NCBI GenBank assembly: GCA_026184775.1
Contig: JANCYW010000012.1
Location: forward strand, 62,001 to 126,000
Origin: Cyanidium caldarium
Taxonomy: Eukaryota > Rhodophyta > Bangiophyceae > Cyanidiales > Cyanidiaceae
Direction: 5' to 3'
DNA: 64,000 bases
Part shown: piece after piece, positions 1 to 64,000 of the stretch
How positions within the stretch are numbered: the stretch's first letter is position 1
Layout: each line of letters starts with the position of its first letter
Program-made: the position numbers and the translations under genes
The notes under the pieces: generated by a model
The model's database searches: none
What the model was told of the DNA's origin: nothing
What the model saw: only the letters and a program-made list of their open reading frames with translations

Positions 1-1283
1 CGATAGTCCACGTCCACCATGGGCGCGCAGCGCACCGCATAGTTCACGTCGCGAGCGACGCACACCTCGGCGGTCTCTTGGGCGGGCGCGCCGCCAATGC
101 AGTCGGCGAGGGTGCGCAGCGCGTATCGGCAATTGCGCACCGGTCCCAGCACGCCGCCGCCCACCGCCACGTTGCTGCGCAAACAGTCGCGCAACGCCTC
201 GGCGCCGGTGAGGCACGGCTGATAGTTCAGCGGCGCCGTCAGGCTCGTGGCCGCCGTGGCGTTATCACCGCCAGCCAGCACGTGCAGCGCCACTTGCGCC
301 AGCGTGTCCAACAGCGATGCCGCACACGGTATCGCGGGCAATTCATCTGGGTGGCGGCTCCTCCGCGATGGCGACGGCGCCTCGGTGGCGCCCTGAAACA
401 GCGCTCGACACATCGCCGTGGGGCACAGCGCGTCGGCCCCGGTGGCTTTCACGGCGCACACCGAGAAGCACGCCGTATCATCGCGCATCGCCAGATAATA
501 TCGATGCCACAGCTCCATGCAGAAGAGGATACTACGGGTCTTGGGCGGGGTATCCGAAGCGCGGTACGTGTCCGGCGCCTCGCGCAGCGACACCGGCTCC
601 AGCAGCGTACCCAAAATGCCCGCCGGTCCGCCCAGCAGACTCGGGCGCTGCGCACCGTTGTCAGTGTACACGCGGTCGATACACAGCAGCCAATTCGCCA
701 GATAGAATTCACAGGCGCGGACCGCTTCGTAGGGATCGCTGCGACCACCGATGCTCGCCTGGCCCGCCGACGACAAGCCTTTGCCAGGGCTGTTCATATC
801 GTCCGAGCGCTGGTCGGCATAACAGGTAGCCAACAGCTGCGCCGCCTGCTGACATTGCGCACCGCCGCCGCCGCCGCGGCTCCACCCGTCCGTCACCGTC
901 AAAAACACCCGCAGCAACACCTCGGTCTGCGTCTTGAGACAGCCGTACACCGCGTTCATGGTGACCGCACAGAGGTGGGAGCGGTCGACCTTGTCCGGTC
1001 GCCCCAGATGTATTTCGGCACCGTCGCCGATGCCGATCGTAACGGCGGGTAAAGGATCACGCGCCGGCGCCCTCCCGTGCCGCAACCACGACTGACGAAT
1101 CTCCTCGTCCAGGCGCTCTGCGGTGGTCAACGATCGTCGCCTCCAGGGCGTCCACGCCCGATACGACGCCGCCGCCATCACCGCTGCCGTCAACAACAAC
1201 GCTAGCAGCAGCGGCCGCCACCTCGCTTTAGACAAGGGCCATCGCGCCGAGCGCCGCACCAGCCGCCACACCGAGCCGCGCAT
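1..1283 (-). CDS. Cys-rich single-pass membrane protein, partial (runs off left edge)
   Basis: An open minus-strand frame starts at the ATG complementary to 1281-1283 and stays open to base 1, giving 427 residues without a stop. The N terminus is basic (MRGSVWRLVRRSARW) and is followed by one hydrophobic helix around residues 25-42 (LLLALLLTAAVMAAAS), which looks like a signal anchor. The rest is a probable lumenal or extracellular part with many cysteines spread through it (for example CQQAAQ, LATCYAD, ACEFYL, LLCIDR, CMELW, CFSVC). Regularly spaced Cys suggest disulfides. No family was recognised. The 3' end is outside the window. The frame, the hydrophobic helix and the Cys content are direct; topology is inferred. 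Confidence 0.7.
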   Translation of the reverse strand, partial: MRGSVWRLVRRSARWPLSKARWRPLLLALLLTAAVMAAASYRAWTPWRRRSLTTAERLDEEIRQSWLRHGRAPARDPLPAVTIGIGDGAEIHLGRPDKVDRSHLCAVTMNAVYGCLKTQTEVLLRVFLTVTDGWSRGGGGGAQCQQAAQLLATCYADQRSDDMNSPGKGLSSAGQASIGGRSDPYEAVRACEFYLANWLLCIDRVYTDNGAQRPSLLGGPAGILGTLLEPVSLREAPDTYRASDTPPKTRSILFCMELWHRYYLAMRDDTACFSVCAVKATGADALCPTAMCRALFQGATEAPSPSRRSRHPDELPAIPCAASLLDTLAQVALHVLAGGDNATAATSLTAPLNYQPCLTGAEALRDCLRSNVAVGGGVLGPVRNCRYALRTLADCIGGAPAQETAEVCVARDVNYAVRCAPMVDVDY

Positions 1284-2362
1284 GAAGATGAGAGTTATGA
1301 AGATGGGAGATACGTCACAGGCATCGGGACTCGACGTCCAGGCCGCTATACGTCACCGACGAAATCGGTGTCCGCGAACGATGCCAGAGCAGTCGCTTTG
1401 CGTGGCCGATGACCCATCGAAAACTCCGCTCGTGAACACGTTGGCGCGCGCAGCGTCACCGTCATTTTCCCTTACGCATCTCCGTGTCCCTTCGCAGGCG
1501 AAAAGGATCGTTGCGGTCGGTGACATGCGCGCGCCAACGTGTCCCTTCCGATTTCCCTCCGCGCGGTTCTATCTCGGCGGTTTTCCGTTCACCTCGCCGA
1601 TGTCGCGCAACCACGACCGCAAGACAAAAAACCGTCACGTCCCCAATCCGATGATGAGGCCCGCAGCACGCACGGCGCAGCGGCGCTCGGGTGGGCGCGT
1701 GCGTGCCGGGCGGGCATTTCCCGCCTTTTTACCGGGTGGGACCTGCGAAACAGCCATCCCGGCCGATCTCCGTGCATCCGACCGGGACATACGCCACAAG
1801 GTCAGTGGAATTGGGTGGAGAGGCGTACGTTGGGAGTGCGCCAGGTGAGCTTGTGGGGAGTTGTGTTGCGTGCGATTGTGCCCGACAGGGGCGGCGCGAC
1901 GTCGAGCCCGGCGGGTTGGGCGCGTTGGCCGCGGCACCTCCAGCAGTCGCGCCGACGATTCGAAGCTGATTGCCGGCGAATAGCCTGAGCCGATCAGGTG
2001 GAGTGATTCACGGAGGAGAACGAGCGTGGTCGACGGTGTTGGTGGCGTGAGCAACAGCGGGAGAGAAGCAACGCCCGGCCTAGTGGGGCGAAAAACGGTT
2101 TTACGGTGGGCCGGATAGGCACGTACGTCTGGAACGCGGACACGCATCGCCACCTGCTGTCCGAGTGCTCTTCGCTCGTCTGCCACCGCGTTACCCAACT
2201 CTCCCTCCCGGACGGTGACTGCAGCGGCACCTTCCACTGCGCTTGCGGGTCCACGCGTGCACCCGTCGCGACAGACAGACGTCGGCCGGTGACGACGCGG
2301 CCCTGCCAGCGCATCCCGCTCCGCTGCTCCTCTCCTTCTCGGCAACAACACTTTTACACGTC
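1284..2362. other. Intergenic, divergent promoter region (1.1 kb)
   Basis: This is the second-longest gene-free stretch. It separates the divergent starts of the Cys-rich membrane protein and the ankyrin protein. Several open frames of 90-240 codons cross it, but their translations are Arg/Pro/Ala-rich without hydrophobic-core patterning. No tRNA or recognisable RNA was seen. Confidence 0.5.
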
Positions 2363-4465
2363 ATGAAGGTGACCCTGGACACGCCGCGGGCACCGGGAGG
2401 CAGCAACCCGACTTCCGATGCCCACTCCGGCCACAACGATTATTTGTTTACCCCGCACGCCATGAAGGATACGTCGTCGTCGTCGTCGTCGTCGTCGCCG
2501 AACCGGGACGCGTACTCGACCAGTGCGAGCGCGCCGTCCATCGGCGGACAGCACTCGCTGCCGACGCGCGCCTCTCAGTTTGCCGCGGCGTTCGGCGTGG
2601 ACACCGCCGTGATGGCCGCCGGCGCGCACGCGCCCTCTTCGACGCACCCGCCCGGCGGCATGCGCCCACCGCATATCCTACCCCACGTCGGCGGCGGCTC
2701 GGCCATCCATGTGACCGCCGCATCGCTGAGCCCGACCTCGACGTCGAGCACCGGCGCCTCGCACGGGCCGTCGCCGGCGTCGCTGGCCGCATCGCGCCCG
2801 GCACCCCTGCTGCCCGACTCGGTGAATGGCACCGCTCTGCCGCCACCGTATGCCGCGCTGCGATCCCCGCCGCAGCCGCCGCACCAGCACTTTTCTTCTT
2901 CTTCTTCTTCTTCTTCATCCGTCGTGTCGACGCCCTCCTCTACCACAATCACCGCACCGAGCCCGCCCGCCTCCGCCTCCTCCACCTTGTGTTCGTTGCC
3001 GTCGCCGCATTCGGCGGTGCTGACGTCGGCCGCCGTGCCCACCCCCACCGCCTCCGCTATCGGCAACACCAACTACTCCTCGCTGACCGCCATTCAAGGC
3101 CCGGTGTCGCCGTCGCGCAAAAAGACCTCCACCCCGCTGCACTATGCCTGCCGCTTCGGACACCTGCAGGTGGTGCGCACCATTCTGGACTCGGCGCTGG
3201 AGTCAGGCGGCGAGGAGCTGGAGCACGTCGAGACCGACCTGGTCGCCGCCGACTGGAAACAGATGACCCCGGTGCATGTGGCCGCCAAGCACGGACAGGC
3301 GGCGGTGGTGGAGTTGCTGGTGCGGTTCGTGTTGCATCGGGCGGCCTATTGGGTTGAGCCGGCCGCCGGGCCACCGCGCCATCACCGTCTGCAATTGGAG
3401 TGGATGCGCGCGGTGCTGGATGCGCAGTGTGGCGAGGGCGCCACCGCGCTGATGTTGGCCGCGCAACACGGCCACGCCGCCTGCGTACGCCACTTGCTGG
3501 CGGCCGGCAGCGCGGTGGATCCGACGCGGCGCACGGCGTCGCGCGGTTGGACGGCGGCCACGTTTGCGGCGCGTTACGGTCACACGGCGGTGTTGCGGGA
3601 ATTGGCGCGCGCCGGCGGTATCGGCGAGCCGCTGCCGACGTGGTCGGTGTCGATGGGAAGCGGCAGCGGCAACCCGGATGGGGAAGAGCGTTGGCGCGCG
3701 AGCGACATTCTGGACACGCCCGATGTGCGCGACGGCAACACGCCGCTGATGATCGCCGCCAAATACGGCAAGGTGGAGGCAGTGCGGGAACTGTTACGCG
3801 CGGTGCACTCGCAGCAGGCAGTGGGCAAGCCGCCGCCGGTGTCGGTGGAGGCAGTCAATGCCAACGGACAGAGCGCGGTGCATCTGGCGGCGCAACACGG
3901 TCACAATGCCGTGGTGAGTGATCTGCTGCGGAACAACCTGTCGATGCGCCAGCAGGCGGCGGTGCAGATGGCGGCAGGCGGTGTTCCGCCCGACGACAGA
4001 GTGCCAAGGTCGCGGGCGCGCGGGCTGGCGCCCTCGCAGCTGTACGTGGGCGAGGACGTGCGGCGTCCGCTGCCGATGCCGGACGGCACTGGCGTCCAGG
4101 CGTTGCATGCGGTGGAGGGGGTGGCGGCGACCGCCAAGCATGCGCCGTCCGTGCCGTCGCCCTCGTGGAGCGTGTGGAGCGCCCCGAGCATCTCGCCACT
4201 GTCGCCGCCCCGCAGCGCGCACCCGGCGCCGCCGTTCAGTCATCGGGGCCGTCGCGAGCACGGCGCGCACCGTCCGTCGCCGAGAGCGACGCCATCGCAT
4301 CTGCAGCGCGGCCCGCCATCGGCCGCACCCCCCGGAATGGTCTATGGAGGTGGCGGCGGCCGGGCGTATCACACGGCACCGCCGACCGCTGCCCCCGCGG
4401 CAGCGACGCGACGCGGCGAAGACGGCCCATGGGACGAGTGGATCAGCCACCTCGTGGACAGCTAG
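2363..4465 (+). CDS. Ankyrin-repeat protein with Ser-rich disordered N terminus
   Basis: The frame encodes 700 residues from the ATG at 2363 (MKVTLDTP). It is open upstream to 2243, but that extra leader is composition-biased. The first ~250 residues are low complexity, with poly-Ser tracts and Pro/Ser/Thr-rich text. Six ankyrin-type repeats follow at about 3130-3920: TPLHYACRFGHLQVV, TPVHVAAKHGQAAVV, TALMLAAQHGHAACV, TAATFAARYGHTAVL, TPLMIAAKYGKVEAV and SAVHLAAQHGHNAVV. Longer insertions lie between repeats. The C-terminal ~170 residues are again Pro/Arg/Ser-rich. There is no membrane segment and no fused catalytic domain. A scaffold role is inferred from the repeat family only. Confidence 0.85.
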   Translation: MKVTLDTPRAPGGSNPTSDAHSGHNDYLFTPHAMKDTSSSSSSSSPNRDAYSTSASAPSIGGQHSLPTRASQFAAAFGVDTAVMAAGAHAPSSTHPPGGMRPPHILPHVGGGSAIHVTAASLSPTSTSSTGASHGPSPASLAASRPAPLLPDSVNGTALPPPYAALRSPPQPPHQHFSSSSSSSSSVVSTPSSTTITAPSPPASASSTLCSLPSPHSAVLTSAAVPTPTASAIGNTNYSSLTAIQGPVSPSRKKTSTPLHYACRFGHLQVVRTILDSALESGGEELEHVETDLVAADWKQMTPVHVAAKHGQAAVVELLVRFVLHRAAYWVEPAAGPPRHHRLQLEWMRAVLDAQCGEGATALMLAAQHGHAACVRHLLAAGSAVDPTRRTASRGWTAATFAARYGHTAVLRELARAGGIGEPLPTWSVSMGSGSGNPDGEERWRASDILDTPDVRDGNTPLMIAAKYGKVEAVRELLRAVHSQQAVGKPPPVSVEAVNANGQSAVHLAAQHGHNAVVSDLLRNNLSMRQQAAVQMAAGGVPPDDRVPRSRARGLAPSQLYVGEDVRRPLPMPDGTGVQALHAVEGVAATAKHAPSVPSPSWSVWSAPSISPLSPPRSAHPAPPFSHRGRREHGAHRPSPRATPSHLQRGPPSAAPPGMVYGGGGGRAYHTAPPTAAPAAATRRGEDGPWDEWISHLVDS
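2474..2497 (+). repeat. (TCG)n microsatellite coding poly-Ser
   Basis: About eight TCG units lie in the ankyrin gene and encode a serine run after MKDT. The period of three keeps the frame, so length changes would be tolerated. Confidence 0.9.
2893..2917 (+). repeat. (TCT)n microsatellite coding poly-Ser
   Basis: This second serine run in the same protein uses TCT/TCA codons rather than TCG, so it expanded independently of the first tract. Confidence 0.9.
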
Positions 4466-4811
4466 ACGCCTCACAATGTGCGGTGTCACGGCCGCCACTC
4501 CATGACGACGCTGCATCCTCGGCCCGTGCTCCCCATGCATAGGATGTCGAGGGGTGCGTGCGCACCAACGCGCTCCATCAGGAACAGTCGTGGCGGAGCA
4601 CCACAACCGCGGTCCAGACTCCACTCCGTCGCATGGGTTGCGTACCATTCGGGTTCCGTGCCGTCGGGGAGCGCCGTAAAACACGATCTTCGGGAGCGGG
4701 TGATATCAAGTCAAGGGTATAGAGTCGCGCACAGAATGCATGCTCGGAGCGAGCACCTCGGCAGGATACCGCCGCGCCACCTCGTATCAGCCACCTCCAC
4801 CTCGCCGAAAG
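4466..4811. other. Intergenic between convergent genes
   Basis: This 346-base spacer lies between the 3' ends of the ankyrin and ALG13 genes. No gene or RNA was recognised. Confidence 0.5.
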
Positions 4812-5369
4812 TTATCGCGGCGGGACAGACGCGTCCGCCACGACATCCCACAACTCGCTGCGCAACACTTCGGTCAGCACACCCGACACGGGCGGTGACA
4901 GCGGTACCCAGTGCGTGTCCCGCACTGCGCGCAACGTCGGCAGCAGATCGGCGCAACGAGCGGCTAGCAGGTGGCCCTGCTCGGCGAGCGCCTCGGCCAG
5001 CTCCCACTGGTGGTTATCGGCCAGCGCCTCGTTCACCACCACCACCAGCGGCTTGTGCAGGTGTAGCGCCTCGAATATGGAGCCCGAGCCGGCGTGCGAG
5101 ATGATAACGTCCGCACGCTCTTGCAACGCCCGCAGGTCGTCCACGTACGCCACCGCCGTAACCCGCATACCCAGTGCCTTGGCAGCCGCCACAAACGCCG
5201 GCGCCCGCCCCGTACCGTACTGCACCACCAACGCTTCACACTGCCAGCCGTACCGCAGCTCGCGCAGCACTGCCGCAGTGCCCAGCGCGTCGATCAGAGA
5301 CTCGAACCGCGTCGTGCCCACCGTAACCAACACCGTCGGTGCTCTCCAAACCGATGACTCCTCCGACAT
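4812..5369 (-). CDS. ALG13: UDP-GlcNAc transferase catalytic subunit ALG13
   Basis: ALG13 is the catalytic half of the enzyme that adds the second GlcNAc to the dolichol-linked oligosaccharide on the cytosolic face of the ER, acting with membrane anchor ALG14. The 185-residue protein is the usual size for stand-alone ALG13. Visible features of the GT28 C-terminal fold are the starting strand TVLVTVGTTRFESL, the nucleotide-sugar loop ADVIISHAGSGSIFEAL, and KPLVVVVNEALADNHQWELAEALAE with the family NxxLxxNHQxExA pattern. The frame is open to 5609, but the first 80 codons are composition-biased and outside the family. The Met just before VWRAPTVLVTVG is therefore preferred as start. Confidence 0.9.
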   Translation of the reverse strand: MSEESSVWRAPTVLVTVGTTRFESLIDALGTAAVLRELRYGWQCEALVVQYGTGRAPAFVAAAKALGMRVTAVAYVDDLRALQERADVIISHAGSGSIFEALHLHKPLVVVVNEALADNHQWELAEALAEQGHLLAARCADLLPTLRAVRDTHWVPLSPPVSGVLTEVLRSELWDVVADASVPPR

Positions 5370-5665
5370 GAGAGGAGAGAGTGCTGACGAGGTGTCTATA
5401 CATGGTCCCAAACGGGTGACCGACCCATTTTGCCCCCTCCAGTTGCACTTCCTGGTACGCAGGCCCGCGCTCCGGGGCATTCCTTCGTCGGCCACGGCGC
5501 GCGCCCGTTCTTCACACAGCGGCGGCAGCGGCGGCGGCATCTCCTCCGCGACCGTTGCGTTCTCGGTGGAGGGGGTCAACGCGTTGACCGCGCTGGAATT
5601 GCCCTTCATTCCGCTCGGCTCGGTGTCCGGGTGGCAGTGCCAACCACCTCATCTCTGTCGCGCTC

Positions 5666-6271
5666 ATGTCCACTTCCAAGGCGGGCGCGTGGACCGCCGA
5701 CCTGCCCGCCGCGCCGACGACGACAAACACACCCGAGTCGGGGGAGGCTGGCCTGCCCAAACGCACGGTGTTGGCGCTGGTGAGCGATATCCTCCAAAAC
5801 GATGGAGAGGCGGGGACGTCTCTGGCGATCTCCGGCAACGCCAAGGCCGAGCAGCACGACGCCTCCGAGGACGAAGGCGACGACGGTGATGAGGACTACG
5901 TCGCCCCGGCGGTCACCGGGCCGCGACGCGGATCCAAACACTTGGCGGTGGAGGCGCGCGACCTCTTCTGCGCCAGCGTGAACGCCTTTTTGCAGCGGGT
6001 AGCCGGCGAGGCCACGCTGGCGTGCGATGCCGAGCGACGCCGCACGATGACGCCGGAGCACCTCTTCCTGGCGCTGGAGCGCGTCGGTTACGGCGATTAC
6101 GCCCAGCGGCTGCGGCCGTTAGCGGAGAGCGTGAAACACGAACAGCAAGAGCGGTATCGCAAGAAGAACGTGCGCGCTCGCTTCGAACACACCGGCCTGA
6201 GCATGGAGGAGCTGAAACGACAGCAGGCGGAGTTGCTGGCCGCCGCCCGCGACCAACCGCTGCAGTTGTGA
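5666..6271 (+). CDS. DR1: NC2-beta / DR1, TBP-binding transcription repressor subunit
   Basis: NC2-beta pairs with NC2-alpha through a histone fold, binds TBP on promoters and blocks TFIIB entry. The 201-residue protein has the beginning of the fold at LPKRTVLALVSDIL and the rest at VEARDLFCASVNAFLQRVA and MTPEHLFLALERVGYGDY. The diagnostic DR1 tail follows (FEHTGLSMEELKRQQAEL, with AxxxLxxxGxxxEELxRQQ spacing). Oddly, about 50 residues separate the first helix from the second, including an acidic stretch (DASEDEGDDGDEDY), where the family normally has only a short loop. An NF-YB or other histone-fold subunit is the alternative, but the EELxRQQ tail is specific to DR1. Confidence 0.9.
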   Translation: MSTSKAGAWTADLPAAPTTTNTPESGEAGLPKRTVLALVSDILQNDGEAGTSLAISGNAKAEQHDASEDEGDDGDEDYVAPAVTGPRRGSKHLAVEARDLFCASVNAFLQRVAGEATLACDAERRRTMTPEHLFLALERVGYGDYAQRLRPLAESVKHEQQERYRKKNVRARFEHTGLSMEELKRQQAELLAAARDQPLQL

Positions 6272-6353
6272 GGGAAAGCGTATGCGCGAGTCCGATGGTG
6301 TCGAATGTATGTGGAAGCATCCCTGGGTTTCGTCGGCAATGCGTGGTGCCCGA

Positions 6354-8348
6354 TCAGGTGGCCGCGCGCCACTCTTCCCACAGGAGCAGTGCCGGGTTGC
6401 AGCGGGCCGCCGACCCGAACACAGGCGGCACCGTCGGCGTCGTCAGCACCTCGCGCGCCGCCTGCACACCCTCGTGCAGCGTGCCCGCCATTTGCGAGGC
6501 CATCAACATCGCCGCCGCATTGAGGATGATGGCGTCGCGCAGCGCCGCCACATCATCGCCGCACATCGACGACGGCGACGGAGCGGAATGGGCGGGCGTC
6601 CCGAATGTCCGCCCATCCCCCTCATCGCCACGCAACGCCGCCTGCAGCAGACGCGCATTCTCCTCGGCATCGCTGCCGATCAGCTGCTCCAGGCCGACGT
6701 GCTCGCGGATGCGGTATTTGCGCGGCAACACTTGCACCGGCTCCACGCTCGCCACATCCTCCCCGTTCTGCTGTCGACCGGTGTAAACGATCTCCCGCAC
6801 CCAGTTGTTGCCGCCGGGCAGCAGACACCCCATCCAGTGTGCCGCGTCGCCGTCGGCCTGGCACGCAATCAGCCACGCCTTGGTCGGCCGGAAGAACGCC
6901 ACCGCCTGCGCGGTGGTCTCCAGCTCCTGTATCGACGCCGGCTGCTGCCCGGGCGACAGCACCACCGCGTCGAAATCGTAAGCGTTGAGCAGCGGCGCCA
7001 GCGCCTCACCCAGGCAACCCTCGGGCGTCTGCTCCGATCGCAGCAGGTGCCACAGCGGCGTCGGCGCCGCCGCCAGCGGTGAGCGCACCAGCGTCAGGTG
7101 AAAGCGGTCGAACAGATACGCCGCATGACCGAGCGGAATGTACGGATGGATGTGCGCGGCCTGCAGAAACGACGCGTACCGTCGATGCAACGAGTCGTGC
7201 AGGTCGTCCACCAGACATACCCGGGCGCCGCAAGCGGTTGCCACCAGCGCCGCCCCCAGGGCAATGCTGGGCAGCATCGACGGCGAGAAGAGCAGCGCTA
7301 CGGCGCCGGGGCCGCGACGATGGCCGGCGCTGTCGGGCGACTTTGACGGCGGCGACAATAGCACGGTGTCCAGGCGCGGCAGGTGCGGTAGCAGCAGCTG
7401 AGCGGCAGCCGCGCGCACCGATGCCGGCATCACCGGCGTCGACACCGCACTCCGCAACGCCCGCACGGCGCTTTCGGTCTCCGACCACGGCGCCGGCGAC
7501 GGTATCGCGGTTGCGGCGGCGTCGGATGTCCGTGCCTCCGCGGCGGTCTGGACGACCTCGCCAGCGCTCAGCAGCGTGAATATACGCCGCGTCTGTTCGA
7601 TGCTGAGCGTTGTGTCTCGTATGACGTGCTCATATAAATCAGTGACTTCGGCGAACCAGTGGCGCGCCGGCGGCAGCGATGCGGTGCGATGCGGCGACGT
7701 CCCCAAACGCCACCCGACCGCCTCCCACACGTACGTCCAGCGCAACAGCAACCGCCGTAACGCCCGATCGAGGCGGAGGGGAACGCCCCGCGACGGCGGC
7801 CGTGTCATCGGTTGTTGTCGCGGAAGCTGGCGATACCGGAGCCAGTTGCGCACCGCCCAGGTCACGCTCACCAACACCACACCGATGAGCATGCCGAACA
7901 GGATATCGTAACCGCGTTGCCGCCCCGGCACGACGTCACCGCGCGCCGCCCGAAAGCCGTGTTCGGGCGCGCCCAAACCGCGCAGCCACTCCACGGCCCG
8001 CGTCGGCGACCAACGCTGCCACAGGCGTTGGTGGGTGCTGCCCGAGGCGGCACCCCGGCCAGCCACCTGCGGAATTCGAATAGAGTACCGCTGCTGCGAG
8101 CGAGAAGCTGCCGACGCGCCGAACCACAACGGCGGTGCAGCACGTGACCTTGAACCGCATCTCCGCCAAACGCGCCGTCCGGCGTCGTCCTCGCCGGCGC
8201 GCCGGCCGTCCACCCGCCCTACACCCCATCGCCCGCCGAGCCATGGACTGGCTGCGATTCCGCGCTCGCCTCCCCTCACCAGAATCGGTTTCCCCACCGC
8301 CACGAACCCTATGGACGCACCGGCACTGTCCATCGCTTCTCTCCGCAC
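6354..8348 (-). CDS. Membrane-anchored anthranilate phosphoribosyltransferase-like protein (probable pseudoenzyme)
   Basis: Only the second half resembles TrpD. Recognisable parts are the N-terminal helical segment (LYEHVIRDTTLSIEQTRRIFTLL, then SAGE), the central Rossmann-like part (LGAALVATACGARVCL) and the characteristic C terminus (DAEENARLLQAAL, then LRDAIILNAAAMLMASQMA and GTLHEGVQAAREVL). The PRPP-binding GTGGDG loop is replaced by LLSPPSKSP-type sequence. The KHGNR motif aligns with LVDDL and the metal-binding DE segment is not evident, so catalysis is doubtful. Residues 1-140 are Arg/Gly/Ala-rich (possible plastid leader), followed by one membrane helix, ILFGMLIGVVLVSVTWAV. Plants and cyanobacteria carry divergent TrpD-like proteins that may be the true relatives. 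The start is uncertain: the only other Met before the domain is close to the membrane helix. Confidence 0.65.
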   Translation of the reverse strand: MRREAMDSAGASIGFVAVGKPILVRGGERGIAASPWLGGRWGVGRVDGRRAGEDDAGRRVWRRCGSRSRAAPPLWFGASAASRSQQRYSIRIPQVAGRGAASGSTHQRLWQRWSPTRAVEWLRGLGAPEHGFRAARGDVVPGRQRGYDILFGMLIGVVLVSVTWAVRNWLRYRQLPRQQPMTRPPSRGVPLRLDRALRRLLLRWTYVWEAVGWRLGTSPHRTASLPPARHWFAEVTDLYEHVIRDTTLSIEQTRRIFTLLSAGEVVQTAAEARTSDAAATAIPSPAPWSETESAVRALRSAVSTPVMPASVRAAAAQLLLPHLPRLDTVLLSPPSKSPDSAGHRRGPGAVALLFSPSMLPSIALGAALVATACGARVCLVDDLHDSLHRRYASFLQAAHIHPYIPLGHAAYLFDRFHLTLVRSPLAAAPTPLWHLLRSEQTPEGCLGEALAPLLNAYDFDAVVLSPGQQPASIQELETTAQAVAFFRPTKAWLIACQADGDAAHWMGCLLPGGNNWVREIVYTGRQQNGEDVASVEPVQVLPRKYRIREHVGLEQLIGSDAEENARLLQAALRGDEGDGRTFGTPAHSAPSPSSMCGDDVAALRDAIILNAAAMLMASQMAGTLHEGVQAAREVLTTPTVPPVFGSAARCNPALLLWEEWRAAT

Positions 8349-8463
8349 CTACACCCGTTGCATCGACCCGTCTCGCTACGAATACCTCGCGCGACACGCC
8401 CGCTGCCGTGTGTCCGTGCATGCCACAGACCGGAAAGCGCATCGCGCGTGGCGGGAAATCCGC

Positions 8464-8482
8464 GCGAGTACGACAGTCGTAC
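8464..8482. promoter_or_regulatory. Perfect 19-bp palindrome in divergent promoter
   Basis: GAGTACGACAGTCGTACTC has 9-bp arms around a single A. It lies upstream of CDC6 and near or inside the 5' end of the divergent TrpD-like gene. A related inverted repeat lies 69 bp downstream. Binding by a dimeric factor is inference. Confidence 0.45.
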
Positions 8483-8550
8483 TCGGAGGCGCGTGCGCGC
8501 GCGCGCCGATGCGCTTTTCGGTGTGTGGCCAGCAGCGGTGGGGGCGGTGT

Positions 8551-8567
8551 GAGTACAAGTCGTACTC
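8551..8567. promoter_or_regulatory. Second GAGTAC...GTACTC inverted repeat
   Basis: GAGTACAAGTCGTACTC repeats the GAGTAC/GTACTC arms of the 19-bp palindrome upstream, with a diverged centre. It is 36 bases before the chosen CDC6 ATG. Confidence 0.4.
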
Positions 8568-8602
8568 GGTGGCGTACCCTCCACCGACGCTCCCAACGGT
8601 CC

Positions 8603-10093
8603 ATGGCCCGGGCGCGTCGATCGCTCCACAGGGTGACACCTGCCAATGGGGATACTTCAGTGTCACTCGGCGACGGGAATTTATGGTCGGAATGGGCAGT
8701 GCATAAGCGGCGACGGACGGGCCGCCGAGTCGAGTCGGTGCCCACCGACACCACCAAAGAGGCGTCCGTTTCTCCCGAGGGCCATCCGACTGGCGCGCCG
8801 CAGTCGGTGCGAGAGGCCGCGCGGCGATTGGCCCTCGATGGCACGGATCTGCCCGACGCAGTCTCTCTCTCGCAGCACTCGGTATCCGATCACCTACCGG
8901 CCGGCCGCGAATCGGAATACCGCCAGCTGCGACTGCGGCTCGATGCACTCGCCACCGAGGGCCTAGCCTCCTCCTCCTCGGTGGCGATTTACGTGTGCGG
9001 ATTGCCCGGCTCCGGCAAGACGCACGTGGTGGAGGCGGTGGCGAGCGCGCTGGCCCACCGCATCCACTTTGTGCGCCTCAACTGCGCCAGCATCACCGAC
9101 AACAAACAGATGCTGTCGACGCTCATCGACCGCGTCGATGTCAACGCCCGCAAACCCACCTCCCGATCGTTGGAGCCCTCCTGGAGCGCCCTCCGCCGAC
9201 GCATCGAATCGCATCCGCGCCCGGTCTGCTTCCTCCTGGACGAGATCGACCTGCTGCTCCGTTGCACGACGCGCAGCCTGCTGGTGTACTCGCTGTTCGA
9301 GATGCCGCGTACGTGCCCGCAACGCTGTGCGATGGTGGGCATCGCCAACGCGCTTGACCTGCCGGAGCGCCTGCTGCCGTGGCTGCGCCTCGCCGACTGC
9401 ATGCCGCAGGTGGTATGCTTCGCGCCGTACACCGCCGCGCAGCTGGTCACCATCGTGCACCAGCGATTGGGTACCGATCACCCCACTGTTGTCGCCTCCA
9501 GCGTTCCACAGCCGTGGTTGTCGGAGGCAGCGATCGAACTGGCCGCCCGCAAAGTGGCCACCGCGTACGGCGGCGATATGCGGGCCATGCTCGATGCCTG
9601 CCGCAACGTGCTGCTGGCATCTGCCGACTCCTCCGATGCCTCCGTACCCGCCACCCCCAGCACCCAACTGGCCCACATGGCGCGCACGCTGGCCGACAAG
9701 GGCGGCGTATCGGCGGCCGTCGACGCTATCCGCAGTCTGCCGCTGCAACAGCAACTGGTGCTGTGCGCGCTGGTGGACGACGCTGCCGCCTTCGTCGGCG
9801 GTGGCAGCATCCATCGCACCGACACGCTCGCCCGCCTCCACGCCCATCTCACGCGCCTGTGCAAGCGCGTGCGCCTGCCGCCGGTGCAGCCGTCGACGCT
9901 GTTCGAAATGTGCAGCACGTCGTTGGCGCATCACGGCCTGGTGCAGGTGCGCGCGGCGGCAGCTCGTGGACGCGGCGCCCACCGCGTCGCCCCGATTCAC
10001 ACCGCTCGCGTGCGCCTCTGCGTGCCGCCCGACGACGTGCATCACGCGCTGCACGGCATCTCGTTCTTCAAACCCCTATTGCCCAGCCGGTAA
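8603..10093 (+). CDS. CDC6: CDC6 replication licensing ATPase
   Basis: CDC6 is the AAA+ protein that joins ORC at origins and helps load the MCM2-7 helicase in G1. From the ATG at 8603 it is 496 residues, a normal CDC6 length; the frame is open to 8135, but that leader is Arg-rich and overlaps the divergent gene. Visible motifs are Walker A GLPGSGKT, Walker B CFLLDEIDLLL, a sensor-1 region (MVGIANALDLPERLLP), and a lid helix GGDMRAMLDACR. A C-terminal winged helix begins LPLQQQLVLCAL, as in CDC6 (LPLQQKLLLCSL-like) rather than ORC1. The basic N terminus (HKRRRTGRR) could be a nuclear signal. No BAH domain is present, which also argues against ORC1. Confidence 0.85.
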   Translation: MARARRSLHRVTPANGDTSVSLGDGNLWSEWAVHKRRRTGRRVESVPTDTTKEASVSPEGHPTGAPQSVREAARRLALDGTDLPDAVSLSQHSVSDHLPAGRESEYRQLRLRLDALATEGLASSSSVAIYVCGLPGSGKTHVVEAVASALAHRIHFVRLNCASITDNKQMLSTLIDRVDVNARKPTSRSLEPSWSALRRRIESHPRPVCFLLDEIDLLLRCTTRSLLVYSLFEMPRTCPQRCAMVGIANALDLPERLLPWLRLADCMPQVVCFAPYTAAQLVTIVHQRLGTDHPTVVASSVPQPWLSEAAIELAARKVATAYGGDMRAMLDACRNVLLASADSSDASVPATPSTQLAHMARTLADKGGVSAAVDAIRSLPLQQQLVLCALVDDAAAFVGGGSIHRTDTLARLHAHLTRLCKRVRLPPVQPSTLFEMCSTSLAHHGLVQVRAAAARGRGAHRVAPIHTARVRLCVPPDDVHHALHGISFFKPLLPSR

Positions 10094-10159
10094 GAGCCGA
10101 ATATCCTAGTGGTGGGTGAATGCGCTCCGCCCGATGCGCCTCCCCTTCAACACATTCAT

Positions 10160-12604
10160 TCACATCCGTTCGTACATCGTCTTCCACGTTTGGGCGGCGC
10201 GGGCGTGGGCGTGCGCGTGGGCGGCCGCGCACCGTCGCATCTCGGCGCGCAGCTCCTCGTGGATCTGAGCGCGGAAACGGCGCAACTCGGCTCCGAACAC
10301 CGACGACACCCGTTCGTAGTGCTTGCGCGCCAGGGCCAGCTGCGCCTCGGCCGCGCGCTCGTCTCGCGCCGCCGGATGATCCAGCAGCGCGCCCAGCAGC
10401 TGCCGTGAGGTCGGCGGGGATGCGGCGTCGTCGTCATCGTTGCCGCTGCTGGGCGGTGGCGGCGAGGCCGGCACGCCGGCCGGCAAGCGCTGCAGCCACT
10501 GCTCCAGCCGGTCGCGCGCTCGCAACCATCGCTCCAGCGCATGCAGGTAAAGGCTCTGGGATTCGGCGTATTCCTGCAGGGCACGTTGCAGGCCGCGCGC
10601 CAGACACGACCAATCGAACAGACACTCCTGCAGCGATGTCCACGTCCACACCGTGCGCGACGCCGGGGCGGTTGCGGGGAGGGCTGTGTCGCGACCACGC
10701 GAAATGCTCGCCTCCGACTCCGTCTCGCTTTCGGGGCGGGGATGGCCGGCGCTTGGTGCGCCAAAAAGAGACGCCTCCAGCAGCAGACACTCCGCCAACG
10801 ATTGCAACGCGCCGGCCAAAACGTTCGGGGCAGACCGTCCCGCCCGCACTTGCCCCTCTTCCGGCTCGACGGCGGCGGCACGTTCCACGGGCGGCTCCAC
10901 CGCGGCCAACGCCGTAAACGACGCGGCCGCCTCGCCGCGCTGCCCGGCCCATTCCATTCCCGTCCGCGTCACCGCCGCCAGCTCCTCCACCAGCGCCAAG
11001 GTCGTCTCGTGCAGACGCTGCGCGTACCGCTGCAATCGGCGTTGTCGCTCCTCCTGCACGCGCTGCTGCTCATCCATCACGCCGCCGCCGTAATACGTGT
11101 GCTCCGCGGCGCCGTTGCCTGCCAACAGGCGGTTGATCGAGCGGTCGAGGCGTTTGCGCGCTTTCCACAAACCGTGTGTGGCCCACTGCAGATACGAGCG
11201 CGATGCCGTGCCCGCTAGCGCCGCACCCGGATCGGCAGCACCAGCCGTGTGGGCACCTCTCACGGTACTGTCCATCGCCACCTCCTCACGGAGCGCTTCG
11301 TTCGCCTCGTCCAGCACCGCCTCGATCTGTCGCCCGTCCTGGCAAGCACGCAGACGCGCCCACACCGCGTCCCCGAAGCAGCCCAGGAACGCGTGCAGTT
11401 GGCGATCCCTCTGCAACACCGGATGCGCCAACACCCGCAGCAAGAAACGCTCCAGACGTCGCCGCTGCCGCTCCAGATACAGGTCGGCGGTGCTGGTGTA
11501 GCGTTCGAGCCAGCGGGGAGCGTCGGGCAACGCGGGTACGATGCACACCGGATGCGTGGCCACCAGGCGCTGCTCCAACCAGGCGAAATCAGAATAATGA
11601 CGACGCACCGATGCCAATTCAACGGACGTGGCCGTCGCCGTGGCGACGGCGTCCCAGAGCGGTGCGCCGCTCGCCAGCGACTCCAGGAGGGTACGCGCCA
11701 CCTCCACCCGCAGACCGTCGCTCTCGACGCCGCTCGATGGAGACATCTCTTCCATGTTCTCTGTGCTCGATGACGGTTCCTGCGGTCTGGTCTGCATTGG
11801 ATGTTGTCGCTGGCGCTGCATGCGCTCCAGCGCCGTATCCCGCACCACGACGCCCCAGCGCTGCATCCGATCGATGGTGCGTCGAGCAACACGCCGGTCC
11901 TTGGCCGCCACCGGAATCAGCGCTTTGGACTCGTCCGGCAATGACGCACCCGCAGCGGTCACTGTGTAGTCGTCGCCGGCATCTCTACTCTGGTGAGCGC
12001 CCTCATCTGCAGCTTCCGCACCGTCGGCTGACGTATCTACCGCGCTGCACGGCGACTCCCGCCCGAATACGTGCCGGCTCCTGTCGTGCTCACCATCAAC
12101 TGCCCGACTCTTCGTTTTCGACGGCGGCCGTTCCAACACGGCTGCGCTGGTACGTCCCGCCCTCAACGCGTCGCCCTCTGAACCCTGCCTCCCCGCCTCC
12201 TCATCCTCCTCCTCCCGCGGATGCAGCAGCGGATCGTGCACCGCCTCCTCCACCTCTGCAGACGCCGTCTGTCGCCGCAGTCCCGCAGCAAACACTCTCT
12301 CACTGCCGTCCGCATCACTCCACACACAGTCACCACCTCTCCCGCGCACGCTATCTCTCCATTCGCCTCCGCTCCCAGCCTCCCGTTCGCCGGTCAGCAG
12401 CCGCTCCAGGTGCGTGCCCCAGGTGCCTCGCCCGGCTTCACGCGACTCGGCCACCTGCAGCGCCGTGTCCCGCCAGCGGCTCGCCAGTGGCGCCGCTGTG
12501 AATGTGTCTGGCTCGCCTTCCCCCTCTTCACGGGACCTCATGGCGTCCTCATCGGCTGCCCCGCGCTCATCCCTCACCGAAGCGAGTACGACTCGCCGTC
12601 CCAT
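10160..12604 (-). CDS. Sorting nexin with PX and probable BAR domains
   Basis: SNX-BAR proteins bind phosphoinositides on endosomes and bend membranes for retromer-type recycling. Of 814 residues, the first ~300 are acidic, Ser/Glu-rich and disordered. The PX domain is at about 305-410: RRHYSDFAWLEQRL, the PALPD Pro-rich loop, and LERQRRRLERFLLRVLAHPVL leading into a final helix (LHAFLGCF). Residues ~470-800 are long amphipathic helices rich in Gln, Arg and Glu, consistent with a BAR coiled coil. The length of the disordered N terminus is unusual. It is assigned to the SNX1/2/Vps5 or SNX4 groups only as a class. Confidence 0.85.
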   Translation of the reverse strand: MGRRVVLASVRDERGAADEDAMRSREEGEGEPDTFTAAPLASRWRDTALQVAESREAGRGTWGTHLERLLTGEREAGSGGEWRDSVRGRGGDCVWSDADGSERVFAAGLRRQTASAEVEEAVHDPLLHPREEEDEEAGRQGSEGDALRAGRTSAAVLERPPSKTKSRAVDGEHDRSRHVFGRESPCSAVDTSADGAEAADEGAHQSRDAGDDYTVTAAGASLPDESKALIPVAAKDRRVARRTIDRMQRWGVVVRDTALERMQRQRQHPMQTRPQEPSSSTENMEEMSPSSGVESDGLRVEVARTLLESLASGAPLWDAVATATATSVELASVRRHYSDFAWLEQRLVATHPVCIVPALPDAPRWLERYTSTADLYLERQRRRLERFLLRVLAHPVLQRDRQLHAFLGCFGDAVWARLRACQDGRQIEAVLDEANEALREEVAMDSTVRGAHTAGAADPGAALAGTASRSYLQWATHGLWKARKRLDRSINRLLAGNGAAEHTYYGGGVMDEQQRVQEERQRRLQRYAQRLHETTLALVEELAAVTRTGMEWAGQRGEAAASFTALAAVEPPVERAAAVEPEEGQVRAGRSAPNVLAGALQSLAECLLLEASLFGAPSAGHPRPESETESEASISRGRDTALPATAPASRTVWTWTSLQECLFDWSCLARGLQRALQEYAESQSLYLHALERWLRARDRLEQWLQRLPAGVPASPPPPSSGNDDDDAASPPTSRQLLGALLDHPAARDERAAEAQLALARKHYERVSSVFGAELRRFRAQIHEELRAEMRRCAAAHAHAHARAAQTWKTMYERM
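12582..12596. promoter_or_regulatory. 15-bp palindrome near divergent starts
   Basis: GCGAGTACGACTCGC (6-bp arms, 3-bp centre) lies at the 5' end of the sorting nexin frame, about 160 bp before the GPN1 start. It shares the GAGTACGAC core with the palindrome upstream of CDC6. It also falls within the first codons of the nexin if the chosen start is right. Confidence 0.3.
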
Positions 12605-12755
12605 CGGCTGCGCGCCGGTGCGCGCCCCTCCACGCGGAGCACGGAGACGGCTGCAGCGTTGCCGTGGGCCTCGTCGAGACGCCTACCATGAAGTTGTCCA
12701 CGGATACACCGTCATACCAACGCTTTATCAGATAGCTTTTCACGAAATCATCGTC

Positions 12756-13874
12756 ATGACCTCCAAGCCGACGGTGTGTTTGGTGGTGGGCATGGCCGGC
12801 AGCGGCAAGAGCACCTTGTTGTGGCGGGTGCTGCAGCGGCCGCCGCCGGGCACCAAGGCGGCACGGGACGTAGGCAGACGGCTCGCGGTCAATTTAGATC
12901 CCGCAGTGCTGCAGACTCCGTACCAGCCTGACTTGGATATCCGCGACAGCATCAAGTACCGCGAGGTGATGCGGCAGTATCGGTTGGGGCCGAACGGCGC
13001 CATCCTGACCAGCCTCAACCTGTTCGCCGCCCGCTTTGACACCGCGTTGGAGTGGATGGAGAAGCAGACGGAATCGGCGGCTGACGTGCCGCCGGCCACC
13101 ATCTTCGTGGACACGCCCGGACAGATCGAGGTGTTCACGTGGTCGGCGTCGGGCACCATCGTGACCGAGTCGCTGGCGGCGGCCGCCGAGCTGCCCACGG
13201 TGCTGCTGTTCGTGCTGGACATGCCGCGCTGCGTCTCCAACGCGCTCACTTTTACCAGCAACATGTTGTATGCCTGCTCGATGCTGTACAAGACGCGTCT
13301 GCCGCTCGTGCTGGTGCTCAACAAGTGCGATTGCGTGAGCGAGGCCGAGGCCGCCGCCCTGTCGGAGTGGATGCGGGATTTCGAGGCCTTCGACGCGGCC
13401 GTCGAAGCGCAACAACAACCGTCCGGTGATGAGCGCCTGGCGCACAGCGGCGATTACGCGTTGAGTTTCTCGCGGAGCATGGCATTGGCGCTGAGCGAGT
13501 TTTATCGGGAGATCCACGTCGCGGTGTTCAGCGCGGTCACCGGCGAGGGCATGCCGCAACTGCTGCAGGCCATCCAGCGGGCGCGGGAGGAATACGAACA
13601 GGGCGAGTACCTGCAGGAGGTGCGGCAGCGCAAGGCGGAACGAGCAGCGCGGGAGGCGGCGCGCATCGCTGCCGAACGGAGCAAGTACCACCGCGACACC
13701 GATGCGGACGGGGCGGAAGGGGGACAGGACGCGGCGGCGACCGTGGAAACCGCGGCCACGTCGAGCACGGCCCGGACACGCATCGCTGAACGTCTGCGAC
13801 GATTGCGCGAAGGGAATGCAGGCGCGGCCGACGACGATGTGGATGAGGTGTCGCGAGGCGTCCGACAGCTCTGA
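12756..13874 (+). CDS. GPN1: GPN-loop GTPase GPN1
   Basis: GPN1 (XAB1/Npa3) is an essential GTPase for cytoplasmic assembly and nuclear import of RNA polymerase II. The 372-residue protein matches the family's size. It has the P-loop GMAGSGKST, the defining GPN insertion in YRLGPNGAILTSLNLF, the switch/G3 segment FVDTPGQIEVF, the G4 motif LNKCD, and the C-terminal charged coil typical of GPN1 but not GPN2/3 (REEYEQGEYLQEVRQRKAERA). The frame runs open from 12414, but MTSKPTVCLVVG at 12756 is the family start. Confidence 0.92.
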   Translation: MTSKPTVCLVVGMAGSGKSTLLWRVLQRPPPGTKAARDVGRRLAVNLDPAVLQTPYQPDLDIRDSIKYREVMRQYRLGPNGAILTSLNLFAARFDTALEWMEKQTESAADVPPATIFVDTPGQIEVFTWSASGTIVTESLAAAAELPTVLLFVLDMPRCVSNALTFTSNMLYACSMLYKTRLPLVLVLNKCDCVSEAEAAALSEWMRDFEAFDAAVEAQQQPSGDERLAHSGDYALSFSRSMALALSEFYREIHVAVFSAVTGEGMPQLLQAIQRAREEYEQGEYLQEVRQRKAERAAREAARIAAERSKYHRDTDADGAEGGQDAAATVETAATSSTARTRIAERLRRLREGNAGAADDDVDEVSRGVRQL

Positions 13875-13896
13875 ATAGGGAGTGCAGGCAATGCGT

Positions 13897-15960
13897 TTAC
13901 ACGGGTGGCGCCTCTGCGAAGTCGTCATCCAGCTCGTGTTCCGCATCGACATTCTCGTCGTCGTCGTCGTCTTCGTATCCGTGCGCGGCGGGGAGTGCTT
14001 GCGGCGGCGCGCGGGATACGGGCAGGCGGGCGGCACGCTTCACAGAGTCGGCTGCGTGGTCCACTGTGTCTCTCTCGGGTAGCGAGGCCATCCCCGATTT
14101 GACGCTTTCCAACTCTGCATTCTCGCCGGTCGGGGCGCTGGCGCCGGCTTTGCGACGCCGCTGCAACTGTCGCAAGTAGGCGTCGATGCTGCGCTGAGAG
14201 GTCACCGCCGCGTTATGCGCCGCCAACGGTTGCGCGGCCACGGTCTGCCTGTCGTCCGCGGGATGCCCGTCGGTGTCGCCCGCGAACAGACTGTCACCGC
14301 GATGGCCGTAATTGGCGGCAGCGGCCACCAACCGGAACGCCGCTCGCTGCTTGAGCGTGCGCTGGCTGGGCGTGCACGGTCCGGCCCTGCTCAGCGTTTC
14401 CATGGCGGCTCGCACGCGCGCCTGGTCGGGTGCAGCATCCGCGTCGTGGTGATGTTCGGTGTTGGATGCGCGGTTGGCAGTCGCCGCGTCCGCGGCTGGC
14501 AGCGGGTGTTTGCGCGGACGCCCGCGCGGGCGCTTCACAGGCGCGACCGCGGGATCGTTCGAGGTGGCGGCAGTGGAACGGCTTCCCCGTCCTGAAGATG
14601 TGATCCGCGGCGGATCTATGGAGTGTTTGCGCGGACGTCCGCGCGGCCGCCTCACGGGCACCGCTGAGGCATCGGTCGAGATGGCGGCTGCAGAACTGCC
14701 TCCCTGTGTTGGGAGCACAACGTGTGACGGGTCCACCGGGTGCTTGTGCGGACGCCCGGGCGGCCGTTTGGCAGGCAATACGAGCGACGCCTCTGTGGCG
14801 GTCGGATATGCATAGGCGGCGGGCAGCGGTGCCAAGGCGAGGTCGTCGTCAGCATTGCCCGCACCGGCTACCTGCTTAAAGTCGCCGTGGGCGTCGGTGT
14901 CGAGCATAGGGCGGTGATGCGGCGGCATCGGCTCCACGGCAGCGACGGGATGTTTCCGCGGACGTCCCCGGGGACGTTTCGGTGCCGCCGCGCCATGGTC
15001 GTTTTCTCCTTTGCGCGGATACTTGCACGGGCGGCCTGGGCGGCGTGATGGCTGCGACTCGGCACCCTCAGAATCCTCTTTGCGAGGGTACTTGCGGGGA
15101 CGGCCGCGCCGGCGTCTCGGCGGTGATAGCGGCTCCACCGCTTCACTGCCGTGGACGTGGCTCGGGGCGCTGAGGCTGGTGGGGCGCGCCAACGAATCCG
15201 GCCGCGCCTGCCCAAAAATGGCGTCTGGGTGATGGAACCGGAGTCGCACGAGCTGCTCCACCAATCGCCGCGCCTCCCGAGACAGTCCGGGTGGCAATGC
15301 GGCAGCGGCACCCCGCCAGCGCGCTTCCGACGCGTCGTTGCCTCCGACGGCACGAGCGTTTTGGGAGTGCCGGAACGATTGCTCGGCGGTCTCTGTCATC
15401 GCCGCTGCAGTCGGCTGTGATGCAATAGCAGAGGCGTGTGCGCCGTCGGCGTGCCCATCGTCCACCGGTTGGTCGCTGACCGCATCCTCACTTCCGGCGG
15501 CGAGCTGAAGACGCTCATAGAGCGTGCGGAACGCCTTCATCAACACCGCTCGCCACTCCAGCGGAAACGCCGTCGCCCGACCCTGATTCACTGCCCGAAA
15601 CTGTTGCACCGTCTGCGCATCCCACCCGGCCGTCTCCATATTCTCCGCGTCTACCTCGCCCACCAGCCGATACCGCGAGCCGGATTCCGTCGTCAGGATC
15701 GTCGTCGCTCGCCCGTCGGTGCGCACGTCCACCACCACCGACGTCTGCCACAAGGCCTGATCGGCCACAGCTCCATCCCCGGGATCGCCCCGCTGCCGTT
15801 CGGCCGTCTGGCGCACACCCCACGCCGTGAACCCGAAATACCCCGCACCGCCCACACGCTCGCCCAGCAGCTGCAATTCATTGCGCTCACCGCTCGCGTC
15901 GCGGGACAATACTGGCTCGATGAACCAGTCAAAGAGGCACGTGGCGTCTTCGTCGCCCAT
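13897..15960 (-). CDS. AT-hook protein with N-terminal SANTA-like domain (KNL2/Mis18BP1-type candidate)
   Basis: From the Met of MGDEDATCLFDWF it is 687 residues. Residues ~8-155 follow the SANTA domain plan: an opening L-x-DW-x-I/L strand (LFDWFIEPVL), a Trp-Ser turn (LWQTSVVVDV), the TxSGSxYxLxG segment (TTESGSRYRLVGE) and a closing hydrophobic-Pro-x-x-Trp (FPLEWRAVL). SANTA domains occur in KNL2/M18BP1, which direct CENP-A deposition. The middle carries six AT-hooks (RRRGRPRKYP, RRPGRPCKYP, KRPRGRPRKHP, KRPPGRPHKHP, RRPRGRPRKHS, KRPRGRPRKHP), suggesting minor-groove AT binding. The C terminus is acidic (YEDDDDDENVDAEHELDDD). No SANT/Myb domain was seen. The gap to the GPN1 stop is only 22 bp. 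The SANTA call is by pattern only. Confidence 0.65.
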   Translation of the reverse strand: MGDEDATCLFDWFIEPVLSRDASGERNELQLLGERVGGAGYFGFTAWGVRQTAERQRGDPGDGAVADQALWQTSVVVDVRTDGRATTILTTESGSRYRLVGEVDAENMETAGWDAQTVQQFRAVNQGRATAFPLEWRAVLMKAFRTLYERLQLAAGSEDAVSDQPVDDGHADGAHASAIASQPTAAAMTETAEQSFRHSQNARAVGGNDASEARWRGAAAALPPGLSREARRLVEQLVRLRFHHPDAIFGQARPDSLARPTSLSAPSHVHGSEAVEPLSPPRRRRGRPRKYPRKEDSEGAESQPSRRPGRPCKYPRKGENDHGAAAPKRPRGRPRKHPVAAVEPMPPHHRPMLDTDAHGDFKQVAGAGNADDDLALAPLPAAYAYPTATEASLVLPAKRPPGRPHKHPVDPSHVVLPTQGGSSAAAISTDASAVPVRRPRGRPRKHSIDPPRITSSGRGSRSTAATSNDPAVAPVKRPRGRPRKHPLPAADAATANRASNTEHHHDADAAPDQARVRAAMETLSRAGPCTPSQRTLKQRAAFRLVAAAANYGHRGDSLFAGDTDGHPADDRQTVAAQPLAAHNAAVTSQRSIDAYLRQLQRRRKAGASAPTGENAELESVKSGMASLPERDTVDHAADSVKRAARLPVSRAPPQALPAAHGYEDDDDDENVDAEHELDDDFAEAPPV

Positions 15961-16586
15961 TTTGACACCACCTAGTGGAAACGAACCTTGCGTCAAGCAC
16001 GGAGGTGCGCACAGCGAAAACAGCGCACGTACCCGCGAGACGGGGCATCGACGCGCCCAATTTCGATTTGGGAGGTGCGCGCGCGGGTTCGCGCCAAATC
16101 GAAAGAAATATGGGGCAACATGAGACATCGAGCAGAGCAGCAGACCGGTGCATGGCGCCGCCCGCTGAACCCGACACGCCTACGGGAGCACCGCGTTTCC
16201 GAAACGTGCATCCAACCCAGTGCCCCGCAGCGAGAGCTTCAGACACTGCCGAAACGGTCGGCGACAAGTCTCTCAGCACCACCAGACTTCTCCTCGGGAT
16301 ATTTCTCACCACCACTCCACGCCCCCTCGCCCTCCTCATCAGCTCCCTCCACGTTGCACCTTGGCAACAAGTCGCTCCCTCGTGCCCCGTCTCGTCGCCC
16401 GGACATTCCCGCCTCCGGTCGGCGTTAATGCAGGCGACTCGATCGCTTCCGCCGGGCGCCCTCGTGTGTGTGTGTGTGTGTGGAGCACGATTCAGTCATC
16501 AGACGACGCCCTGGACGCCTCCACCCTGCCGTCACCCTAACGTAATTCGTGACCGCGCCGTTCGCCTGGTGGCACTTGGTACCCTC
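15961..16586. other. Intergenic, divergent promoter with GT repeat
   Basis: This 626-base spacer lies between the AT-hook gene and the thiolase. It is open in the thiolase frame, but the translation is not conserved in type. It holds a (GT)n tract at 16464-16482 and nothing else recognisable. Confidence 0.5.
16464..16482 (+). repeat. (GT)n dinucleotide repeat
   Basis: An uninterrupted GT tract of about 19 bases lies roughly 100 bp upstream of the thiolase start. Alternating purine-pyrimidine DNA of this kind is a common neutral promoter microsatellite. Confidence 0.9.
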
Positions 16587-18353
16587 ATGTCTCGACTGAC
16601 GGTGGGAAGGGCGGGCGCGCTCCTCCGAGCCCGCCTTCTGCACCGGCCCGTCCGTGCGCCCTCGTCCACCCGCCTATCACCACTTCCCGGGCGGCGAGCG
16701 CTCTCCACCATCTCCGTGCAATCCTTGCGCGACGACGATGTGTGCATTCTCTCTTTCGCTCGCACGCCCATCGGTTCCTTCGGCGGCAAGCTGTCGCATC
16801 TGTCGGCGGTGCGGCTGGGTGCGCTGGCCATCCAGGCGGCGGTGGCGCGGGCGGCGCGGCTAGAGCGCGAATCCATCACCGACTGCTTCATGGGCCACGT
16901 GCTGCAAGCCGGCTGCGGACAGGCGCCGGCGCGACAGGCGGCACTGCTGGCAGCGTTGCCCGATTCGGTGCGTTGCACCACCGTCAACAAGGTGTGCGCC
17001 AGCGGCATGAAAGCGGTGGCCATGGCGGTGGACGCGTTACGACTCGGGCACGCCGACGTCGTGGTGGCCGGCGGCATGGAGAGCATGAGCAACGCGCCCT
17101 TTTACCTCATAGAGGAGTGGCCAACGGGTGGCGGCGGCGGGCGCAAGCCGCGACAGCGACGCCGTCTAGGCAACCGCACCCTCATCGACGGCCTGCTGCA
17201 CGACGGCCTGCTCAGTCCGGCATCGGTAGCATCCATCGGTGCGGCGCAGCTGGAGGAGCAGGTGCACATGGGCGTGTTTGCCGACCGCTTGGCGGCCTCG
17301 ATGGGCATTTTACGCGAAGAGCAGGACAACTTTGCGGTGCACAGCTACTCGCGAGCGGCCAAGGCCACCGCCCAGGAGCTGTTCGCCAAGGAGATCGTCG
17401 CGGTGGAGATGCCGGCCGATGCCGAAGAGCGTTCATCGAACAGCAGCAGCAGCAGCAGCAGCAGCGAGGAGCGCACGCTCTTCGCCGCCCGCGAGCACGG
17501 CCGGAACGCGTCCGGTGCGGGCGGCGACAGTGGCGGCCTGAGCTCGCCCGAGCACGTGCCGCTTATGAAATCAGATGAGGAGCTGGAGCGGCTGACGCTC
17601 ATCGATCGCCTGCCGTTGCTACCGCCGGTGTTTGCACCGGCGACCACAGCGGCGGCCGCTACCAAAGACGCCCACGGCGCCGATCACGCTGCTACCGGCG
17701 GCGGCACCATCACCGCGGGCAACGCCTCCAAAATCAGCGACGGGGCCGCGGCGCTGGTGCTGGCCTCCGGTCGCGCCGTGAAACGCAACAACCTCATTCC
17801 GCTGGCGCGCGTGCTCTCTCACGCCGACGCCGAACAGTCGCCGAGCCATTTCGCCACCTCACCTGCCCTGGCGCTGCCGCTGGCGCTGCGACGCGCCAAC
17901 CTCACGCTCTCCGACATGGACTACATTGAGATCAACGAGGCGTTCGCCTGCGTGCCCATTATGGTGATGAAAGTGTTGGCGGCCGCGCACGCCGCCGAAA
18001 CTGGCATGGTCGGCGCGACCGCCTCGGGCGCCCTGCCGCGGCGCCTGCAAGCTGCCGCTGGCAGCAGTGATGGTAGTCATGCGAACACCGCCAACACCGC
18101 GACGACCACCAGTGCCGCGCACGCCCCGCCGCCGGGCGGCGTGCCCGAGGCGCTCAGCAGCCAACACATCAACGCGTGGGGCGGCGCGGTCGCGCTCGGA
18201 CACCCGTTGGGATGCTCCGGCGCGCGCATTCTGGTCACCCTGACCAACATCCTCCGCAGCCGGACGGCGCACTACGGTGCGGCAGCCATCTGCAACGGCG
18301 GCGGCGGCGCCAGTGCCATGGTGATGGAACGCCTCGACTTGGATGCGCGTTGA
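16587..18353 (+). CDS. Acetyl-CoA C-acetyltransferase (thiolase), organelle-targeted, with low-complexity insertions
   Basis: It condenses two acetyl-CoA to acetoacetyl-CoA or runs in reverse. The N-terminal 40 residues are Arg/Leu/Ser-rich without acids (MSRLTVGRAGALLRARLLHR), as in a mitochondrial presequence. The core is complete: acylated Cys in NKVCASGMKAV, His in GGAVALGHPLGCSGAR, catalytic Cys in CNGGGGASAMV, NEAFACVP, and GTITAGNASKISDGAAALVL. It is 588 residues against about 400 for the family. Three insertions explain this: a poly-Ser/Gly segment (~17430-17560), an Ala/Thr segment (~17640-17700) and a Ser/Thr/Asn/Pro segment (~18020-18160). All lie between conserved blocks, so loops rather than the active site are expanded. 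Confidence 0.9.
   Translation: MSRLTVGRAGALLRARLLHRPVRAPSSTRLSPLPGRRALSTISVQSLRDDDVCILSFARTPIGSFGGKLSHLSAVRLGALAIQAAVARAARLERESITDCFMGHVLQAGCGQAPARQAALLAALPDSVRCTTVNKVCASGMKAVAMAVDALRLGHADVVVAGGMESMSNAPFYLIEEWPTGGGGGRKPRQRRRLGNRTLIDGLLHDGLLSPASVASIGAAQLEEQVHMGVFADRLAASMGILREEQDNFAVHSYSRAAKATAQELFAKEIVAVEMPADAEERSSNSSSSSSSSEERTLFAAREHGRNASGAGGDSGGLSSPEHVPLMKSDEELERLTLIDRLPLLPPVFAPATTAAAATKDAHGADHAATGGGTITAGNASKISDGAAALVLASGRAVKRNNLIPLARVLSHADAEQSPSHFATSPALALPLALRRANLTLSDMDYIEINEAFACVPIMVMKVLAAAHAAETGMVGATASGALPRRLQAAAGSSDGSHANTANTATTTSAAHAPPPGGVPEALSSQHINAWGGAVALGHPLGCSGARILVTLTNILRSRTAHYGAAAICNGGGGASAMVMERLDLDAR
17441..17464 (+). repeat. (AGC)n microsatellite coding poly-Ser in thiolase
   Basis: A run of AGC codons makes SSSSSSSS inside the largest insertion of the thiolase. 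It is in frame and appears to be a recent slippage expansion. Confidence 0.9.
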
Positions 18354-18416
18354 AGCAGCGACGCCGGAGGGCGGGCGTTTGTATAGCGACGGCGGCGATG
18401 AAGATGGTGGCATGGG

Positions 18417-18422
18417 AATAAA
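18417..18422 (+). terminator. Possible polyadenylation hexamer after thiolase
   Basis: AATAAA lies 64 bases after the thiolase stop, in the short spacer before the convergent TCP11 gene. A match to the canonical signal is suggestive only; the organism's signal is not known from this window. Confidence 0.3.
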
Positions 18423-18493
18423 AAGCGTTCAGATGTTATGGAGGAGGGTGTGGTGTGTCGGGGAGGCTTCCACATCGAGACGCCCGCTCCCTT

Positions 18494-21385
18494 TCACATC
18501 GATATGTCGCCATCGGCAGGCGTTTGGAGACGCTGCAGCAGCGGGCCGTAGGCGCGCACCAGGTGCTGCGTCAGGGCAAGCACTCGCTCGCGCCACCCCG
18601 TCAACAACCTCCCGATACCGAACAGACCGTTTGGGAACGGTGATGTGGTTGTCGTCGTCGTCTCCTCGCGCGACAGCCATTCCGCCGCCCGACGCTGCAG
18701 CACCGTGTATATCGCCCGCGTGTGCAACGCCATGTGCACGCAGCGCTCCGCCAACTGCATCGCGGCCGCTGTCGAATGGCCGTGCGCCTCGGCATGCGCC
18801 GCCACCGCCGATATCCAGCTGCCTTCCGCTCCCTCTTGCCGATACAGCTGCATCGCCAACGGCTCCGTCGATACTGCCCACGCCGCGCCCGATTCGCACA
18901 CGCCCTGTGCTGTGGCCACGCATTCCACGCTGGCGCAGCGGAGAGCCCGCTGCAGTTGCCCACGCATCTGCTGCAGGCGCTGCCGATCCAGCGCCAACAC
19001 CTCCGGGCACTGGCTGAGCGACAACACGTCGGGCTCGGCAAAATCACCTACAGCCAACAGGATGCCGTGCACCAGACCGGAACGCACCGCCCGTGAGAGG
19101 TCTACCTCGGGCGCCTGAACATCGCCATCCTCACCGCGAAACGGCATCAGCCAGGCTTCGGTGCGCTGCAACGAGGCCCCGCTGGCCAGAAAACGCGCCC
19201 GCTCCCACTCCGGACCGAACTGCTGCACCAGCGGCGCATAGCGTCGCACGCGCGCCACCGCCACATCCGCCTGCCGGTCCTCACACAACGCCAGCAGCTC
19301 CCGGAATACCGCACACACCGCCGCCGCATCCACAGGCACGGTGTCCGGCGCGTCCACCGCTGTTGTCATCATCGGCAACAGGCGCTGACGCAGTCGCGTC
19401 CTCACGGCCGTCTCGCACAACCGCCCTCCTGCTTCCCCAACAGTCCATTCACGTAACAGCGCCTCATCCTTGTCGGGCATCTGCACCAGGAGCAGCACTT
19501 GCAGCGCCCAGAACACCAGCCGCGTTAGCTCCTCAAATGCCACTCGACGACGTGCCGCCGACTCCGCCACCTGGCCCCCCTGCGGCGCCATCGCGGCTGA
19601 CAGGCGTTGGCGCACATGGGCGATGTCCACCTCGCGCTGCACCGCGCGCCGCAGCTGCCCACACTGTTGCCGATAGCTGCGCAACGCATCCCGCTGTGCG
19701 TCTCCAGCCACCTCCTCTACGGGTTCCGCATGCACCGGCAGCAGTTGCAACAGCGCCAGCTTCACGTCCCGCATCGCCTCCAGCACCACCGGATCGTACT
19801 GCTCGCGCTCCAACGCCTCTTGGATGCGCTCAAAGTAGCATTGCTTCATCAGCGACGCCACGTGTTGCCACAGATCACCAGAACTGGCGGCCGATGGAGC
19901 GTCCCGCCGCCTCCGCGCCAGCAGACCCGACACATCCACCATCATCTCGTGCGCCAGCACCACATCGGCATCGCTGGTCCATGCGTCGAGCGCCGCGTTC
20001 TCCGCCGACTCGTCGATTGTTTCTGAAACAGACTGGTGGACGGCGCCACAGGCCTGTTGCATGCGGGCCACGGCAGCAGCGCCGCCCACGCGCCTCACCG
20101 CACGACGGATTCGATCAAGCTGGCGGTCGATTTCCGGTGTCCACTCGGCCGCCACGGCCTCCGCGGCTGCGACTGCGGAGGCATCTACGCGTCCCGCCGG
20201 CAACATCGACACCAGCAGCTGCTCGGTGGCTACTGCGTCCTCGATCATGCCCGCCACCAGCCGTTCCTGATCGCGGGCTTTCCAGCTAGCGAACGTCGTC
20301 CGCCACTGCTGCCAGGCGCGCTGCAGACAGGAGACGCGCTGGCGCAGCGCCATCAACTCGCCGCAATCGGCACGCACCACCTCCAACAGCGCATCGCACA
20401 GCGCCGACGCCACCGTGTGCACCTGGCGATCGTCGCGATCGCCCGACTGCCACCCGTCCAACACCTGCTCCGGGTAACGCTGCATGAGAAATGCGGCCAG
20501 CAGAACGCGCCCCGACGACAGGGGCACTTTTCGTCCCGCCGAGGTCTGCGCGGCAGTGTCGCTACCCGGCAACACCGGGCGCTCCAGTGCTGCGACCAGC
20601 CGCGCCGCCCGCTGTATATTCTCCGGCGCCTGCAGCCGCGTTTCGGTCGCCTCCTCGAAGTTGCGCGGCGCTTCCACGAGCGCCTCGGCGGCGCCAAACG
20701 GGAAACCGGCCTCGCACAGTTGATGGCAACAACAGCTGACCACTTTGCCCGTTGGAGGCATCGCCGACGGCCGCGACGTCGGGCAGTTCGCCGACGACGC
20801 CTCCGCCATTGCAGCCGGACGTTGCGCAGCCGACGCCCGCCGCAGCGCGGACCGCGCCCGCTCTCGACGTTTCGCGCACACCTCGCGCAACACTTGTCGA
20901 CGCTCCGCCGCCAGCCGTATCGCCTCCTCCTTGTGGCGCCAGCGCCGGTGCCAGCTGCGCTCCCGTTCCGCGCGACATTGCGCCGCGCGCCGCGCCACCC
21001 GCTCGTGGTGAGCGCGCACCCGCTGTTGTACCTGCTCCCGGGCGGCCTCGCGCCTCCCGGCGGCGGCCTCCAACTCCGACGCCAGCTCGTCCAGGGACCA
21101 CTCGTCGCTCTGGCGTACTTGCGTCAGCGACATTTTTCGCGGCGACTGCGCTCCGCTGCCGCTCGCAGCAAACAGCCGCCGCCGCGCCGAGGCCCGTTTC
21201 ATCCCCTCCAACGGTTGCGGCTTTACCGAGTCCCGCTCCGGCGACTCGATGAGTCGCGGCAGCTCCAGGGCGCCGGAGTGGAACTCCAGGCGGCCCCTTG
21301 CTCGGTCGGAGACGCCGCCAGCCCGCCGGGGCACGCGGATGTCCACCACAAACTCCTCCTCGTCACTCCTAGCGCGTGCTGCCAT
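18494..21385 (-). CDS. TCP11: TCP11 (T-complex protein 11) family protein
   Basis: This is a 963-residue helical protein. Residues ~1-250 are charged and include an Arg/Glu/Ala coil (RREAAREQVQQRVRAHHERVARR-like, about 20960-21060). The remainder follows the TCP11/SOK1 plan: YFERIQEALEREQYDPVVLEAM followed by DVKLALLQLLP, LRRAVQREVDIAHVRQRL, VFWALQVLLLVQMP and a late ARVRRYAPLVQQFGPEWERARF block. In yeast SOK1 and animal TCP11 the family is linked to cAMP/PKA signalling; plants and algae have long versions like this one. No catalytic motif is known for it. The start MAARARSDEEEF is preferred over the upstream Met at 21511. Confidence 0.8.
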   Translation of the reverse strand: MAARARSDEEEFVVDIRVPRRAGGVSDRARGRLEFHSGALELPRLIESPERDSVKPQPLEGMKRASARRRLFAASGSGAQSPRKMSLTQVRQSDEWSLDELASELEAAAGRREAAREQVQQRVRAHHERVARRAAQCRAERERSWHRRWRHKEEAIRLAAERRQVLREVCAKRRERARSALRRASAAQRPAAMAEASSANCPTSRPSAMPPTGKVVSCCCHQLCEAGFPFGAAEALVEAPRNFEEATETRLQAPENIQRAARLVAALERPVLPGSDTAAQTSAGRKVPLSSGRVLLAAFLMQRYPEQVLDGWQSGDRDDRQVHTVASALCDALLEVVRADCGELMALRQRVSCLQRAWQQWRTTFASWKARDQERLVAGMIEDAVATEQLLVSMLPAGRVDASAVAAAEAVAAEWTPEIDRQLDRIRRAVRRVGGAAAVARMQQACGAVHQSVSETIDESAENAALDAWTSDADVVLAHEMMVDVSGLLARRRRDAPSAASSGDLWQHVASLMKQCYFERIQEALEREQYDPVVLEAMRDVKLALLQLLPVHAEPVEEVAGDAQRDALRSYRQQCGQLRRAVQREVDIAHVRQRLSAAMAPQGGQVAESAARRRVAFEELTRLVFWALQVLLLVQMPDKDEALLREWTVGEAGGRLCETAVRTRLRQRLLPMMTTAVDAPDTVPVDAAAVCAVFRELLALCEDRQADVAVARVRRYAPLVQQFGPEWERARFLASGASLQRTEAWLMPFRGEDGDVQAPEVDLSRAVRSGLVHGILLAVGDFAEPDVLSLSQCPEVLALDRQRLQQMRGQLQRALRCASVECVATAQGVCESGAAWAVSTEPLAMQLYRQEGAEGSWISAVAAHAEAHGHSTAAAMQLAERCVHMALHTRAIYTVLQRRAAEWLSREETTTTTTSPFPNGLFGIGRLLTGWRERVLALTQHLVRAYGPLLQRLQTPADGDISM

Positions 21386-21705
21386 AGTGCTTTCAAGCGA
21401 GAGAGTAGCTGCAACCTGGTGGAGGTGCTGCCGATTCGGGTGCGCACAACGTCCGTGCGACGCACCGCGTCCTCGTCGCCTGTTCCACACGCGGTCCCGC
21501 GACCACCGCAAGCGCTCCGTGCCGAGGAACCGGACCCCGTCACAGGGGCCGATCTCGTTGCCGAAACGTCGTTCCCTTATTCAGTCCCTTCGAGCGCAAC
21601 ATGGGCGAGCGGTGCCGTTTTTCCCGTGTTTGTTGCGTGAAGTTTATAGGGAAAACGTAAGGACCTCCACACAGAGAACGGAGAACCGGTCCCGCGTGTT
21701 CGGAC
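21386..21705. other. Intergenic
   Basis: This 320-base spacer contains an ACAGAGA heptamer at about 21671, but no other U6 snRNA element, and no gene. Confidence 0.4.
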
Positions 21706-22731
21706 TCACTGACCTTGCCAAAACACCTGCGCGTAACCGCATTCTACTTGGCAGCGGTAGACGTCCAGAGCGATCACGTCATCCTCGATGTCTACTCCGG
21801 GCGCCTGCTTGCTGTTTGCCGCTCGCTCCAGCAGGTACACACAAGCGTGTGGCAGCAATTGCAATGCGAAGACCAGTGGCGAGGCGCAACGGGTACAGCG
21901 CGCCTGGTCACGTCGCTGACGCTCGGCCTGCGCACGCGATCCGAACCACAACGGTCCTCGGGAGCCGTATCGCATGCATTGTCGAGGGCAACGCTGCAGT
22001 CGCAGCATGGCCGTATTTACCTCCGGCCGGTCGTCTTCGGAATCGGAGGTGAGTACTTCGCCATCCTCGGGCGCCCACGGCTCCTCGATGCACTCCAGCG
22101 GCACCGGCGGCAGTGCATGCGGGAATCGAATGGTCGCTGCCGCTGGCACACAAGTCGATGGCGCATCGGCAGGGTGCACGGGGGAGGCGGGCGCTTCGAC
22201 AGCCGCCGTTGCGTCGGCCTCGTCGCCCCAAAAGCGGGCGGCGCTTTGGTGCCCTCCCGATACCGCTGTTGCTATCGGGTTGCGTGGCACTCCACGGTCC
22301 ACAGCTGTCGCTGGCCACTGCCCACAAGCGGTGCGCGCCAACCATTCCGGCACTTTCGTCTCCTGTCCCACGGTGCTGGAGGCGTCTCGGGAAGCGTCTC
22401 CGCAACGGTGAAAGACATAAACCGCTCGCACTGGAGCGCTCTCCTCCTCTTCTGACGTTTCCGTGACCTGCGCAAACAGCGCATATCGATCCGCCAGCGC
22501 CTCCGTCTCATTCTCTCCCATTCCTTTGTCTACACCGCCCAACAACACCGGCTGCCCGCCGAGGAAGCACCGAGCGGGGCCCGCAGCCCGTCGCGGCACA
22601 CCCAGCCAGCACCAGAATGGATCTTCCACGATTTCCTCGCCATCGCTCGATGCCTCTCTGTGGTCAGAAAGCTGTGCGCTGGGTGAAACTTTGCCGTTCA
22701 TTCTTCGAGGCGCGCATCGACCCGTCTGCAA
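21706..22731 (-). CDS. PDCD2: PDCD2/PDCD2L-family protein
   Basis: PDCD2 proteins are chaperones for ribosomal protein uS5 (RPS2) in 40S assembly. The 341-residue frame shows the N-terminal block (WLGVPRRAAGPARCFLGGQPVLLGG; then LFAQVTETSEEEESAPVRAVYVF). It also shows the diagnostic C-terminal block: a Glu/acidic linker, QRCPRQCMRYGSRGPLWF, RCTRCASPLVFALQLLPHACVYL. The PLWF and the CxxC followed by VFxxQxxPxxxxYL order match PDCD2_C. The central CGxC Zn pairs of the N-terminal half are not evident, so that half is divergent. Several Met codons precede the first conserved block; the start is not certain. Confidence 0.78.
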   Translation of the reverse strand: MQTGRCAPRRMNGKVSPSAQLSDHREASSDGEEIVEDPFWCWLGVPRRAAGPARCFLGGQPVLLGGVDKGMGENETEALADRYALFAQVTETSEEEESAPVRAVYVFHRCGDASRDASSTVGQETKVPEWLARTACGQWPATAVDRGVPRNPIATAVSGGHQSAARFWGDEADATAAVEAPASPVHPADAPSTCVPAAATIRFPHALPPVPLECIEEPWAPEDGEVLTSDSEDDRPEVNTAMLRLQRCPRQCMRYGSRGPLWFGSRAQAERQRRDQARCTRCASPLVFALQLLPHACVYLLERAANSKQAPGVDIEDDVIALDVYRCQVECGYAQVFWQGQ

Positions 22732-22850
22732 TGCGAACGTTCACTGCTCCGCTGCGCTCGCTCCGATTCCGTCCGCTCCGACCTCACCCTCCCTGCGCTC
22801 CCGGTTCACTCGCTCGTGAGGACCTTCCTCACCGCCGCTTCATTCAACCG

Positions 22851-23516
22851 ATGACGTTCATTGTCCCCACAAACTGGCACCGAAGGTCTGCGCGATGGAC
22901 ACTTCGGAAGGAATGTACGTTGGGATCGGTGTGTCGTCACCGGCGGCTCGTCCGATCCGCCATCCTCCGGCAGCGGGCGTACTGGCAGGCGAGCGCCTCA
23001 CCCTCCGAAGAACCGGAAACCGAGGCGGCCCGCGCCGCCGGCAACTCCGAAGCCGACGCTGGCGGTAACTCGCCCACTTCGAAGAGGGCGGCCGAGCCCA
23101 GGGCCGATGGCGACTCGGCAGTGACCGGCGGCCGGTCGCCGTCGCCGCGGCCTGTGCAACCGCGTGAGCAGCAACCGCCAATAGGGCCGCGTCGCCAAAA
23201 ACCCAAGGAGGATGAGTTCGAGGAAGTGGGCAGCGCAGAGGTGGACCTCAGCAAGGAGTACAAGATCTGGCCAGGCAGCTGGATATGCGTGGACTGCGGG
23301 TGGGAGTACGCGCAGGATGCGGAGACCCCGCTCGAGCTGCAGCCGGAGACGTTTCGATGCCCGCAGTGCGGAGCGCGAAAGCGGCGCTTCGCCAAAAAGG
23401 CCGGCAAAGTCATTCAAGTCACCAAAGACACCAGCAATGTGCCCATCCTGGTGATGAGCGCGTTGGGTATGGTAGCGGTGGTGGCTTTCGGCATCTGGGC
23501 GGCGAATAAGTTGTGA
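22851..23516 (+). CDS. RBD1: Plastid rubredoxin with C-terminal membrane anchor (RBD1/RubA type)
   Basis: RBD1/RubA is a thylakoid-anchored rubredoxin required for photosystem II assembly. The 221-residue precursor starts at MTFIVPTNWHRRSARW, an Arg-rich leader consistent with plastid targeting. A Pro/Ser/Lys linker leads to the one-iron site CVDCGWEY...CPQCGARKRRF (two CxxC pairs). The protein ends in a single hydrophobic helix, ILVMSALGMVAVVAFGIWAA, with a short basic tail. This rubredoxin-plus-anchor layout is specific to oxygenic phototrophs and is the clearest evidence in the window for a photosynthetic host. Confidence 0.92.
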   Translation: MTFIVPTNWHRRSARWTLRKECTLGSVCRHRRLVRSAILRQRAYWQASASPSEEPETEAARAAGNSEADAGGNSPTSKRAAEPRADGDSAVTGGRSPSPRPVQPREQQPPIGPRRQKPKEDEFEEVGSAEVDLSKEYKIWPGSWICVDCGWEYAQDAETPLELQPETFRCPQCGARKRRFAKKAGKVIQVTKDTSNVPILVMSALGMVAVVAFGIWAANKL

Positions 23517-24153
23517 GAGATGCAACGACGGAGCACGCTTGGAGGTCAACGTTGCGGTGCGCGTTGAGCCGATGGCGCTGTCCGGTATGCCGCCTGGGCT
23601 GCTGGCGACGCTTGCATCGGCGACGTCAGCTGTTCGCCCTAAACTGCTCTGCGGGCCGACCAATTTTGTCTCATCTCCCCCGCACGCCCAACCGGTGCAA
23701 TTTTGCGCGCGCGTTCGCGGCGACTCCGCCTCGGTGCCCGTGAGCAACACGTTGTCTCCTCACCCGGTGCCGCGAGGCCGCTACGAATACCAAGCGTGTT
23801 TGCGAATCTCGGGAGTGCCCTCGCCAAGGGCAACGGGAGCGTTCGGCAGTAACTGACGCTGCGTTGACATTGAGTGCGCCGGGACGGCTCGGGTGGCCGG
23901 CACAGTGACTTGTGATTTCAGCGAGCGGCCGCGACAAAAGTGGTGAGAGTCGCAGGAACGCCACGCCTAAATTGCCTCCAGGCAGATTCATCGACGCCAC
24001 ACGCGCATTGTTGTGGTGCGATTGCCGCGGAGAACCAATTGGCGCCACGGCGGTAGCGGCGCTGGGTGATTCCTCTGTGCAGCAACGTCCGGGCCGTTCC
24101 AAACCAGCCGGCGAGCACATCTCTGCGTTACGGCACCCTGCACCGCACCCGCC
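23517..24153. other. Intergenic upstream of PP1
   Basis: This 637-base spacer lies between rubredoxin and PP1, both on the plus strand. Short open frames occur, but none shows a domain or targeting pattern. No RNA gene was recognised. Confidence 0.5.
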
Positions 24154-25248
24154 ATGGCCCCTGACGTGGACGACATCGTCGCGCGCTTGCTGGAGGTGCG
24201 CGGTCGGCACGGACGACAGGTGAACCTGTCGGAGGACGAGATCAAGTGGCTATGTCTGGAAGCGCGGAGAATTCTGCAGGAGCAACCGATGCTACTAGAG
24301 ATCGAGGCACCGGTGAAAGTGTGCGGGGACATCCACGGCCAGTACCAGGACCTGTTGCGCCTTTTTGATTACGGCGGATACCCACCCGAGGCCAACTACC
24401 TCTTCCTCGGCGACTACGTCGACCGCGGCAAACAGTCGCTGGAGACCATCTGTCTGCTGATGGCGTACAAGATCCGCTACCCGTGCAACTTTTTTATCCT
24501 CCGCGGGAATCACGAGTCGGCCAGCATCAATCGAATCTACGGCTTCTACGACGAGTGCCGACGGCGTTACAATGTCAAGTTGTGGAAGACGTTTTGCGAC
24601 GTGTTCAACTGCCTCCCGGTCGCCGCCATCATCGACGAGAAGATATTCTGCTGCCACGGCGGCATGTCCCCGGAGCTCACCTCCATCGAGCAGGTGCGGC
24701 GAATTCCACGGCCCACCGACGTGCCCGACCAGGGTCTGCTCTGCGACCTGCTGTGGAGCGACCCCGAGAAGGACATCAAGGGCTGGGGCGAGAACGACCG
24801 TGGCGTCAGTTACACGTTCGGGCCGGACGTGGTGAAGCGCTTCCTGGAGAAATTCGACCTGGACCTGATCTGCCGCGCACACCAAGTGGTGGAGGACGGC
24901 TACGAGTTCTTCTGTGACCGACGGCTGGTGACCATATTCTCCGCGCCCAACTACTGCGGCGAGTTTGACAATGCGGGCGCGATGATGAGCGTGGACGAGA
25001 CGCTCATGTGCAGTTTTCAGATTCTGAAACCGGCCGACAAGAAGCTCAAGTTCGCACCCGGACAAGCGCCGACACCACCGCTGTTTGCCGGTGGAAGGGG
25101 CGGTGGTACGGCTGGCAGTGCGGCTGGCAGTGGCACGGGCCGGCCGCTCACCCCCCCGCGACCGCTCAACGCCGCCAGCAGCAACAGTAACCACAACAAC
25201 AACAACGGCAGTGGTGGTGGTGGTGGTGGTGGGAAGCGGAAAAAGTGA
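24154..25248 (+). CDS. PP1: Protein phosphatase PP1 catalytic subunit
   Basis: This is a Ser/Thr phosphatase of the PPP family. All metal and phosphate ligands are visible: [20 protein letters not shown], and the later His in SPELT-context [10 protein letters not shown] and [14 protein letters not shown]. The PP1 signature over PP2A is the C-terminal [29 protein letters not shown]. The catalytic core ends near residue 305. The last ~55 residues are a Gly/Asn/Ala low-complexity tail ending KRKK. This tail contains a (GGT)n run and is longer than usual for PP1, which typically ends shortly after the core. Regulatory subunits set its targets. Confidence 0.97.
25211..25232 (+). repeat. (GGT)n microsatellite coding poly-Gly in PP1 tail
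   Basis: About seven GGT codons encode glycine next to the terminal KRKK of PP1. Confidence 0.9.
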
Positions 25249-25371
25249 GTGCCGCAACGCCGGCGCAGATGCGCGCGCGTGTGTGGCCGTGCAAGGTCCT
25301 GTGGCAACCACAAGGGAGTCGAAGTGGGGGTTCTGGGGGGGGGCGTGTCCGCCGCGACGCATCGATACACC

Positions 25372-25734
25372 CTATAAGAATCGGTCGGGACGCGCGCTGG
25401 TGCCGGTTGCTGGTGATAAACGTCTCCACCACGGCATTCGGTCGCCCGGCGCCACCGGCTGCGCCTGCTCAAGGACACTGTCGAGGACGGGCGCGCCCAG
25501 GGCACCCACCCGCACGTCTGCTTGCGGCTCGCCGCGCACCATTTCTTCAAAGGTTCCAAAAATTTCCACCGCGACCTGCACAGCAATCAGCGACACCCGT
25601 CCCCACGCCCGCACACTCACCCACGCCTGCCCGGCAGCCATCGTCATCGACGCTGCAGCGACGTGCTCGGTGGCGCGTGCGTGCAGACCGGTGCCGAACC
25701 GACCGCCGCACCGACCTCGGCGGCAACCAGACAT
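25372..25734 (-). CDS. Hypothetical 120-residue protein
   Basis: A minus-strand frame of 120 codons sits alone between two plus-strand genes. Its middle reads like a folded protein (RVSLIAVQVAVEIFGTFEEMVRGEP, then ADVRVGALGAPVLDSVLEQAQ). Third positions are mostly G or C, as in neighbouring genes. The N terminus is Arg/Gly-rich without acids for 30 residues, as in an organelle leader. No family was recognised. It could be a chance frame in GC-rich DNA; transcript data would settle this. Confidence 0.35.
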   Translation of the reverse strand: MSGCRRGRCGGRFGTGLHARATEHVAAASMTMAAGQAWVSVRAWGRVSLIAVQVAVEIFGTFEEMVRGEPQADVRVGALGAPVLDSVLEQAQPVAPGDRMPWWRRLSPATGTSARPDRFL

Positions 25735-26089
25735 GATCCGGCACCGCGTGGGCGCGCACGTAGACGCGCCCGCACAGCGCCCGAGTATATTTCAGCGTTC
25801 AGCCATCTGTCACCCATCGGGCGTCCCTCATTTGAGCGACCTGCCGACACTGCGCAAGTATGGCGGAGCGCCGACAACAACGCCAAACGCAGCGGTCGGC
25901 GCGAGGGCGCCCGGCGGTTTCGGCGACGACGACGACAACGACGACGACGACGACAACGACGACGACGACGACGACGGCGAACGAGCGGTGTGAAGACGGA
26001 ACAGGGTCCAGTTGGGGTATCGAAAAGAGCACTTTTGAGGCTGCCAGTGGAGCAGGATACTGCATCGAGTCCTATCAACCAACTCCGGC
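25735..26089. other. Intergenic with (GAC)n tract
   Basis: This 355-base spacer contains an interrupted (GAC/AAC)n tract at about 25924-25976 within 120 bp of the next start. In one frame the tract would read poly-Asp, but the surrounding frame has no protein character. Confidence 0.5.
25924..25976 (+). repeat. Interrupted (GAC)n triplet repeat
   Basis: About 53 bases of GAC repeats with two AAC interruptions lie upstream of the gene at 26090. This is the longest triplet tract in the window and is outside any supported coding region. Confidence 0.85.
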
Positions 26090-27754
26090 TTGATGACCTC
26101 GGCTGCTGCATCTCCCAGACACGCTCCCGCCCGCGCACCGAACACGTCCTTGGACGCGGGCGACATCGAGGCGCTGCTGGAGCGTGCTGAGCGCGTGTTA
26201 GGGCGAGCAGACAGTGAGCCGCGCTTCCGACCGGTGACGTTTGTGCTGCGGCAGCGGCGCGGTGGGTATGATGAGGTGCGTGCCCGACTGCACTCGTTTT
26301 GTCTGCAAGTGGAGGCGGTGGTGTTGGCGGAGGTGCTGGAGTGGCAGCTGCGCGATCGCACCCCATCGGACAGCATTCCGATGCGCGCACAGTTGTCTCT
26401 GTGGAGCGAACAGCTGCTGCCGGGAGTGTCGGCGGCCGCAGAGGCGGTGGGCAAGGCGGGCTTGCGGGCGGCGCAGGCGCTGCAGGCGCTGGCCGCGGTT
26501 TCCGCCCGGCCATCGGGCACGATAATGGCCGCCGAGCGGGCCGCGGCCGATGCTACGGTGGCGCGTCTGCTGGCCGACAGTCTGGAGATGGCCAGCGGGC
26601 GGCAGTCGGTGCTGCAGTTGCACGGTGGCGCGGGCAGCTGCGACACGGCTGACGCGACCGCACTCACCCCGCGTCAGGTGCGTCGGGCGCACGCTGCCTT
26701 CTGGCAGGCGCATCAGCTCCGCCAGACATGGCAGAGCATGCAACGAGCGGGCGCCAGCGGCAGCATCGGTCAGCAACAGCTGCTTCTGCTGTCTGTCTGG
26801 GGCACGGCGCTCGATGCGTATCGCTGGCACCTGCTGCAGGCCATCCTGGCGCCGCGACTGATACGCAACGCCTTTCAGCAGACCGACTGGGCGCAATCGC
26901 CGGAGGTGCAGTGGTATCGCCAGGCGGTGGCGCTGCAACCGGAGTGGCGCATTCGCCTCAGGGACGCCCTGCGCGATGCCACCGAGGCGTACGTTACCGA
27001 GTGGCTGTGCGTCGAATGCGTGCAGCAGGCGCGATGGATGGCCACCGCCACCGCCTCCTCCACGGTGCACTGCTTCCTGGGAGCGCTTTACGAGCAGTGT
27101 CAGCGCGGCATCGCCCATCTGCTTTCGTTGGGCGATGGCCTCGACAGCGAATGGTCCGACTGGCTGCAACAGCAGCTGCTGCCGGCGCTCTTCCCGGAAC
27201 TGTTCTACGCGGTGGTGTGCGGCCTGTTCGGCTGGCCGCTGGAGTTGGAGGCACACATCGGTAGTGTGCGGGACGATAGTGTCGCGACGACGGCTGCGCC
27301 CGTGGATACGTTCGGAGAGACCACAGCGCTGGTCGAAACATCTGGCGACCGTCGCGTGGATCGCTTCCTGCGCGATGTACAACAGCTGTGGAGTGAACGG
27401 CGGGCGACGCGAGAACCACAGCGGCGACAATCGCTATCGACACGCCGCCATCAACGCTCGCTGTCGCGCATGCGCGCCTTGCGTCTCGGTCAATCGGGCG
27501 AGTCGAGTACGGACGCCCTTCTGCTACGGCTGGGCGCGTCGGCCCGGGAATGCGCCGCGGCCCTAGTGCCCGCAGCGGAGCGTCGCGATCCTGCGGCGAT
27601 GTCGCTAGAGTTGCATCAGCAGGTGCGCGCCGCCCTGTCGAACATTTTGGAGACGGCCACGCCAGAGTCCGCGACACGCTGGGCCGCGGCGTTGCTGGTG
27701 TGGCTTGAAACGCGCTTTCACGAGTCGTCGTCGACGCCGTCTGCTCTCACATGA
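26090..27754 (+). CDS. Unknown all-helical protein, 554 aa
   Basis: The family is not recognised. The protein is predicted almost wholly helical, with heptad-like Leu/Ala/Gln spacing (for example RAQLSLWSEQLLPGV, LLLLSVWGTALDAYRWHLLQAIL, WLQQQLLPALFPELFYAVVCGLF). It is rich in Trp and Gln and has an Arg/Ser-rich segment near residue 455. There is no signal peptide, metal site or nucleotide-binding loop. This composition resembles rod-shaped tethering or scaffold subunits (COG/exocyst/Dsl-type), but nothing specific supports that. Codon use matches neighbours, so it is a real gene. Confidence 0.75.
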   Translation: MMTSAAASPRHAPARAPNTSLDAGDIEALLERAERVLGRADSEPRFRPVTFVLRQRRGGYDEVRARLHSFCLQVEAVVLAEVLEWQLRDRTPSDSIPMRAQLSLWSEQLLPGVSAAAEAVGKAGLRAAQALQALAAVSARPSGTIMAAERAAADATVARLLADSLEMASGRQSVLQLHGGAGSCDTADATALTPRQVRRAHAAFWQAHQLRQTWQSMQRAGASGSIGQQQLLLLSVWGTALDAYRWHLLQAILAPRLIRNAFQQTDWAQSPEVQWYRQAVALQPEWRIRLRDALRDATEAYVTEWLCVECVQQARWMATATASSTVHCFLGALYEQCQRGIAHLLSLGDGLDSEWSDWLQQQLLPALFPELFYAVVCGLFGWPLELEAHIGSVRDDSVATTAAPVDTFGETTALVETSGDRRVDRFLRDVQQLWSERRATREPQRRQSLSTRRHQRSLSRMRALRLGQSGESSTDALLLRLGASARECAAALVPAAERRDPAAMSLELHQQVRAALSNILETATPESATRWAAALLVWLETRFHESSSTPSALT

Positions 27755-27798
27755 GAGACGGCGGCCATGCGACACTTCTCCCGCCTCCTCCTCCTCGG

Positions 27799-29574
27799 TC
27801 ACCGCCCACACTGGCCCTCTCCCGATCGTCGCGGAGAGCGCGATGCCCCGCCGCCACGCCCACTGAGGTAATGCGACGAGAGCGAACGCGGCACGTGATG
27901 CTCCTCAAACTCGTACATGCTGCGCCAAAACGCCAGCGCGTCCCGCTCCTCCTTGGGCGACTCCTCCCCTCTCGTCTCCTCCACATCGACGCTTTCATCG
28001 CTCCCCGATTCCAGCGCGTCGAAGAACACCGACACCGAACGCCGTGGCGACCGCTGCAACCCGGCCGGCGCCGACGCCGACGACACCAGCATGGGCTGCG
28101 GTGCGAGCGGCGAGGCGGACGGCGCTCGATACCATCGCGCCAACGCGTACACGAAAAAAAAGTTGATCACCACCGCCGCGACGGCCACCGCAAAAGCGCT
28201 CTCGTAGCTGAAGAGGCGCGTGCGCAGCCAACCGGTCAGCAGCGCGCCCGCCGCGTTGCCGCACAATCCCACAGCGTACAGCGCCGACTGCACCAGGCCG
28301 AGCTGGTAGGTGCCCAGCAGCTGCGGCACCAGCGCGTAATTGCAGTTGAACACCGAGCCGTAGCCGAAACCGAACAGCGACGAAAAGCCTAGCAGGGCCA
28401 CCCGCGCCAGACGGGCATGCGACGACGCGGTTGTGGTGGAGGTGGTGCTTGACGACAACGGCCAGGTGAGTGGCACGAACAGCAGCGAGGCGCCCAACGC
28501 CGCCAGCGCCGCCGCCACTGCGGCAATACGCGCGCGGTTGAAGCGGTCGCCGAGGTAGCCGCCCACCAATTTGGCGGCAAACGCACAGAAATACAGCACC
28601 GACAGATACACCGATGCCGCGTGCAAGCGGATGCCGCCGTCCACCGACAGCCAGATCAAAAAGTGCTCACTGAAACTGCCAAAGGCATATTGCAGTAGAA
28701 AGTAGGACGGTGCCAGCAGCGCGAACGTCATGGTGCGGAAGGGCGACACCAGCGGAGCGGTCGCCAACGTTGCGGTGTCGGGAGCAGGCCGGCGGTCCGC
28801 ATCCGCGGCGGATGTCAGCATAGCGCCATTGCGGTCGGTGCTGGCGGCAGTGGGCAAATCGCCGTCCGTGGATACTGTGCGCGTCTTCACACCCTTCTCC
28901 TCGGGTGCACCGCGGCTTCTACGCTCTGCACCATCCCCTCCCACATCGGTCGTCGTCGTCGTCGCAGCGATATCCTCCCCCAGCATATCCTCTGTCCGCA
29001 TTCGACTGCTGGCCACCCGGTGCAACCAGACGGTCACCGGCAACGCCACCATCAACAGCGCACCGGCCACCACTCGGGCAGCGGCCCGCCACGACCAATG
29101 CGTGGCCATGCCGCCCAGTAGCAGCGGGGCGATGGCGCCCGCCAGCGAAAAGCCCGCCAGCACCATGCCCAGCGCGGCCCCGAGGTGCACCCGAAAGAAG
29201 CGACACAACAGCACCGCGTACACTGGCACACCGGCGCAGGCCATGGCGCCCGCATTCAGCACCTGCAGCACCGAAAACTCCGTCATACTCTGCATGCGCG
29301 TGAACAGCACCGCCGACACCGTCAACACCGCGACGCCGGCCAACACGCACGGCGTCGGCCCGCAGCGGTCCACCAGTGCCCCGCCGAACGGCAGCGCCAC
29401 CACAAACGACATTCGGCCGATGGCTATCACCGACGACGCCCGCAACACCGACGCCCCGAACTCTCCCAGTATCATCGGCATCAGCACCGTCGGCGTCATC
29501 TGGTAGCAGGTGGTTTGGATGGTGTGCACGGTCGCGGCCGCCGCCGCCACCTTCCACGACCGACTGTCGTCCAT
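27799..29574 (-). CDS. Major facilitator superfamily transporter
   Basis: The 591-residue protein has twelve hydrophobic segments in two six-helix halves. The first half includes TPTVLMPMILGEFGAS and the MFS loop 2-3 motif as FGGALVDRCGPTPCVLAG (GxLaDrxGxrxxL type). A long charged loop (about residues 195-275, with Thr/Asp/Arg-rich text) separates the halves, as in monocarboxylate or oxalate:formate type members. The second half carries the repeated loop motif KLVGGYLGDRFNRARIA. The substrate cannot be told. The C-terminal ~90 residues are cytosolic, Ser/Glu-rich. Confidence 0.88.
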   Translation of the reverse strand: MDDSRSWKVAAAAATVHTIQTTCYQMTPTVLMPMILGEFGASVLRASSVIAIGRMSFVVALPFGGALVDRCGPTPCVLAGVAVLTVSAVLFTRMQSMTEFSVLQVLNAGAMACAGVPVYAVLLCRFFRVHLGAALGMVLAGFSLAGAIAPLLLGGMATHWSWRAAARVVAGALLMVALPVTVWLHRVASSRMRTEDMLGEDIAATTTTTDVGGDGAERRSRGAPEEKGVKTRTVSTDGDLPTAASTDRNGAMLTSAADADRRPAPDTATLATAPLVSPFRTMTFALLAPSYFLLQYAFGSFSEHFLIWLSVDGGIRLHAASVYLSVLYFCAFAAKLVGGYLGDRFNRARIAAVAAALAALGASLLFVPLTWPLSSSTTSTTTASSHARLARVALLGFSSLFGFGYGSVFNCNYALVPQLLGTYQLGLVQSALYAVGLCGNAAGALLTGWLRTRLFSYESAFAVAVAAVVINFFFVYALARWYRAPSASPLAPQPMLVSSASAPAGLQRSPRRSVSVFFDALESGSDESVDVEETRGEESPKEERDALAFWRSMYEFEEHHVPRSLSSHYLSGRGGGASRSPRRSGEGQCGR

Positions 29575-29929
29575 GTCCCATACGAAACGACGCTCAGAGG
29601 AGAAGTGACCCTGTGGGAGTCAATCGACCTCACGCTCCATGCGTAGGGTTGTGTGGGTGTCCGGGGGCAGTCGAAACCGCCTGGCCGGCATCCTCTCGGT
29701 GTGACCGAATTCCCTCTCATCGGTGTGACGTTCTCTCGTGCGCGTGCGTGCGCTCTGTCGGCATCCCGATGGGCACACACGGAACTGCGAAACGCCCTCA
29801 TCACCCTGAGACGTCTGCTCGGGCACGATCAGCAACGTGCTCTACGCCTCGTGAACCGACACCACACGCACCTCACGCTCTTTATCGCATCCACATACAT
29901 CCTATCTTCGGTCCGCCGCCCTCTGCTGC
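29575..29929. other. Intergenic
   Basis: This 355-base spacer lies between the SUB2 3' end and the MFS transporter start. No gene or RNA was seen. Confidence 0.5.
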
Positions 29930-31321
29930 TCAGGCGGTCGTGTACGACGACGGGTCGATGCTGTCGGGCAGCTCGGCGATGTGCACCGCGAAGCGACTCT
30001 GCACCGCCTCGAGCACCTCGTGATCGTCGGCGGTGGCCACAAAACTGATGGCCAGACCTTTGGTGCCGAAACGGCCCGCTCGGCCGACGCGATGCAGGTA
30101 CTGATCGCTGTTGGCGGGCATGTCGTAGTTGATCACCACGTTCACGCGCTCCACGTCCACGCCGCGCCCGAACAGATCGGTGCTGACCAGAATGCGCGCT
30201 TCGAAATCCTTGAATGCGCGATACCGCTTGATACGCTCCTCCTGTGGCATGGCCGAGTGGATGGTGATGGAGGGGAAGTTGCTCTCGCGCAACATCTGGT
30301 TCAGGTACTTGGCGCGCTGCACTGACCGCACGAAGATCACCAGCTGGTTAAACTCCAGCGCATCCAACAGATCGTTCAGCTTGGCGTTCTTGTCGGTCTC
30401 CTCCAGTTTCACATAGTACTGCAGCAGACCGTGCAGCGTCAGCTTGCTCTCGTCGTCGATGAAGATCTCGTGCGGGTTGTGCAGAAACTTGCGGGCCACG
30501 TCGCGCATCTCCGTCGGCATGGTCGCGCTGAACATCATCACCTGCTTGTTCTTGGGCGTGGCCTTGAATATCTGCTGCACGTCACCGCGCATGTCTAGCA
30601 CCTCCAGCACCTTGTCGCACTCGTCGATCACGAAAAACTTCACTTTGCTCAGATCGAGCACCTTTCGCGTCACCGTCAAATCCACCAGACGGCCGGGCGT
30701 GGCCACCACCACGTGCGGTACCGCCGTCTCCAATAGCTGCAGCTGCTGCTTGATCGGCTCGCCGCCGTAGAACACCGCACAGCGCACAGCGGGCATGTAC
30801 TTGCTGAAACGCGCAAACTCGTGCCGAATCTGATACGCCAACTCGCGAGTATGCGCCAACACCACCGCGCTCACTTCGCCCTCGGTCCGCTCCGGCTCCA
30901 GTTGCTGCAGCACCGCCAGCACAAACACCGCCGTCTTGCCCATGCCCGACTTGGCTTGCACCAGCACGTCCGTGCCCAGCACCGCCTGCGGCAGCGCCTG
31001 CACCTGCACCTCCGACGCCGACTCGAAACCGCAGTCCTCTATCGCCCGCAACAACTCCGAGCGCAATAAAAAGTCCCGAAAGTTGGCCGAATGCGCCGCC
31101 GCGTACGTACCCTTCACCTTGGTGGCCCCACCGTCGCCATCCGGCGCACGTTGACTGTCGCCACGCGCCTTCTTTGACGGCCGTCCTGCTTCCTCCTCGG
31201 CCTCTTGCTCCGCCGCCTCCTCCTCCTCCTCCTCGTAGTCTACCAAGTCCTCCTCCGGCGGCGCGTCCACCTTGTCCTCACCGCCTGCCACCGCCGCACT
31301 GGACGCTTTCGTGGGAGACAT
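29930..31321 (-). CDS. SUB2: DECD-box RNA helicase SUB2/UAP56 (DDX39B)
   Basis: SUB2 is an ATP-dependent helicase of spliceosome assembly and the TREX mRNA-export complex. The 463-residue protein has an acidic N terminus ([14 protein letters not shown]) typical of the family. It has a Q-motif region ([20 protein letters not shown]), Walker [15 protein letters not shown], motif Ib VVVATPGRL, the DECD box ([10 protein letters not shown]), SAT (FSATMP), and motif [16 protein letters not shown] instead of DEAD is diagnostic. The gene stays conserved in organisms with very few introns, where its export role would dominate. Confidence 0.96.
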
Positions 31322-31687
31322 ACTGCTGCAGTCGAGGAACGATTTTACGACTTGTCCCAGTGCTCTCGATGGATGTCACTCTGACGCGGAGTGCCTCGAG
31401 GTGCGCGCGCCGTGCACGACGCGAAAGGCGCACGCACCGACGGATGCCCAAAATCGCCCGCCGGCGCCGAGACGACGCGCTGCGCACCCGCCACGTTTCG
31501 CACAGGTCGCTGGCTGGCGTGCAGAACGAACGGGAAGAGAAGAGGTAGCTGAGCAGGTAGCTATCGTACGAGAGAGAGAGCGCATTGCCGCTCGGACGTA
31601 TCCTCTAGTGGAAGAGCTGGACAAGGCTAGAAAACTGGGTCCACTGCGCGGGTTCATCACTTCCGCAGATATTGCGCTCTCTCGGGT
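31322..31687. other. Intergenic, divergent promoter
   Basis: This 366-base spacer lies between the divergent SUB2 and Misato genes. Nothing else was recognised. Confidence 0.5.
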
Positions 31688-33262
31688 ATGCACGAGTCGC
31701 CGGGAGGCGAGCTCATCACCGTGCAAGTGGGGACGACGGCCAACTATTTCGGTGCGCACTACTGGAATCTGCTGGATGAGCAGCTGAAAGTCCCAGCGCA
31801 GGGCGAGCGTTGTCGCCTGGGTTGCCGCCGCTGGTTCCGCGAGGCCGTCGACGCCCGAGGCGCGGAACATGTGGCGCCGCGGACCATCGTATTCGATGCG
31901 CGCCCCGAATTCGGCTGCCTGACGAGTGAATCCGAGGACACTGTGTCTGCCGACGCCCATGCGGCATGGCGCGGCCACGTACAGCGGCTGGAGCTGGTGC
32001 CGTCGATGGAGAAGCACGCCTTCACCCAGAGCTTGGAGCACAGTGAGGAGGTGCTGGCGCGAGACTATCGCTTTGATGAGAGTGTCCGACACTGGAGCGA
32101 TTACCTGCAGTTGCGCCTGCCGCCGTGGGCCTTAGTGGAGGCGCCAGTGGAGTGGAAGCCATCGCACGCACCGTTGCCCCCCGAAGCGATCGTGGAACAC
32201 TTCCAGCAGGCGCGGAGCGGCAACATGGATGGCATCTCCGTCGCCGCGGACACATTGCTGGAGCGAGTGCGACGGCTGGCGGAGGAGTGTGACCAGTGGT
32301 CGGGTGTAGATGTGTTCACCAGTGCCACGTCGCCGGCCGACGCCGGTCTCACGGCGTTGCTGACGGAGCGGTTGGTGGATGAGCAAGCAGCGAAAATGCC
32401 GATCGTGGTGCGCGGGGTGGACGCGGCGTCTGAATTCCCGTTGCGGGAATGGGTGGCGCGACAATGCGGCGAGGCGCTGCTCTTCGCCGACTTGGCCACC
32501 TCCAGCACTGCCGCCGACAACGACCACCTGGTGTACGTGCCGTTGCGGAGCGCCGCGTTGGGCGATGGATGCGGCGGCCTGCTGCCGAGTCGCACCGCCA
32601 ACGTCTTTCAAAGCGCAGCGTTGCTGGCGGCAGCAGCATGTGCTCACGAGATCGGCACACCGATCGGCGGCACCGGCGTTCATGACGGCTTGCATCCGCG
32701 TTGGCCCATCAGCGGGCGACACCGCCTGATGGTGGAGTTGCGCGCCGCCATGAGCGCCGCATCGCGGCCGGGCGAGCCGTTTTCGTGGTGCCTGTCGGTG
32801 TCGCCCGCGCTGCGTCGCGACTGGCGCTGCGATCGGCGGCCGCGCGAACGCAGCCAGCATACCCGACTCGGTGATGTCGATACCGAGAATGCGGAGGATG
32901 GCGGTGAGTGGTATCGCCGCGCGCTGGCGCTGCTGAACACCGAGGCCGCACCGGCGTTGGCCACGGCCGAAACGCGAGCAACGCTGCGCCTGCCAGTGCC
33001 ATTCCCCGCATCCCTGTATGCCGTGGCCAAACCGCTGGACCACTTACGAAAGGACGTTGGACCGCAGCTGACGTTCCACACCACCTCCGAGCAGTCGCTG
33101 TGCACGGGCGCCGATATTGATGCGTGGGCCAGCCTGGTGCGGCACGCCTCGCGACTGCTGCGCCGTCCGGGCGCCGTAGTCACCGCAACGGACGCCGACT
33201 TGTTCGCCGAGGCGGACGAGCGCCTGCGCATCCTGGCAGATGCCTATATAGAGGGAACGTAG
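31688..33262 (+). CDS. DML1: Misato/DML1 tubulin-like protein
   Basis: Misato (yeast DML1, human MSTO1) is a tubulin-related protein needed for mitochondrial distribution and morphology. The 524-residue protein starts with the diagnostic ELITVQVGTTANYFGAHYWN block (VTVQxGxxxNxxGxHxWN). It continues with APRTIVFDARPEFG, a WSDYLQLRLPP segment and a long tubulin-like C-terminal region (VDVFTSATSPADAGLTALL). The tubulin GGGTGSG loop is not evident, as expected for this family. The last 19 bases overlap the 3' end of SPO11 on the other strand. Confidence 0.85.
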   Translation: MHESPGGELITVQVGTTANYFGAHYWNLLDEQLKVPAQGERCRLGCRRWFREAVDARGAEHVAPRTIVFDARPEFGCLTSESEDTVSADAHAAWRGHVQRLELVPSMEKHAFTQSLEHSEEVLARDYRFDESVRHWSDYLQLRLPPWALVEAPVEWKPSHAPLPPEAIVEHFQQARSGNMDGISVAADTLLERVRRLAEECDQWSGVDVFTSATSPADAGLTALLTERLVDEQAAKMPIVVRGVDAASEFPLREWVARQCGEALLFADLATSSTAADNDHLVYVPLRSAALGDGCGGLLPSRTANVFQSAALLAAAACAHEIGTPIGGTGVHDGLHPRWPISGRHRLMVELRAAMSAASRPGEPFSWCLSVSPALRRDWRCDRRPRERSQHTRLGDVDTENAEDGGEWYRRALALLNTEAAPALATAETRATLRLPVPFPASLYAVAKPLDHLRKDVGPQLTFHTTSEQSLCTGADIDAWASLVRHASRLLRRPGAVVTATDADLFAEADERLRILADAYIEGT

Positions 33263-34527
33263 CCTCGGCCAACGACGGCGTGTAGGCGCTCTATGACGTA
33301 TGCCACCAGGGCCTCGTCGTCGCTGAGGAACTCGGTCTCCACTTTCTCGTCGCTGTTCAGCATGCCGCACACGGTCTCGACCAGGGATGCACGCCCGGCC
33401 AGCGTCAACTGAGACCGGAGCCGTGTGGCCAACGCCCGATCACGGGCGGTAAGTGGTTTGCGCGCCTGGCCGCGATACCCACGGACGTCCTCCGGGCGTA
33501 CACCCAGGCGCGTGGCCGTCGGCCCGTACTGTTGTGAGATGGCCACGCCGTCGGGGTCGCAATCGGTGAGGGTGAGCAAGCACACGCGGTCCCGGTGCTG
33601 CAGCTGCCGCGCCACCGCCAAAGTGGCCTGGTCGGGGTATCCTCTGCCGCTGAGCAGCATCACCTCATGTCGGGCGGCGAAGGCCGTGAAACGCCGTGCA
33701 GCCGCCGATGTGGGACACACCAGCCGTCGCAGCACCGTTTCTTTCTCAATGGCCAACACCACGACCGGATGTCGGCGTTCGACCGGTGTAGCGCTTTCGA
33801 CACGGTGGCGACAGAGATGGAACGCGGCGTCCGGCGCCGCCAGTTCGCCGGGAATGCGCGGCGCGGCATCGAGCGCCACCTCGCACCGTTGCCCGCTCAG
33901 ACTGCGCCACCGCATGACATAACCGCGGGGTGCCCACACGACTCCCTTGGGCGCGGCCACGATGCCCAGTTGGTGGCGCTGTACTCCAGCACCGAGCATG
34001 ACGCACAGCCGCTGCACCGCGCGATGCACCGATGCAGCAGTCAGCGGGACGGCTTCGGGCTCTGCACCTCCCACGGCATGCGCGTGCTTCTCACAATAGT
34101 AAAGATCCCGCAGGGTGCATCGGATGGCGGCACTTCCTGTATCCGCTCGGTGTCGTCGTCGCTCCTGCTGCTGCAGCGTGTACAAGCGCGCCATCAATTG
34201 CACCGCGACCGCATTCAGCTGGCACACCGACACGCGTCGCACTCCCAGCAGCAAGTCCAGCGCCAACGCCTCTAACCTCTCGAGTGGCAATTGCATGGGC
34301 GAGATTATTTGCACGTATGCCAGTATGTGTGATGATAGGCGCGGCAACTCGCCCGTCGCCACAAAATACCGACACGCATTTCCGCCTCCCCGCCTGCGCG
34401 CGCCCACGGCCGACGATTTCGATTCGGAACACGCGGCACAAGGCAGGCCCGGCGGCGGACTTCGGTGAACGCCGGAGGGCGGTCTCGTCGCGACCAACTT
34501 GCAACCTCCATCTGGTAGTTGCTTCAC
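33244..34527 (-). CDS. SPO11: SPO11/TopoVI-A meiotic double-strand-break protein
   Basis: SPO11 makes the DNA breaks that start meiotic recombination. In the 427-residue protein the 5Y-CAP part carries the nucleophile context CTLRDLYYCEK, where family members have RDxYY. The Toprim part keeps the acidic triad: IEKE in VVVLAIEKETVLRRL, SGRGYPDQAT, and the DxDxxG signature LTLTDCDPDGVAI. The C terminus (LSDDEALVAYVIERLHAVVG) fits the family end. Length is close to human SPO11 (~400). Plant SPO11-3 (TopoVI-A, endoreduplication) is an alternative. The start is uncertain; the conserved part begins near residue 75. Confidence 0.88.
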   Translation of the reverse strand: MKQLPDGGCKLVATRPPSGVHRSPPPGLPCAACSESKSSAVGARRRGGGNACRYFVATGELPRLSSHILAYVQIISPMQLPLERLEALALDLLLGVRRVSVCQLNAVAVQLMARLYTLQQQERRRHRADTGSAAIRCTLRDLYYCEKHAHAVGGAEPEAVPLTAASVHRAVQRLCVMLGAGVQRHQLGIVAAPKGVVWAPRGYVMRWRSLSGQRCEVALDAAPRIPGELAAPDAAFHLCRHRVESATPVERRHPVVVLAIEKETVLRRLVCPTSAAARRFTAFAARHEVMLLSGRGYPDQATLAVARQLQHRDRVCLLTLTDCDPDGVAISQQYGPTATRLGVRPEDVRGYRGQARKPLTARDRALATRLRSQLTLAGRASLVETVCGMLNSDEKVETEFLSDDEALVAYVIERLHAVVGRGYVPSI

Positions 34528-34557
34528 CGGCTCCTGATGTCCACAGGAGAGGAGAGC

Positions 34558-35091
34558 ATGTGTGCCGTGCGGATATGTGCGTTTTCGGTGAATGCTTGGC
34601 TAGCGGAGGGCAGGATCCGCGGTGGGCGGATGGCGGATCTGAACGGGCGTCTGCGACGATCCGCAGCGACTGTCTATGCGGCGCCGACACGTTCCAGACC
34701 AACTGGGCATTGCACGCTGCGAATGGAGTGGAACTCGCCGCTGAGCGCGTCGGTGTCGAACAACAAGAAGGATCTGGTGCAGATCACCGTGTACGAGAAA
34801 GGCAGTTCGGAGCCGCGAGTTATTGAAGTGCCGCGAGGCGCCAACCTCCGAAAAGCGCTGTTAGAGAACAATGTGGACGTGTATACCCTGCGCGGTAAGC
34901 TGACCAACTGCGGCGGTGGCGGTCAGTGCGGCACCTGCGTGGTGGACGTGGTGGAAGGTGCCGGCTTTCTAACGCCCCGCGGTGTGCGAGAAACGCGCCT
35001 GCTAACTGACAAGGGCCGACCCGACGCGTGGCGGCTCAGCTGCTGCTTGCGCGTGGAGGGACCGGTCACCGTCCGCACCAAACCGCAGTGA
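34558..35091 (+). CDS. 2Fe-2S ferredoxin, PnsB3/NDF4-like, probably plastid
   Basis: The C-terminal ~110 residues form a plant-type ferredoxin fold (QITVYEKGSSEPRVIEVPRGANL; YTLRGKLTNCGGGGQCGTCVV; WRLSCCLRVEGPV). The cluster loop is C-x5-C-x2-C with a distant fourth Cys (SCC), unlike the C-x4-C-x2-C of photosynthetic ferredoxin. NCGGGGQCGTC and the WRLxC block match PnsB3/NDF4, an NDH-complex subunit in land plants, and its cyanobacterial relatives. Red algal plastids lack NDH, so a different role is likely if the host is red. Several Met codons (34519, 34537, 34558, 34630) could begin an Arg/Ala/Ser-rich leader. The earliest overlaps the SPO11 start by nine bases. Confidence 0.82.
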   Translation: MCAVRICAFSVNAWLAEGRIRGGRMADLNGRLRRSAATVYAAPTRSRPTGHCTLRMEWNSPLSASVSNNKKDLVQITVYEKGSSEPRVIEVPRGANLRKALLENNVDVYTLRGKLTNCGGGGQCGTCVVDVVEGAGFLTPRGVRETRLLTDKGRPDAWRLSCCLRVEGPVTVRTKPQ

Positions 35092-35752
35092 GAGAGGAGC
35101 GATGCGGAAAGCAGCGAGCGAGCGTGCGGCGACAAGAGCGCCGACTGCGGAGTGAACTTAAGCTTATTATGAGCCGTCGAAGAGGATGGACCAGTGTATG
35201 CGCACTGCATCCGACGGCATCCTAGGCTGTGTGTACGATAAACGTTGCACCCGTTCTGCAGCACGACCGCCTGCCATACACTGGCGCGGCGCATCCGGCG
35301 TCGTCTCGCGGCACGCAACAAAGCTCTATCCGCAAATCGGGCCGGGACGTTGAGACGCCTCGTGCAAAGCCGGTCCCGGTTGCAGACGTAACAGACGCCG
35401 GCACGCTGAGGGGCAGTTCACGCGTGCTCCTCATCCTGCGCGCTGGTTGCGCCACGTGGCCGGTGCGCCGTGGCGATCGGCGCCCGCGCATCGATCGCCC
35501 ATCTCTATTGTACAATCTTGAGACGAATTGCATCATATTTTCGGTATCTGTTTTCCGCGTGACCGGATTCCGGACGTACGGTGCTGGTTGCGCGACGGCA
35601 ACTCGACACGCAGCATCGTCGCGCCGGACACGTTGCGGCAGCGCTCGCCGCTACGGTGGACACCTCCGTCGTGTAAGAGGCTTCCCGCCGACCGCGCGAC
35701 GTGTGTCTTTGCTGATCGTGGCGAGTGAACGGATTGCAAACTACTCCCCTGA
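35092..35752. other. Intergenic
   Basis: This is a 661-base gene-free stretch between the ferredoxin and the tandem-repeat protein. A 190-codon frame crosses it, but the translation has no protein character. It probably holds the promoter of the repeat gene. Confidence 0.45.
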
Positions 35753-36523
35753 TTGCTCACTATGCGTTCCGGTGCTCGCGTGCTCGTTTTCGCGCTCCTG
35801 AGCGTGGTGCTGTGCGTGTTTAGCGGCGTCCACGCGGTGCACGCTCTGTCGGCATCGCCTTCGCCTTCGGTGTCGCCGTCGCCGTCCATGATGATGGGTA
35901 GCGTGATGCGCGATGCCGTGCTAGATCACGTTATGCTGCGCGTTGCCGCGTCCGCATCGCCCTCGCCGTCGCCCTCCATGATGATGGGCGCTGCGATGCG
36001 CGATGAACTCGGTCTGGATACGGTGTTGCGCGTTGCCGCGTCCGCATCGCCCTCGCCGTCGCCCTCCATGATGATGGGCGCTGCGATGGGTCTGGATACG
36101 GTGTTGCGCGTTGCCGCGTCCGCATCGCCCTCGCCGTCGCCCTCCATGATGATGGGCGCTGCGATGCGTGATGAACTCGGTCTGGATACGGTGTTGCGCG
36201 TTGCCGCGTCCGCATCGCCCTCGCCGTCGCCCTCCATGATGATGGGCACCGCGATGCGTGATGCCGTGTCTAGATCGCCCTCGCCGTCGCCCTCCATGAT
36301 GATGGGCACTGCGATGCGCGATGCCGTGCTAGATCACGTTATGCTGCGCGTTGCCGCGTCCGCATCGCCCTCGCCGTCGCCCTCCATGATGATGGGCGCT
36401 GCGATGCGTGATGAACTCGGTCTGGATACGGTGTTGCGCGTTGCCGCGTCCGCATCGCCCTCGCCGTCGCCCTCCATGATGATGGGCGCTGCGATGCGTG
36501 CCGGCTTTGAATTGGATGCGTGA
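35753..36523 (+). CDS. Secreted tandem-repeat Ser-Pro/Met protein
   Basis: The 256-residue protein opens with a clear signal peptide (MRSGARVLVFALLSVVLCVF, ending AVHALS). After that it is almost entirely a repeat: SPSPSPSMMMG, then AMRDELGLDTVLRVAASA. Eight SPSPSMMMG copies occur. Their DNA is nearly identical, with start-to-start distances of 90, 90, 78, 90, 60, 90 and 90 bp, all multiples of three, so unit loss and gain keeps the frame. A variant unit uses AVLDHVMLRVAASA. The Ser-Pro runs resemble O-glycosylated extensin or arabinogalactan motifs; the Met triplet is unusual. No known family was recognised; a wall or surface role is inferred. The start could be either the Met at 35753 or at 35762. 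Confidence 0.8.
   Translation: MLTMRSGARVLVFALLSVVLCVFSGVHAVHALSASPSPSVSPSPSMMMGSVMRDAVLDHVMLRVAASASPSPSPSMMMGAAMRDELGLDTVLRVAASASPSPSPSMMMGAAMGLDTVLRVAASASPSPSPSMMMGAAMRDELGLDTVLRVAASASPSPSPSMMMGTAMRDAVSRSPSPSPSMMMGTAMRDAVLDHVMLRVAASASPSPSPSMMMGAAMRDELGLDTVLRVAASASPSPSPSMMMGAAMRAGFELDA
35871..36500 (+). repeat. 90-bp tandem repeat array (8 copies)
   Basis: ATGATGATGGG anchors recur at 35888, 35978, 36068, 36146, 36236, 36296, 36386 and 36476. The full unit is 90 bp; 78- and 60-bp units are internal deletions. Near-perfect identity implies recent duplication or gene conversion. The opposite strand is also open across much of the array because the unit length is a multiple of three. Confidence 0.95.
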
Positions 36524-37031
36524 GGCACGCAGCCACGTCGTCATCAGTATCGTCACTGTTGTTGGCGCCATCCAACCTGCGGATGTACATAGTGCGGATG
36601 CCGACAACGATCGCGTCGTCGACGGAATCGGGCAACCAACTCCGGAGCGGTAGCGTCTAGAGCGATGTTCGAGTTTGTGTGTAACATATACCCGCATCAA
36701 CGGTGGAAATACCAGGCAGTGCTAGACGGAGAGAGATTATGGTGCGTTCAACGTAGAGCAAGAGACTCGCTTTCAACAACTGCAACGCCCCGCTTGTTCT
36801 GGTGAAATCATGCGCGTGGCCGACAGTCGCTTGTGCGGGCGGCGAATGCAGAGCTAGTCGGGAGGGAAAGGGACACGAAGGTCGCACATGTGCCGGTGCG
36901 AAAAGGACAGGGCGGACCTAAAGAACGAGCGGAGAATCGTCGATGCACTGAGGCGTGCAATGCTTCCAGGCGGTGTCAGTCATTGCAGGTGCGGCCGGGA
37001 CTTGCCGCGGCACAACCTTCCGCGGACCTGT
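36524..37031. other. Intergenic between convergent genes
   Basis: This 508-base spacer lies after the repeat gene and before the 3' end of the DUF1295 gene. Its base composition is lower in GC than its surroundings. No gene or RNA was recognised. Confidence 0.45.
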
Positions 37032-38084
37032 TCACCGGATGGCCTCGTATTTCGCGACAGTGGCGTCCTCAAAAGTTGGCACCGCCTTGTCGCCCGCCAC
37101 CGCAGCGTCGGTGGGGTGGCGCAACATAGCAGCGTCCACACTCGTCGGCGCCGCCTCGTCACTAATTGCCACGGCCTCGGCAGGATTGTACAATGGCCAC
37201 TCCAACAACAGCCATCGCTTCAACCCGCGCGGTAGGCGTCGATACAGCGACGGCGGCAGGGGCAGCAGCGGACTCGTCTCTCGCTTGTACTGCCGGTAGC
37301 GCGTGCGCACCTCAGGCGGTGCGGCGCTTGTGCCAAAGCGCTGATCCATCGACTTTTCCAACATGGGCAATCCGCTCACCAACAACAGCAGCAGCATCAG
37401 AAACACGGGCGACGCCACACCGGCAATCCACAGACCGGCCTCGCCATCGAACGCCGCGGTGCAGGCGATGAATACGCCCCACCACAGCAGCATCTCCCCA
37501 AAGTAGTTGGGATGACGGGAGTAACGCCACACGCCCACGGCACACCACTCGGTCGGTCGATGCTCCGCACGGCGCTGCTTGTACCGCAGCTTCTGCCCGT
37601 CGGCCACCGCTTCCAGCGCGAACCCGATCGCCCACAGCACCCAGCCGACATAGTCCGCAGCGAACAGCGCCCGTCCGGCAGATTGCGGACGCGAACCGGC
37701 GTTCAGTATGGTCACCGGCAGCGACACCGTCCACACCCACACTGCCTGAAATATCCAAAACACCGCCAGCCGCCCCAAGTTGTGGCGGGTGTCGTCGAAC
37801 CGCCGATCCTCGCCCCACAACAAAATCCGATACAGTAAAAATCCCGCCAGCCGCAACGCCCACACCACCACCAACGCCGTCACCACACACTGCCGCGCAT
37901 AATACGTGCGCGCTAGCAGAAAAGTCAACAGCGCCAGCACCGCAAAATTCGATCCCCCCGCCAGGTCGGTCACCTTGTCGAACCGCGCCGACACCGTGAC
38001 AATGAAAAACACCAGCTGATAACCGCAAGTCACCAACAGCGTTATCGCCAGGTAATTGTCGTCCAATACTGAAGTGTGCTGCAT
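37032..38084 (-). CDS. DUF1295 / steroid 5-alpha-reductase-like membrane protein
   Basis: The 350-residue polytopic protein belongs to the superfamily of sterol reductases and isoprenylcysteine methyltransferases. It shows about six hydrophobic segments (for example AITLLVTCGYQLVFFIVTV, FAVLALLTFLLARTYY). It carries the hallmark SRHPNYFGEMLLWWGVFI near residue 210, preceded by GVWRY; this is the NADPH/SAM-pocket motif of the superfamily. DUF1295 members are common in bacteria and algae and their substrate is unsettled. The C-terminal ~50 residues (after about LLEWPLYNP) are an Ala/Asp/Val low-complexity tail. The start at MQHTSVLDD is preferred to the Arg-rich extension to 38168. Confidence 0.85.
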   Translation of the reverse strand: MQHTSVLDDNYLAITLLVTCGYQLVFFIVTVSARFDKVTDLAGGSNFAVLALLTFLLARTYYARQCVVTALVVVWALRLAGFLLYRILLWGEDRRFDDTRHNLGRLAVFWIFQAVWVWTVSLPVTILNAGSRPQSAGRALFAADYVGWVLWAIGFALEAVADGQKLRYKQRRAEHRPTEWCAVGVWRYSRHPNYFGEMLLWWGVFIACTAAFDGEAGLWIAGVASPVFLMLLLLLVSGLPMLEKSMDQRFGTSAAPPEVRTRYRQYKRETSPLLPLPPSLYRRLPRGLKRWLLLEWPLYNPAEAVAISDEAAPTSVDAAMLRHPTDAAVAGDKAVPTFEDATVAKYEAIR

Positions 38085-38353
38085 CGGAACGTGAAGTGGA
38101 GGACACGAGAAGCGGTTCACTCGGGAACGGCGTCGGTGTTGCTGACGACTGCATCGCGCTGAACGCACCCGCCAGGCGATATGAGATCCGAATTCGGTGC
38201 GTGGATGCCGCTACTGTCACGCACTGCCCCATCGTTGTGTCACACAGTGGCCTCTGATGCCTCCGCGCCTTTCGGGCGCTGCGCACCCTCTCTCTCTCTG
38301 CGCGTACCGGTTGACGACCTGGGGGGTGGGCCCCGACGTCCGGCTGAAGGCGC

Positions 38354-39925
38354 ATGCTGAGCAAGTATTATACGCGGCTCCTGATATGGTCACTGGCCAG
38401 GAGCATACTGGCCTTTGCATTGCTGATAGGGTGGTACGTGCCAGACGACATGGCCGCGAGCGGTGAGGGCGATCGCGGCGCTGCGGGTGCGTGCCCGATG
38501 GGCGGTCGCCAGCTGGTGGGCGGGCGAACGTTGCTGGAGGTGCCGGCGCGTCCGTTGCTGTACTCACTCAACGTTTCCCAGACGCTGGATGCGATTCCTG
38601 ATTTTCTGGTGGCGCAGTATCGCCAGTTCGATTTCCTATGGCTGCAGGGGGTGTGGAAGTTGGGCACGTACGGGTTGTCGCTCGATCGCACCGACCCCAA
38701 GCGCGTCGCCTCGTACAACGACGCGCTGCCGGGCTGGACGAAAGACGACGTTATCGGATCGCCGTACGCCATTTACGACTATGTGGTGAGTGAGGCCATC
38801 GGCGGCGAGTCGGCGTTGCGGCGGTTTCGCCAGCGCATCCGGCCGGCGCGCCTGCTGCTGGATTTCGTGCCCAACCACATGGCACGCGACTGCCCGTGGC
38901 CAGAGACGTACTTTGTGCACACCAGCGGGCCGCAGCCGCCTGCAGTGAATGCCACCACTACCTTTCCCATTCGCGCGTACGGACGCGATCCGTACACCGG
39001 CGCCTGGGACGACACCGCCCAGCTCAACTACTTTAACCTGGCCACGCGACGACACCAGACTCGCACGCTGCTACACATCGCCAGCATGTGCGACGGCGTG
39101 CGCGCCGACATGGCCATGCTGGCGCTCAACGAGGTATTCCAGCGCGTCTGGGGCGACAATGCCGAGGTCGGCGCGTTTCCGCGACCACACACCGAGTTTT
39201 GGAGCGAGGCCGTCCACGCCCTGCGGCAACAGCATCCGCAATTCTTCCTGCTGGCGGAAGTGTATTGGGGTTTGGATGGCCGTCTGCAGGAGCTCGGCTT
39301 CGATTGCACCTACGATAAGCAGCTGTACGACTTGCTGCACGCTCGCCACCTGGACAACTTGCGCGCCTACATAGCCTCCCGATCACAGGAGCAGCATGCT
39401 CACGGGGCGCATTTCGTGGAGAACCACGACGAGCCGCGCGCCATCGCCTACTTTGGCGGGGTGCCGGTGGCCAATGCGGCTGCGGCCTTTTCGTATCTGT
39501 TGCCCGGCCTGCGTTTCCAGTTTGACGGACAGGAGCAGGGGCGCGCCGCCCGCTTGGAGGTGCACCTGCGGCGCGCGGCCGACGACGATCGGCCGCCCGA
39601 TCCGCAAGTGCAGTCTTTCTACCGGCGCCTGAACCGTATCTTGGCGTTGGACATCGTGCGCAACGGTATCTGGGCGTACGACGATAGCGGCGCCCGGCAG
39701 CACTGGCGCCTCATTACCTGGACGTGGCGAGCGCGTAACTGCAGCGCCGAACCGAATGGCTCGGGCGATTTCCGACGACTGCAGGTGGTCATCAACTACA
39801 GCGACGAACCGGTGCAGTATGTGCACGCCTACACCGAGGAATTGCTCAGCAGCAACAGCAGCAGCAACAACAACGCCTCCCAGATCATCGAGGCGTGGGG
39901 CGTACGCGTCTTTAGAGCGGCATAA
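38354..39925 (+). CDS. GH13 alpha-amylase family glycoside hydrolase, N-terminal anchor
   Basis: The 523-residue protein begins with a single hydrophobic helix (SLARSILAFALLIGWYV), a signal anchor or uncleaved signal. All GH13 sites are intact: region I DFVPNHMA, region II GVRADMAML (Asp nucleophile), region III LLAEVYWG (Glu acid/base), region IV ENHDEPR. The blocks VWKLGTYG, GSPYAIYDYVV, ALRRFRQRI and LGFDCTYDKQLYDLL resemble a bacterial GH13 group more than plastid or secreted plant amylases. A C-terminal beta domain is present but short, ending in an Asn/Ser run. Acquisition from bacteria is a reasonable inference. The substrate is likely an alpha-1,4-glucan or small glucoside; specificity is not deducible. 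Confidence 0.9.
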   Translation: MLSKYYTRLLIWSLARSILAFALLIGWYVPDDMAASGEGDRGAAGACPMGGRQLVGGRTLLEVPARPLLYSLNVSQTLDAIPDFLVAQYRQFDFLWLQGVWKLGTYGLSLDRTDPKRVASYNDALPGWTKDDVIGSPYAIYDYVVSEAIGGESALRRFRQRIRPARLLLDFVPNHMARDCPWPETYFVHTSGPQPPAVNATTTFPIRAYGRDPYTGAWDDTAQLNYFNLATRRHQTRTLLHIASMCDGVRADMAMLALNEVFQRVWGDNAEVGAFPRPHTEFWSEAVHALRQQHPQFFLLAEVYWGLDGRLQELGFDCTYDKQLYDLLHARHLDNLRAYIASRSQEQHAHGAHFVENHDEPRAIAYFGGVPVANAAAAFSYLLPGLRFQFDGQEQGRAARLEVHLRRAADDDRPPDPQVQSFYRRLNRILALDIVRNGIWAYDDSGARQHWRLITWTWRARNCSAEPNGSGDFRRLQVVINYSDEPVQYVHAYTEELLSSNSSSNNNASQIIEAWGVRVFRAA

Positions 39926-39981
39926 CGCGTCGATCGATCGATAGATACCCGTGTCTTTCCTGGCCTTCGCATCCGGTCCCC

Positions 39982-40980
39982 TCAGAGGTTGATGAGTCGC
40001 CGCGCCTCCACGAAACGGCACGCACCACACCAGCGACCCGGCTCGGGCGCCGCCTCGCTCTGCACGACATCCACCGCCTCGGCCACCACCTCAAAAAATG
40101 CCGCGTCGTCGCGCGGAATTTCCACAAAGTCCACACTGCCGCCCAGATCGGCCGCGACGTCGGTGGCGCTCGGCGACCGGAACGAGCTCGGCCGGAACAC
40201 CACCAGTCCGATGTGCGACACGCGACGCGGTCGACCGTCCAGCACCAGATCGTCGCGGCCGGCCACTGCGGAATTCTCCAGCGCCATCGCGTAGCTGTGC
40301 AGCTGTGCCGCGTACATGTCGCGCATCTTCTCGACGTCGTGCCCGGAGGTCTTGAAGTCGATCACGCCCAGGTCGCCGTTGTCGAAGCGCACCAACGCAT
40401 CCAGCTTGCCGCTGATGGTCACCGACGCTCGCGACCGCGACGGCACCTCGATTTCGGTGGACGCCACCAGCTCCACCGCGTCGGAGCAGTCGATCACTCC
40501 GGACGGCCAGTGCGACGGCACCCCGGCCACCTCCTGAATCGGCTGGTTGTGGTACTCCTTCTTCATGGCGGCGTCGATCTTGCTGAACACCTCCGGAAAC
40601 GCCGTGCGCAAGACGATCTTGTGCCGGTTCTTCAACCAGTAACACCGCTTGCACGACTTGAGCATGTACCCCAGGTCCGACGGGGTCAGCTGCACCTTCA
40701 GATCGGCGGCCGCCGGCGCGCTGCCGCCGCTCGCACTGCAACCCACCAGTGCCGTACGTTGCCGAGCAGACGCGCACCGAGTGCGACCTTTGGCGGCGAA
40801 GAGAAAGTGGCGCTGGCGGTGCTGCAGTGCCCACGAACAGAGCGCGGTGTCGTGGCACCTTCGAGGTGTTTGCCAGCGCCGACCACTCGGGCGGTTCACC
40901 ACCGTCGGCCCGACGAATCCCACCGCGTCGCCCATGTAACCCGGTTTGCTGGGGTCAGAGGAACCCACCCCTCTCCGCAC
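39982..40980 (-). CDS. PD-(D/E)XK nuclease-fold protein with paired CxxC motifs, probably plastid
   Basis: The first ~90 of 332 residues are Arg/Ser/Ala-rich and may be a transit peptide. The domain begins LTPSDLGYMLKSCKRCYWLKN and has the nuclease core GKLDALVRFDNGDLGVIDFKTS (Asp, then Asp-x-Lys). It continues MYAAQLHSYAMALE (motif IV-like Gln/Tyr) and ends RWCGACRFVEAR. Two CxxC pairs, one at each end of the domain, recall the four-Cys Fe-S cluster of Cas4/AddB/Dna2-type RecB nucleases. Stand-alone proteins of this plan are frequent in bacteria, including cyanobacteria. The DNA substrate is unknown. The gene ends 56 bp from the GH13 stop. Confidence 0.78.
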   Translation of the reverse strand: MRRGVGSSDPSKPGYMGDAVGFVGPTVVNRPSGRRWQTPRRCHDTALCSWALQHRQRHFLFAAKGRTRCASARQRTALVGCSASGGSAPAAADLKVQLTPSDLGYMLKSCKRCYWLKNRHKIVLRTAFPEVFSKIDAAMKKEYHNQPIQEVAGVPSHWPSGVIDCSDAVELVASTEIEVPSRSRASVTISGKLDALVRFDNGDLGVIDFKTSGHDVEKMRDMYAAQLHSYAMALENSAVAGRDDLVLDGRPRRVSHIGLVVFRPSSFRSPSATDVAADLGGSVDFVEIPRDDAAFFEVVAEAVDVVQSEAAPEPGRWCGACRFVEARRLINL

Positions 40981-41530
40981 TTGTGCTCAAGCTTGGTCCT
41001 CAGCTCTATCACTTGTTCCACACGCCTCCCGACGTCCTCACTCGATGCAGTCGCTGCCCGGTGAGCGCAACGTCCGTTCCACCGTGGCAACGCCGCTGCA
41101 GGACGATCGATCGGTCGCCGCGGGCGTACCGGACAGGCGCCAGGACGAGGCGCGCATGCAGAGGGCCGTAACCGGCGGCCGCGACAGGCACAGACTGGCA
41201 CAGCAGCAGCGACCAATGCGTGTGGGGTTGACCTGCCGGCGAGGACGGAGTGTTTTGCAGGTGGGTGAGTACACAAAAAGGTGAGGATGTTGACGGACCC
41301 CGCCCAGCCGTCCCTACGCACCGGACGAGAGGTTGTATCGCAAGGGTGTGCAAGGACAACGCGGGACGCGCGCCCCGGTGACGAAGATGCCCGCTGAGGA
41401 AACTGGTGTCCAAACGCACCGCTCTCGCAACGGTGTCCGCGGCGGCCAGCACGCATCGCGATATGCTCGCCTTGCTCCTCGCTGCCCCCCATAGGATCCC
41501 GAATGCCCGCCACACCCCGGCTCTACCTCG
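40981..41530. other. Intergenic
   Basis: This 550-base spacer lies between PRMT1 and the PD-(D/E)XK gene, both on the minus strand. No conserved frame or RNA gene was seen. Confidence 0.5.
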
Positions 41531-42634
41531 CTATCGCAGTCGGTAGCGCAACGTGTTGCGCGCACTCATCTTTTTGCCCCGAAAGCGGTACGATAGACCG
41601 ATATCCAAGTCGCGCGGGTTGCTGGCGTTGCGGCGGCAGGCCAGCGTGCCCTCGATCGCCTCGCCCGCGTTCATGATCAGCGCCTGATCCAGATAAAACA
41701 CCGTCTGCTTCCAGTGGCTCGACTTGGCCGCCGGTCCGGTACTGAAGCCCAGCGGGCGGTGGCAGTGCGTGAAGGCGATGTCGAAGTAGGCCACCAGGGC
41801 GTGCACAAAGTCGTTGCGGGTGGCGGTCAGGCGAAAGCGCACCGACCAGTCCAGCGCGTCGCGCGTAACCCGCCCCACATCCACCCGCAGAATCGGGCAC
41901 GCGGTGGTATTCACCTGCTCGGCATCCACATAATCCACCAGCGGCTCGGTGAGCGCGATGCGCTTGATGCACGAAAAGTCGAACCCGTACACCGAGTCCC
42001 AAAAGTCGATCTTGTCGCGGCGGTAGGCGGCGTCCTCGATGGCACACAGGTACAGCGTCGCCTGGTCCGGGAACATGAGCCCGGTGCCCGGCCGCAACCA
42101 CTTGTCCCGCGCATACAGCACCGACTCCAGCATGGACTCGTAAAAGAGGAAGTAACCCATCCACTCGGAGACGATCACGTCCACCTGCATCTCCTGGCCG
42201 CTCTGCGGGTCGATCGGCAGCTGCAGCTCCTCCACTCGACACTCGAACAGCTCGATAACGTGCTCGTAATGGTTCAGTCGCACGATCGCCCGCGCCTGCT
42301 CGATGATGCGGCTGCACTCCACAGCGTACACTTTGGCGGCGCCGGCCCGCGCAGCAAACAGCGACAGGATCCCCGTGCCGCAGCCGACGTCCAGCACCAC
42401 CTTGCCCCGGAAAAGGTGCGGGTTGTCCTGAATAGCGTGCATGTACGTGCTGGTGCGCACGTCGTCCTTGAGCATCTCCTCGTGTATACCAAAATGCGAG
42501 TAAGACGAGAAGTAGTAGTCGCTAGAGGTCAGCTCGTAGTCCACGTCGCCGCACACGCCCGGCGGCGCTCCCAGCGGCAACACTGCCTCCAGCGGTTCTG
42601 GCGGCGGCAGCCGATCTCCCAGTGGATACTCCAT
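41531..42634 (-). CDS. PRMT1: Protein arginine methyltransferase 1
   Basis: This type I PRMT makes asymmetric dimethylarginine on histone H4R3 and RNA-binding proteins. The 367-residue protein has the N-terminal helix YYFSSYSHFGIHEEML with the SAM-site YFxxY. It has motif I VVLDVGCGTGILSLFAARAGA, post-I AVECS, the double-E loop SEWMGYFLFYESML, and the THW loop as SHWKQTVFYL. The Thr-to-Ser change in that loop is mild. The frame continues open to 43036, but the Met at 42634 gives the normal PRMT1 length. Confidence 0.96.
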   Translation of the reverse strand: MEYPLGDRLPPPEPLEAVLPLGAPPGVCGDVDYELTSSDYYFSSYSHFGIHEEMLKDDVRTSTYMHAIQDNPHLFRGKVVLDVGCGTGILSLFAARAGAAKVYAVECSRIIEQARAIVRLNHYEHVIELFECRVEELQLPIDPQSGQEMQVDVIVSEWMGYFLFYESMLESVLYARDKWLRPGTGLMFPDQATLYLCAIEDAAYRRDKIDFWDSVYGFDFSCIKRIALTEPLVDYVDAEQVNTTACPILRVDVGRVTRDALDWSVRFRLTATRNDFVHALVAYFDIAFTHCHRPLGFSTGPAAKSSHWKQTVFYLDQALIMNAGEAIEGTLACRRNASNPRDLDIGLSYRFRGKKMSARNTLRYRLR

Positions 42635-42860
42635 TGAGCGTTGGCGGGGTGTCGCGGTGACGGTCGGAGGCAGACGCGGTGGACGCACCTCGAAAACGCA
42701 GGCGCCGGACGATGCCGCGCGTGGCCGGCGCCGCAGGATCGCACGCGCACCCGCAGCGATGTCTGCACGCGAGAGGCGCGCAGAGCGAGAATGCGGAGAG
42801 AGCAAGAGCTGAAGACGCCGTGGGACGAACAGGTGATGGTTTGCTGCGGATGGGCGCGTC

Positions 42861-43652
42861 TCACTGGCGCTGATGCCGCTGGCGGAGTGCCTGTCGCCTC
42901 CGTTTGCCAGGACGTTGCCATTTGGGCTTCGGCGACGCCTGACGCGCCGAGAAGCGTTTCCCCGGCGACTGCACGGATGGCGCCCCAGGTCGCGCTTTCG
43001 CAGGCACCCGCTTCGACGTATTTCCTCGCCCAGCACGGTTCGGGTGGTCTTCGCGGGAGACAGTGCGCGTTGCTCGCTCCCGCGCTTTCCACGCTTCTAC
43101 CTCCGCCATGCCGCGTTTGTGTTGTTCCTGCTGCCGCAAGCGCGCCTTGCGCTGCTGCTTCTTGGCCTCTGTCCGGGCAGTCGCTTCCGCGCGTCGTCGT
43201 CGCGTCTCCTCGATGGCCTGGCGCTCCCGCGTCAACCGCGCGCGCACTTTCTCCATGTGCTGATCGGGCTTCAGCATCTCCGCAAAGTAGTCGTCCGGCC
43301 GGACGTGCGGTATGCCGTGGCGCACACACAACGCGTAGCCGATGCGGGCGCCATCAAATGCCAGCCGTTGAAAGTGCCGCTCTACCAAGAAATCGTTGGC
43401 CAGCGGCGGCGCCTCGGCGGCCTGCTCTCGCCCCGTCAGACACACCCGGAACGACTCCGGAAAGTGCACCTCCTCCTCCTCCCGATTCGCCCGATGAAAC
43501 ACCGCCACCTCGGCCAGTTTGTGCCGCACGCCCGCCCGGTCGTCAATGTGCTCGCGCACCGTCGTGCCCCGCAACACCCCCAACGCCATCGCTTCCAATC
43601 CCTGCTCCTCCTCGTCCACCTCCTCCGACGCCGCACTGGATCGATCCGACAT
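42861..43652 (-). CDS. EBP2: EBP2 (EBNA1BP2) ribosome biogenesis factor
   Basis: EBP2 is a nucleolar protein of 60S subunit assembly. The 263-residue protein has an acidic start (SEEVDEEEQGLEA), the conserved FHRANREEEEVHFPESF region and the family hallmark RPDDYFAEMLKPDQHMEKVRAR leading to a long basic helix (RRRRAEATARTEAKKQQRKA). The C-terminal tail is strongly basic, as in all EBP2 proteins, consistent with rRNA contact and nucleolar targeting. The frame is open to 43898, but MSDRSSAASEEV is the sensible start. Confidence 0.93.
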   Translation of the reverse strand: MSDRSSAASEEVDEEEQGLEAMALGVLRGTTVREHIDDRAGVRHKLAEVAVFHRANREEEEVHFPESFRVCLTGREQAAEAPPLANDFLVERHFQRLAFDGARIGYALCVRHGIPHVRPDDYFAEMLKPDQHMEKVRARLTRERQAIEETRRRRAEATARTEAKKQQRKARLRQQEQHKRGMAEVEAWKARERATRTVSREDHPNRAGRGNTSKRVPAKARPGAPSVQSPGKRFSARQASPKPKWQRPGKRRRQALRQRHQRQ

Positions 43653-43851
43653 AGTCGAGCTGCTGCAGTGCCCCGAGACGTGCCGTATATTGCGGATGAA
43701 AGTGGGGTACTCGATCGAGTCGCCGTGCCTGACGGTGCCCCTCGCCGCGCTGGTGTCGAACCCGTGCAAGCGACCTGACCGTCGCCGGAAGCGCGTCCGT
43801 CGGACGGAGCGGTGCCGCGCGTGAGACGCTCCTCTCGATGAACTGCCTGCC

Positions 43852-43875
43852 TGCGTGCGTGCGTGCGTGCGTGTG
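43852..43875 (+). repeat. (TGCG)n tetranucleotide repeat
   Basis: A short TGCG/TGTG tract lies between EBP2 and the small membrane protein gene. Confidence 0.8.
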
Positions 43876-43921
43876 TGCGGAAACGAGTGCGTCCACACAA
43901 AAATGCAGTTGACGTCGAGAT

Positions 43922-44365
43922 ATGGTCACGGACAGGAGACCTCGAGTGCCGCCAGTGCGGTGGCCAGCAGGCGTGATGCCGTTTGTGCTGCTGTTCGGTT
44001 TGACGCTGCTGGGTGTGGCGACGGTGCAGCTCGCGGTGGCCGGCGCAATGCCGCCGCGCCACTGGCTAACGCAAGTGCACCTGCTCGTGTTGCGCTCTCC
44101 GGCCAACGTGCGGTTGGTGTTTGTGTCGGCGTGTGTCGCACACGCTTTGGAGACTCTATTCGCCCTGGTTTACCTTTTGCGCAAGTGTGGCGTTGTCGGC
44201 CGGCGGCCCGATCGGGTGATCGGCTGGCTCGCGTTGGTGCTGCTGGTGGGGTATCCGAGCCTTTTGCGGCTGATGGCGGACGTGCGAGGGGCGGCGCGGT
44301 CATTGGAGCGACGTGGAAAGGTGCATGAACATACGGGCAGTGGCATCGGCCACTGTGCCCGATGA
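43922..44365 (+). CDS. Small membrane protein, three predicted helices
   Basis: The 147-residue protein has three hydrophobic segments: VMPFVLLFGLTLLGVATVQLAV, LVFVSACVAHALETLFALVYLL and VIGWLALVLLVGYPSLLRLM. The VAHALETLFALVYLLRK and GYPSLLRLM pieces faintly resemble the TMEM254/DUF4499 family, but this is not secure. It shares a divergent promoter with EBP2. Confidence 0.6.
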   Translation: MVTDRRPRVPPVRWPAGVMPFVLLFGLTLLGVATVQLAVAGAMPPRHWLTQVHLLVLRSPANVRLVFVSACVAHALETLFALVYLLRKCGVVGRRPDRVIGWLALVLLVGYPSLLRLMADVRGAARSLERRGKVHEHTGSGIGHCAR

Positions 44366-44457
44366 CCTATGCGCTGTGTCGCTGCGGGCCCTGTCGATCG
44401 AGATGGCCCGCGGTGTCGGCGCGTGCAACAGCGAATCCCCGGGGCGCACTCGCCACC

Positions 44458-45471
44458 TCACATGTAGGTGCCCTGTGCGACCGGCGTGGCGTACAGCGAG
44501 CCGTAACTAAAGTTGACGCCCAGCCGGATGGTCAGCGGTATGTGGCCGTCGCCGAAACGAAGTCGGGTAACGCGTCGTTTCTCGGCGGTTTGATGGCGCT
44601 CCAGACGCGGTCGCGGCAACAGCAACTTGTGTTGCACGCCGGCCACCAAATGCGGCCGCGTGCCGTCGCGAGGCGGCACCCAGCTGGCGTGCAGGAACAC
44701 AAACGAGCGCGGCAGGATGTTGCGCCGCTGCGTCTTGCCGCGCGCAGTGCGCTCCAGCACGTTCACCTCCAGGCGCTGCAAATAATCCCACTCTAAACCC
44801 CACCAGGTGCTGCTCTGTGGCGACAGCACGAGCGTGTTGAAGCGCCGGGCTTCCTTGCTGGCTTCGCTCTCCCAAAAGTGCAGCCAGGGCATGGCGATAT
44901 TCACACCGGCCTTGAAGTACACCCGGCCGGGCATGCGGAACTCGCGCAGCTGCTCCCACAGCGGCGGCACGGCGTGCTCGGAAGCTGCCCCGCTGCCGCC
45001 CGCTGGCGGCAGCCATCGTCGGCTGTGGCCGACGGTGCGCCGCCTTACACCTGCGTCCGCGTCTTCGTCCGTGCGGTCCTGGTAGATCTGACCGCTCTCC
45101 ATCGCCAGCGCCGTTCGCACCGGGTCCTTGGTCGGGTGCAGCCGCATTCGCATCGATAGCTTCAGCAGCGGCACATCCAGCGGGCTGCGCTTCATCAGCC
45201 GAAACAGCGACAACACCCCCGACGCCCGTATGGGGAACACATACGGATCGCGCCCCGCCACCAGGTTCTGCATCTGAAAATGCGAGTTCCACACCTGAAA
45301 GAAGGTGACGGCAGGCACCCGCCGCTGATAGTCCCACGCGCAAAACCGATCCGACGCGAACCGGAGCACCGTCTGGCCCGGCGACCGCTCCCAGCTCGAC
45401 GCCGCCGGCAGCGGCGGCAACAGCTCCCCACCCACCACCAACGTGTCCGTCACACTGATGTTGGTCTGCAT
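44458..45471 (-). CDS. Unknown protein, possible outer-membrane beta-barrel
   Basis: This is a 337-residue protein of unrecognised family. It lacks hydrophobic helices, but alternates polar and hydrophobic residues in short strands (TVLRFASDRFCAW, VTFFQVWNSHFQM, GRVYFKAGVNIAM, WGLEWDYLQRLEVNVLER, HLVAGVQHKLLLP). It ends with PLTIRLGVNFSYGSLYATP. This pattern suggests a beta-barrel of the plastid or mitochondrial outer membrane. The start MQTNISVTDTL is preferred; the frame is open to 45936 through the (GATC)n repeat, whose translation is implausible. Confidence 0.6.
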   Translation of the reverse strand: MQTNISVTDTLVVGGELLPPLPAASSWERSPGQTVLRFASDRFCAWDYQRRVPAVTFFQVWNSHFQMQNLVAGRDPYVFPIRASGVLSLFRLMKRSPLDVPLLKLSMRMRLHPTKDPVRTALAMESGQIYQDRTDEDADAGVRRRTVGHSRRWLPPAGGSGAASEHAVPPLWEQLREFRMPGRVYFKAGVNIAMPWLHFWESEASKEARRFNTLVLSPQSSTWWGLEWDYLQRLEVNVLERTARGKTQRRNILPRSFVFLHASWVPPRDGTRPHLVAGVQHKLLLPRPRLERHQTAEKRRVTRLRFGDGHIPLTIRLGVNFSYGSLYATPVAQGTYM

Positions 45472-45924
45472 CACCGACGCAGCACGCCCACAAACGTCTC
45501 CTCGCCGAACCGCGCCCACGCTCCCCACGTCTCCGTCCAGACCGACACCCCCGCCGCCGATGGCTTGCGCGAGCGCCCCACTCCAATGACCCCAACACTC
45601 AGTACGCCTTCCGTCCCAATCCGTGATCACCCCACACCGCGCCAACAACAACCACAACCACAACACCCAATCACCTCCCCGTCCACTGGTAACCGAGCCC
45701 GCAGCCGCCACGACCACCCGCACGCCTGCGTCCACCGCGCCTGCCCTCCGCGTTTCGTCGCCAGCCGTGGCGGACGCCGCGATCGATCGATCGATCGATC
45801 GATCCAAATCGAAATCGAAAGCGCGTCGGGCGGCGGCGCATTTGAAACGCGACGCGACGGAAAACCGTTTTTCGGTCGGGCGCACGGAAGGTGAGTGTGA
45901 TCGGTGGGGACGCGGCAGGGCAGG
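45472..45924. other. Divergent promoter with (GATC)6
   Basis: This 453-base spacer lies between the divergent beta-barrel-like gene and EXO1, with a perfect (GATC)6 tract at 45781-45804 followed by AAATCGAAATCGAAA. Confidence 0.6.
45781..45804 (+). repeat. (GATC)6 tetranucleotide repeat
   Basis: Six perfect GATC units, each self-complementary, lie about 120 bp upstream of the EXO1 start. A shorter CGATCGATCGAT run occurs just after the GH13 stop near 39931. Confidence 0.95.
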
Positions 45925-47592
45925 ATGGGCATACACTCCTTGCTGCCGGTGCTAAAGCCGATATGTTTCGAGCGGCACATATCCGAGTTCCGGCACGGGA
46001 GAGCGGGCGTTGACGGCTACTCTTGGTTGCACAAGGGGGCGGCGAGCTGTGCGGTGGAGCTATGCACCGGCGGGGAGACGGCGGCCGAGCGGGCACGCGG
46101 TTGTCGGCGGTATGTGGAGTATTTCATGTTGCGGGTGCGAATGTTGCGGCACTATCAGGTGGAGCCGGTGGTGGTGTTCGATGGCGGGCGGGTGCCGGCC
46201 AAGGAGCGCACTGAGCAGGACCGGCGGCGGTCGCGGGACAAGCACCTGGCGCTGGGACGGCGGGAGCTGGCGCGCGGCAACCTGGCTGCTGCCGAGGCGT
46301 TTCTGCAGCGCGCTGTGGACGTGACGCCGCACATGGCCTTGGAGGTGATACGGGAGCTGCGCAAGGCCGGCGTGGCCTACTGCGTGGCGCCGTACGAAGC
46401 CGACGCCCAGCTGGCCTATCTGTCGCGGCACGAGCTGGTCGACGTGATCATCACCGAGGACTCGGACCTGGTGGTGTACCGTGCCAAGCGCATCTTCTTC
46501 AAGATGGATCGCTATGGCTACGGGGAGCTGTTCGAGTACCGCAACCTCGGCGCCATCAACGAGCCCAACCTGCTCACGTTCACGCCCGAGATGCTGATGT
46601 GGATGTGCGTGCTCGCCGGTTGCGACTTTTTCGAGGGCGTGCCCGGTGTGGGCGTGCGACGGGCGCATCAGCTGGTGTTCCGACACCGCCGCCTGGAGCG
46701 CATCTTCCACGCCATCCGCACCAACCCCAAACTGAGCGCGCCGCCCGATCTAGAGGACGGTGTGCGTCGCGCCGTACTGGCCTTCACCTGTCACTGGGTG
46801 TACGATCCGACGCGCGTCCAGCTGTTGCACCTCGACAAGCCGCCCGCCCACGTCAGCGCCGCCGAACTGGAGGCCGCCATTGGCGCTCCCCTGTCCGATG
46901 CAGATGCCGCCGCCATCGCTGCGGCGCGTCTGTGTCCGCTGACGCGAGAGCCGCTCGGACAGGAGACAGAGATGTGGGGCGAGGCGACCGTCACCGAGCC
47001 GACGACCGCCGCACAACCGTCGCCCAGCCACCGCAGTCTGGTGCGGAGAGGCGGACGCGAATTCTGGGCTCGCGTCGCCAAGACGGTAGCCACCAAACGT
47101 GTCCTCGCCATGCAGAGCGGACCGAGTGACGCGCCCGGTGATGCGTCGTCACGCCTGGCTGTTGGGCGCGCACGAGGCGGCAAGGTCGATGCGGACGCAG
47201 GGACCGCCTGGCCACCTGTGCGCCCCGACGACACTATAACAAAGCAGCCACGCCAGACGTCGCCAGCGTTCAACAACAGTCATTCGCGCGACGGCACGTC
47301 GCCACCCCCCTCGGACCGGGACGACTCGTGCACAGCTCGCACCGCGGACGCAGAGGACCACGCGCGCGGCGCCGCCTCTGCAGCGACGAGCGACGACTTG
47401 CAGCTGTCGCTCGTGACCCAGGCATCCTCGCCGGACGTTATCGCCCTCGCCACCCCGCCGCCAAAGCTCGGGCGCCCATCCCGCTGGTCCAAACGCGCCG
47501 CTGCGTCCCGCGAGCAGTGCGGCCCCTCCCCCGGCAACCACTCGCCCACGCCACCCGTCGACTCGCAACGTTACGCACGCACACCGCAGTGA
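45925..47592 (+). CDS. EXO1: Exonuclease 1 (EXO1)
   Basis: EXO1 is a 5'-3' exonuclease and flap endonuclease of mismatch repair and recombination. The 555-residue protein starts at MGIHSLLPVLKP, the XPG/FEN N-region. It follows with VDGYSWLHKGA, VVFDGG and the helical arch. The XPG-I part is VAPYEADAQLAYLS and the acidic cluster ITEDSDLVVY; the H2TH region is LAGCDFFEGVPGVGVRRAH. The LLPVLKP and YSWLHKGA pieces separate EXO1 from FEN1. The C-terminal ~230 residues are disordered, Ser/Thr/Arg-rich, as in other EXO1 proteins. Confidence 0.93.
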   Translation: MGIHSLLPVLKPICFERHISEFRHGRAGVDGYSWLHKGAASCAVELCTGGETAAERARGCRRYVEYFMLRVRMLRHYQVEPVVVFDGGRVPAKERTEQDRRRSRDKHLALGRRELARGNLAAAEAFLQRAVDVTPHMALEVIRELRKAGVAYCVAPYEADAQLAYLSRHELVDVIITEDSDLVVYRAKRIFFKMDRYGYGELFEYRNLGAINEPNLLTFTPEMLMWMCVLAGCDFFEGVPGVGVRRAHQLVFRHRRLERIFHAIRTNPKLSAPPDLEDGVRRAVLAFTCHWVYDPTRVQLLHLDKPPAHVSAAELEAAIGAPLSDADAAAIAAARLCPLTREPLGQETEMWGEATVTEPTTAAQPSPSHRSLVRRGGREFWARVAKTVATKRVLAMQSGPSDAPGDASSRLAVGRARGGKVDADAGTAWPPVRPDDTITKQPRQTSPAFNNSHSRDGTSPPPSDRDDSCTARTADAEDHARGAASAATSDDLQLSLVTQASSPDVIALATPPPKLGRPSRWSKRAAASREQCGPSPGNHSPTPPVDSQRYARTPQ

Positions 47593-47771
47593 CGGTCACC
47601 ATCACCGCGTCCACCCGATTTCTTTGCCCGACGCTGACGCGACCCTAAACGTGCCCCGCTCTGCACCACCTCGTTCCTGACCGACGCGACCGCGGTCTCG
47701 CGCCCGGCTCGGGTCACGTCCTGGCGCGGCGCTGCGACAGAAAAGAGGTCGGAGCAGGGCGCGAGACCGCG

Positions 47772-48896
47772 GTGTTGGCGGGCGTCATGTTCGTCACTGG
47801 CGGCTTTGCCCATTGCACCAGATGGCGTACCGGTCCCTGGCCGCGCTCGTCGGCGCTACCGGGTGGCCGACGACCGGCGGTACCTGGCGGTGTTGGCCGG
47901 CTGCGCATGGGCGTCGGCAACACGTTCGGGCGGCTGTTCCGGGTGACCACGTTTGGGGAGTCGCACGGCGCCGGGGTGGGCGTGGTGATCGACGGCTGTC
48001 CGCCGCGGTTGCCGCTGTGCAAGGAGGACGTGCAGGGCGAGCTGCGGCGGCGACGTCCGGGCCAGTCGCGGCTGACGACGCCGCGCTCCGAGGACGACGA
48101 CGCGGAGATTCTGTCGGGTGTGATCGACGGGCTGACCACCGGCACGCCCATAGCCATGTTGGTGCGCAACAAGGACCAGCGTTCGGGAGACTACGACGCC
48201 ATGGCGCTGCGGTATCGGCCGTCGCACGCGGACGCCACCTACGACGCCAAGTACGGCATTCGGACGGTGGCCGGCGGCGGGCGGTCGTCGGCGCGAGAGA
48301 CCATCGGGCGAGTGGCCGCGGGTGCGGTGGCCCGAAAAGTGCTGCAGCGGTACGCGGGGGTGGAGATTGTGGCCTACGTCCGGTCGGTCAAGGATGTGGC
48401 CGCGACCGCGGTGGACCCCGAGTCGGTGACCGCGGCCGACGTGGAGTCGAACATGATACGCTGCCCGGATGCGGCTGTGGCCGAGCAGATGATCGCGCTC
48501 ATCGATGAGATTCGCAAGTCGGGCAACAGCGTCGGCGGGGTGGTGGAGTGCGTGGCACGCAACGTGCCCGCCGGCTGGGGCTCGCCGGTGTTCGACAAAC
48601 TCGAAGCGGACCTGGCCAAGGCGCTGATGTCGCTGCCGGCCAGCAAGGCGTTCGAGGTCGGCTCCGGCTTTGCGGGCACCCTGCTCACCGGCCACGAGCA
48701 CAACGACCCGTTCTACCGAGGCACCGACGGCCGCACCCGCACCGCCACCAACCGGTCCGGCGGCATCCAGGGCGGTATCTCCAACGGCGAGACGATCGTG
48801 CTGCGCGTCGCCTTCAAGCCCACCTCCACCATCGGCCGCGAACAAGACACGGTCACCCGCACCGGCGAAGAGACCACCTTGCGCGGCAAGGGTCGA

Positions 48897-48931
<35 letters not shown>

Positions 48932-49100
48932 GGTAGAGGCCATGGTGGCGCTGGTGCTGGTCGACCATCTGATGCAACACCAAGCGCAGTGCTCACTGTT
49001 CCCGAGCGACAGCGCGCACGCCCCCAACGCGCTCGGCAAGGCAGCACCCGCCGATACCGTCCTCGGTGCACAACAGCGAGCACAACGGATAAATGAGTGA
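47772..49100 (+). CDS. aroC: Chorismate synthase
   Basis: Chorismate synthase is the last step of the shikimate pathway: EPSP to chorismate with reduced FMN, in the plastid of algae. The core from [21 protein letters not shown] shows all signatures: [54 protein letters not shown] and [14 protein letters not shown]. About 45 residues precede the core, forming an Arg/Gly/Pro-rich, acid-poor leader consistent with a plastid transit peptide. It is 442 residues against about 360-390 for bacterial enzymes, the difference being the leader. Confidence 0.95.
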
Positions 49101-49416
49101 TATTGGCGAGTGCCCGGGGAGAGAGAGAGAGAGAGCGGGAGTGTCAAGTGTCCTCCATAACCGTAGCTCGCCTCGGCCTTTCTCTCGACGCCAGCAGGCA
49201 TCGGAATCGACTCACACACCCGCACACCCACTTGCACTCGCCATCGTTCGGCGTGCGGTTTCGCGGTCGGCATCGCGCACGCCGCCGTCCCGCGACAGGG
49301 GCGTTTACGGTCGCAGAGGTGGGTGCGCCATCGAGTGGGGTGCGGGCGGGCAAAGGATTTGGGCGTAGCTGGCGGTAGTGACCTGTGGAGGCGGTGGTGG
49401 GGAGTGGGAGGCGAGA
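49101..49416. other. Intergenic with (GA)n
   Basis: This 316-base spacer between two plus-strand genes has a (GA)n tract at about 49121-49136. Nothing else was recognised. Confidence 0.5.
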
Positions 49417-51399
49417 ATGTCGGCGGACGGGGGTGCTGGTGACTCGGGCGGCGGGTTCTCGTTGGGTCGATACGTGCGGGCGCTGTACACATCGTCGTTC
49501 CGTCGCAAGGCCATCACGCAGCTGAACGCCGAGTCGATTCGATCTCATCCCGAGTCGAGCCGGGTGCTGACGCTGTTGGACTTGGTATTTGTGGGGGTGG
49601 CGGGCACGCTGGGGGCGGGCATCTTTCTGTTGCTGGGGCGGGCTGCGCGCGAGGTGGCCGGCCCGGCGGTGTGTGTGTCGTTTGCGTTGGCGGCGGCGGT
49701 GTGCGGGCTGGTCGGTTTGGCGTATGCGGAGATGTCTTCGCGGGTGCCGGCTTGTGGCGGCGCGTATTCGTTTGCGTACGCGGCGCTGGGCGAGTTGTGC
49801 GCGTTCACCGTCGGCTGGTGCCTGTCGCTGGAGTATGGCGTCGCCAGCGCGGCGATAGCCCGCTCGTGGGCGAGCTACTTGCGAGCGGGCTTTTTCGGTG
49901 AGACCGAACAGGCCGAGCCCGGTCGGGGCCCGTCGGTGTTGGCGGCGCTGCTCATCCTGGTGCTGACGCTGACGTTGTGCTCCGGCATGCGCGAGGGCCG
50001 CTACATGATCGGCATCTCCACGTTGGTATTCTCGGCGGTGATTCTGGTGGTATTTTTGGGCGGCGTTCTATATGTGCGGCCGCACAACTGGCTGCCGTTT
50101 GCGCCTTTTGGGCTTAGCGGTGTCTATGCGGGCGCCGCGTCGGTCTTCTTCGCCTACGTCGGCTTCGACGAGGTGGCCACGGTCGCCGAGGAGTCGCTGA
50201 ATCCGTCGAGAAATGTGCCGCTGGCCATGATCATTTCGCTGGTGGTGGTGACGACGGTGTATGCACTGGCATGCGTCATTGTCACCGGCATGGTGCCGTT
50301 CACGGCCATTTCGATGTCGGCGCCGTTCGCGGCGGCGTTTCGAGCGGTGGGCAGCGAGCTGCTGGCCAAACTGGTGTCGTTGGGCACGGTGATCGGGCTG
50401 CAGAACACCGCAATGGTGTCACTGGTGGCGCAGCCGCGGCTCTTCATGGCCATGGCGCGAGACGGCTTGCTGCCGGAGATATTCTCTGAAGTGAGCGGTT
50501 CGGGCAACGCGCCGCGCGCGGCCACCCTGCTGTGCGGCTGCGCCGTGGCGTTTCTGGCGTTATTCGCACCGTTGGAGGCGCTCACCGATCTGGTGAGCGG
50601 TGGCACGCTGGTGGCATTTGCCGCAGTGTGCGCTTCGCTGCTGCGCACGCGGCTCATTGTGAGCGGTCATGGTCGCGACGCCTCCATTCTGCTGGCGCTG
50701 CTCACGCTCAGTTGCATCTTAAGCGGCGCGGTGTGGCGTCTGAGCGCGCCGGGCCTCGCGTCTGCTGCTGCCGGCGCTCTGGTGGCCTCGCTGCCGATGG
50801 TGCTGCTGGCGCGAGTGCCGCTCACCACCGAGGCCGAGCCGCCGCCGTTCGTCTGTCCCTACGTGCCGTGGGTGCCCGCGCTGGGCATGCTCTCCTCAGT
50901 GTCCTTGATGTTCCGCCTGAGCAGCGCTGGCCTGCTGATGCTACTGATATGGATCAGCGTCGGGCTGGTCATTTACGTGCTCTACGGTTTCCGACACTCG
51001 CTCACCACGTACAACTTGCCGCCCGATGTGGTGTCCAATGTGCCACCCTCGTGGCGACTGAACAGCGGCGCCGCGGCAGTCGACGGCCCCGCCAGCAGCT
51101 CGACCGGCTGGACATCGACCGCGTCACCGCTCCCCAAAGGCATGCACGGGTGGTCGGGCGCTGCACGCTCGGCGGAGTTGTTCAATGCGCACGACGATTT
51201 CCTGCAGGAGATGGAAGCGCGAGACGACTCCGATGGGCACGACGAACTGAGCGCCTCGTTTAGCGACGAGCCAGAGGAGAGTGAAAACGCGTCAGCGTCG
51301 TCGTTGCCCAGCGACGACGGGCTGGAGATGCGAGCGCCCCGAGTGGCAGCCGCCAGTGTGCCGCGCGAAGCGTCCGACGCCTCGTCGTGCATGCGGTGA
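49417..51399 (+). CDS. Cationic amino acid transporter (CAT/SLC7-like, APC superfamily)
   Basis: The 660-residue plasma-membrane or vacuolar transporter imports basic amino acids in known relatives. It starts with a cytosolic segment and the CAT-type lead-in LTLLDLVFVGVAGTLGAGIFLLLGRAA (substrate-binding GxGxG turn in helix 1). Further hydrophobic helices include AVCGLVGLAYAEM, CSGMREGRYMIGIS, ASVFFAYVGFDEVATVAEE (helix 6 FGFD-type), and FLALFAPLEALTDLVSGG. About fourteen hydrophobic segments occur, the number seen in CATs. The final ~130 residues are a cytosolic acidic/Ser-rich tail (HDDFLQEMEARDDSDGHDEL), a possible trafficking region. Confidence 0.9.
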   Translation: MSADGGAGDSGGGFSLGRYVRALYTSSFRRKAITQLNAESIRSHPESSRVLTLLDLVFVGVAGTLGAGIFLLLGRAAREVAGPAVCVSFALAAAVCGLVGLAYAEMSSRVPACGGAYSFAYAALGELCAFTVGWCLSLEYGVASAAIARSWASYLRAGFFGETEQAEPGRGPSVLAALLILVLTLTLCSGMREGRYMIGISTLVFSAVILVVFLGGVLYVRPHNWLPFAPFGLSGVYAGAASVFFAYVGFDEVATVAEESLNPSRNVPLAMIISLVVVTTVYALACVIVTGMVPFTAISMSAPFAAAFRAVGSELLAKLVSLGTVIGLQNTAMVSLVAQPRLFMAMARDGLLPEIFSEVSGSGNAPRAATLLCGCAVAFLALFAPLEALTDLVSGGTLVAFAAVCASLLRTRLIVSGHGRDASILLALLTLSCILSGAVWRLSAPGLASAAAGALVASLPMVLLARVPLTTEAEPPPFVCPYVPWVPALGMLSSVSLMFRLSSAGLLMLLIWISVGLVIYVLYGFRHSLTTYNLPPDVVSNVPPSWRLNSGAAAVDGPASSSTGWTSTASPLPKGMHGWSGAARSAELFNAHDDFLQEMEARDDSDGHDELSASFSDEPEESENASASSLPSDDGLEMRAPRVAAASVPREASDASSCMR

Positions 51400-51474
51400 T
51401 GCCCGACCCTAAACGACGATGCTTTGCACGCCTTGCCACGGCCGCCTACCGCGCAGAGGCACATCGTTGCTCGG

Positions 51475-52239
51475 TTACCTCCTGGCCTCTTTGAGCGACG
51501 CTGGCAGCGTCTCCACCAGGCCCACGCACGCATCCTCGAGAAGGTCCAGCACGCGCTCAAAGCCGCCGGCGCCGCCGTACCAGGGATCCGGCACCGAGCG
51601 CACGTTTTGAAACTTGCGACAGTACTCCGTCACCAAATGCACCTTCTGGTCGGCCAACCGCTGGTACCGCTCACCCCAGTGGACAGCGGCTCGCCGAATC
51701 TCCCGCACGTTGCTGTCATCCATGCCCACAATGAGGTCGAACCGCTCGAGGTCGTCCGGGCGCAGCGGGCGCGACGTGGAGGAGATCTTCACGCCGCGCT
51801 TCGCCGCAGCCGCCACCATGCGCGGATCCGCCGCATCGCCCTCGTGGTAACTCCAACCGTTCTCCACGTACCAGTCCGGGTTGCCGCCGCCCGTTCCACA
51901 CGAGTCCACGAAGACGCGCTCCGCCAGTCCGCGCTCCTCCAGAAGCTTCTTCAGAAGGGCCTCCGCCGTGGGCGATCGGCACAAGTTGCCCAAGCACACC
52001 GTCAGAATGCCATATTTGTCTCCCGAGTGGGATTGGTGGGAGTCACCCGAAGTCGCCCGCCACGGCATGCGTCGGACCACCGTCGCCGCCCGAGCACTCG
52101 CGCCGAGAACCGTCGAGGTAACACCTGGCGCCCGGTGCACCCGCAGCCTGCACGACGTAGAAGGGCGCTGGTGGGTGTGACGCCGCGTCGACAAGCCGCA
52201 ACCCAACGGTGCCACGCCGCGGACCCGCGCCACAAACAT
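51475..52239 (-). CDS. Low-molecular-weight protein tyrosine phosphatase, probably plastid
   Basis: The catalytic domain from about residue 75 has the P-loop VCLGNLCRSPTAEALL (CX5R, Cys nucleophile). It has the general-acid loop near the end, PDPWYGGAGGFERVLDLLEDAC (DPWY Asp), and IVGMDDSNVREIR. The VCLGNLCRSPxAE form and DPWYGG are typical of cyanobacterial/plant plastid LMW-PTPs. The ~70-residue leader (MFVARVRGVAPLGCGLSTRR) is basic and Ser/Thr-rich without acids, as in a plastid transit peptide. The frame is open to 52797, but that extension overlaps the neighbouring gene. Confidence 0.92.
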   Translation of the reverse strand: MFVARVRGVAPLGCGLSTRRHTHQRPSTSCRLRVHRAPGVTSTVLGASARAATVVRRMPWRATSGDSHQSHSGDKYGILTVCLGNLCRSPTAEALLKKLLEERGLAERVFVDSCGTGGGNPDWYVENGWSYHEGDAADPRMVAAAAKRGVKISSTSRPLRPDDLERFDLIVGMDDSNVREIRRAAVHWGERYQRLADQKVHLVTEYCRKFQNVRSVPDPWYGGAGGFERVLDLLEDACVGLVETLPASLKEARR

Positions 52240-52466
52240 ACACGCGTCGCTGTGCGGCGTGCAAGTCGCGACACGCTGAGCGACCGAACGAGAACGGAGC
52301 GGAGCGGATGCGACGCATCCACTGTGGTCGCCCACGAGGGGCCAAGTCCTGCGGAGCGGTGAAGGGCGAGGCGGGCACCAGGGCAAAGAGAGAGACCTAA
52401 AAGACTGTTGCGGGTGGGGCGTGCAGCGTCGCTCCACCCGACTTGTGTCGCTGCCGACTCCTGAGC

Positions 52467-53159
52467 TCACTTGTCTTTCCGCTGCCAGTAAATGCCCAGC
52501 ATACCGAACACGCGCTCCTTCTGCTCGCGACGCATGTGCGTGGCCGGTCCCAGAGATATCACCACGCCACATTCGATGGCCGCCTCCATCATGTCCACTA
52601 GAGGCACATCGTACTCCTCGGCGAGCTCCTCCAGCGTCTCGTCCACGTACCAGTCGTACACGTCGTCTTTGCCAACGCCGTGGATGCGGTCGACGAATGC
52701 GCCTACCTGCTCTGCGGTTGCGTTCATGCGGACCAGCGAGTCTTGCGGTCGAATCGGGAGCGAAAACCCAATATCCACCAGCAGCTCCAACACCCATTCA
52801 AGCGGCACGTGGTAGTCCGATGCGAGCTGCGCAAAACTCGAGCCACTCAACGTGCCATCCGCGGCCTCACTCGATGGCGAGCTGAATGGTGCCGCGGCCG
52901 TTTGCGGCGGCGCCGGTGATGGCGTATTCGTGTTCCATTCATCCAGAACGCCCGTGCGGGCAAGCCCCTGCAGCACGGGTGGCAAGTAGTCCACGATCTG
53001 CGCCATCTTCAGTTCCGGCTCTGGCTCGACGCTGGCCTTGTACTCCAGGAACGCTGCGAAATCCTCGTCCTCACCAGCGTCGTCGGCGCTCTCTGGTTCT
53101 TTTGATGCCACGCACAAAACAGTCCTGCGGCAAATGCGGAAGCGAAGAGGACACTCCAT
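52467..53159 (-). CDS. Putative plastid protein with two similar helical modules
   Basis: The family is not recognised with certainty. The N terminus (MECPLRFRICRRTVLCVASK) is basic and looks like an organelle leader; an upstream Met at 53273 would lengthen it. Acidic and Pro-rich linkers follow. Two related modules of about 45 residues are visible: FAQLASDYHVPLEWVLELLVDIGFSLPI and LEELAEEYDVPLVDMMEAAIECGVVISL. Each is a helix-turn-helix-like LxxLAxxYxVPLxxxxExxxxxG motif followed by a short loop, with GKDDVYDWYVDETLEE between. IF2-N-like modules use the same pattern. The role is unknown; DNA or RNA binding is possible. Confidence 0.65.
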   Translation of the reverse strand: MECPLRFRICRRTVLCVASKEPESADDAGEDEDFAAFLEYKASVEPEPELKMAQIVDYLPPVLQGLARTGVLDEWNTNTPSPAPPQTAAAPFSSPSSEAADGTLSGSSFAQLASDYHVPLEWVLELLVDIGFSLPIRPQDSLVRMNATAEQVGAFVDRIHGVGKDDVYDWYVDETLEELAEEYDVPLVDMMEAAIECGVVISLGPATHMRREQKERVFGMLGIYWQRKDK

Positions 53160-53273
53160 ACAGCGCGCAAGGTGAACGAATGAAGCATCCGGTAGTTTCT
53201 TCCTTCCCTGTCGTGAGCGTGGGTTCCAGACCGAGCTCACAAAGCCCGAAAACAGGACGGGGTGGTCACGCAT

Positions 53274-53713
53274 GAATTGAAGAAGCCGGTCGTGCCCCTC
53301 TGGAGCCGCAGCTGCGCGTCGTCGTGCAGTCCGACGAGGTGGACGCCCACTATCGGCGCGATGCAGTTCTGCGCTTGCAACGCTCTCCGCCAGCGCGTGG
53401 GGACGGCACGAACGGCGCCGACCGTATCACGAACCGAACGCCGACAGACACCGCGAAACCGCGGCAAAATGTCTCTCGGAAAAGTATGCCGCGCGTTGTT
53501 CATACAAACAGGCGCCGTCGCCGGTGCGCTGCCACTTTTGTCCGTAAAATAACTATGTCGGAGGGCACAGGGAGCACTTTCGAAGGAAAGCCGCTGAATG
53601 AGGGCGTTGGACGATAGAAAAAGTGGGAAAAATACTCGTTCCCATTCAGAAATTGGGAAAACATTTCGGCGACAAGAATATCTGACAAATTTGGTTTCTG
53701 CGTGAATGACGCT
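53274..53713. other. Intergenic, lower-GC tail region
   Basis: This 440-base spacer turns noticeably AT-rich from about 53530, just past the 3' end of the CDF-like gene. A small inverted repeat (TTCCCA...TGGGAA) lies at 53639-53659. No gene was seen. A 15-base U6-like match at its right edge is rejected elsewhere. Confidence 0.45.
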
Positions 53714-54841
53714 TCACGAATTTGAAGGGGCACTAGGCGCGACTTCACAACAGTGGCGCGACGAGGTGGCCGAGCTGTGGCGGTGGCCAGGCGTTGAACG
53801 ATGTGAGTGATACACGTGGTTGTCGCCTTCTCGCTTGTGGAAACAGCTTGGTGGCTCCGCATCGGCGTGCTCGACGTCGTCCGCCAGCACCATAACGGTG
53901 AGCTCGGGCACAAAGCACGCAAGTTCATGCCGGGCCGCCTGCCGGATACTCTGCAAGTCCGCAGCCTGCTCCGCGAGCATCACAACCAGTCCGGCGTGAT
54001 GGCCTGCGGGTGAGGTCCAGAATCGCACATCCTGGACGCTCCGCACGCCGGGAATCTTTGAGAGTCGGCGCGCACTTGCGTACGGCACGCTCCTCATAGG
54101 TGATGCGTTGGCGCGTGCGAGTACCAGTGCGACCTGCATGACGTGCACCGCTGCGCGTCGCAGCGTCACTACGCCACCCACGATACTGCTGCACGCTGCT
54201 TGCCAGTGCGGAGGCACACCAAACACGCTCGGCGCGGCGCCTAGAACTGTACAGAGCGCCAGGCAAATGCACGCCCATCCGTGCAAAAAGTAGGCGCGTT
54301 CCACGGGAGCCGCGACCACACTGCCGGCCTCAAGTCTATTCGAGAAGGAAGCTGCCGATGGCGCCGGGAAGAGCAGCATGGCCACGGCTCCGAAACCCAT
54401 CCTGAAACAGGATAGCAGCATGCGCGTCGCAACGCTGCCGTGCCCGGTGCCATGCTCGTGTGCTTGCACAAACTGTTCCCAGCCCTCCGTGATGCGTTCG
54501 CAGCTGCGGTAACATACGTAGCTGCCAATCACAAACGCCGCCAGCAGTTGGCAGTCCGCGTGGCCGTCGCCATCCTCATCGCGCGGCGCTCTCAGCGCAC
54601 GCCGGATCCAGGCGGCGCTGTTGAGCACGATCGCCTCAGCGAGAAACTCAACGCCCCCGAGGGCGACGCCGTCGCGGTGGCGCCAGACGCCCAACGCAAT
54701 GAGCGCCGCACTGAGCGCCCAAAACATTGAAGCATATGCCGCTGCTTTCCACGCGCGTGAATGCGCGGCGTGTGCGCCGCAGCCCCTGGAGAATTCCATG
54801 CTCAGCGGTATTACCACAAGTGGGGTCAGATCGGTGAGCAC
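53714..54841 (-). CDS. CDF/ZnT-family membrane protein without canonical metal sites
   Basis: Cation diffusion facilitators export Zn or Mn. The 375-residue protein has about six hydrophobic segments, including WALSAALIALGV, GVEFLAEAIVLNSAAW, LLAAFVIGSYVCYRSCERI and WQAACSSIVGGVVTLRRAAVHV. A C-terminal domain IPGVRSVQDVRFWTSPAGHHAGLVVML follows, matching the CDF cytosolic fold (IPGVxxVHDLHxWxxxxG). However, the transport-site HxxxD in helix 2 and helix 5 is not present: the corresponding stretches read VEFLAEAIVLN and HVMQVALVLARAN. A His/Ser-rich tail ends the protein. It may be a regulatory partner, as ZnT6 is for ZnT5, or may have altered specificity. Confidence 0.6.
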   Translation of the reverse strand: MLTDLTPLVVIPLSMEFSRGCGAHAAHSRAWKAAAYASMFWALSAALIALGVWRHRDGVALGGVEFLAEAIVLNSAAWIRRALRAPRDEDGDGHADCQLLAAFVIGSYVCYRSCERITEGWEQFVQAHEHGTGHGSVATRMLLSCFRMGFGAVAMLLFPAPSAASFSNRLEAGSVVAAPVERAYFLHGWACICLALCTVLGAAPSVFGVPPHWQAACSSIVGGVVTLRRAAVHVMQVALVLARANASPMRSVPYASARRLSKIPGVRSVQDVRFWTSPAGHHAGLVVMLAEQAADLQSIRQAARHELACFVPELTVMVLADDVEHADAEPPSCFHKREGDNHVYHSHRSTPGHRHSSATSSRHCCEVAPSAPSNS

Positions 54842-55177
54842 GGGAGGAGCAGAAGCTTTACCATGTTGCGCCTTTGCGCGACGCCTCGCACACCCACTCG
54901 TAAAACCGCGCTTGCTTGCACGTCGTCTCCCAGTGTCTCCTTTGCGACGCTCTGCAACACCGACTGGCTCCTGCCCGCTGGCTGTGGCCGAGTTCCTCGC
55001 TGGAGCGCCTCAGATCGCCCAACAAGCTGCGGCATCTCGCCCATTGCAGCCTGCACATGGCCTACTCGAGCACCAGCATTTCGGGCTTCTCCATATTCGA
55101 CAACGTGTGCCCATGCGTTAGAGTTTGCTTTACAGCGTGCAAGTGGGCGGTGCCAGTCATCTCTTAACGTGACTGCC
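54842..55177. other. Intergenic
   Basis: This 336-base spacer lies between the RTCB 3' end and the CDF-like start. Short frames on the minus strand show no protein character. Confidence 0.45.
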
Positions 55178-56698
55178 TCATCCTTTGATGACGGCAACCG
55201 GGCGCAGCTTGACGCACTTGCGGCTGATGCCGGCGTCGTGGCAAACGTTCACCACTTCGGTCACGTCCTTGTAGCTCTCGGGCGCCTCCTCCGAGACCAG
55301 CTTGGGCGACGCCACCCGGATGCTGATGCCCTTGTGTTGTAGGTTGTTCAGCACTTGATGAAAGTCCAACTTGCGACGGCTTTCGCTCCGCGAGCGGGCC
55401 CGCCCGGCACCGTGGCACGTCGACCCAAACGTCTCCACCATGCCCTGCTCCGTGCCAGTCAACACGTAGCTGCAGGTGCCCATGGTGCCGCCCACCAGCA
55501 CCGGCTGGCCAGTAAACTGGTAGGCGACGGGAATGAGCGGATGGTTGGGAGGGAATGCCCGCGTCGCCCCCTTGCGATGCACCAGCAGTTCGACCGGTCG
55601 GTCGTCCAGGCAGTGCTGCTCGAACTTGGCAATATTGTGCGACACGTCGTACACCACGTGCATATCCAAATCGTCGGGAGTGGAGCGGAACACTTTGGCA
55701 AACGCCTGCCGCGCTAGAAACGTCATCGACGAGCGGTTCACCCAAGCGTAGTTGGCGGCGGCGGCCATGGCCTTGAGGTAAGTCTGGCCCTCCGGTGAAG
55801 CAATGCGAGCGCAGGCCAGCTGACGGTCATTCACGTGCAGCTTGTCACGGGCCATGGCGCGTTCCATCTCCACCAGCGCGTCCGTGGCCACCTGATGACC
55901 GAGGCCGCGGCTACCCGAGTGAATCATGACCACCACCTGCCCAATCTGATCCAGCCCCATCTGCTTGGCGCTGCTGTCGTCGTATATTTCGTCCACCACC
56001 TGGATCTCGGCGTAGTGGTTACCCGCGCCCAGCGTGCCCAGCTGCGGCAGACCGCGCGTCTTGGCGCGTGCACTCACCTTGCTCGGATCGGCGGTCAGCA
56101 TCCTTCCGTACTCTTCGCAGTGCTCCTTGTCCTCGGCCCAAGAGTACCCCTCGCGAAGCGACCAGTCCATACCATACGCCAACGCATCCTCCAAGTCGCG
56201 CTGGGTAGTGGGAATGACGCCGCGGCTGCCGACGCCCACCGGCAAATGGTCGTACAGCGTCTGCGCCAACGTCTCTTTCACTGGCTGCATGTCACTCTCA
56301 CTCAGGTTGGTGCGTATCATACGCACCCCACAGTTGATATCGAAGCCCACCCCGCCCGGCGAGACCACCGACTCGGGGTCGTCCACCCGGAACGCCGCCA
56401 CGTTCCCGATCGCAAAACCGTAACCGCTGTGCATATCCGGCAGCGCCAACGAGTAACCCACTATGCCCGGCAAACTGGCCACGTTAGCCACCTGCCGCAC
56501 CGCCGGCAGGAAGCCGCCAGCGGTGCCCCGTTCGCACGCCGCCTCCAGCTCCCCGAACACCAGCCTCTCCAGTTTCTGATTCGCATAGAAAGCGCCTTTC
56601 ACCCGCATACCCGGCACGAAGCCCTTGTCGATCTCATATCGCGTCGCACTAACTCGCCGAATGTACCGACACTCCTCCTCGTAGGTGCGACCCGGCAT
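55178..56698 (-). CDS. RTCB: RNA-splicing ligase RTCB (HSPC117)
   Basis: RTCB seals tRNA exons and unfolded-protein-response mRNA using GTP. The 506-residue protein opens [26 protein letters not shown], as in eukaryotic RTCB. Metal and GTP sites are intact: [65 protein letters not shown], and the guanylylated His in [12 protein letters not shown]. The tRNA ligase role implies intron-bearing tRNAs in this genome. Cyanidiophytes are known for unusual permuted and intron-containing tRNAs, which would need it. The Met at 56698 is preferred over 56764. Confidence 0.95.
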
Positions 56699-56906
56699 TT
56701 TCCCGTCGTCGTCGTCCGACGCTCCCAAAAGTCCACCGCCGCCCTGGCCGCGCCCGCCGCGCAAATCCGCGACGAGCTGCGATAACGTTGCGTCCGCAGT
56801 GATCGAGACGGTGTACCGGCGCTGGACTCATCGGCCACGCCATCAGCCTCCCGCGGTGGTGTCACGTTTCAGTCGCGGTGCGCTCGTTGAGAGAGCTTTG
56901 GGAACG

Positions 56907-58640
56907 ATGCAGCGAGCGAGCGACTTGTCGGCCGGCGGTGCTCGGCGACGGCGGGGCAAGCCGGGTCTCGACCAAGATGCAACCGCGACTGTGCGGGCAC
57001 TCAGAGGCAGCAGTTGGGGGAAGTTGCGGCCGCGACAGGTGCTGTGGGTGATGTTGGTGGCGCTTGTGGCAGTGGTGGCGCTGGGTCTGTGGCGACGGCG
57101 ACGCTCGCGGGCGCCGCTGGTGGATTTCCGGGCTCGCGCGCTGGTCAGCGCCGCGGAGATCGCCGACCTGAACATCAAGGTCGATGCGTTGATGCGAGAC
57201 CACTTTGACAAACACGAGGCGCTGGAGCGACTGGCGCAGCTGCTGCGCTTTCAGACCGTATCCGACGTGAGCAAGCCGAGACACCTGGTGGACGAACGAG
57301 CGATGCGCCAGTTGGTGGAGTATTTGCAAAACGGCTCAGCGTATCCGCTGGCGGCGAAAGCGCTCCAGTGGGAGCGCGTGGCTGATGGGCTGTCGGTGCT
57401 GGCCACGCTTCCCGGGCGGCAACCGGAGCTGGCGCCGGTGCTGCTTATTTCGCACCTGGACGTGGTGCCGGCCGCAGAGCGAGGCAGCTCGGGGTGGCAT
57501 CATCCTCCATTTGCTGGAGTGTTTGATGCCACGGACGGGTACTTGTATGGACGTGGTGCTCTGGATACCAAATCGAGCGCTACCGCCCCGTTGGAGGCAC
57601 TGGAGGTGTTGTTGCGGGCCCACGGAAGCGATTATCGGCCGCGCCGCGGCATCATCCTGGCTTACGGGCACGATGAGGAAGTGGGCGGTGCGCAAGGCGC
57701 TGGCGCCATTGCCGCTCTTCTCCGCGAACGCCAGGTGAGCCCCTATTTCAGCCTTGATGAGGGCGGGGCGGTCGCCGAGGGCGTCATTACCGGAGTGAAG
57801 GGGCGGGTGGCGCTCATCGGCATGGCCGAGAAAGGCTACAGCGACGTGAACATCACCGTCACTAGCGAAGGCGGACACGCCTCGGCGCCGTCGTGCGAGG
57901 GCACCGTCATCGAGAGCATCGCCCGCGCCATCGGCGTGTTGCATCGGGCGCGGCTGCCTGAACGCCTGATGCGGCCGATGACCGACACTTTCGATTACCT
58001 GGCGCCGTTCATGCCGCCGGTGCAGCGCTTTCTGGTAAGCGGCTGGCGCAGCCACGGTTGGCTGTTGCGCCAGATCGTGCGGCACGATGATGAGCTGCGG
58101 GCGCAGCTGGGCTCGACGTACGCCTCCACGCTGCTGCACGCCGGCGTCAAGGAGAACGTGATCCCGTCGCGGGCCACGCTCATCATGAACTGGCGCACGA
58201 CGTGGCTCATGCCGAACCCGGTGGAGTTTGTGCGACACACGCTGGAAGCGGCGGGAGTGCTGGATGCACCGGGCCGCGAGTGGCACATCAACGCGCACGA
58301 GGAGACGCACATGCTGCCGTCGTCGACGTCGCCGCTGGATCACGTGTTCCGCGACGTGCAACGCAGCATCAGTGTGGCGTACGGCGCCGACACCATCAGC
58401 GCACCCTATCTCACTTTCGCGGCCACCGACAGTCGCCACTACGTGCGGCACCGCGTCGGTCAACGTCACTATCGCTTCTCGCCTTTCCTGTTGCGCGGCC
58501 GTGAGGATTTCGCCCTGGTGCATGCAGCCAACGAGCGCATTCACATCGATGTGTACGCCAAGATGGTGCGGTTTTACGTCTCGCTGCTGCTGGATGCCTG
58601 CGATAGCGAACAGGAGAGCGGAACGCGTAGGGCTGCGTGA
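56907..58640 (+). CDS. M20 family metallopeptidase, membrane-anchored (CPS1/PM20D1-like)
   Basis: The 577-residue protein has a basic N terminus and one membrane helix (VLWVMLVALVAVVALGLW), so it is a type II protein with a lumenal catalytic domain. M20 metal ligands are in place: HLDVVP, GRGALDTKSS, DEEVGGAQG, SLDEGG and the closing His in TDSRHY. The SGWHHPPFAG block, wide middle dimerisation domain and C-terminal helix match yeast carboxypeptidase S and PM20D1, which act on dipeptides or N-acyl amino acids. Which substrate applies here is unknown. The gene diverges from RTCB with a spacer of about 210 bp. Confidence 0.9.
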   Translation: MQRASDLSAGGARRRRGKPGLDQDATATVRALRGSSWGKLRPRQVLWVMLVALVAVVALGLWRRRRSRAPLVDFRARALVSAAEIADLNIKVDALMRDHFDKHEALERLAQLLRFQTVSDVSKPRHLVDERAMRQLVEYLQNGSAYPLAAKALQWERVADGLSVLATLPGRQPELAPVLLISHLDVVPAAERGSSGWHHPPFAGVFDATDGYLYGRGALDTKSSATAPLEALEVLLRAHGSDYRPRRGIILAYGHDEEVGGAQGAGAIAALLRERQVSPYFSLDEGGAVAEGVITGVKGRVALIGMAEKGYSDVNITVTSEGGHASAPSCEGTVIESIARAIGVLHRARLPERLMRPMTDTFDYLAPFMPPVQRFLVSGWRSHGWLLRQIVRHDDELRAQLGSTYASTLLHAGVKENVIPSRATLIMNWRTTWLMPNPVEFVRHTLEAAGVLDAPGREWHINAHEETHMLPSSTSPLDHVFRDVQRSISVAYGADTISAPYLTFAATDSRHYVRHRVGQRHYRFSPFLLRGREDFALVHAANERIHIDVYAKMVRFYVSLLLDACDSEQESGTRRAA

Positions 58641-58885
58641 TACGCGCGTGCACTGCCGCAGCGAGGCCGCAGAGCAAGCAGTTTTTCAAGTGCTGGCGCG
58701 CGTGAGTAGACGACCGCCGAGCTTTTCAGGGATGGCAAGACGCTGCTGTAACGTTCGCGCTTCCCACTTCGACGGACCGCGGCCGATCACTTTCGCCCGA
58801 CGGCCGCGGATAGCGCAGACGGTGCAGGTAAAAGCGATGCGAGTTTACGGCAGCGCAACCGCCCGGTCCATCGGCGCGGCGTATC

Positions 58886-60697
58886 TCAGGCGCTAGGATC
58901 CGCCTCGAGGTGCTCGTCGGGGCCGGCAAAACTCTCGCTGGCCAGCTGGCACAGAAACTCGTACAGCAGTTGCACGCCGTAACCGGTCGCCCGTTCCTTC
59001 TTCAAGTTGTAGGCCACTCCGGCAATGTCTATGTGGGCCCAGGGCGTGCGTTCGACGAATTGGCTGAGGAACACGGCGGCCACGATGGAGCCGCCCCACC
59101 GGGTGCCGCTAAGCGTCTTGGTGTCGGTGAGGTCGTTGCGCAGCTGCTCTTTGTATTCGAGCGCCAGGGGCATCGGCCAGAGCTTCTCGCCGGCATTGTC
59201 AGCGGCGAAAAGCAGTTTCTGCAGCAGGTCGTGGTGGTTAGAGAACACGGCACCGTACTCGGGACCGAGTGCGACCATGGCAGCGCCGGTGAGCGTGGCC
59301 ACATCCACAATGCAGTCCACGTTCAGGCGCTCGGCGTACACGAGTGCGTCGGCCAGCGTGAGCCGCCCTTCAGCGTCTGTGTGCGACACGGTGACCGAGG
59401 TGCCATTCATGGCGAGGAGGGTATCGCCGGGCCGGTACGCGTTGCTGCCGCTCATGTTCTCGCAACATGGCGCGATAAAGTGCGCCTCGACCGGCAGATC
59501 ATCCAGAGCCACCGTTTTGGCCGTACCGAGCAGGGCACAGGCACCGCCCTTGTCGAAATGCATGCAGTCCATGAGTTCGTGCTTGGTCTGGATACCGCCC
59601 GAGTCGAACGTGACGCCCTTGCCGACAAACGCCACCCGCGGAAACTTTTGCTTGGGCGCTTCCTCCAGCGCGGTGCCGCGATGGATGAGGTGGATGAAAC
59701 GAGGCTCGTTGCTGGAGCCTCTGCCTACTGCCAAGTAGCAGCGCATACCCATCTGCTCGCACTCCTTCCCACTGAGAGTGCGGCACTCTAACGAGTCGTG
59801 CTCCTCCGCCAGGCGCTGTGCCACGTGCGCCAGAAACGCGGGCGTAGCTATGTTGGCTCGCGTGTCCACCAGCTGCCGCGTCAACAGCACGCCACGCGAC
59901 ACCGCCTCCTCCTGTAAGGGGATGGAGTTGACGTCTTGCGACAGCACGTTGTGGTTCAGCACCAGACGGCAGCGGAAGCCGGCCACCGACTGCTTGTGGG
60001 CGTCGTCGTGGCGATGTTGCTGCCCGCGAAAGCGGGTGTCTTTCCAGCTGCTGGTGTACACGCCGCGAATGATCGCGATCATGCACGCCTCATCGATGAC
60101 ACGTCCCTCGGGGTCCACACTGGCGTCCAGCTGGCGAGACGGATCGTGCCCCAGCTCCTCGGCAGCCGGAAAGTAGATGGTGATGCAGCGATCCTCCGAG
60201 CCAACATGCTCAAGCTCGCTCAGCGCCCCTGCTGCCGCCGCCGCCCCTAGCCCGCTCAACTGCGCCAACTTTCGCGCCAGCACCGACTCGGTGCCACGTA
60301 GGCGCGGTGCCGGCTCCAAGACCCCCGGCAAGCCGTACAGTACCACCGTGCGCACTCGTCGCTCCGCAGTGCTGCCGCCCGCGGACGAATCCAGCACTTG
60401 CGCGCGCATCAGCTCGCCCTCCTTGTTCCACGCTTCCGCACGCGACAGACCCGCCTGAATCGCCGCGTACACCTCAACCGACGCCAACCGCCGCAACACG
60501 TCCCAGTCCCGGTCGCTGAAGCGCCGCGGCACCCCGACGAAGACGGCGTCTGCCTCTCGGAAAGCCCGCTCACTCGCATCCCGATCCGACTCGGCAACAA
60601 TCGCGACCTCTGGCAGCGACGGGTCCACTACCAACCCTTCCATGCGATCATTCACACATTCAAGTAGCGATCCGTCAGATCCGGTGCTCCCGCCCAC
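58886..60697 (-). CDS. LAP: Leucyl aminopeptidase, M17
   Basis: This hexameric di-metal aminopeptidase is 603 residues with an N-terminal macro-like domain and a C-terminal catalytic domain. Metal-site motifs are VGKGVTFDSGG (Lys and Asp), MDCMHFDKGGA, and DAEGRLTLADAL. The canonical NTDAEGR reads HTDAEGR, the Asn being replaced by His; the metal ligands Asp and Glu are retained. The tail HIDIAGVAYN is the family end. An extra ~80 residues at the N terminus relative to bacterial LAP are Glu/Asp-rich rather than leader-like. Confidence 0.93.
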   Translation of the reverse strand: MGGSTGSDGSLLECVNDRMEGLVVDPSLPEVAIVAESDRDASERAFREADAVFVGVPRRFSDRDWDVLRRLASVEVYAAIQAGLSRAEAWNKEGELMRAQVLDSSAGGSTAERRVRTVVLYGLPGVLEPAPRLRGTESVLARKLAQLSGLGAAAAAGALSELEHVGSEDRCITIYFPAAEELGHDPSRQLDASVDPEGRVIDEACMIAIIRGVYTSSWKDTRFRGQQHRHDDAHKQSVAGFRCRLVLNHNVLSQDVNSIPLQEEAVSRGVLLTRQLVDTRANIATPAFLAHVAQRLAEEHDSLECRTLSGKECEQMGMRCYLAVGRGSSNEPRFIHLIHRGTALEEAPKQKFPRVAFVGKGVTFDSGGIQTKHELMDCMHFDKGGACALLGTAKTVALDDLPVEAHFIAPCCENMSGSNAYRPGDTLLAMNGTSVTVSHTDAEGRLTLADALVYAERLNVDCIVDVATLTGAAMVALGPEYGAVFSNHHDLLQKLLFAADNAGEKLWPMPLALEYKEQLRNDLTDTKTLSGTRWGGSIVAAVFLSQFVERTPWAHIDIAGVAYNLKKERATGYGVQLLYEFLCQLASESFAGPDEHLEADPSA

Positions 60698-61636
60698 ACT
60701 GCCGTGTCTACCCTACTCGTTTGTGCCCGGTTACGGTTCCCTCGCGAGCTAGACAATTCCACGCACACGCGCAACGCGCATCGCGCGCCCGCCCGTGCTG
60801 CGTCGTCGCTGATTTCGCGCAGCGGTGTCGATCCGAGCGTTTCGAGGCGCAAGCGCGTGGCGCCCCGTCAGCGTTTCCGACGTGTGACGCGGGAGGGCAC
60901 TGCGTGACACAGTGCCAGAAGTTGGTGGCGCTGCTCACGTGTGCGCAGAAATGCGAGTCGATCCACCGAGAGTGCTGAGAAGGCGCTGCAGAATGAAAGT
61001 TGCCAGAGAATGAGGTGCCGAGACAGGGTGAAGGACGCGGAGGGGATCGGACTCGCTGAGATGGCGAGATACGCGCAACGCCGTTGGGCGCTGATGTCTG
61101 CAAGGCGGTCGAAGTGGGCGGCGAGCGTCGACCGGTATCGGAGTCTTGCTAGGCACTCGTTCACACCACGCCAAGTGGCGGACAATCAAGAAGCGGTCGA
61201 AGTGGCGTCAAAGCAATAACGCCCTGAGGATGAGCGCAGCGAAGGGCAACGCCTGCCTTCACGGCGAGTGACCTATCACTGGCCTAGGTGAACCGCTTTC
61301 CTCCATTCTGACGTAATACTTGCAAAGATATGAAGCCGCCCATTCCCTGACCAGTGCCGCCCACCGTCGAGGCACTCTTCCTGGAGGCCGCGGCGTGCAT
61401 CCCGGTGCCTCTCGGTCCTCCCCGGCCACCGACGCCACCACCGCTCCTGTCTTCGTCATGCTTCTATCCCACCAACCTCGCACACCTCTCAGCACGGAGC
61501 ATTCATCTCCAAAGCGTCTGCGCATGGCCCGAATTCCTCTCCGACGACCCGTTCGCGGAAGTGCCTCTGCGCGTTCGGGAAGCTGGCGACACGTGAAAGG
61601 GCAGGTCATGCCCGAGCACGCCTCGTGGAGTGCGTG
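60698..61636. other. Intergenic, divergent promoter of LAP and AFG3
   Basis: This 939-base stretch is among the longest gene-free regions. Frames of 92-205 codons cross it on both strands (for example 60941-61219 plus, 61259-61876 minus) but show no domain, leader or hydrophobic patterning. No RNA gene was recognised. Confidence 0.45.
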
Positions 61637-64000
61637 ATGCGGTGGGCAGTGCAGCGCTTCAGCAAGTGGTGGGGAGAGGTGGGTAGGCAGTTGGCACGGG
61701 CGGGCGGCTGGCGACGTCCGGGCGGTGAGGAACGGGCAGCGCGAGAACTGGCGCCATGGCGATGGCGGCGGCAGCTGTGGCGCCTGTCGGAGGAGGCGCG
61801 ACGAGGTGCGCTGGGCGCGGCAGGTGTTGGCGTCCCGACGAGCGCCGTGGTAGCAGTGCCGCTGCTGCGTGCGCACTGGCTGAGTTCGGTGCCGCGGGGT
61901 TTTGAGCGGTTTGGCGGCGACGGCAGCGACCGCCCCTCACCACAGCGGGCGGGGGCGCGCAACGAAGGAGCAGGCACGGAGAGTGGCGGTGCTACCGACC
62001 ATCCAGGGCAGGGTGAGCAGCGCAGTGAGCGCGAAGAGACCCACGATCGCGCCGAGCGCAGCGACGGCCGTGGAGAGGGAACTGGAGGTCCGGGCGGGCC
62101 GCCACCCAAGTTCGACCTGGCGTGGTTCCAACAGCTGCTGTTCGCGCTTGCAGTGTTCTACGTGGTGAACCGTTTTTCTTCCGCCGGGCAGACCGACGAG
62201 AACGGCATCGTGCAGCGGGAGATCGACTTTCAGGAGTTTGTGCGGGACTTTTTGCAGCCGGGCGTGGTGGATCACCTGGAGGTGGTGAACAAGCAGGTTG
62301 CGCGGGTGTACCTCAAGGCGAATGCCACGGCCGTCGGCCGGGCAGCGACTTGGCGGCGGCAGCAGCAAAACCGGGAAGATGCTCCGCCCAACGCGCACGC
62401 GCAGTCATGGTCAGGCGAGGCCGATAACGCCATGCCGGCGGATGAATCACTGGCCAGCCCGGACGATAACCTACTGTCCGAGGCAGCAGAGGCCAGCGCA
62501 TCGTCATCGACTTCGACGGTGGAGCGATCGGCGGCGGCCGACTCGCGCCCGCCGTACCGATCGCCGTACTACTTTGTGATCCCGTCGCCGGAAATGTTCG
62601 AGATGAAGATGGACCTGGTGCAAAAGAAACTGGGCATGGAGCCGGTGCCCGTTATTTACCGTGCGAGCAACGCCGGCCTCTTGAGTGAGGTGCTCAAGGC
62701 GTTGCCGTCGCTGCTGGTGCTCAGTCTGGGTTTCCTGCTGCTGCGCAACCTGTTTGGCGGCCTGCCGGGCGCCGGCGGCCCCGGACGCAACATCTTCCAG
62801 GTGGGCAAGGCGAACCCGATCATCTTCAAGAAGGGCACCAAGCGGCATGACAAGATCACTTTTGCGGACGTGGCCGGTCTGGACGAGGCCAAACGCGAAG
62901 TGATGGAGCTGGTGGATTTCCTGCGCAACCCGCGCAAGTATCAGCAGCTGGGTGCGCGCATCCCCAAGGGCGCGCTGCTGGTGGGACCGCCCGGCACCGG
63001 CAAGACGCTGCTGGCCAAAGCGGCCTCGGGGGAGGCGGACGTGCCGTTCCTTTCCATGTCGGGCTCGGACTTTATCGAGATGTTTGTGGGCGTGGGCCCG
63101 AGCCGCGTGCGCGACCTGTTCGCCCAAGCGCGCCAGAACGCGCCCTGCATCGTGTTCATCGACGAGATCGATGCGGTGGGGCGAGCTCGTGGCCGCGGCG
63201 GCTTTGGCGGCGGTAACGACGAACGCGAGAATACGTTGAACGCGCTGCTGGTGGAGATGGACGGCTTCTCGTCGCAATCGGGCATTGTGGTGCTGGCGGG
63301 CACCAATCGCGCCGACATTCTGGACAAGGCGCTTCTGCGGCCTGGCCGTTTCGATCGGCAGATCAACATCGACAAGCCGGACCTCCGTGGTCGCTACCAG
63401 GTATTCAAGGTGCACCTGCGGCCGCTGAAGATTGCTGCTGGCGCCGGCGACGTCGAGGCTGTGGCCAAACGGCTGGCGTCGCTCACGCCCGGCTTTGCCG
63501 GTGCCGATATTGCCAACATCTGTAACGAGGCAGCGCTCATCGCGGCGCGCACTGGCAAGAACGAGGTGGAGATGGCGGATTTCGAGGCGGCCACCGACCG
63601 GGTGATTGCCGGTCTGGAGAAGAAGAGCAAGGTGTTGTCGCGTGAGGAGCGCGAGGTGATCGCCCACCACGAAGCCGGCCACGCGGTGGCCGCGTGGTTT
63701 TTGCAACACGCCGACCCGCTGCTGAAGATATCCATTGTGCCGCGGGGCAATGCCGCGCTCGGTTTCGCGCAGTATCTGCCGCGGGATCGGTATCTGCAGA
63801 GCAAAGACGAGCTAGACGATTTCATGATCGCGGCGCTGGGCGGTCGTGCTGCCGAGCGGCTGGTGTTCGGCCGGGTGACCACGGGCGCGCAGGATGATCT
63901 GGAGCGGGTGACGCGCGGCGCCTACGCCGCCGTCACCTCGTTCGGCATGTCGCAGCGCATCGGCACGGTGTCGTTCCCGCGCGAGGGCGAGGGCGACGCC
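61637..64000 (+). CDS. AFG3: Mitochondrial m-AAA protease AFG3/YTA12 (FtsH family), partial (runs off right edge)
   Basis: The frame is open from the ATG at 61637 to the window end, 788 codons. It has an Arg/Trp-rich N-terminal leader, then a Gly-rich hinge. The first membrane helix is WFQQLLFALAVFYVVN, followed by an intermembrane domain (EFVRDFLQPGVVDHLEVV) with a Ser/Asp-rich insertion. The second helix is ALPSLLVLSLGFLLLRNLF. The AAA module has GPPGTGKT, FIDEIDAVG and RPGRFDRQINIDKPD. The zinc protease motif is HHEAGHAVAAWFL. NPIIFKKGTKRHDKITFADVAG and PDLRGR are m-AAA rather than i-AAA or plastid FtsH features. The 3' end is outside the window. Confidence 0.95.
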   Translation, partial: MRWAVQRFSKWWGEVGRQLARAGGWRRPGGEERAARELAPWRWRRQLWRLSEEARRGALGAAGVGVPTSAVVAVPLLRAHWLSSVPRGFERFGGDGSDRPSPQRAGARNEGAGTESGGATDHPGQGEQRSEREETHDRAERSDGRGEGTGGPGGPPPKFDLAWFQQLLFALAVFYVVNRFSSAGQTDENGIVQREIDFQEFVRDFLQPGVVDHLEVVNKQVARVYLKANATAVGRAATWRRQQQNREDAPPNAHAQSWSGEADNAMPADESLASPDDNLLSEAAEASASSSTSTVERSAAADSRPPYRSPYYFVIPSPEMFEMKMDLVQKKLGMEPVPVIYRASNAGLLSEVLKALPSLLVLSLGFLLLRNLFGGLPGAGGPGRNIFQVGKANPIIFKKGTKRHDKITFADVAGLDEAKREVMELVDFLRNPRKYQQLGARIPKGALLVGPPGTGKTLLAKAASGEADVPFLSMSGSDFIEMFVGVGPSRVRDLFAQARQNAPCIVFIDEIDAVGRARGRGGFGGGNDERENTLNALLVEMDGFSSQSGIVVLAGTNRADILDKALLRPGRFDRQINIDKPDLRGRYQVFKVHLRPLKIAAGAGDVEAVAKRLASLTPGFAGADIANICNEAALIAARTGKNEVEMADFEAATDRVIAGLEKKSKVLSREEREVIAHHEAGHAVAAWFLQHADPLLKISIVPRGNAALGFAQYLPRDRYLQSKDELDDFMIAALGGRAAERLVFGRVTTGAQDDLERVTRGAYAAVTSFGMSQRIGTVSFPREGEGDA

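Follow-up and report, generated by a model that had tools for sequence, protein, structure and literature searches.

A methionine-rich Ser-Pro tandem-repeat gene of Cyanidium caldarium and its possible place among cell-surface proteins

The genome of Cyanidium caldarium, a red alga of acid hot springs (8,787,356 bases in 20 contigs), contains a tandem array of units rich in Ser-Pro dipeptides and methionine triplets, which raises the question of whether the array is a gene at all and, if so, what kind of protein it would encode. The window analysed is a stretch of 64,000 nucleotides (C12:62001-126000), to which all coordinates refer unless another contig is named; the array lies at 98 kb of this 408-kb contig. 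The preliminary description had placed an open reading frame (ORF) at 35753-36523. The frame exists and its stop codon ends at 36523, but it opens with TTG; the earliest ATG stands at 35762 and is most likely the translation start, giving a product of 253 amino acids (aa). A scan for bacterial promoters, which is irrelevant to a eukaryote, returned no promoter-like sites and one terminator-like site against 0.8 expected. The gene and its parts are as follows.

35762..36523, plus strand: Ser-Pro/Met tandem-repeat protein with a signal-like leader, an uninterrupted ORF of 253 codons and a stop
35762..35845, plus strand: signal-peptide-like leader (MRSGARVLVFALLSVVLCVFSGVHAVHA) with a hydrophobic core and a predicted cleavage site
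35846..35887, plus strand: first, diverged Ser-Pro stretch (LSASPSPSVSPSPS)
35888..35977, plus strand: unit 1, class B (MMMGSVMRDAVLDHVMLRVAASASPSPSPS), 90 bp
35978..36067, plus strand: unit 2, class A (MMMGAAMRDELGLDTVLRVAASASPSPSPS), 90 bp
36068..36145, plus strand: unit 3, class A without RDEL (-12 bp), 78 bp
36146..36235, plus strand: unit 4, class A, 90 bp, same sequence as unit 7
36236..36295, plus strand: unit 5, 60 bp, a class B unit shortened by a net 30 bp through a 31-bp deletion and a 1-bp insertion
36296..36385, plus strand: unit 6, class B, 90 bp
36386..36475, plus strand: unit 7, class A, 90 bp
36476..36523, plus strand: unit 8, truncated: MMMGAAM, then the C-terminal tail RAGFELDA and the stop

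The leader has its hydrophobic core at residues 7-17, with a mean Kyte-Doolittle value of 3.25, and carries V-x-A sites after residues 25 and 28, which fit the -3,-1 rule for signal-peptide cleavage. Both features support the signal peptide suggested in the preliminary description, and the leader appears signal-like. Assuming a cut after residue 28, the mature part has 225 residues. The MMMG motif occurs eight times (residues 43, 73, 103, 129, 159, 179, 209 and 239), with spacings of 90, 90, 78, 90, 60, 90 and 90 bp, all seven of them multiples of three. These positions and spacings confirm the eight SPSPS-MMMG units with frame-keeping sizes of 90, 78 and 60 bp that had been described. Tandem Repeats Finder reports the array as seven overlapping rows with periods of 60-240 and a best score of 767. 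The description of the 90-bp units as near-identical holds within two classes but not between them: the full class A units (2, 4 and 7) are 98.9-100% identical, with units 4 and 7 exactly alike, and the full class B units (1 and 6) are 95.6% identical, whereas A and B share 74.4-80.0% identity over 90 ungapped bases. The units run B A A' A B' B A end along the array, and this mixed order, together with the near-identity within classes, would fit repeated duplication or conversion. In unit 5, the 31-bp deletion sits between two ATC triplets. Taken singly, the deletion leads to a stop after 20 residues and the insertion to a stop after 38; jointly they keep the frame, and both lie within a few bases, so the pair may have arisen in one complex event, with a 1-in-3 chance of being in frame. 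As seen in this one genome, the identity of units 4 and 7, the 12-bp and net 30-bp deletions and the mixed A/B order are consistent with the ongoing expansion and contraction that had been proposed.

The coding frame is the only frame open across the array. Between 35860 and 36516 it has no stop codon, the other five frames have 9, 19, 2, 3 and 2, and leader and array share a single frame that starts with ATG. Codon usage was compared with that of the 27 window ORFs of at least 300 aa (13,736 codons), which were picked by length and not by homology, using a null based on base composition alone. The synonymous-codon score of the whole ORF is +22.0, against a null of -49.1 +/- 12.2 (500 draws). 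Because the units are copies of each other, the test was repeated with each unit type counted once: the non-redundant concatenation of leader, one B unit, one A unit and tail (117 codons) scores +13.9 against a null of -24.0 +/- 8.6, and none of 2,000 draws reaches this score. The codon usage of the repeat ORF thus resembles that of the long ORFs of the window, and frame and codon signal together are more than chance. In the 17 codons that are homologous across the eight units, 4, 4 and 7 variable sites fall on the first, second and third codon positions, a mild third-position excess that is not a strong test.

The composition of the predicted mature protein is strongly biased. Ser (43 residues, 19.1%), Ala (36, 16.0%), Met (34, 15.1%) and Pro (25, 11.1%) dominate, there are 6 Thr and only 2 His, and Lys, Cys, Tyr, Trp, Asn, Gln and Ile do not occur; Lys and Tyr are lacking from the whole protein, leader included. 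The Met content compares with 1.97% in the 27 window ORFs. All eight units contain MMMGxxM, in which the Met triplet, the Gly and the fourth Met are invariant and the two residues between vary (S/A/T and V/A). The calculated charge of the mature part is about +17 at pH 1-2 and -3 at pH 7. Since there is no Asn, there is no N-glycan site, and since there is no Lys, lysyl oxidase could not cross-link the protein. The C-terminal tail, AAMRAGFELDA, has no hydrophobic stretch of the GPI type. A single-sequence AlphaFold2 model (mean pLDDT 52.2, pTM 0.25) places helices between the Ser-Pro stretches, to which almost no weight can be given. An amphipathic-helix linker is not supported: the segments are not more amphipathic than shuffled versions, of which 1,554 and 3,929 out of 5,000 reach the observed value.

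Four neighbouring genes were examined, and none hints at a function for the repeat gene.

33244-34527, minus strand: TOP6A/Spo11-type ORF
34519-35091, plus strand: 2Fe-2S ferredoxin-like ORF
37032-38168, minus strand: DUF1295 protein
38354-39925, plus strand: alpha-amylase-family ORF

Other short repeats in the window include a run of 19 CGA triplets at 25924-25980 (88% matches) and repeats of TGCG at 43844-43879 and of CGAT at 45780-45804.

Searches for relatives were negative at every level. Against about 5.8 billion proteins, neither the whole protein (7,992 candidates scored) nor its 96-aa N-terminal part (874 candidates scored) found anything at E <= 10. As a control, the neighbouring DUF1295 protein was searched and returned a 94% match to a protein of 350 aa on a contig of 108,866 bases (P0002) and a 64% match to another (P0003). 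The 94% match means that the database includes a close, Cyanidium-like genome, which makes the miss of the repeat protein informative, although not decisive: the gene may lack a prediction there, or its length may fall outside the range of the candidates. Among viral contigs and prokaryote genomes, 3 and 43 pattern matches were obtained, respectively, and none was confirmed. No Pfam family and no PDB entry matched the repeat protein, and the two NCBIfam entries listed (best E 0.16) were far below the cut-off. With the families, the structures and the protein database negative and nothing meaningful in NCBIfam, the preliminary statement that a Met triplet inside a Ser-Pro motif could not be matched to a known extensin, arabinogalactan or silaffin family was borne out. 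A literature search found no description of a methionine-rich SPSPS tandem-repeat secreted wall protein. DNA and protein searches of the alga's own genome, with the best candidates scored, found this locus only, and no second array in or out of frame. Pro-[S/T/C/W]-MMM as a pattern occurs 11 times in the genome, eight of them within the array; two on C19 read P-T-MMM and P-C-MMM, and the one on C11 lies on the strand opposite a different ORF, where that ORF encodes IIMDGN. A wider [S/T/C/W]P pattern is noisy, with at least 159 forward and at least 87 reverse matches against at least 34 and at least 61 for a backward control; of these matches, the cluster on C1 was followed further. At the depth of the collections searched, the repeat gene is apparently a single-copy orphan.

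The genome was then read for the enzymes that could modify such a protein. Extensins and arabinogalactan proteins (AGPs) need hydroxyproline (Hyp). PF13640 and PF13661 have one match each, both in the same protein, which is of the TPA1/Ofd1 type, carries Ofd1_CTDD and matches yeast TPA1, which is known to be non-secretory; each of the two families was matched in 2 of 14 control genomes, and a divergent plant-type enzyme could be missed. PF01762 has no match in the genome and likewise none in the control genomes, so this search is uninformative. PF02366 has three matches, two in proteins with PMT and PMT_4TMC above the cut-off and the third with PMT_2 only.

C4, L043:466-2562, minus strand: TPA1/Ofd1-type protein, with the only PF13640 and the only PF13661 match
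C14, L044:700-2424, minus strand: PMT-type protein, PMT and PMT_4TMC, no MIR match at E <= 0.001
C14, L045:1177-2949, plus strand: PMT-type protein less than 10 kb from the contig end, PMT and PMT_4TMC, no MIR match at E <= 0.001

In L044 and L045 about 33 residues lie between the PMT and PMT_4TMC domains, and L044 matches four solved protein O-mannosyltransferase sequences in the PDB. Without a MIR domain, they may use substrates differently from the fungal enzymes. On C15, a 792-aa protein (L046:1036-3414, plus strand) has PMT_2 as its sole Pfam domain at E <= 0.001, and the same contig holds the sole MIR match found in the genome (L055), in a search that matched none of the 14 control genomes. 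Two GT39 sequences are reported for Galdieria and one for C. merolae (PMC3797821), and the present genome adds two PMT-type proteins to this red-algal tally. The presence of two protein O-mannosyltransferases makes Ser O-mannosylation of the repeat protein likelier, and O-mannosylation of the Ser-rich stretches would be the most economical guess. Of the properties looked for in a PMT substrate, a hydrophobic leader, 43 Ser and 6 Thr among 225 residues and PMT enzymes in the genome were all found.

Published work offers a setting for such a protein. Protein is reported to make up 50-55% of the wall in a strain that goes by the name Cyanidium but is of uncertain identity, and of the secretory-protein genes 35-50% differ between walled diploid and wall-less haploid cells (PMC13353863, PMC6508830); cellulose synthase has been lost (PMC13353863). 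A 34-kDa protein of the culture medium is a lysyl oxidase (PMC6508830), from a strain since moved to Cyanidiococcus (PMC13353863). The present genome has four FAS1 matches adjoining on C1 and two lysyl-oxidase matches adjoining on C16, and the same tandem copy numbers are printed for Cyanidium caldarium (PMC13353863). One of the four tandem FAS1 ORFs (C1, L052:1438-2184, minus strand) has a Lys-bearing repeat tail of the FQPVVTKTVQPIVTK type, which is plausibly a lysyl-oxidase substrate, unlike the Ser-Pro/Met protein. The latter is encoded in the same genome as these secretory proteins, but it has neither a FAS1 match nor Lys and would not be a substrate of the oxidase. Also on C1, an ORF of 2,176 aa (L051:860-7390, plus strand) combines a hydrophobic stretch near its N terminus with long (TP)n tracts and a later transmembrane-like stretch, and is a probable giant surface protein. 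Thr/Pro/Ala-rich linkers occur in the kelch-trefoil proteins of Cyanidiales (PMC9812998); they share with the present repeats the lineage, the richness in Pro and the variable length, but they lie between domains and belong to subtelomeric gene families (PMC9812998), whereas the Ser-Pro/Met protein is the product of a single gene and has no domain match.

Several explanations of these data can be weighed. Because His and carboxylates are protonated, and hence poor ligands, at pH 1-3, the MMMGxxM motif with its four thioethers could serve as an acid-proof sponge for soft metals such as Cu(I) and Ag(I), or for oxidants; the Ser-Pro stretches would be spacers, copy number would set the capacity, and Met might be oxidised instead of other targets. 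We consider this possible but rather unlikely. The 34 Met among 225 mature residues, the invariance of the Met triplet, Gly and fourth Met in all eight units and the presence of only 2 His and no Cys speak for it, and the ligand set is chemically sensible for an alga living at pH 1-3. However, most of the copper in aerated acid water is Cu(II), which Met binds poorly. The Met codons could also be a copied ATG triplet, recent copying of a single unit would explain the invariance equally, and no metal-related gene is found among the four neighbours examined, save the 2Fe-2S ferredoxin-like ORF. Precedents exist in a Ctr1 peptide, from which Cu(II) is released at pH 3.5, whereas its Met-only sites still bind Cu(I) and Ag(I) (PMC9117721), and in a Met-rich domain described as possibly a "copper sponge", with three-Met sites favouring Cu(I) (PMC11840665), and the habitat is rich in heavy metals (PMC9812998). 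The CueO Met-rich domain and the Ctr1 N-terminus resemble our protein in their clustered Met, at least three to a motif, but no sequence match was found, the repeats make up the whole protein, which has no Cys and hardly any His, and metal binding is putative. In its fullest form, a secreted, expandable thioether polymer whose eight MMMGxxM motifs on Ser-Pro spacers would neutralise oxidants or capture Cu(I), Ag(I) and other soft metals at pH 1-3, with repeat number tuning the capacity between strains, the proposal is by analogy conceivable, and we hold it to be unlikely. A precursor of repeated secreted peptides, cut at a site that most units share, for example after Arg in LR|VAASA, is improbable to a high degree. 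Repeat-type pheromone and fungal RiPP precursors do release near-identical peptides, and the signal-like leader, the eight near-identical units and the conserved Arg residues would suit such a precursor; but the protein contains no KR, RR or PR and hence no Kex2-type dibasic site, units 5 and 8 lack LRVAASA, so that some units are without the putative site, and none of the four neighbours examined is a biosynthesis-type gene.

The plant-type hydroxyproline-rich glycoproteins share with the repeat protein the Ser-Pro dipeptides, the secretion-type leader and the repetitiveness. Extensin Tyr forms isodityrosine cross-links, and an AGP has an AP/SP/TP-rich region and a C-terminal GPI signal, although some AGPs have no anchor. 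The present protein is SP-rich, as an AGP would be, but its tail lacks a hydrophobic stretch, and against the repeated SPPP(P) motif of extensins (PMC3797821) it has no PP, and hence no SPPP, no PPP and no Tyr, while PF13640 and PF13661 revealed no secretory prolyl hydroxylase. With the TPA1/Ofd1-type protein as the sole match of these two families and two PMTs present, the earlier idea of a plant-type Hyp-glycoprotein is weakened, and we regard an extensin or AGP as the least probable of the readings considered here. SPPP sequences nevertheless date back to Rhodophyta, and members of GT77, the family of the extensin arabinosyltransferases, occur in the analysed algae, where those of red algae fall into GT77D, a clade whose activity is unknown (PMC3797821); both weigh against a firm exclusion of the hydroxyproline route. 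Readings as a silaffin-like protein or as a protein cross-linked by lysyl oxidase were rejected, since they fail on the absence of Lys, even though the genome has two lysyl-oxidase matches. Silaffins are built from Lys-rich repeats that carry polyamines. Finally, the array might not be a functional gene but a satellite open in one frame by chance, or an untranscribed relic. The lack of any homologue or family would agree with this, whereas the shared ATG frame, the codon use like that of the long ORFs, the frame-keeping size changes and, at the sensitivity of the genome DNA search, the lack of any further array, whatever its frame, argue against it, and we judge it quite improbable.

The best explanation, to which we give about an even chance, is a lineage-restricted gene of Cyanidium caldarium for a secreted, low-complexity, mucin-like protein of the wall or extracellular matrix. 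It draws on the single ATG frame, the codon usage, the spacings in multiples of three, the composition, the PMT genes, the published wall setting and the TP-repeat ORF; against it stand the lack of relatives in the collections searched, the poor helix model, the possible origin of both unit 5 indels in one event, the identity of the 34-kDa medium protein as a lysyl oxidase and the PMTs without MIR. The leader would direct the protein into the endoplasmic reticulum. The (SP)n stretches would form stiff, Ser-rich spacers, probably O-mannosylated by the two PMT-type enzymes of the genome, and the Met/Ala/Leu/Val-rich segments that alternate with them may be helical, as is very weakly indicated. 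Slippage or unequal crossing-over between near-identical units would alter their number, with only frame-keeping changes retained, as the unit structure suggests. In the wall, a Lys-free protein without lysyl-oxidase cross-links could act as a filler, spacer or coat. Fungal-type O-mannosylated wall and mucin-like proteins, which are rich in Ser and Thr, have the same secretion-type leader, unequal Ser-rich tandem repeats and PMT-type enzymes in the genome; the Ser-Pro/Met protein differs from them in showing no sequence relation in the searches made, in being Met-rich, in having no GPI-type tail and in the lack of a MIR match in the PMTs. It is probably a fast-changing cell-surface protein, and the gene is unusual in its Met clusters and ordinary in kind.

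Few components of the protein-rich wall of Cyanidium are named in the papers cited here. A Lys-free, Met-rich secreted protein, in a genome with O-mannosyltransferases in which no secretory prolyl hydroxylase was found, would suggest a route to Ser-Pro surface proteins that is fungal- or animal-like and not that of green plants. If the Met clusters do bind soft metals at pH 2, they would represent a simple design for extracellular metal handling in extreme acid.
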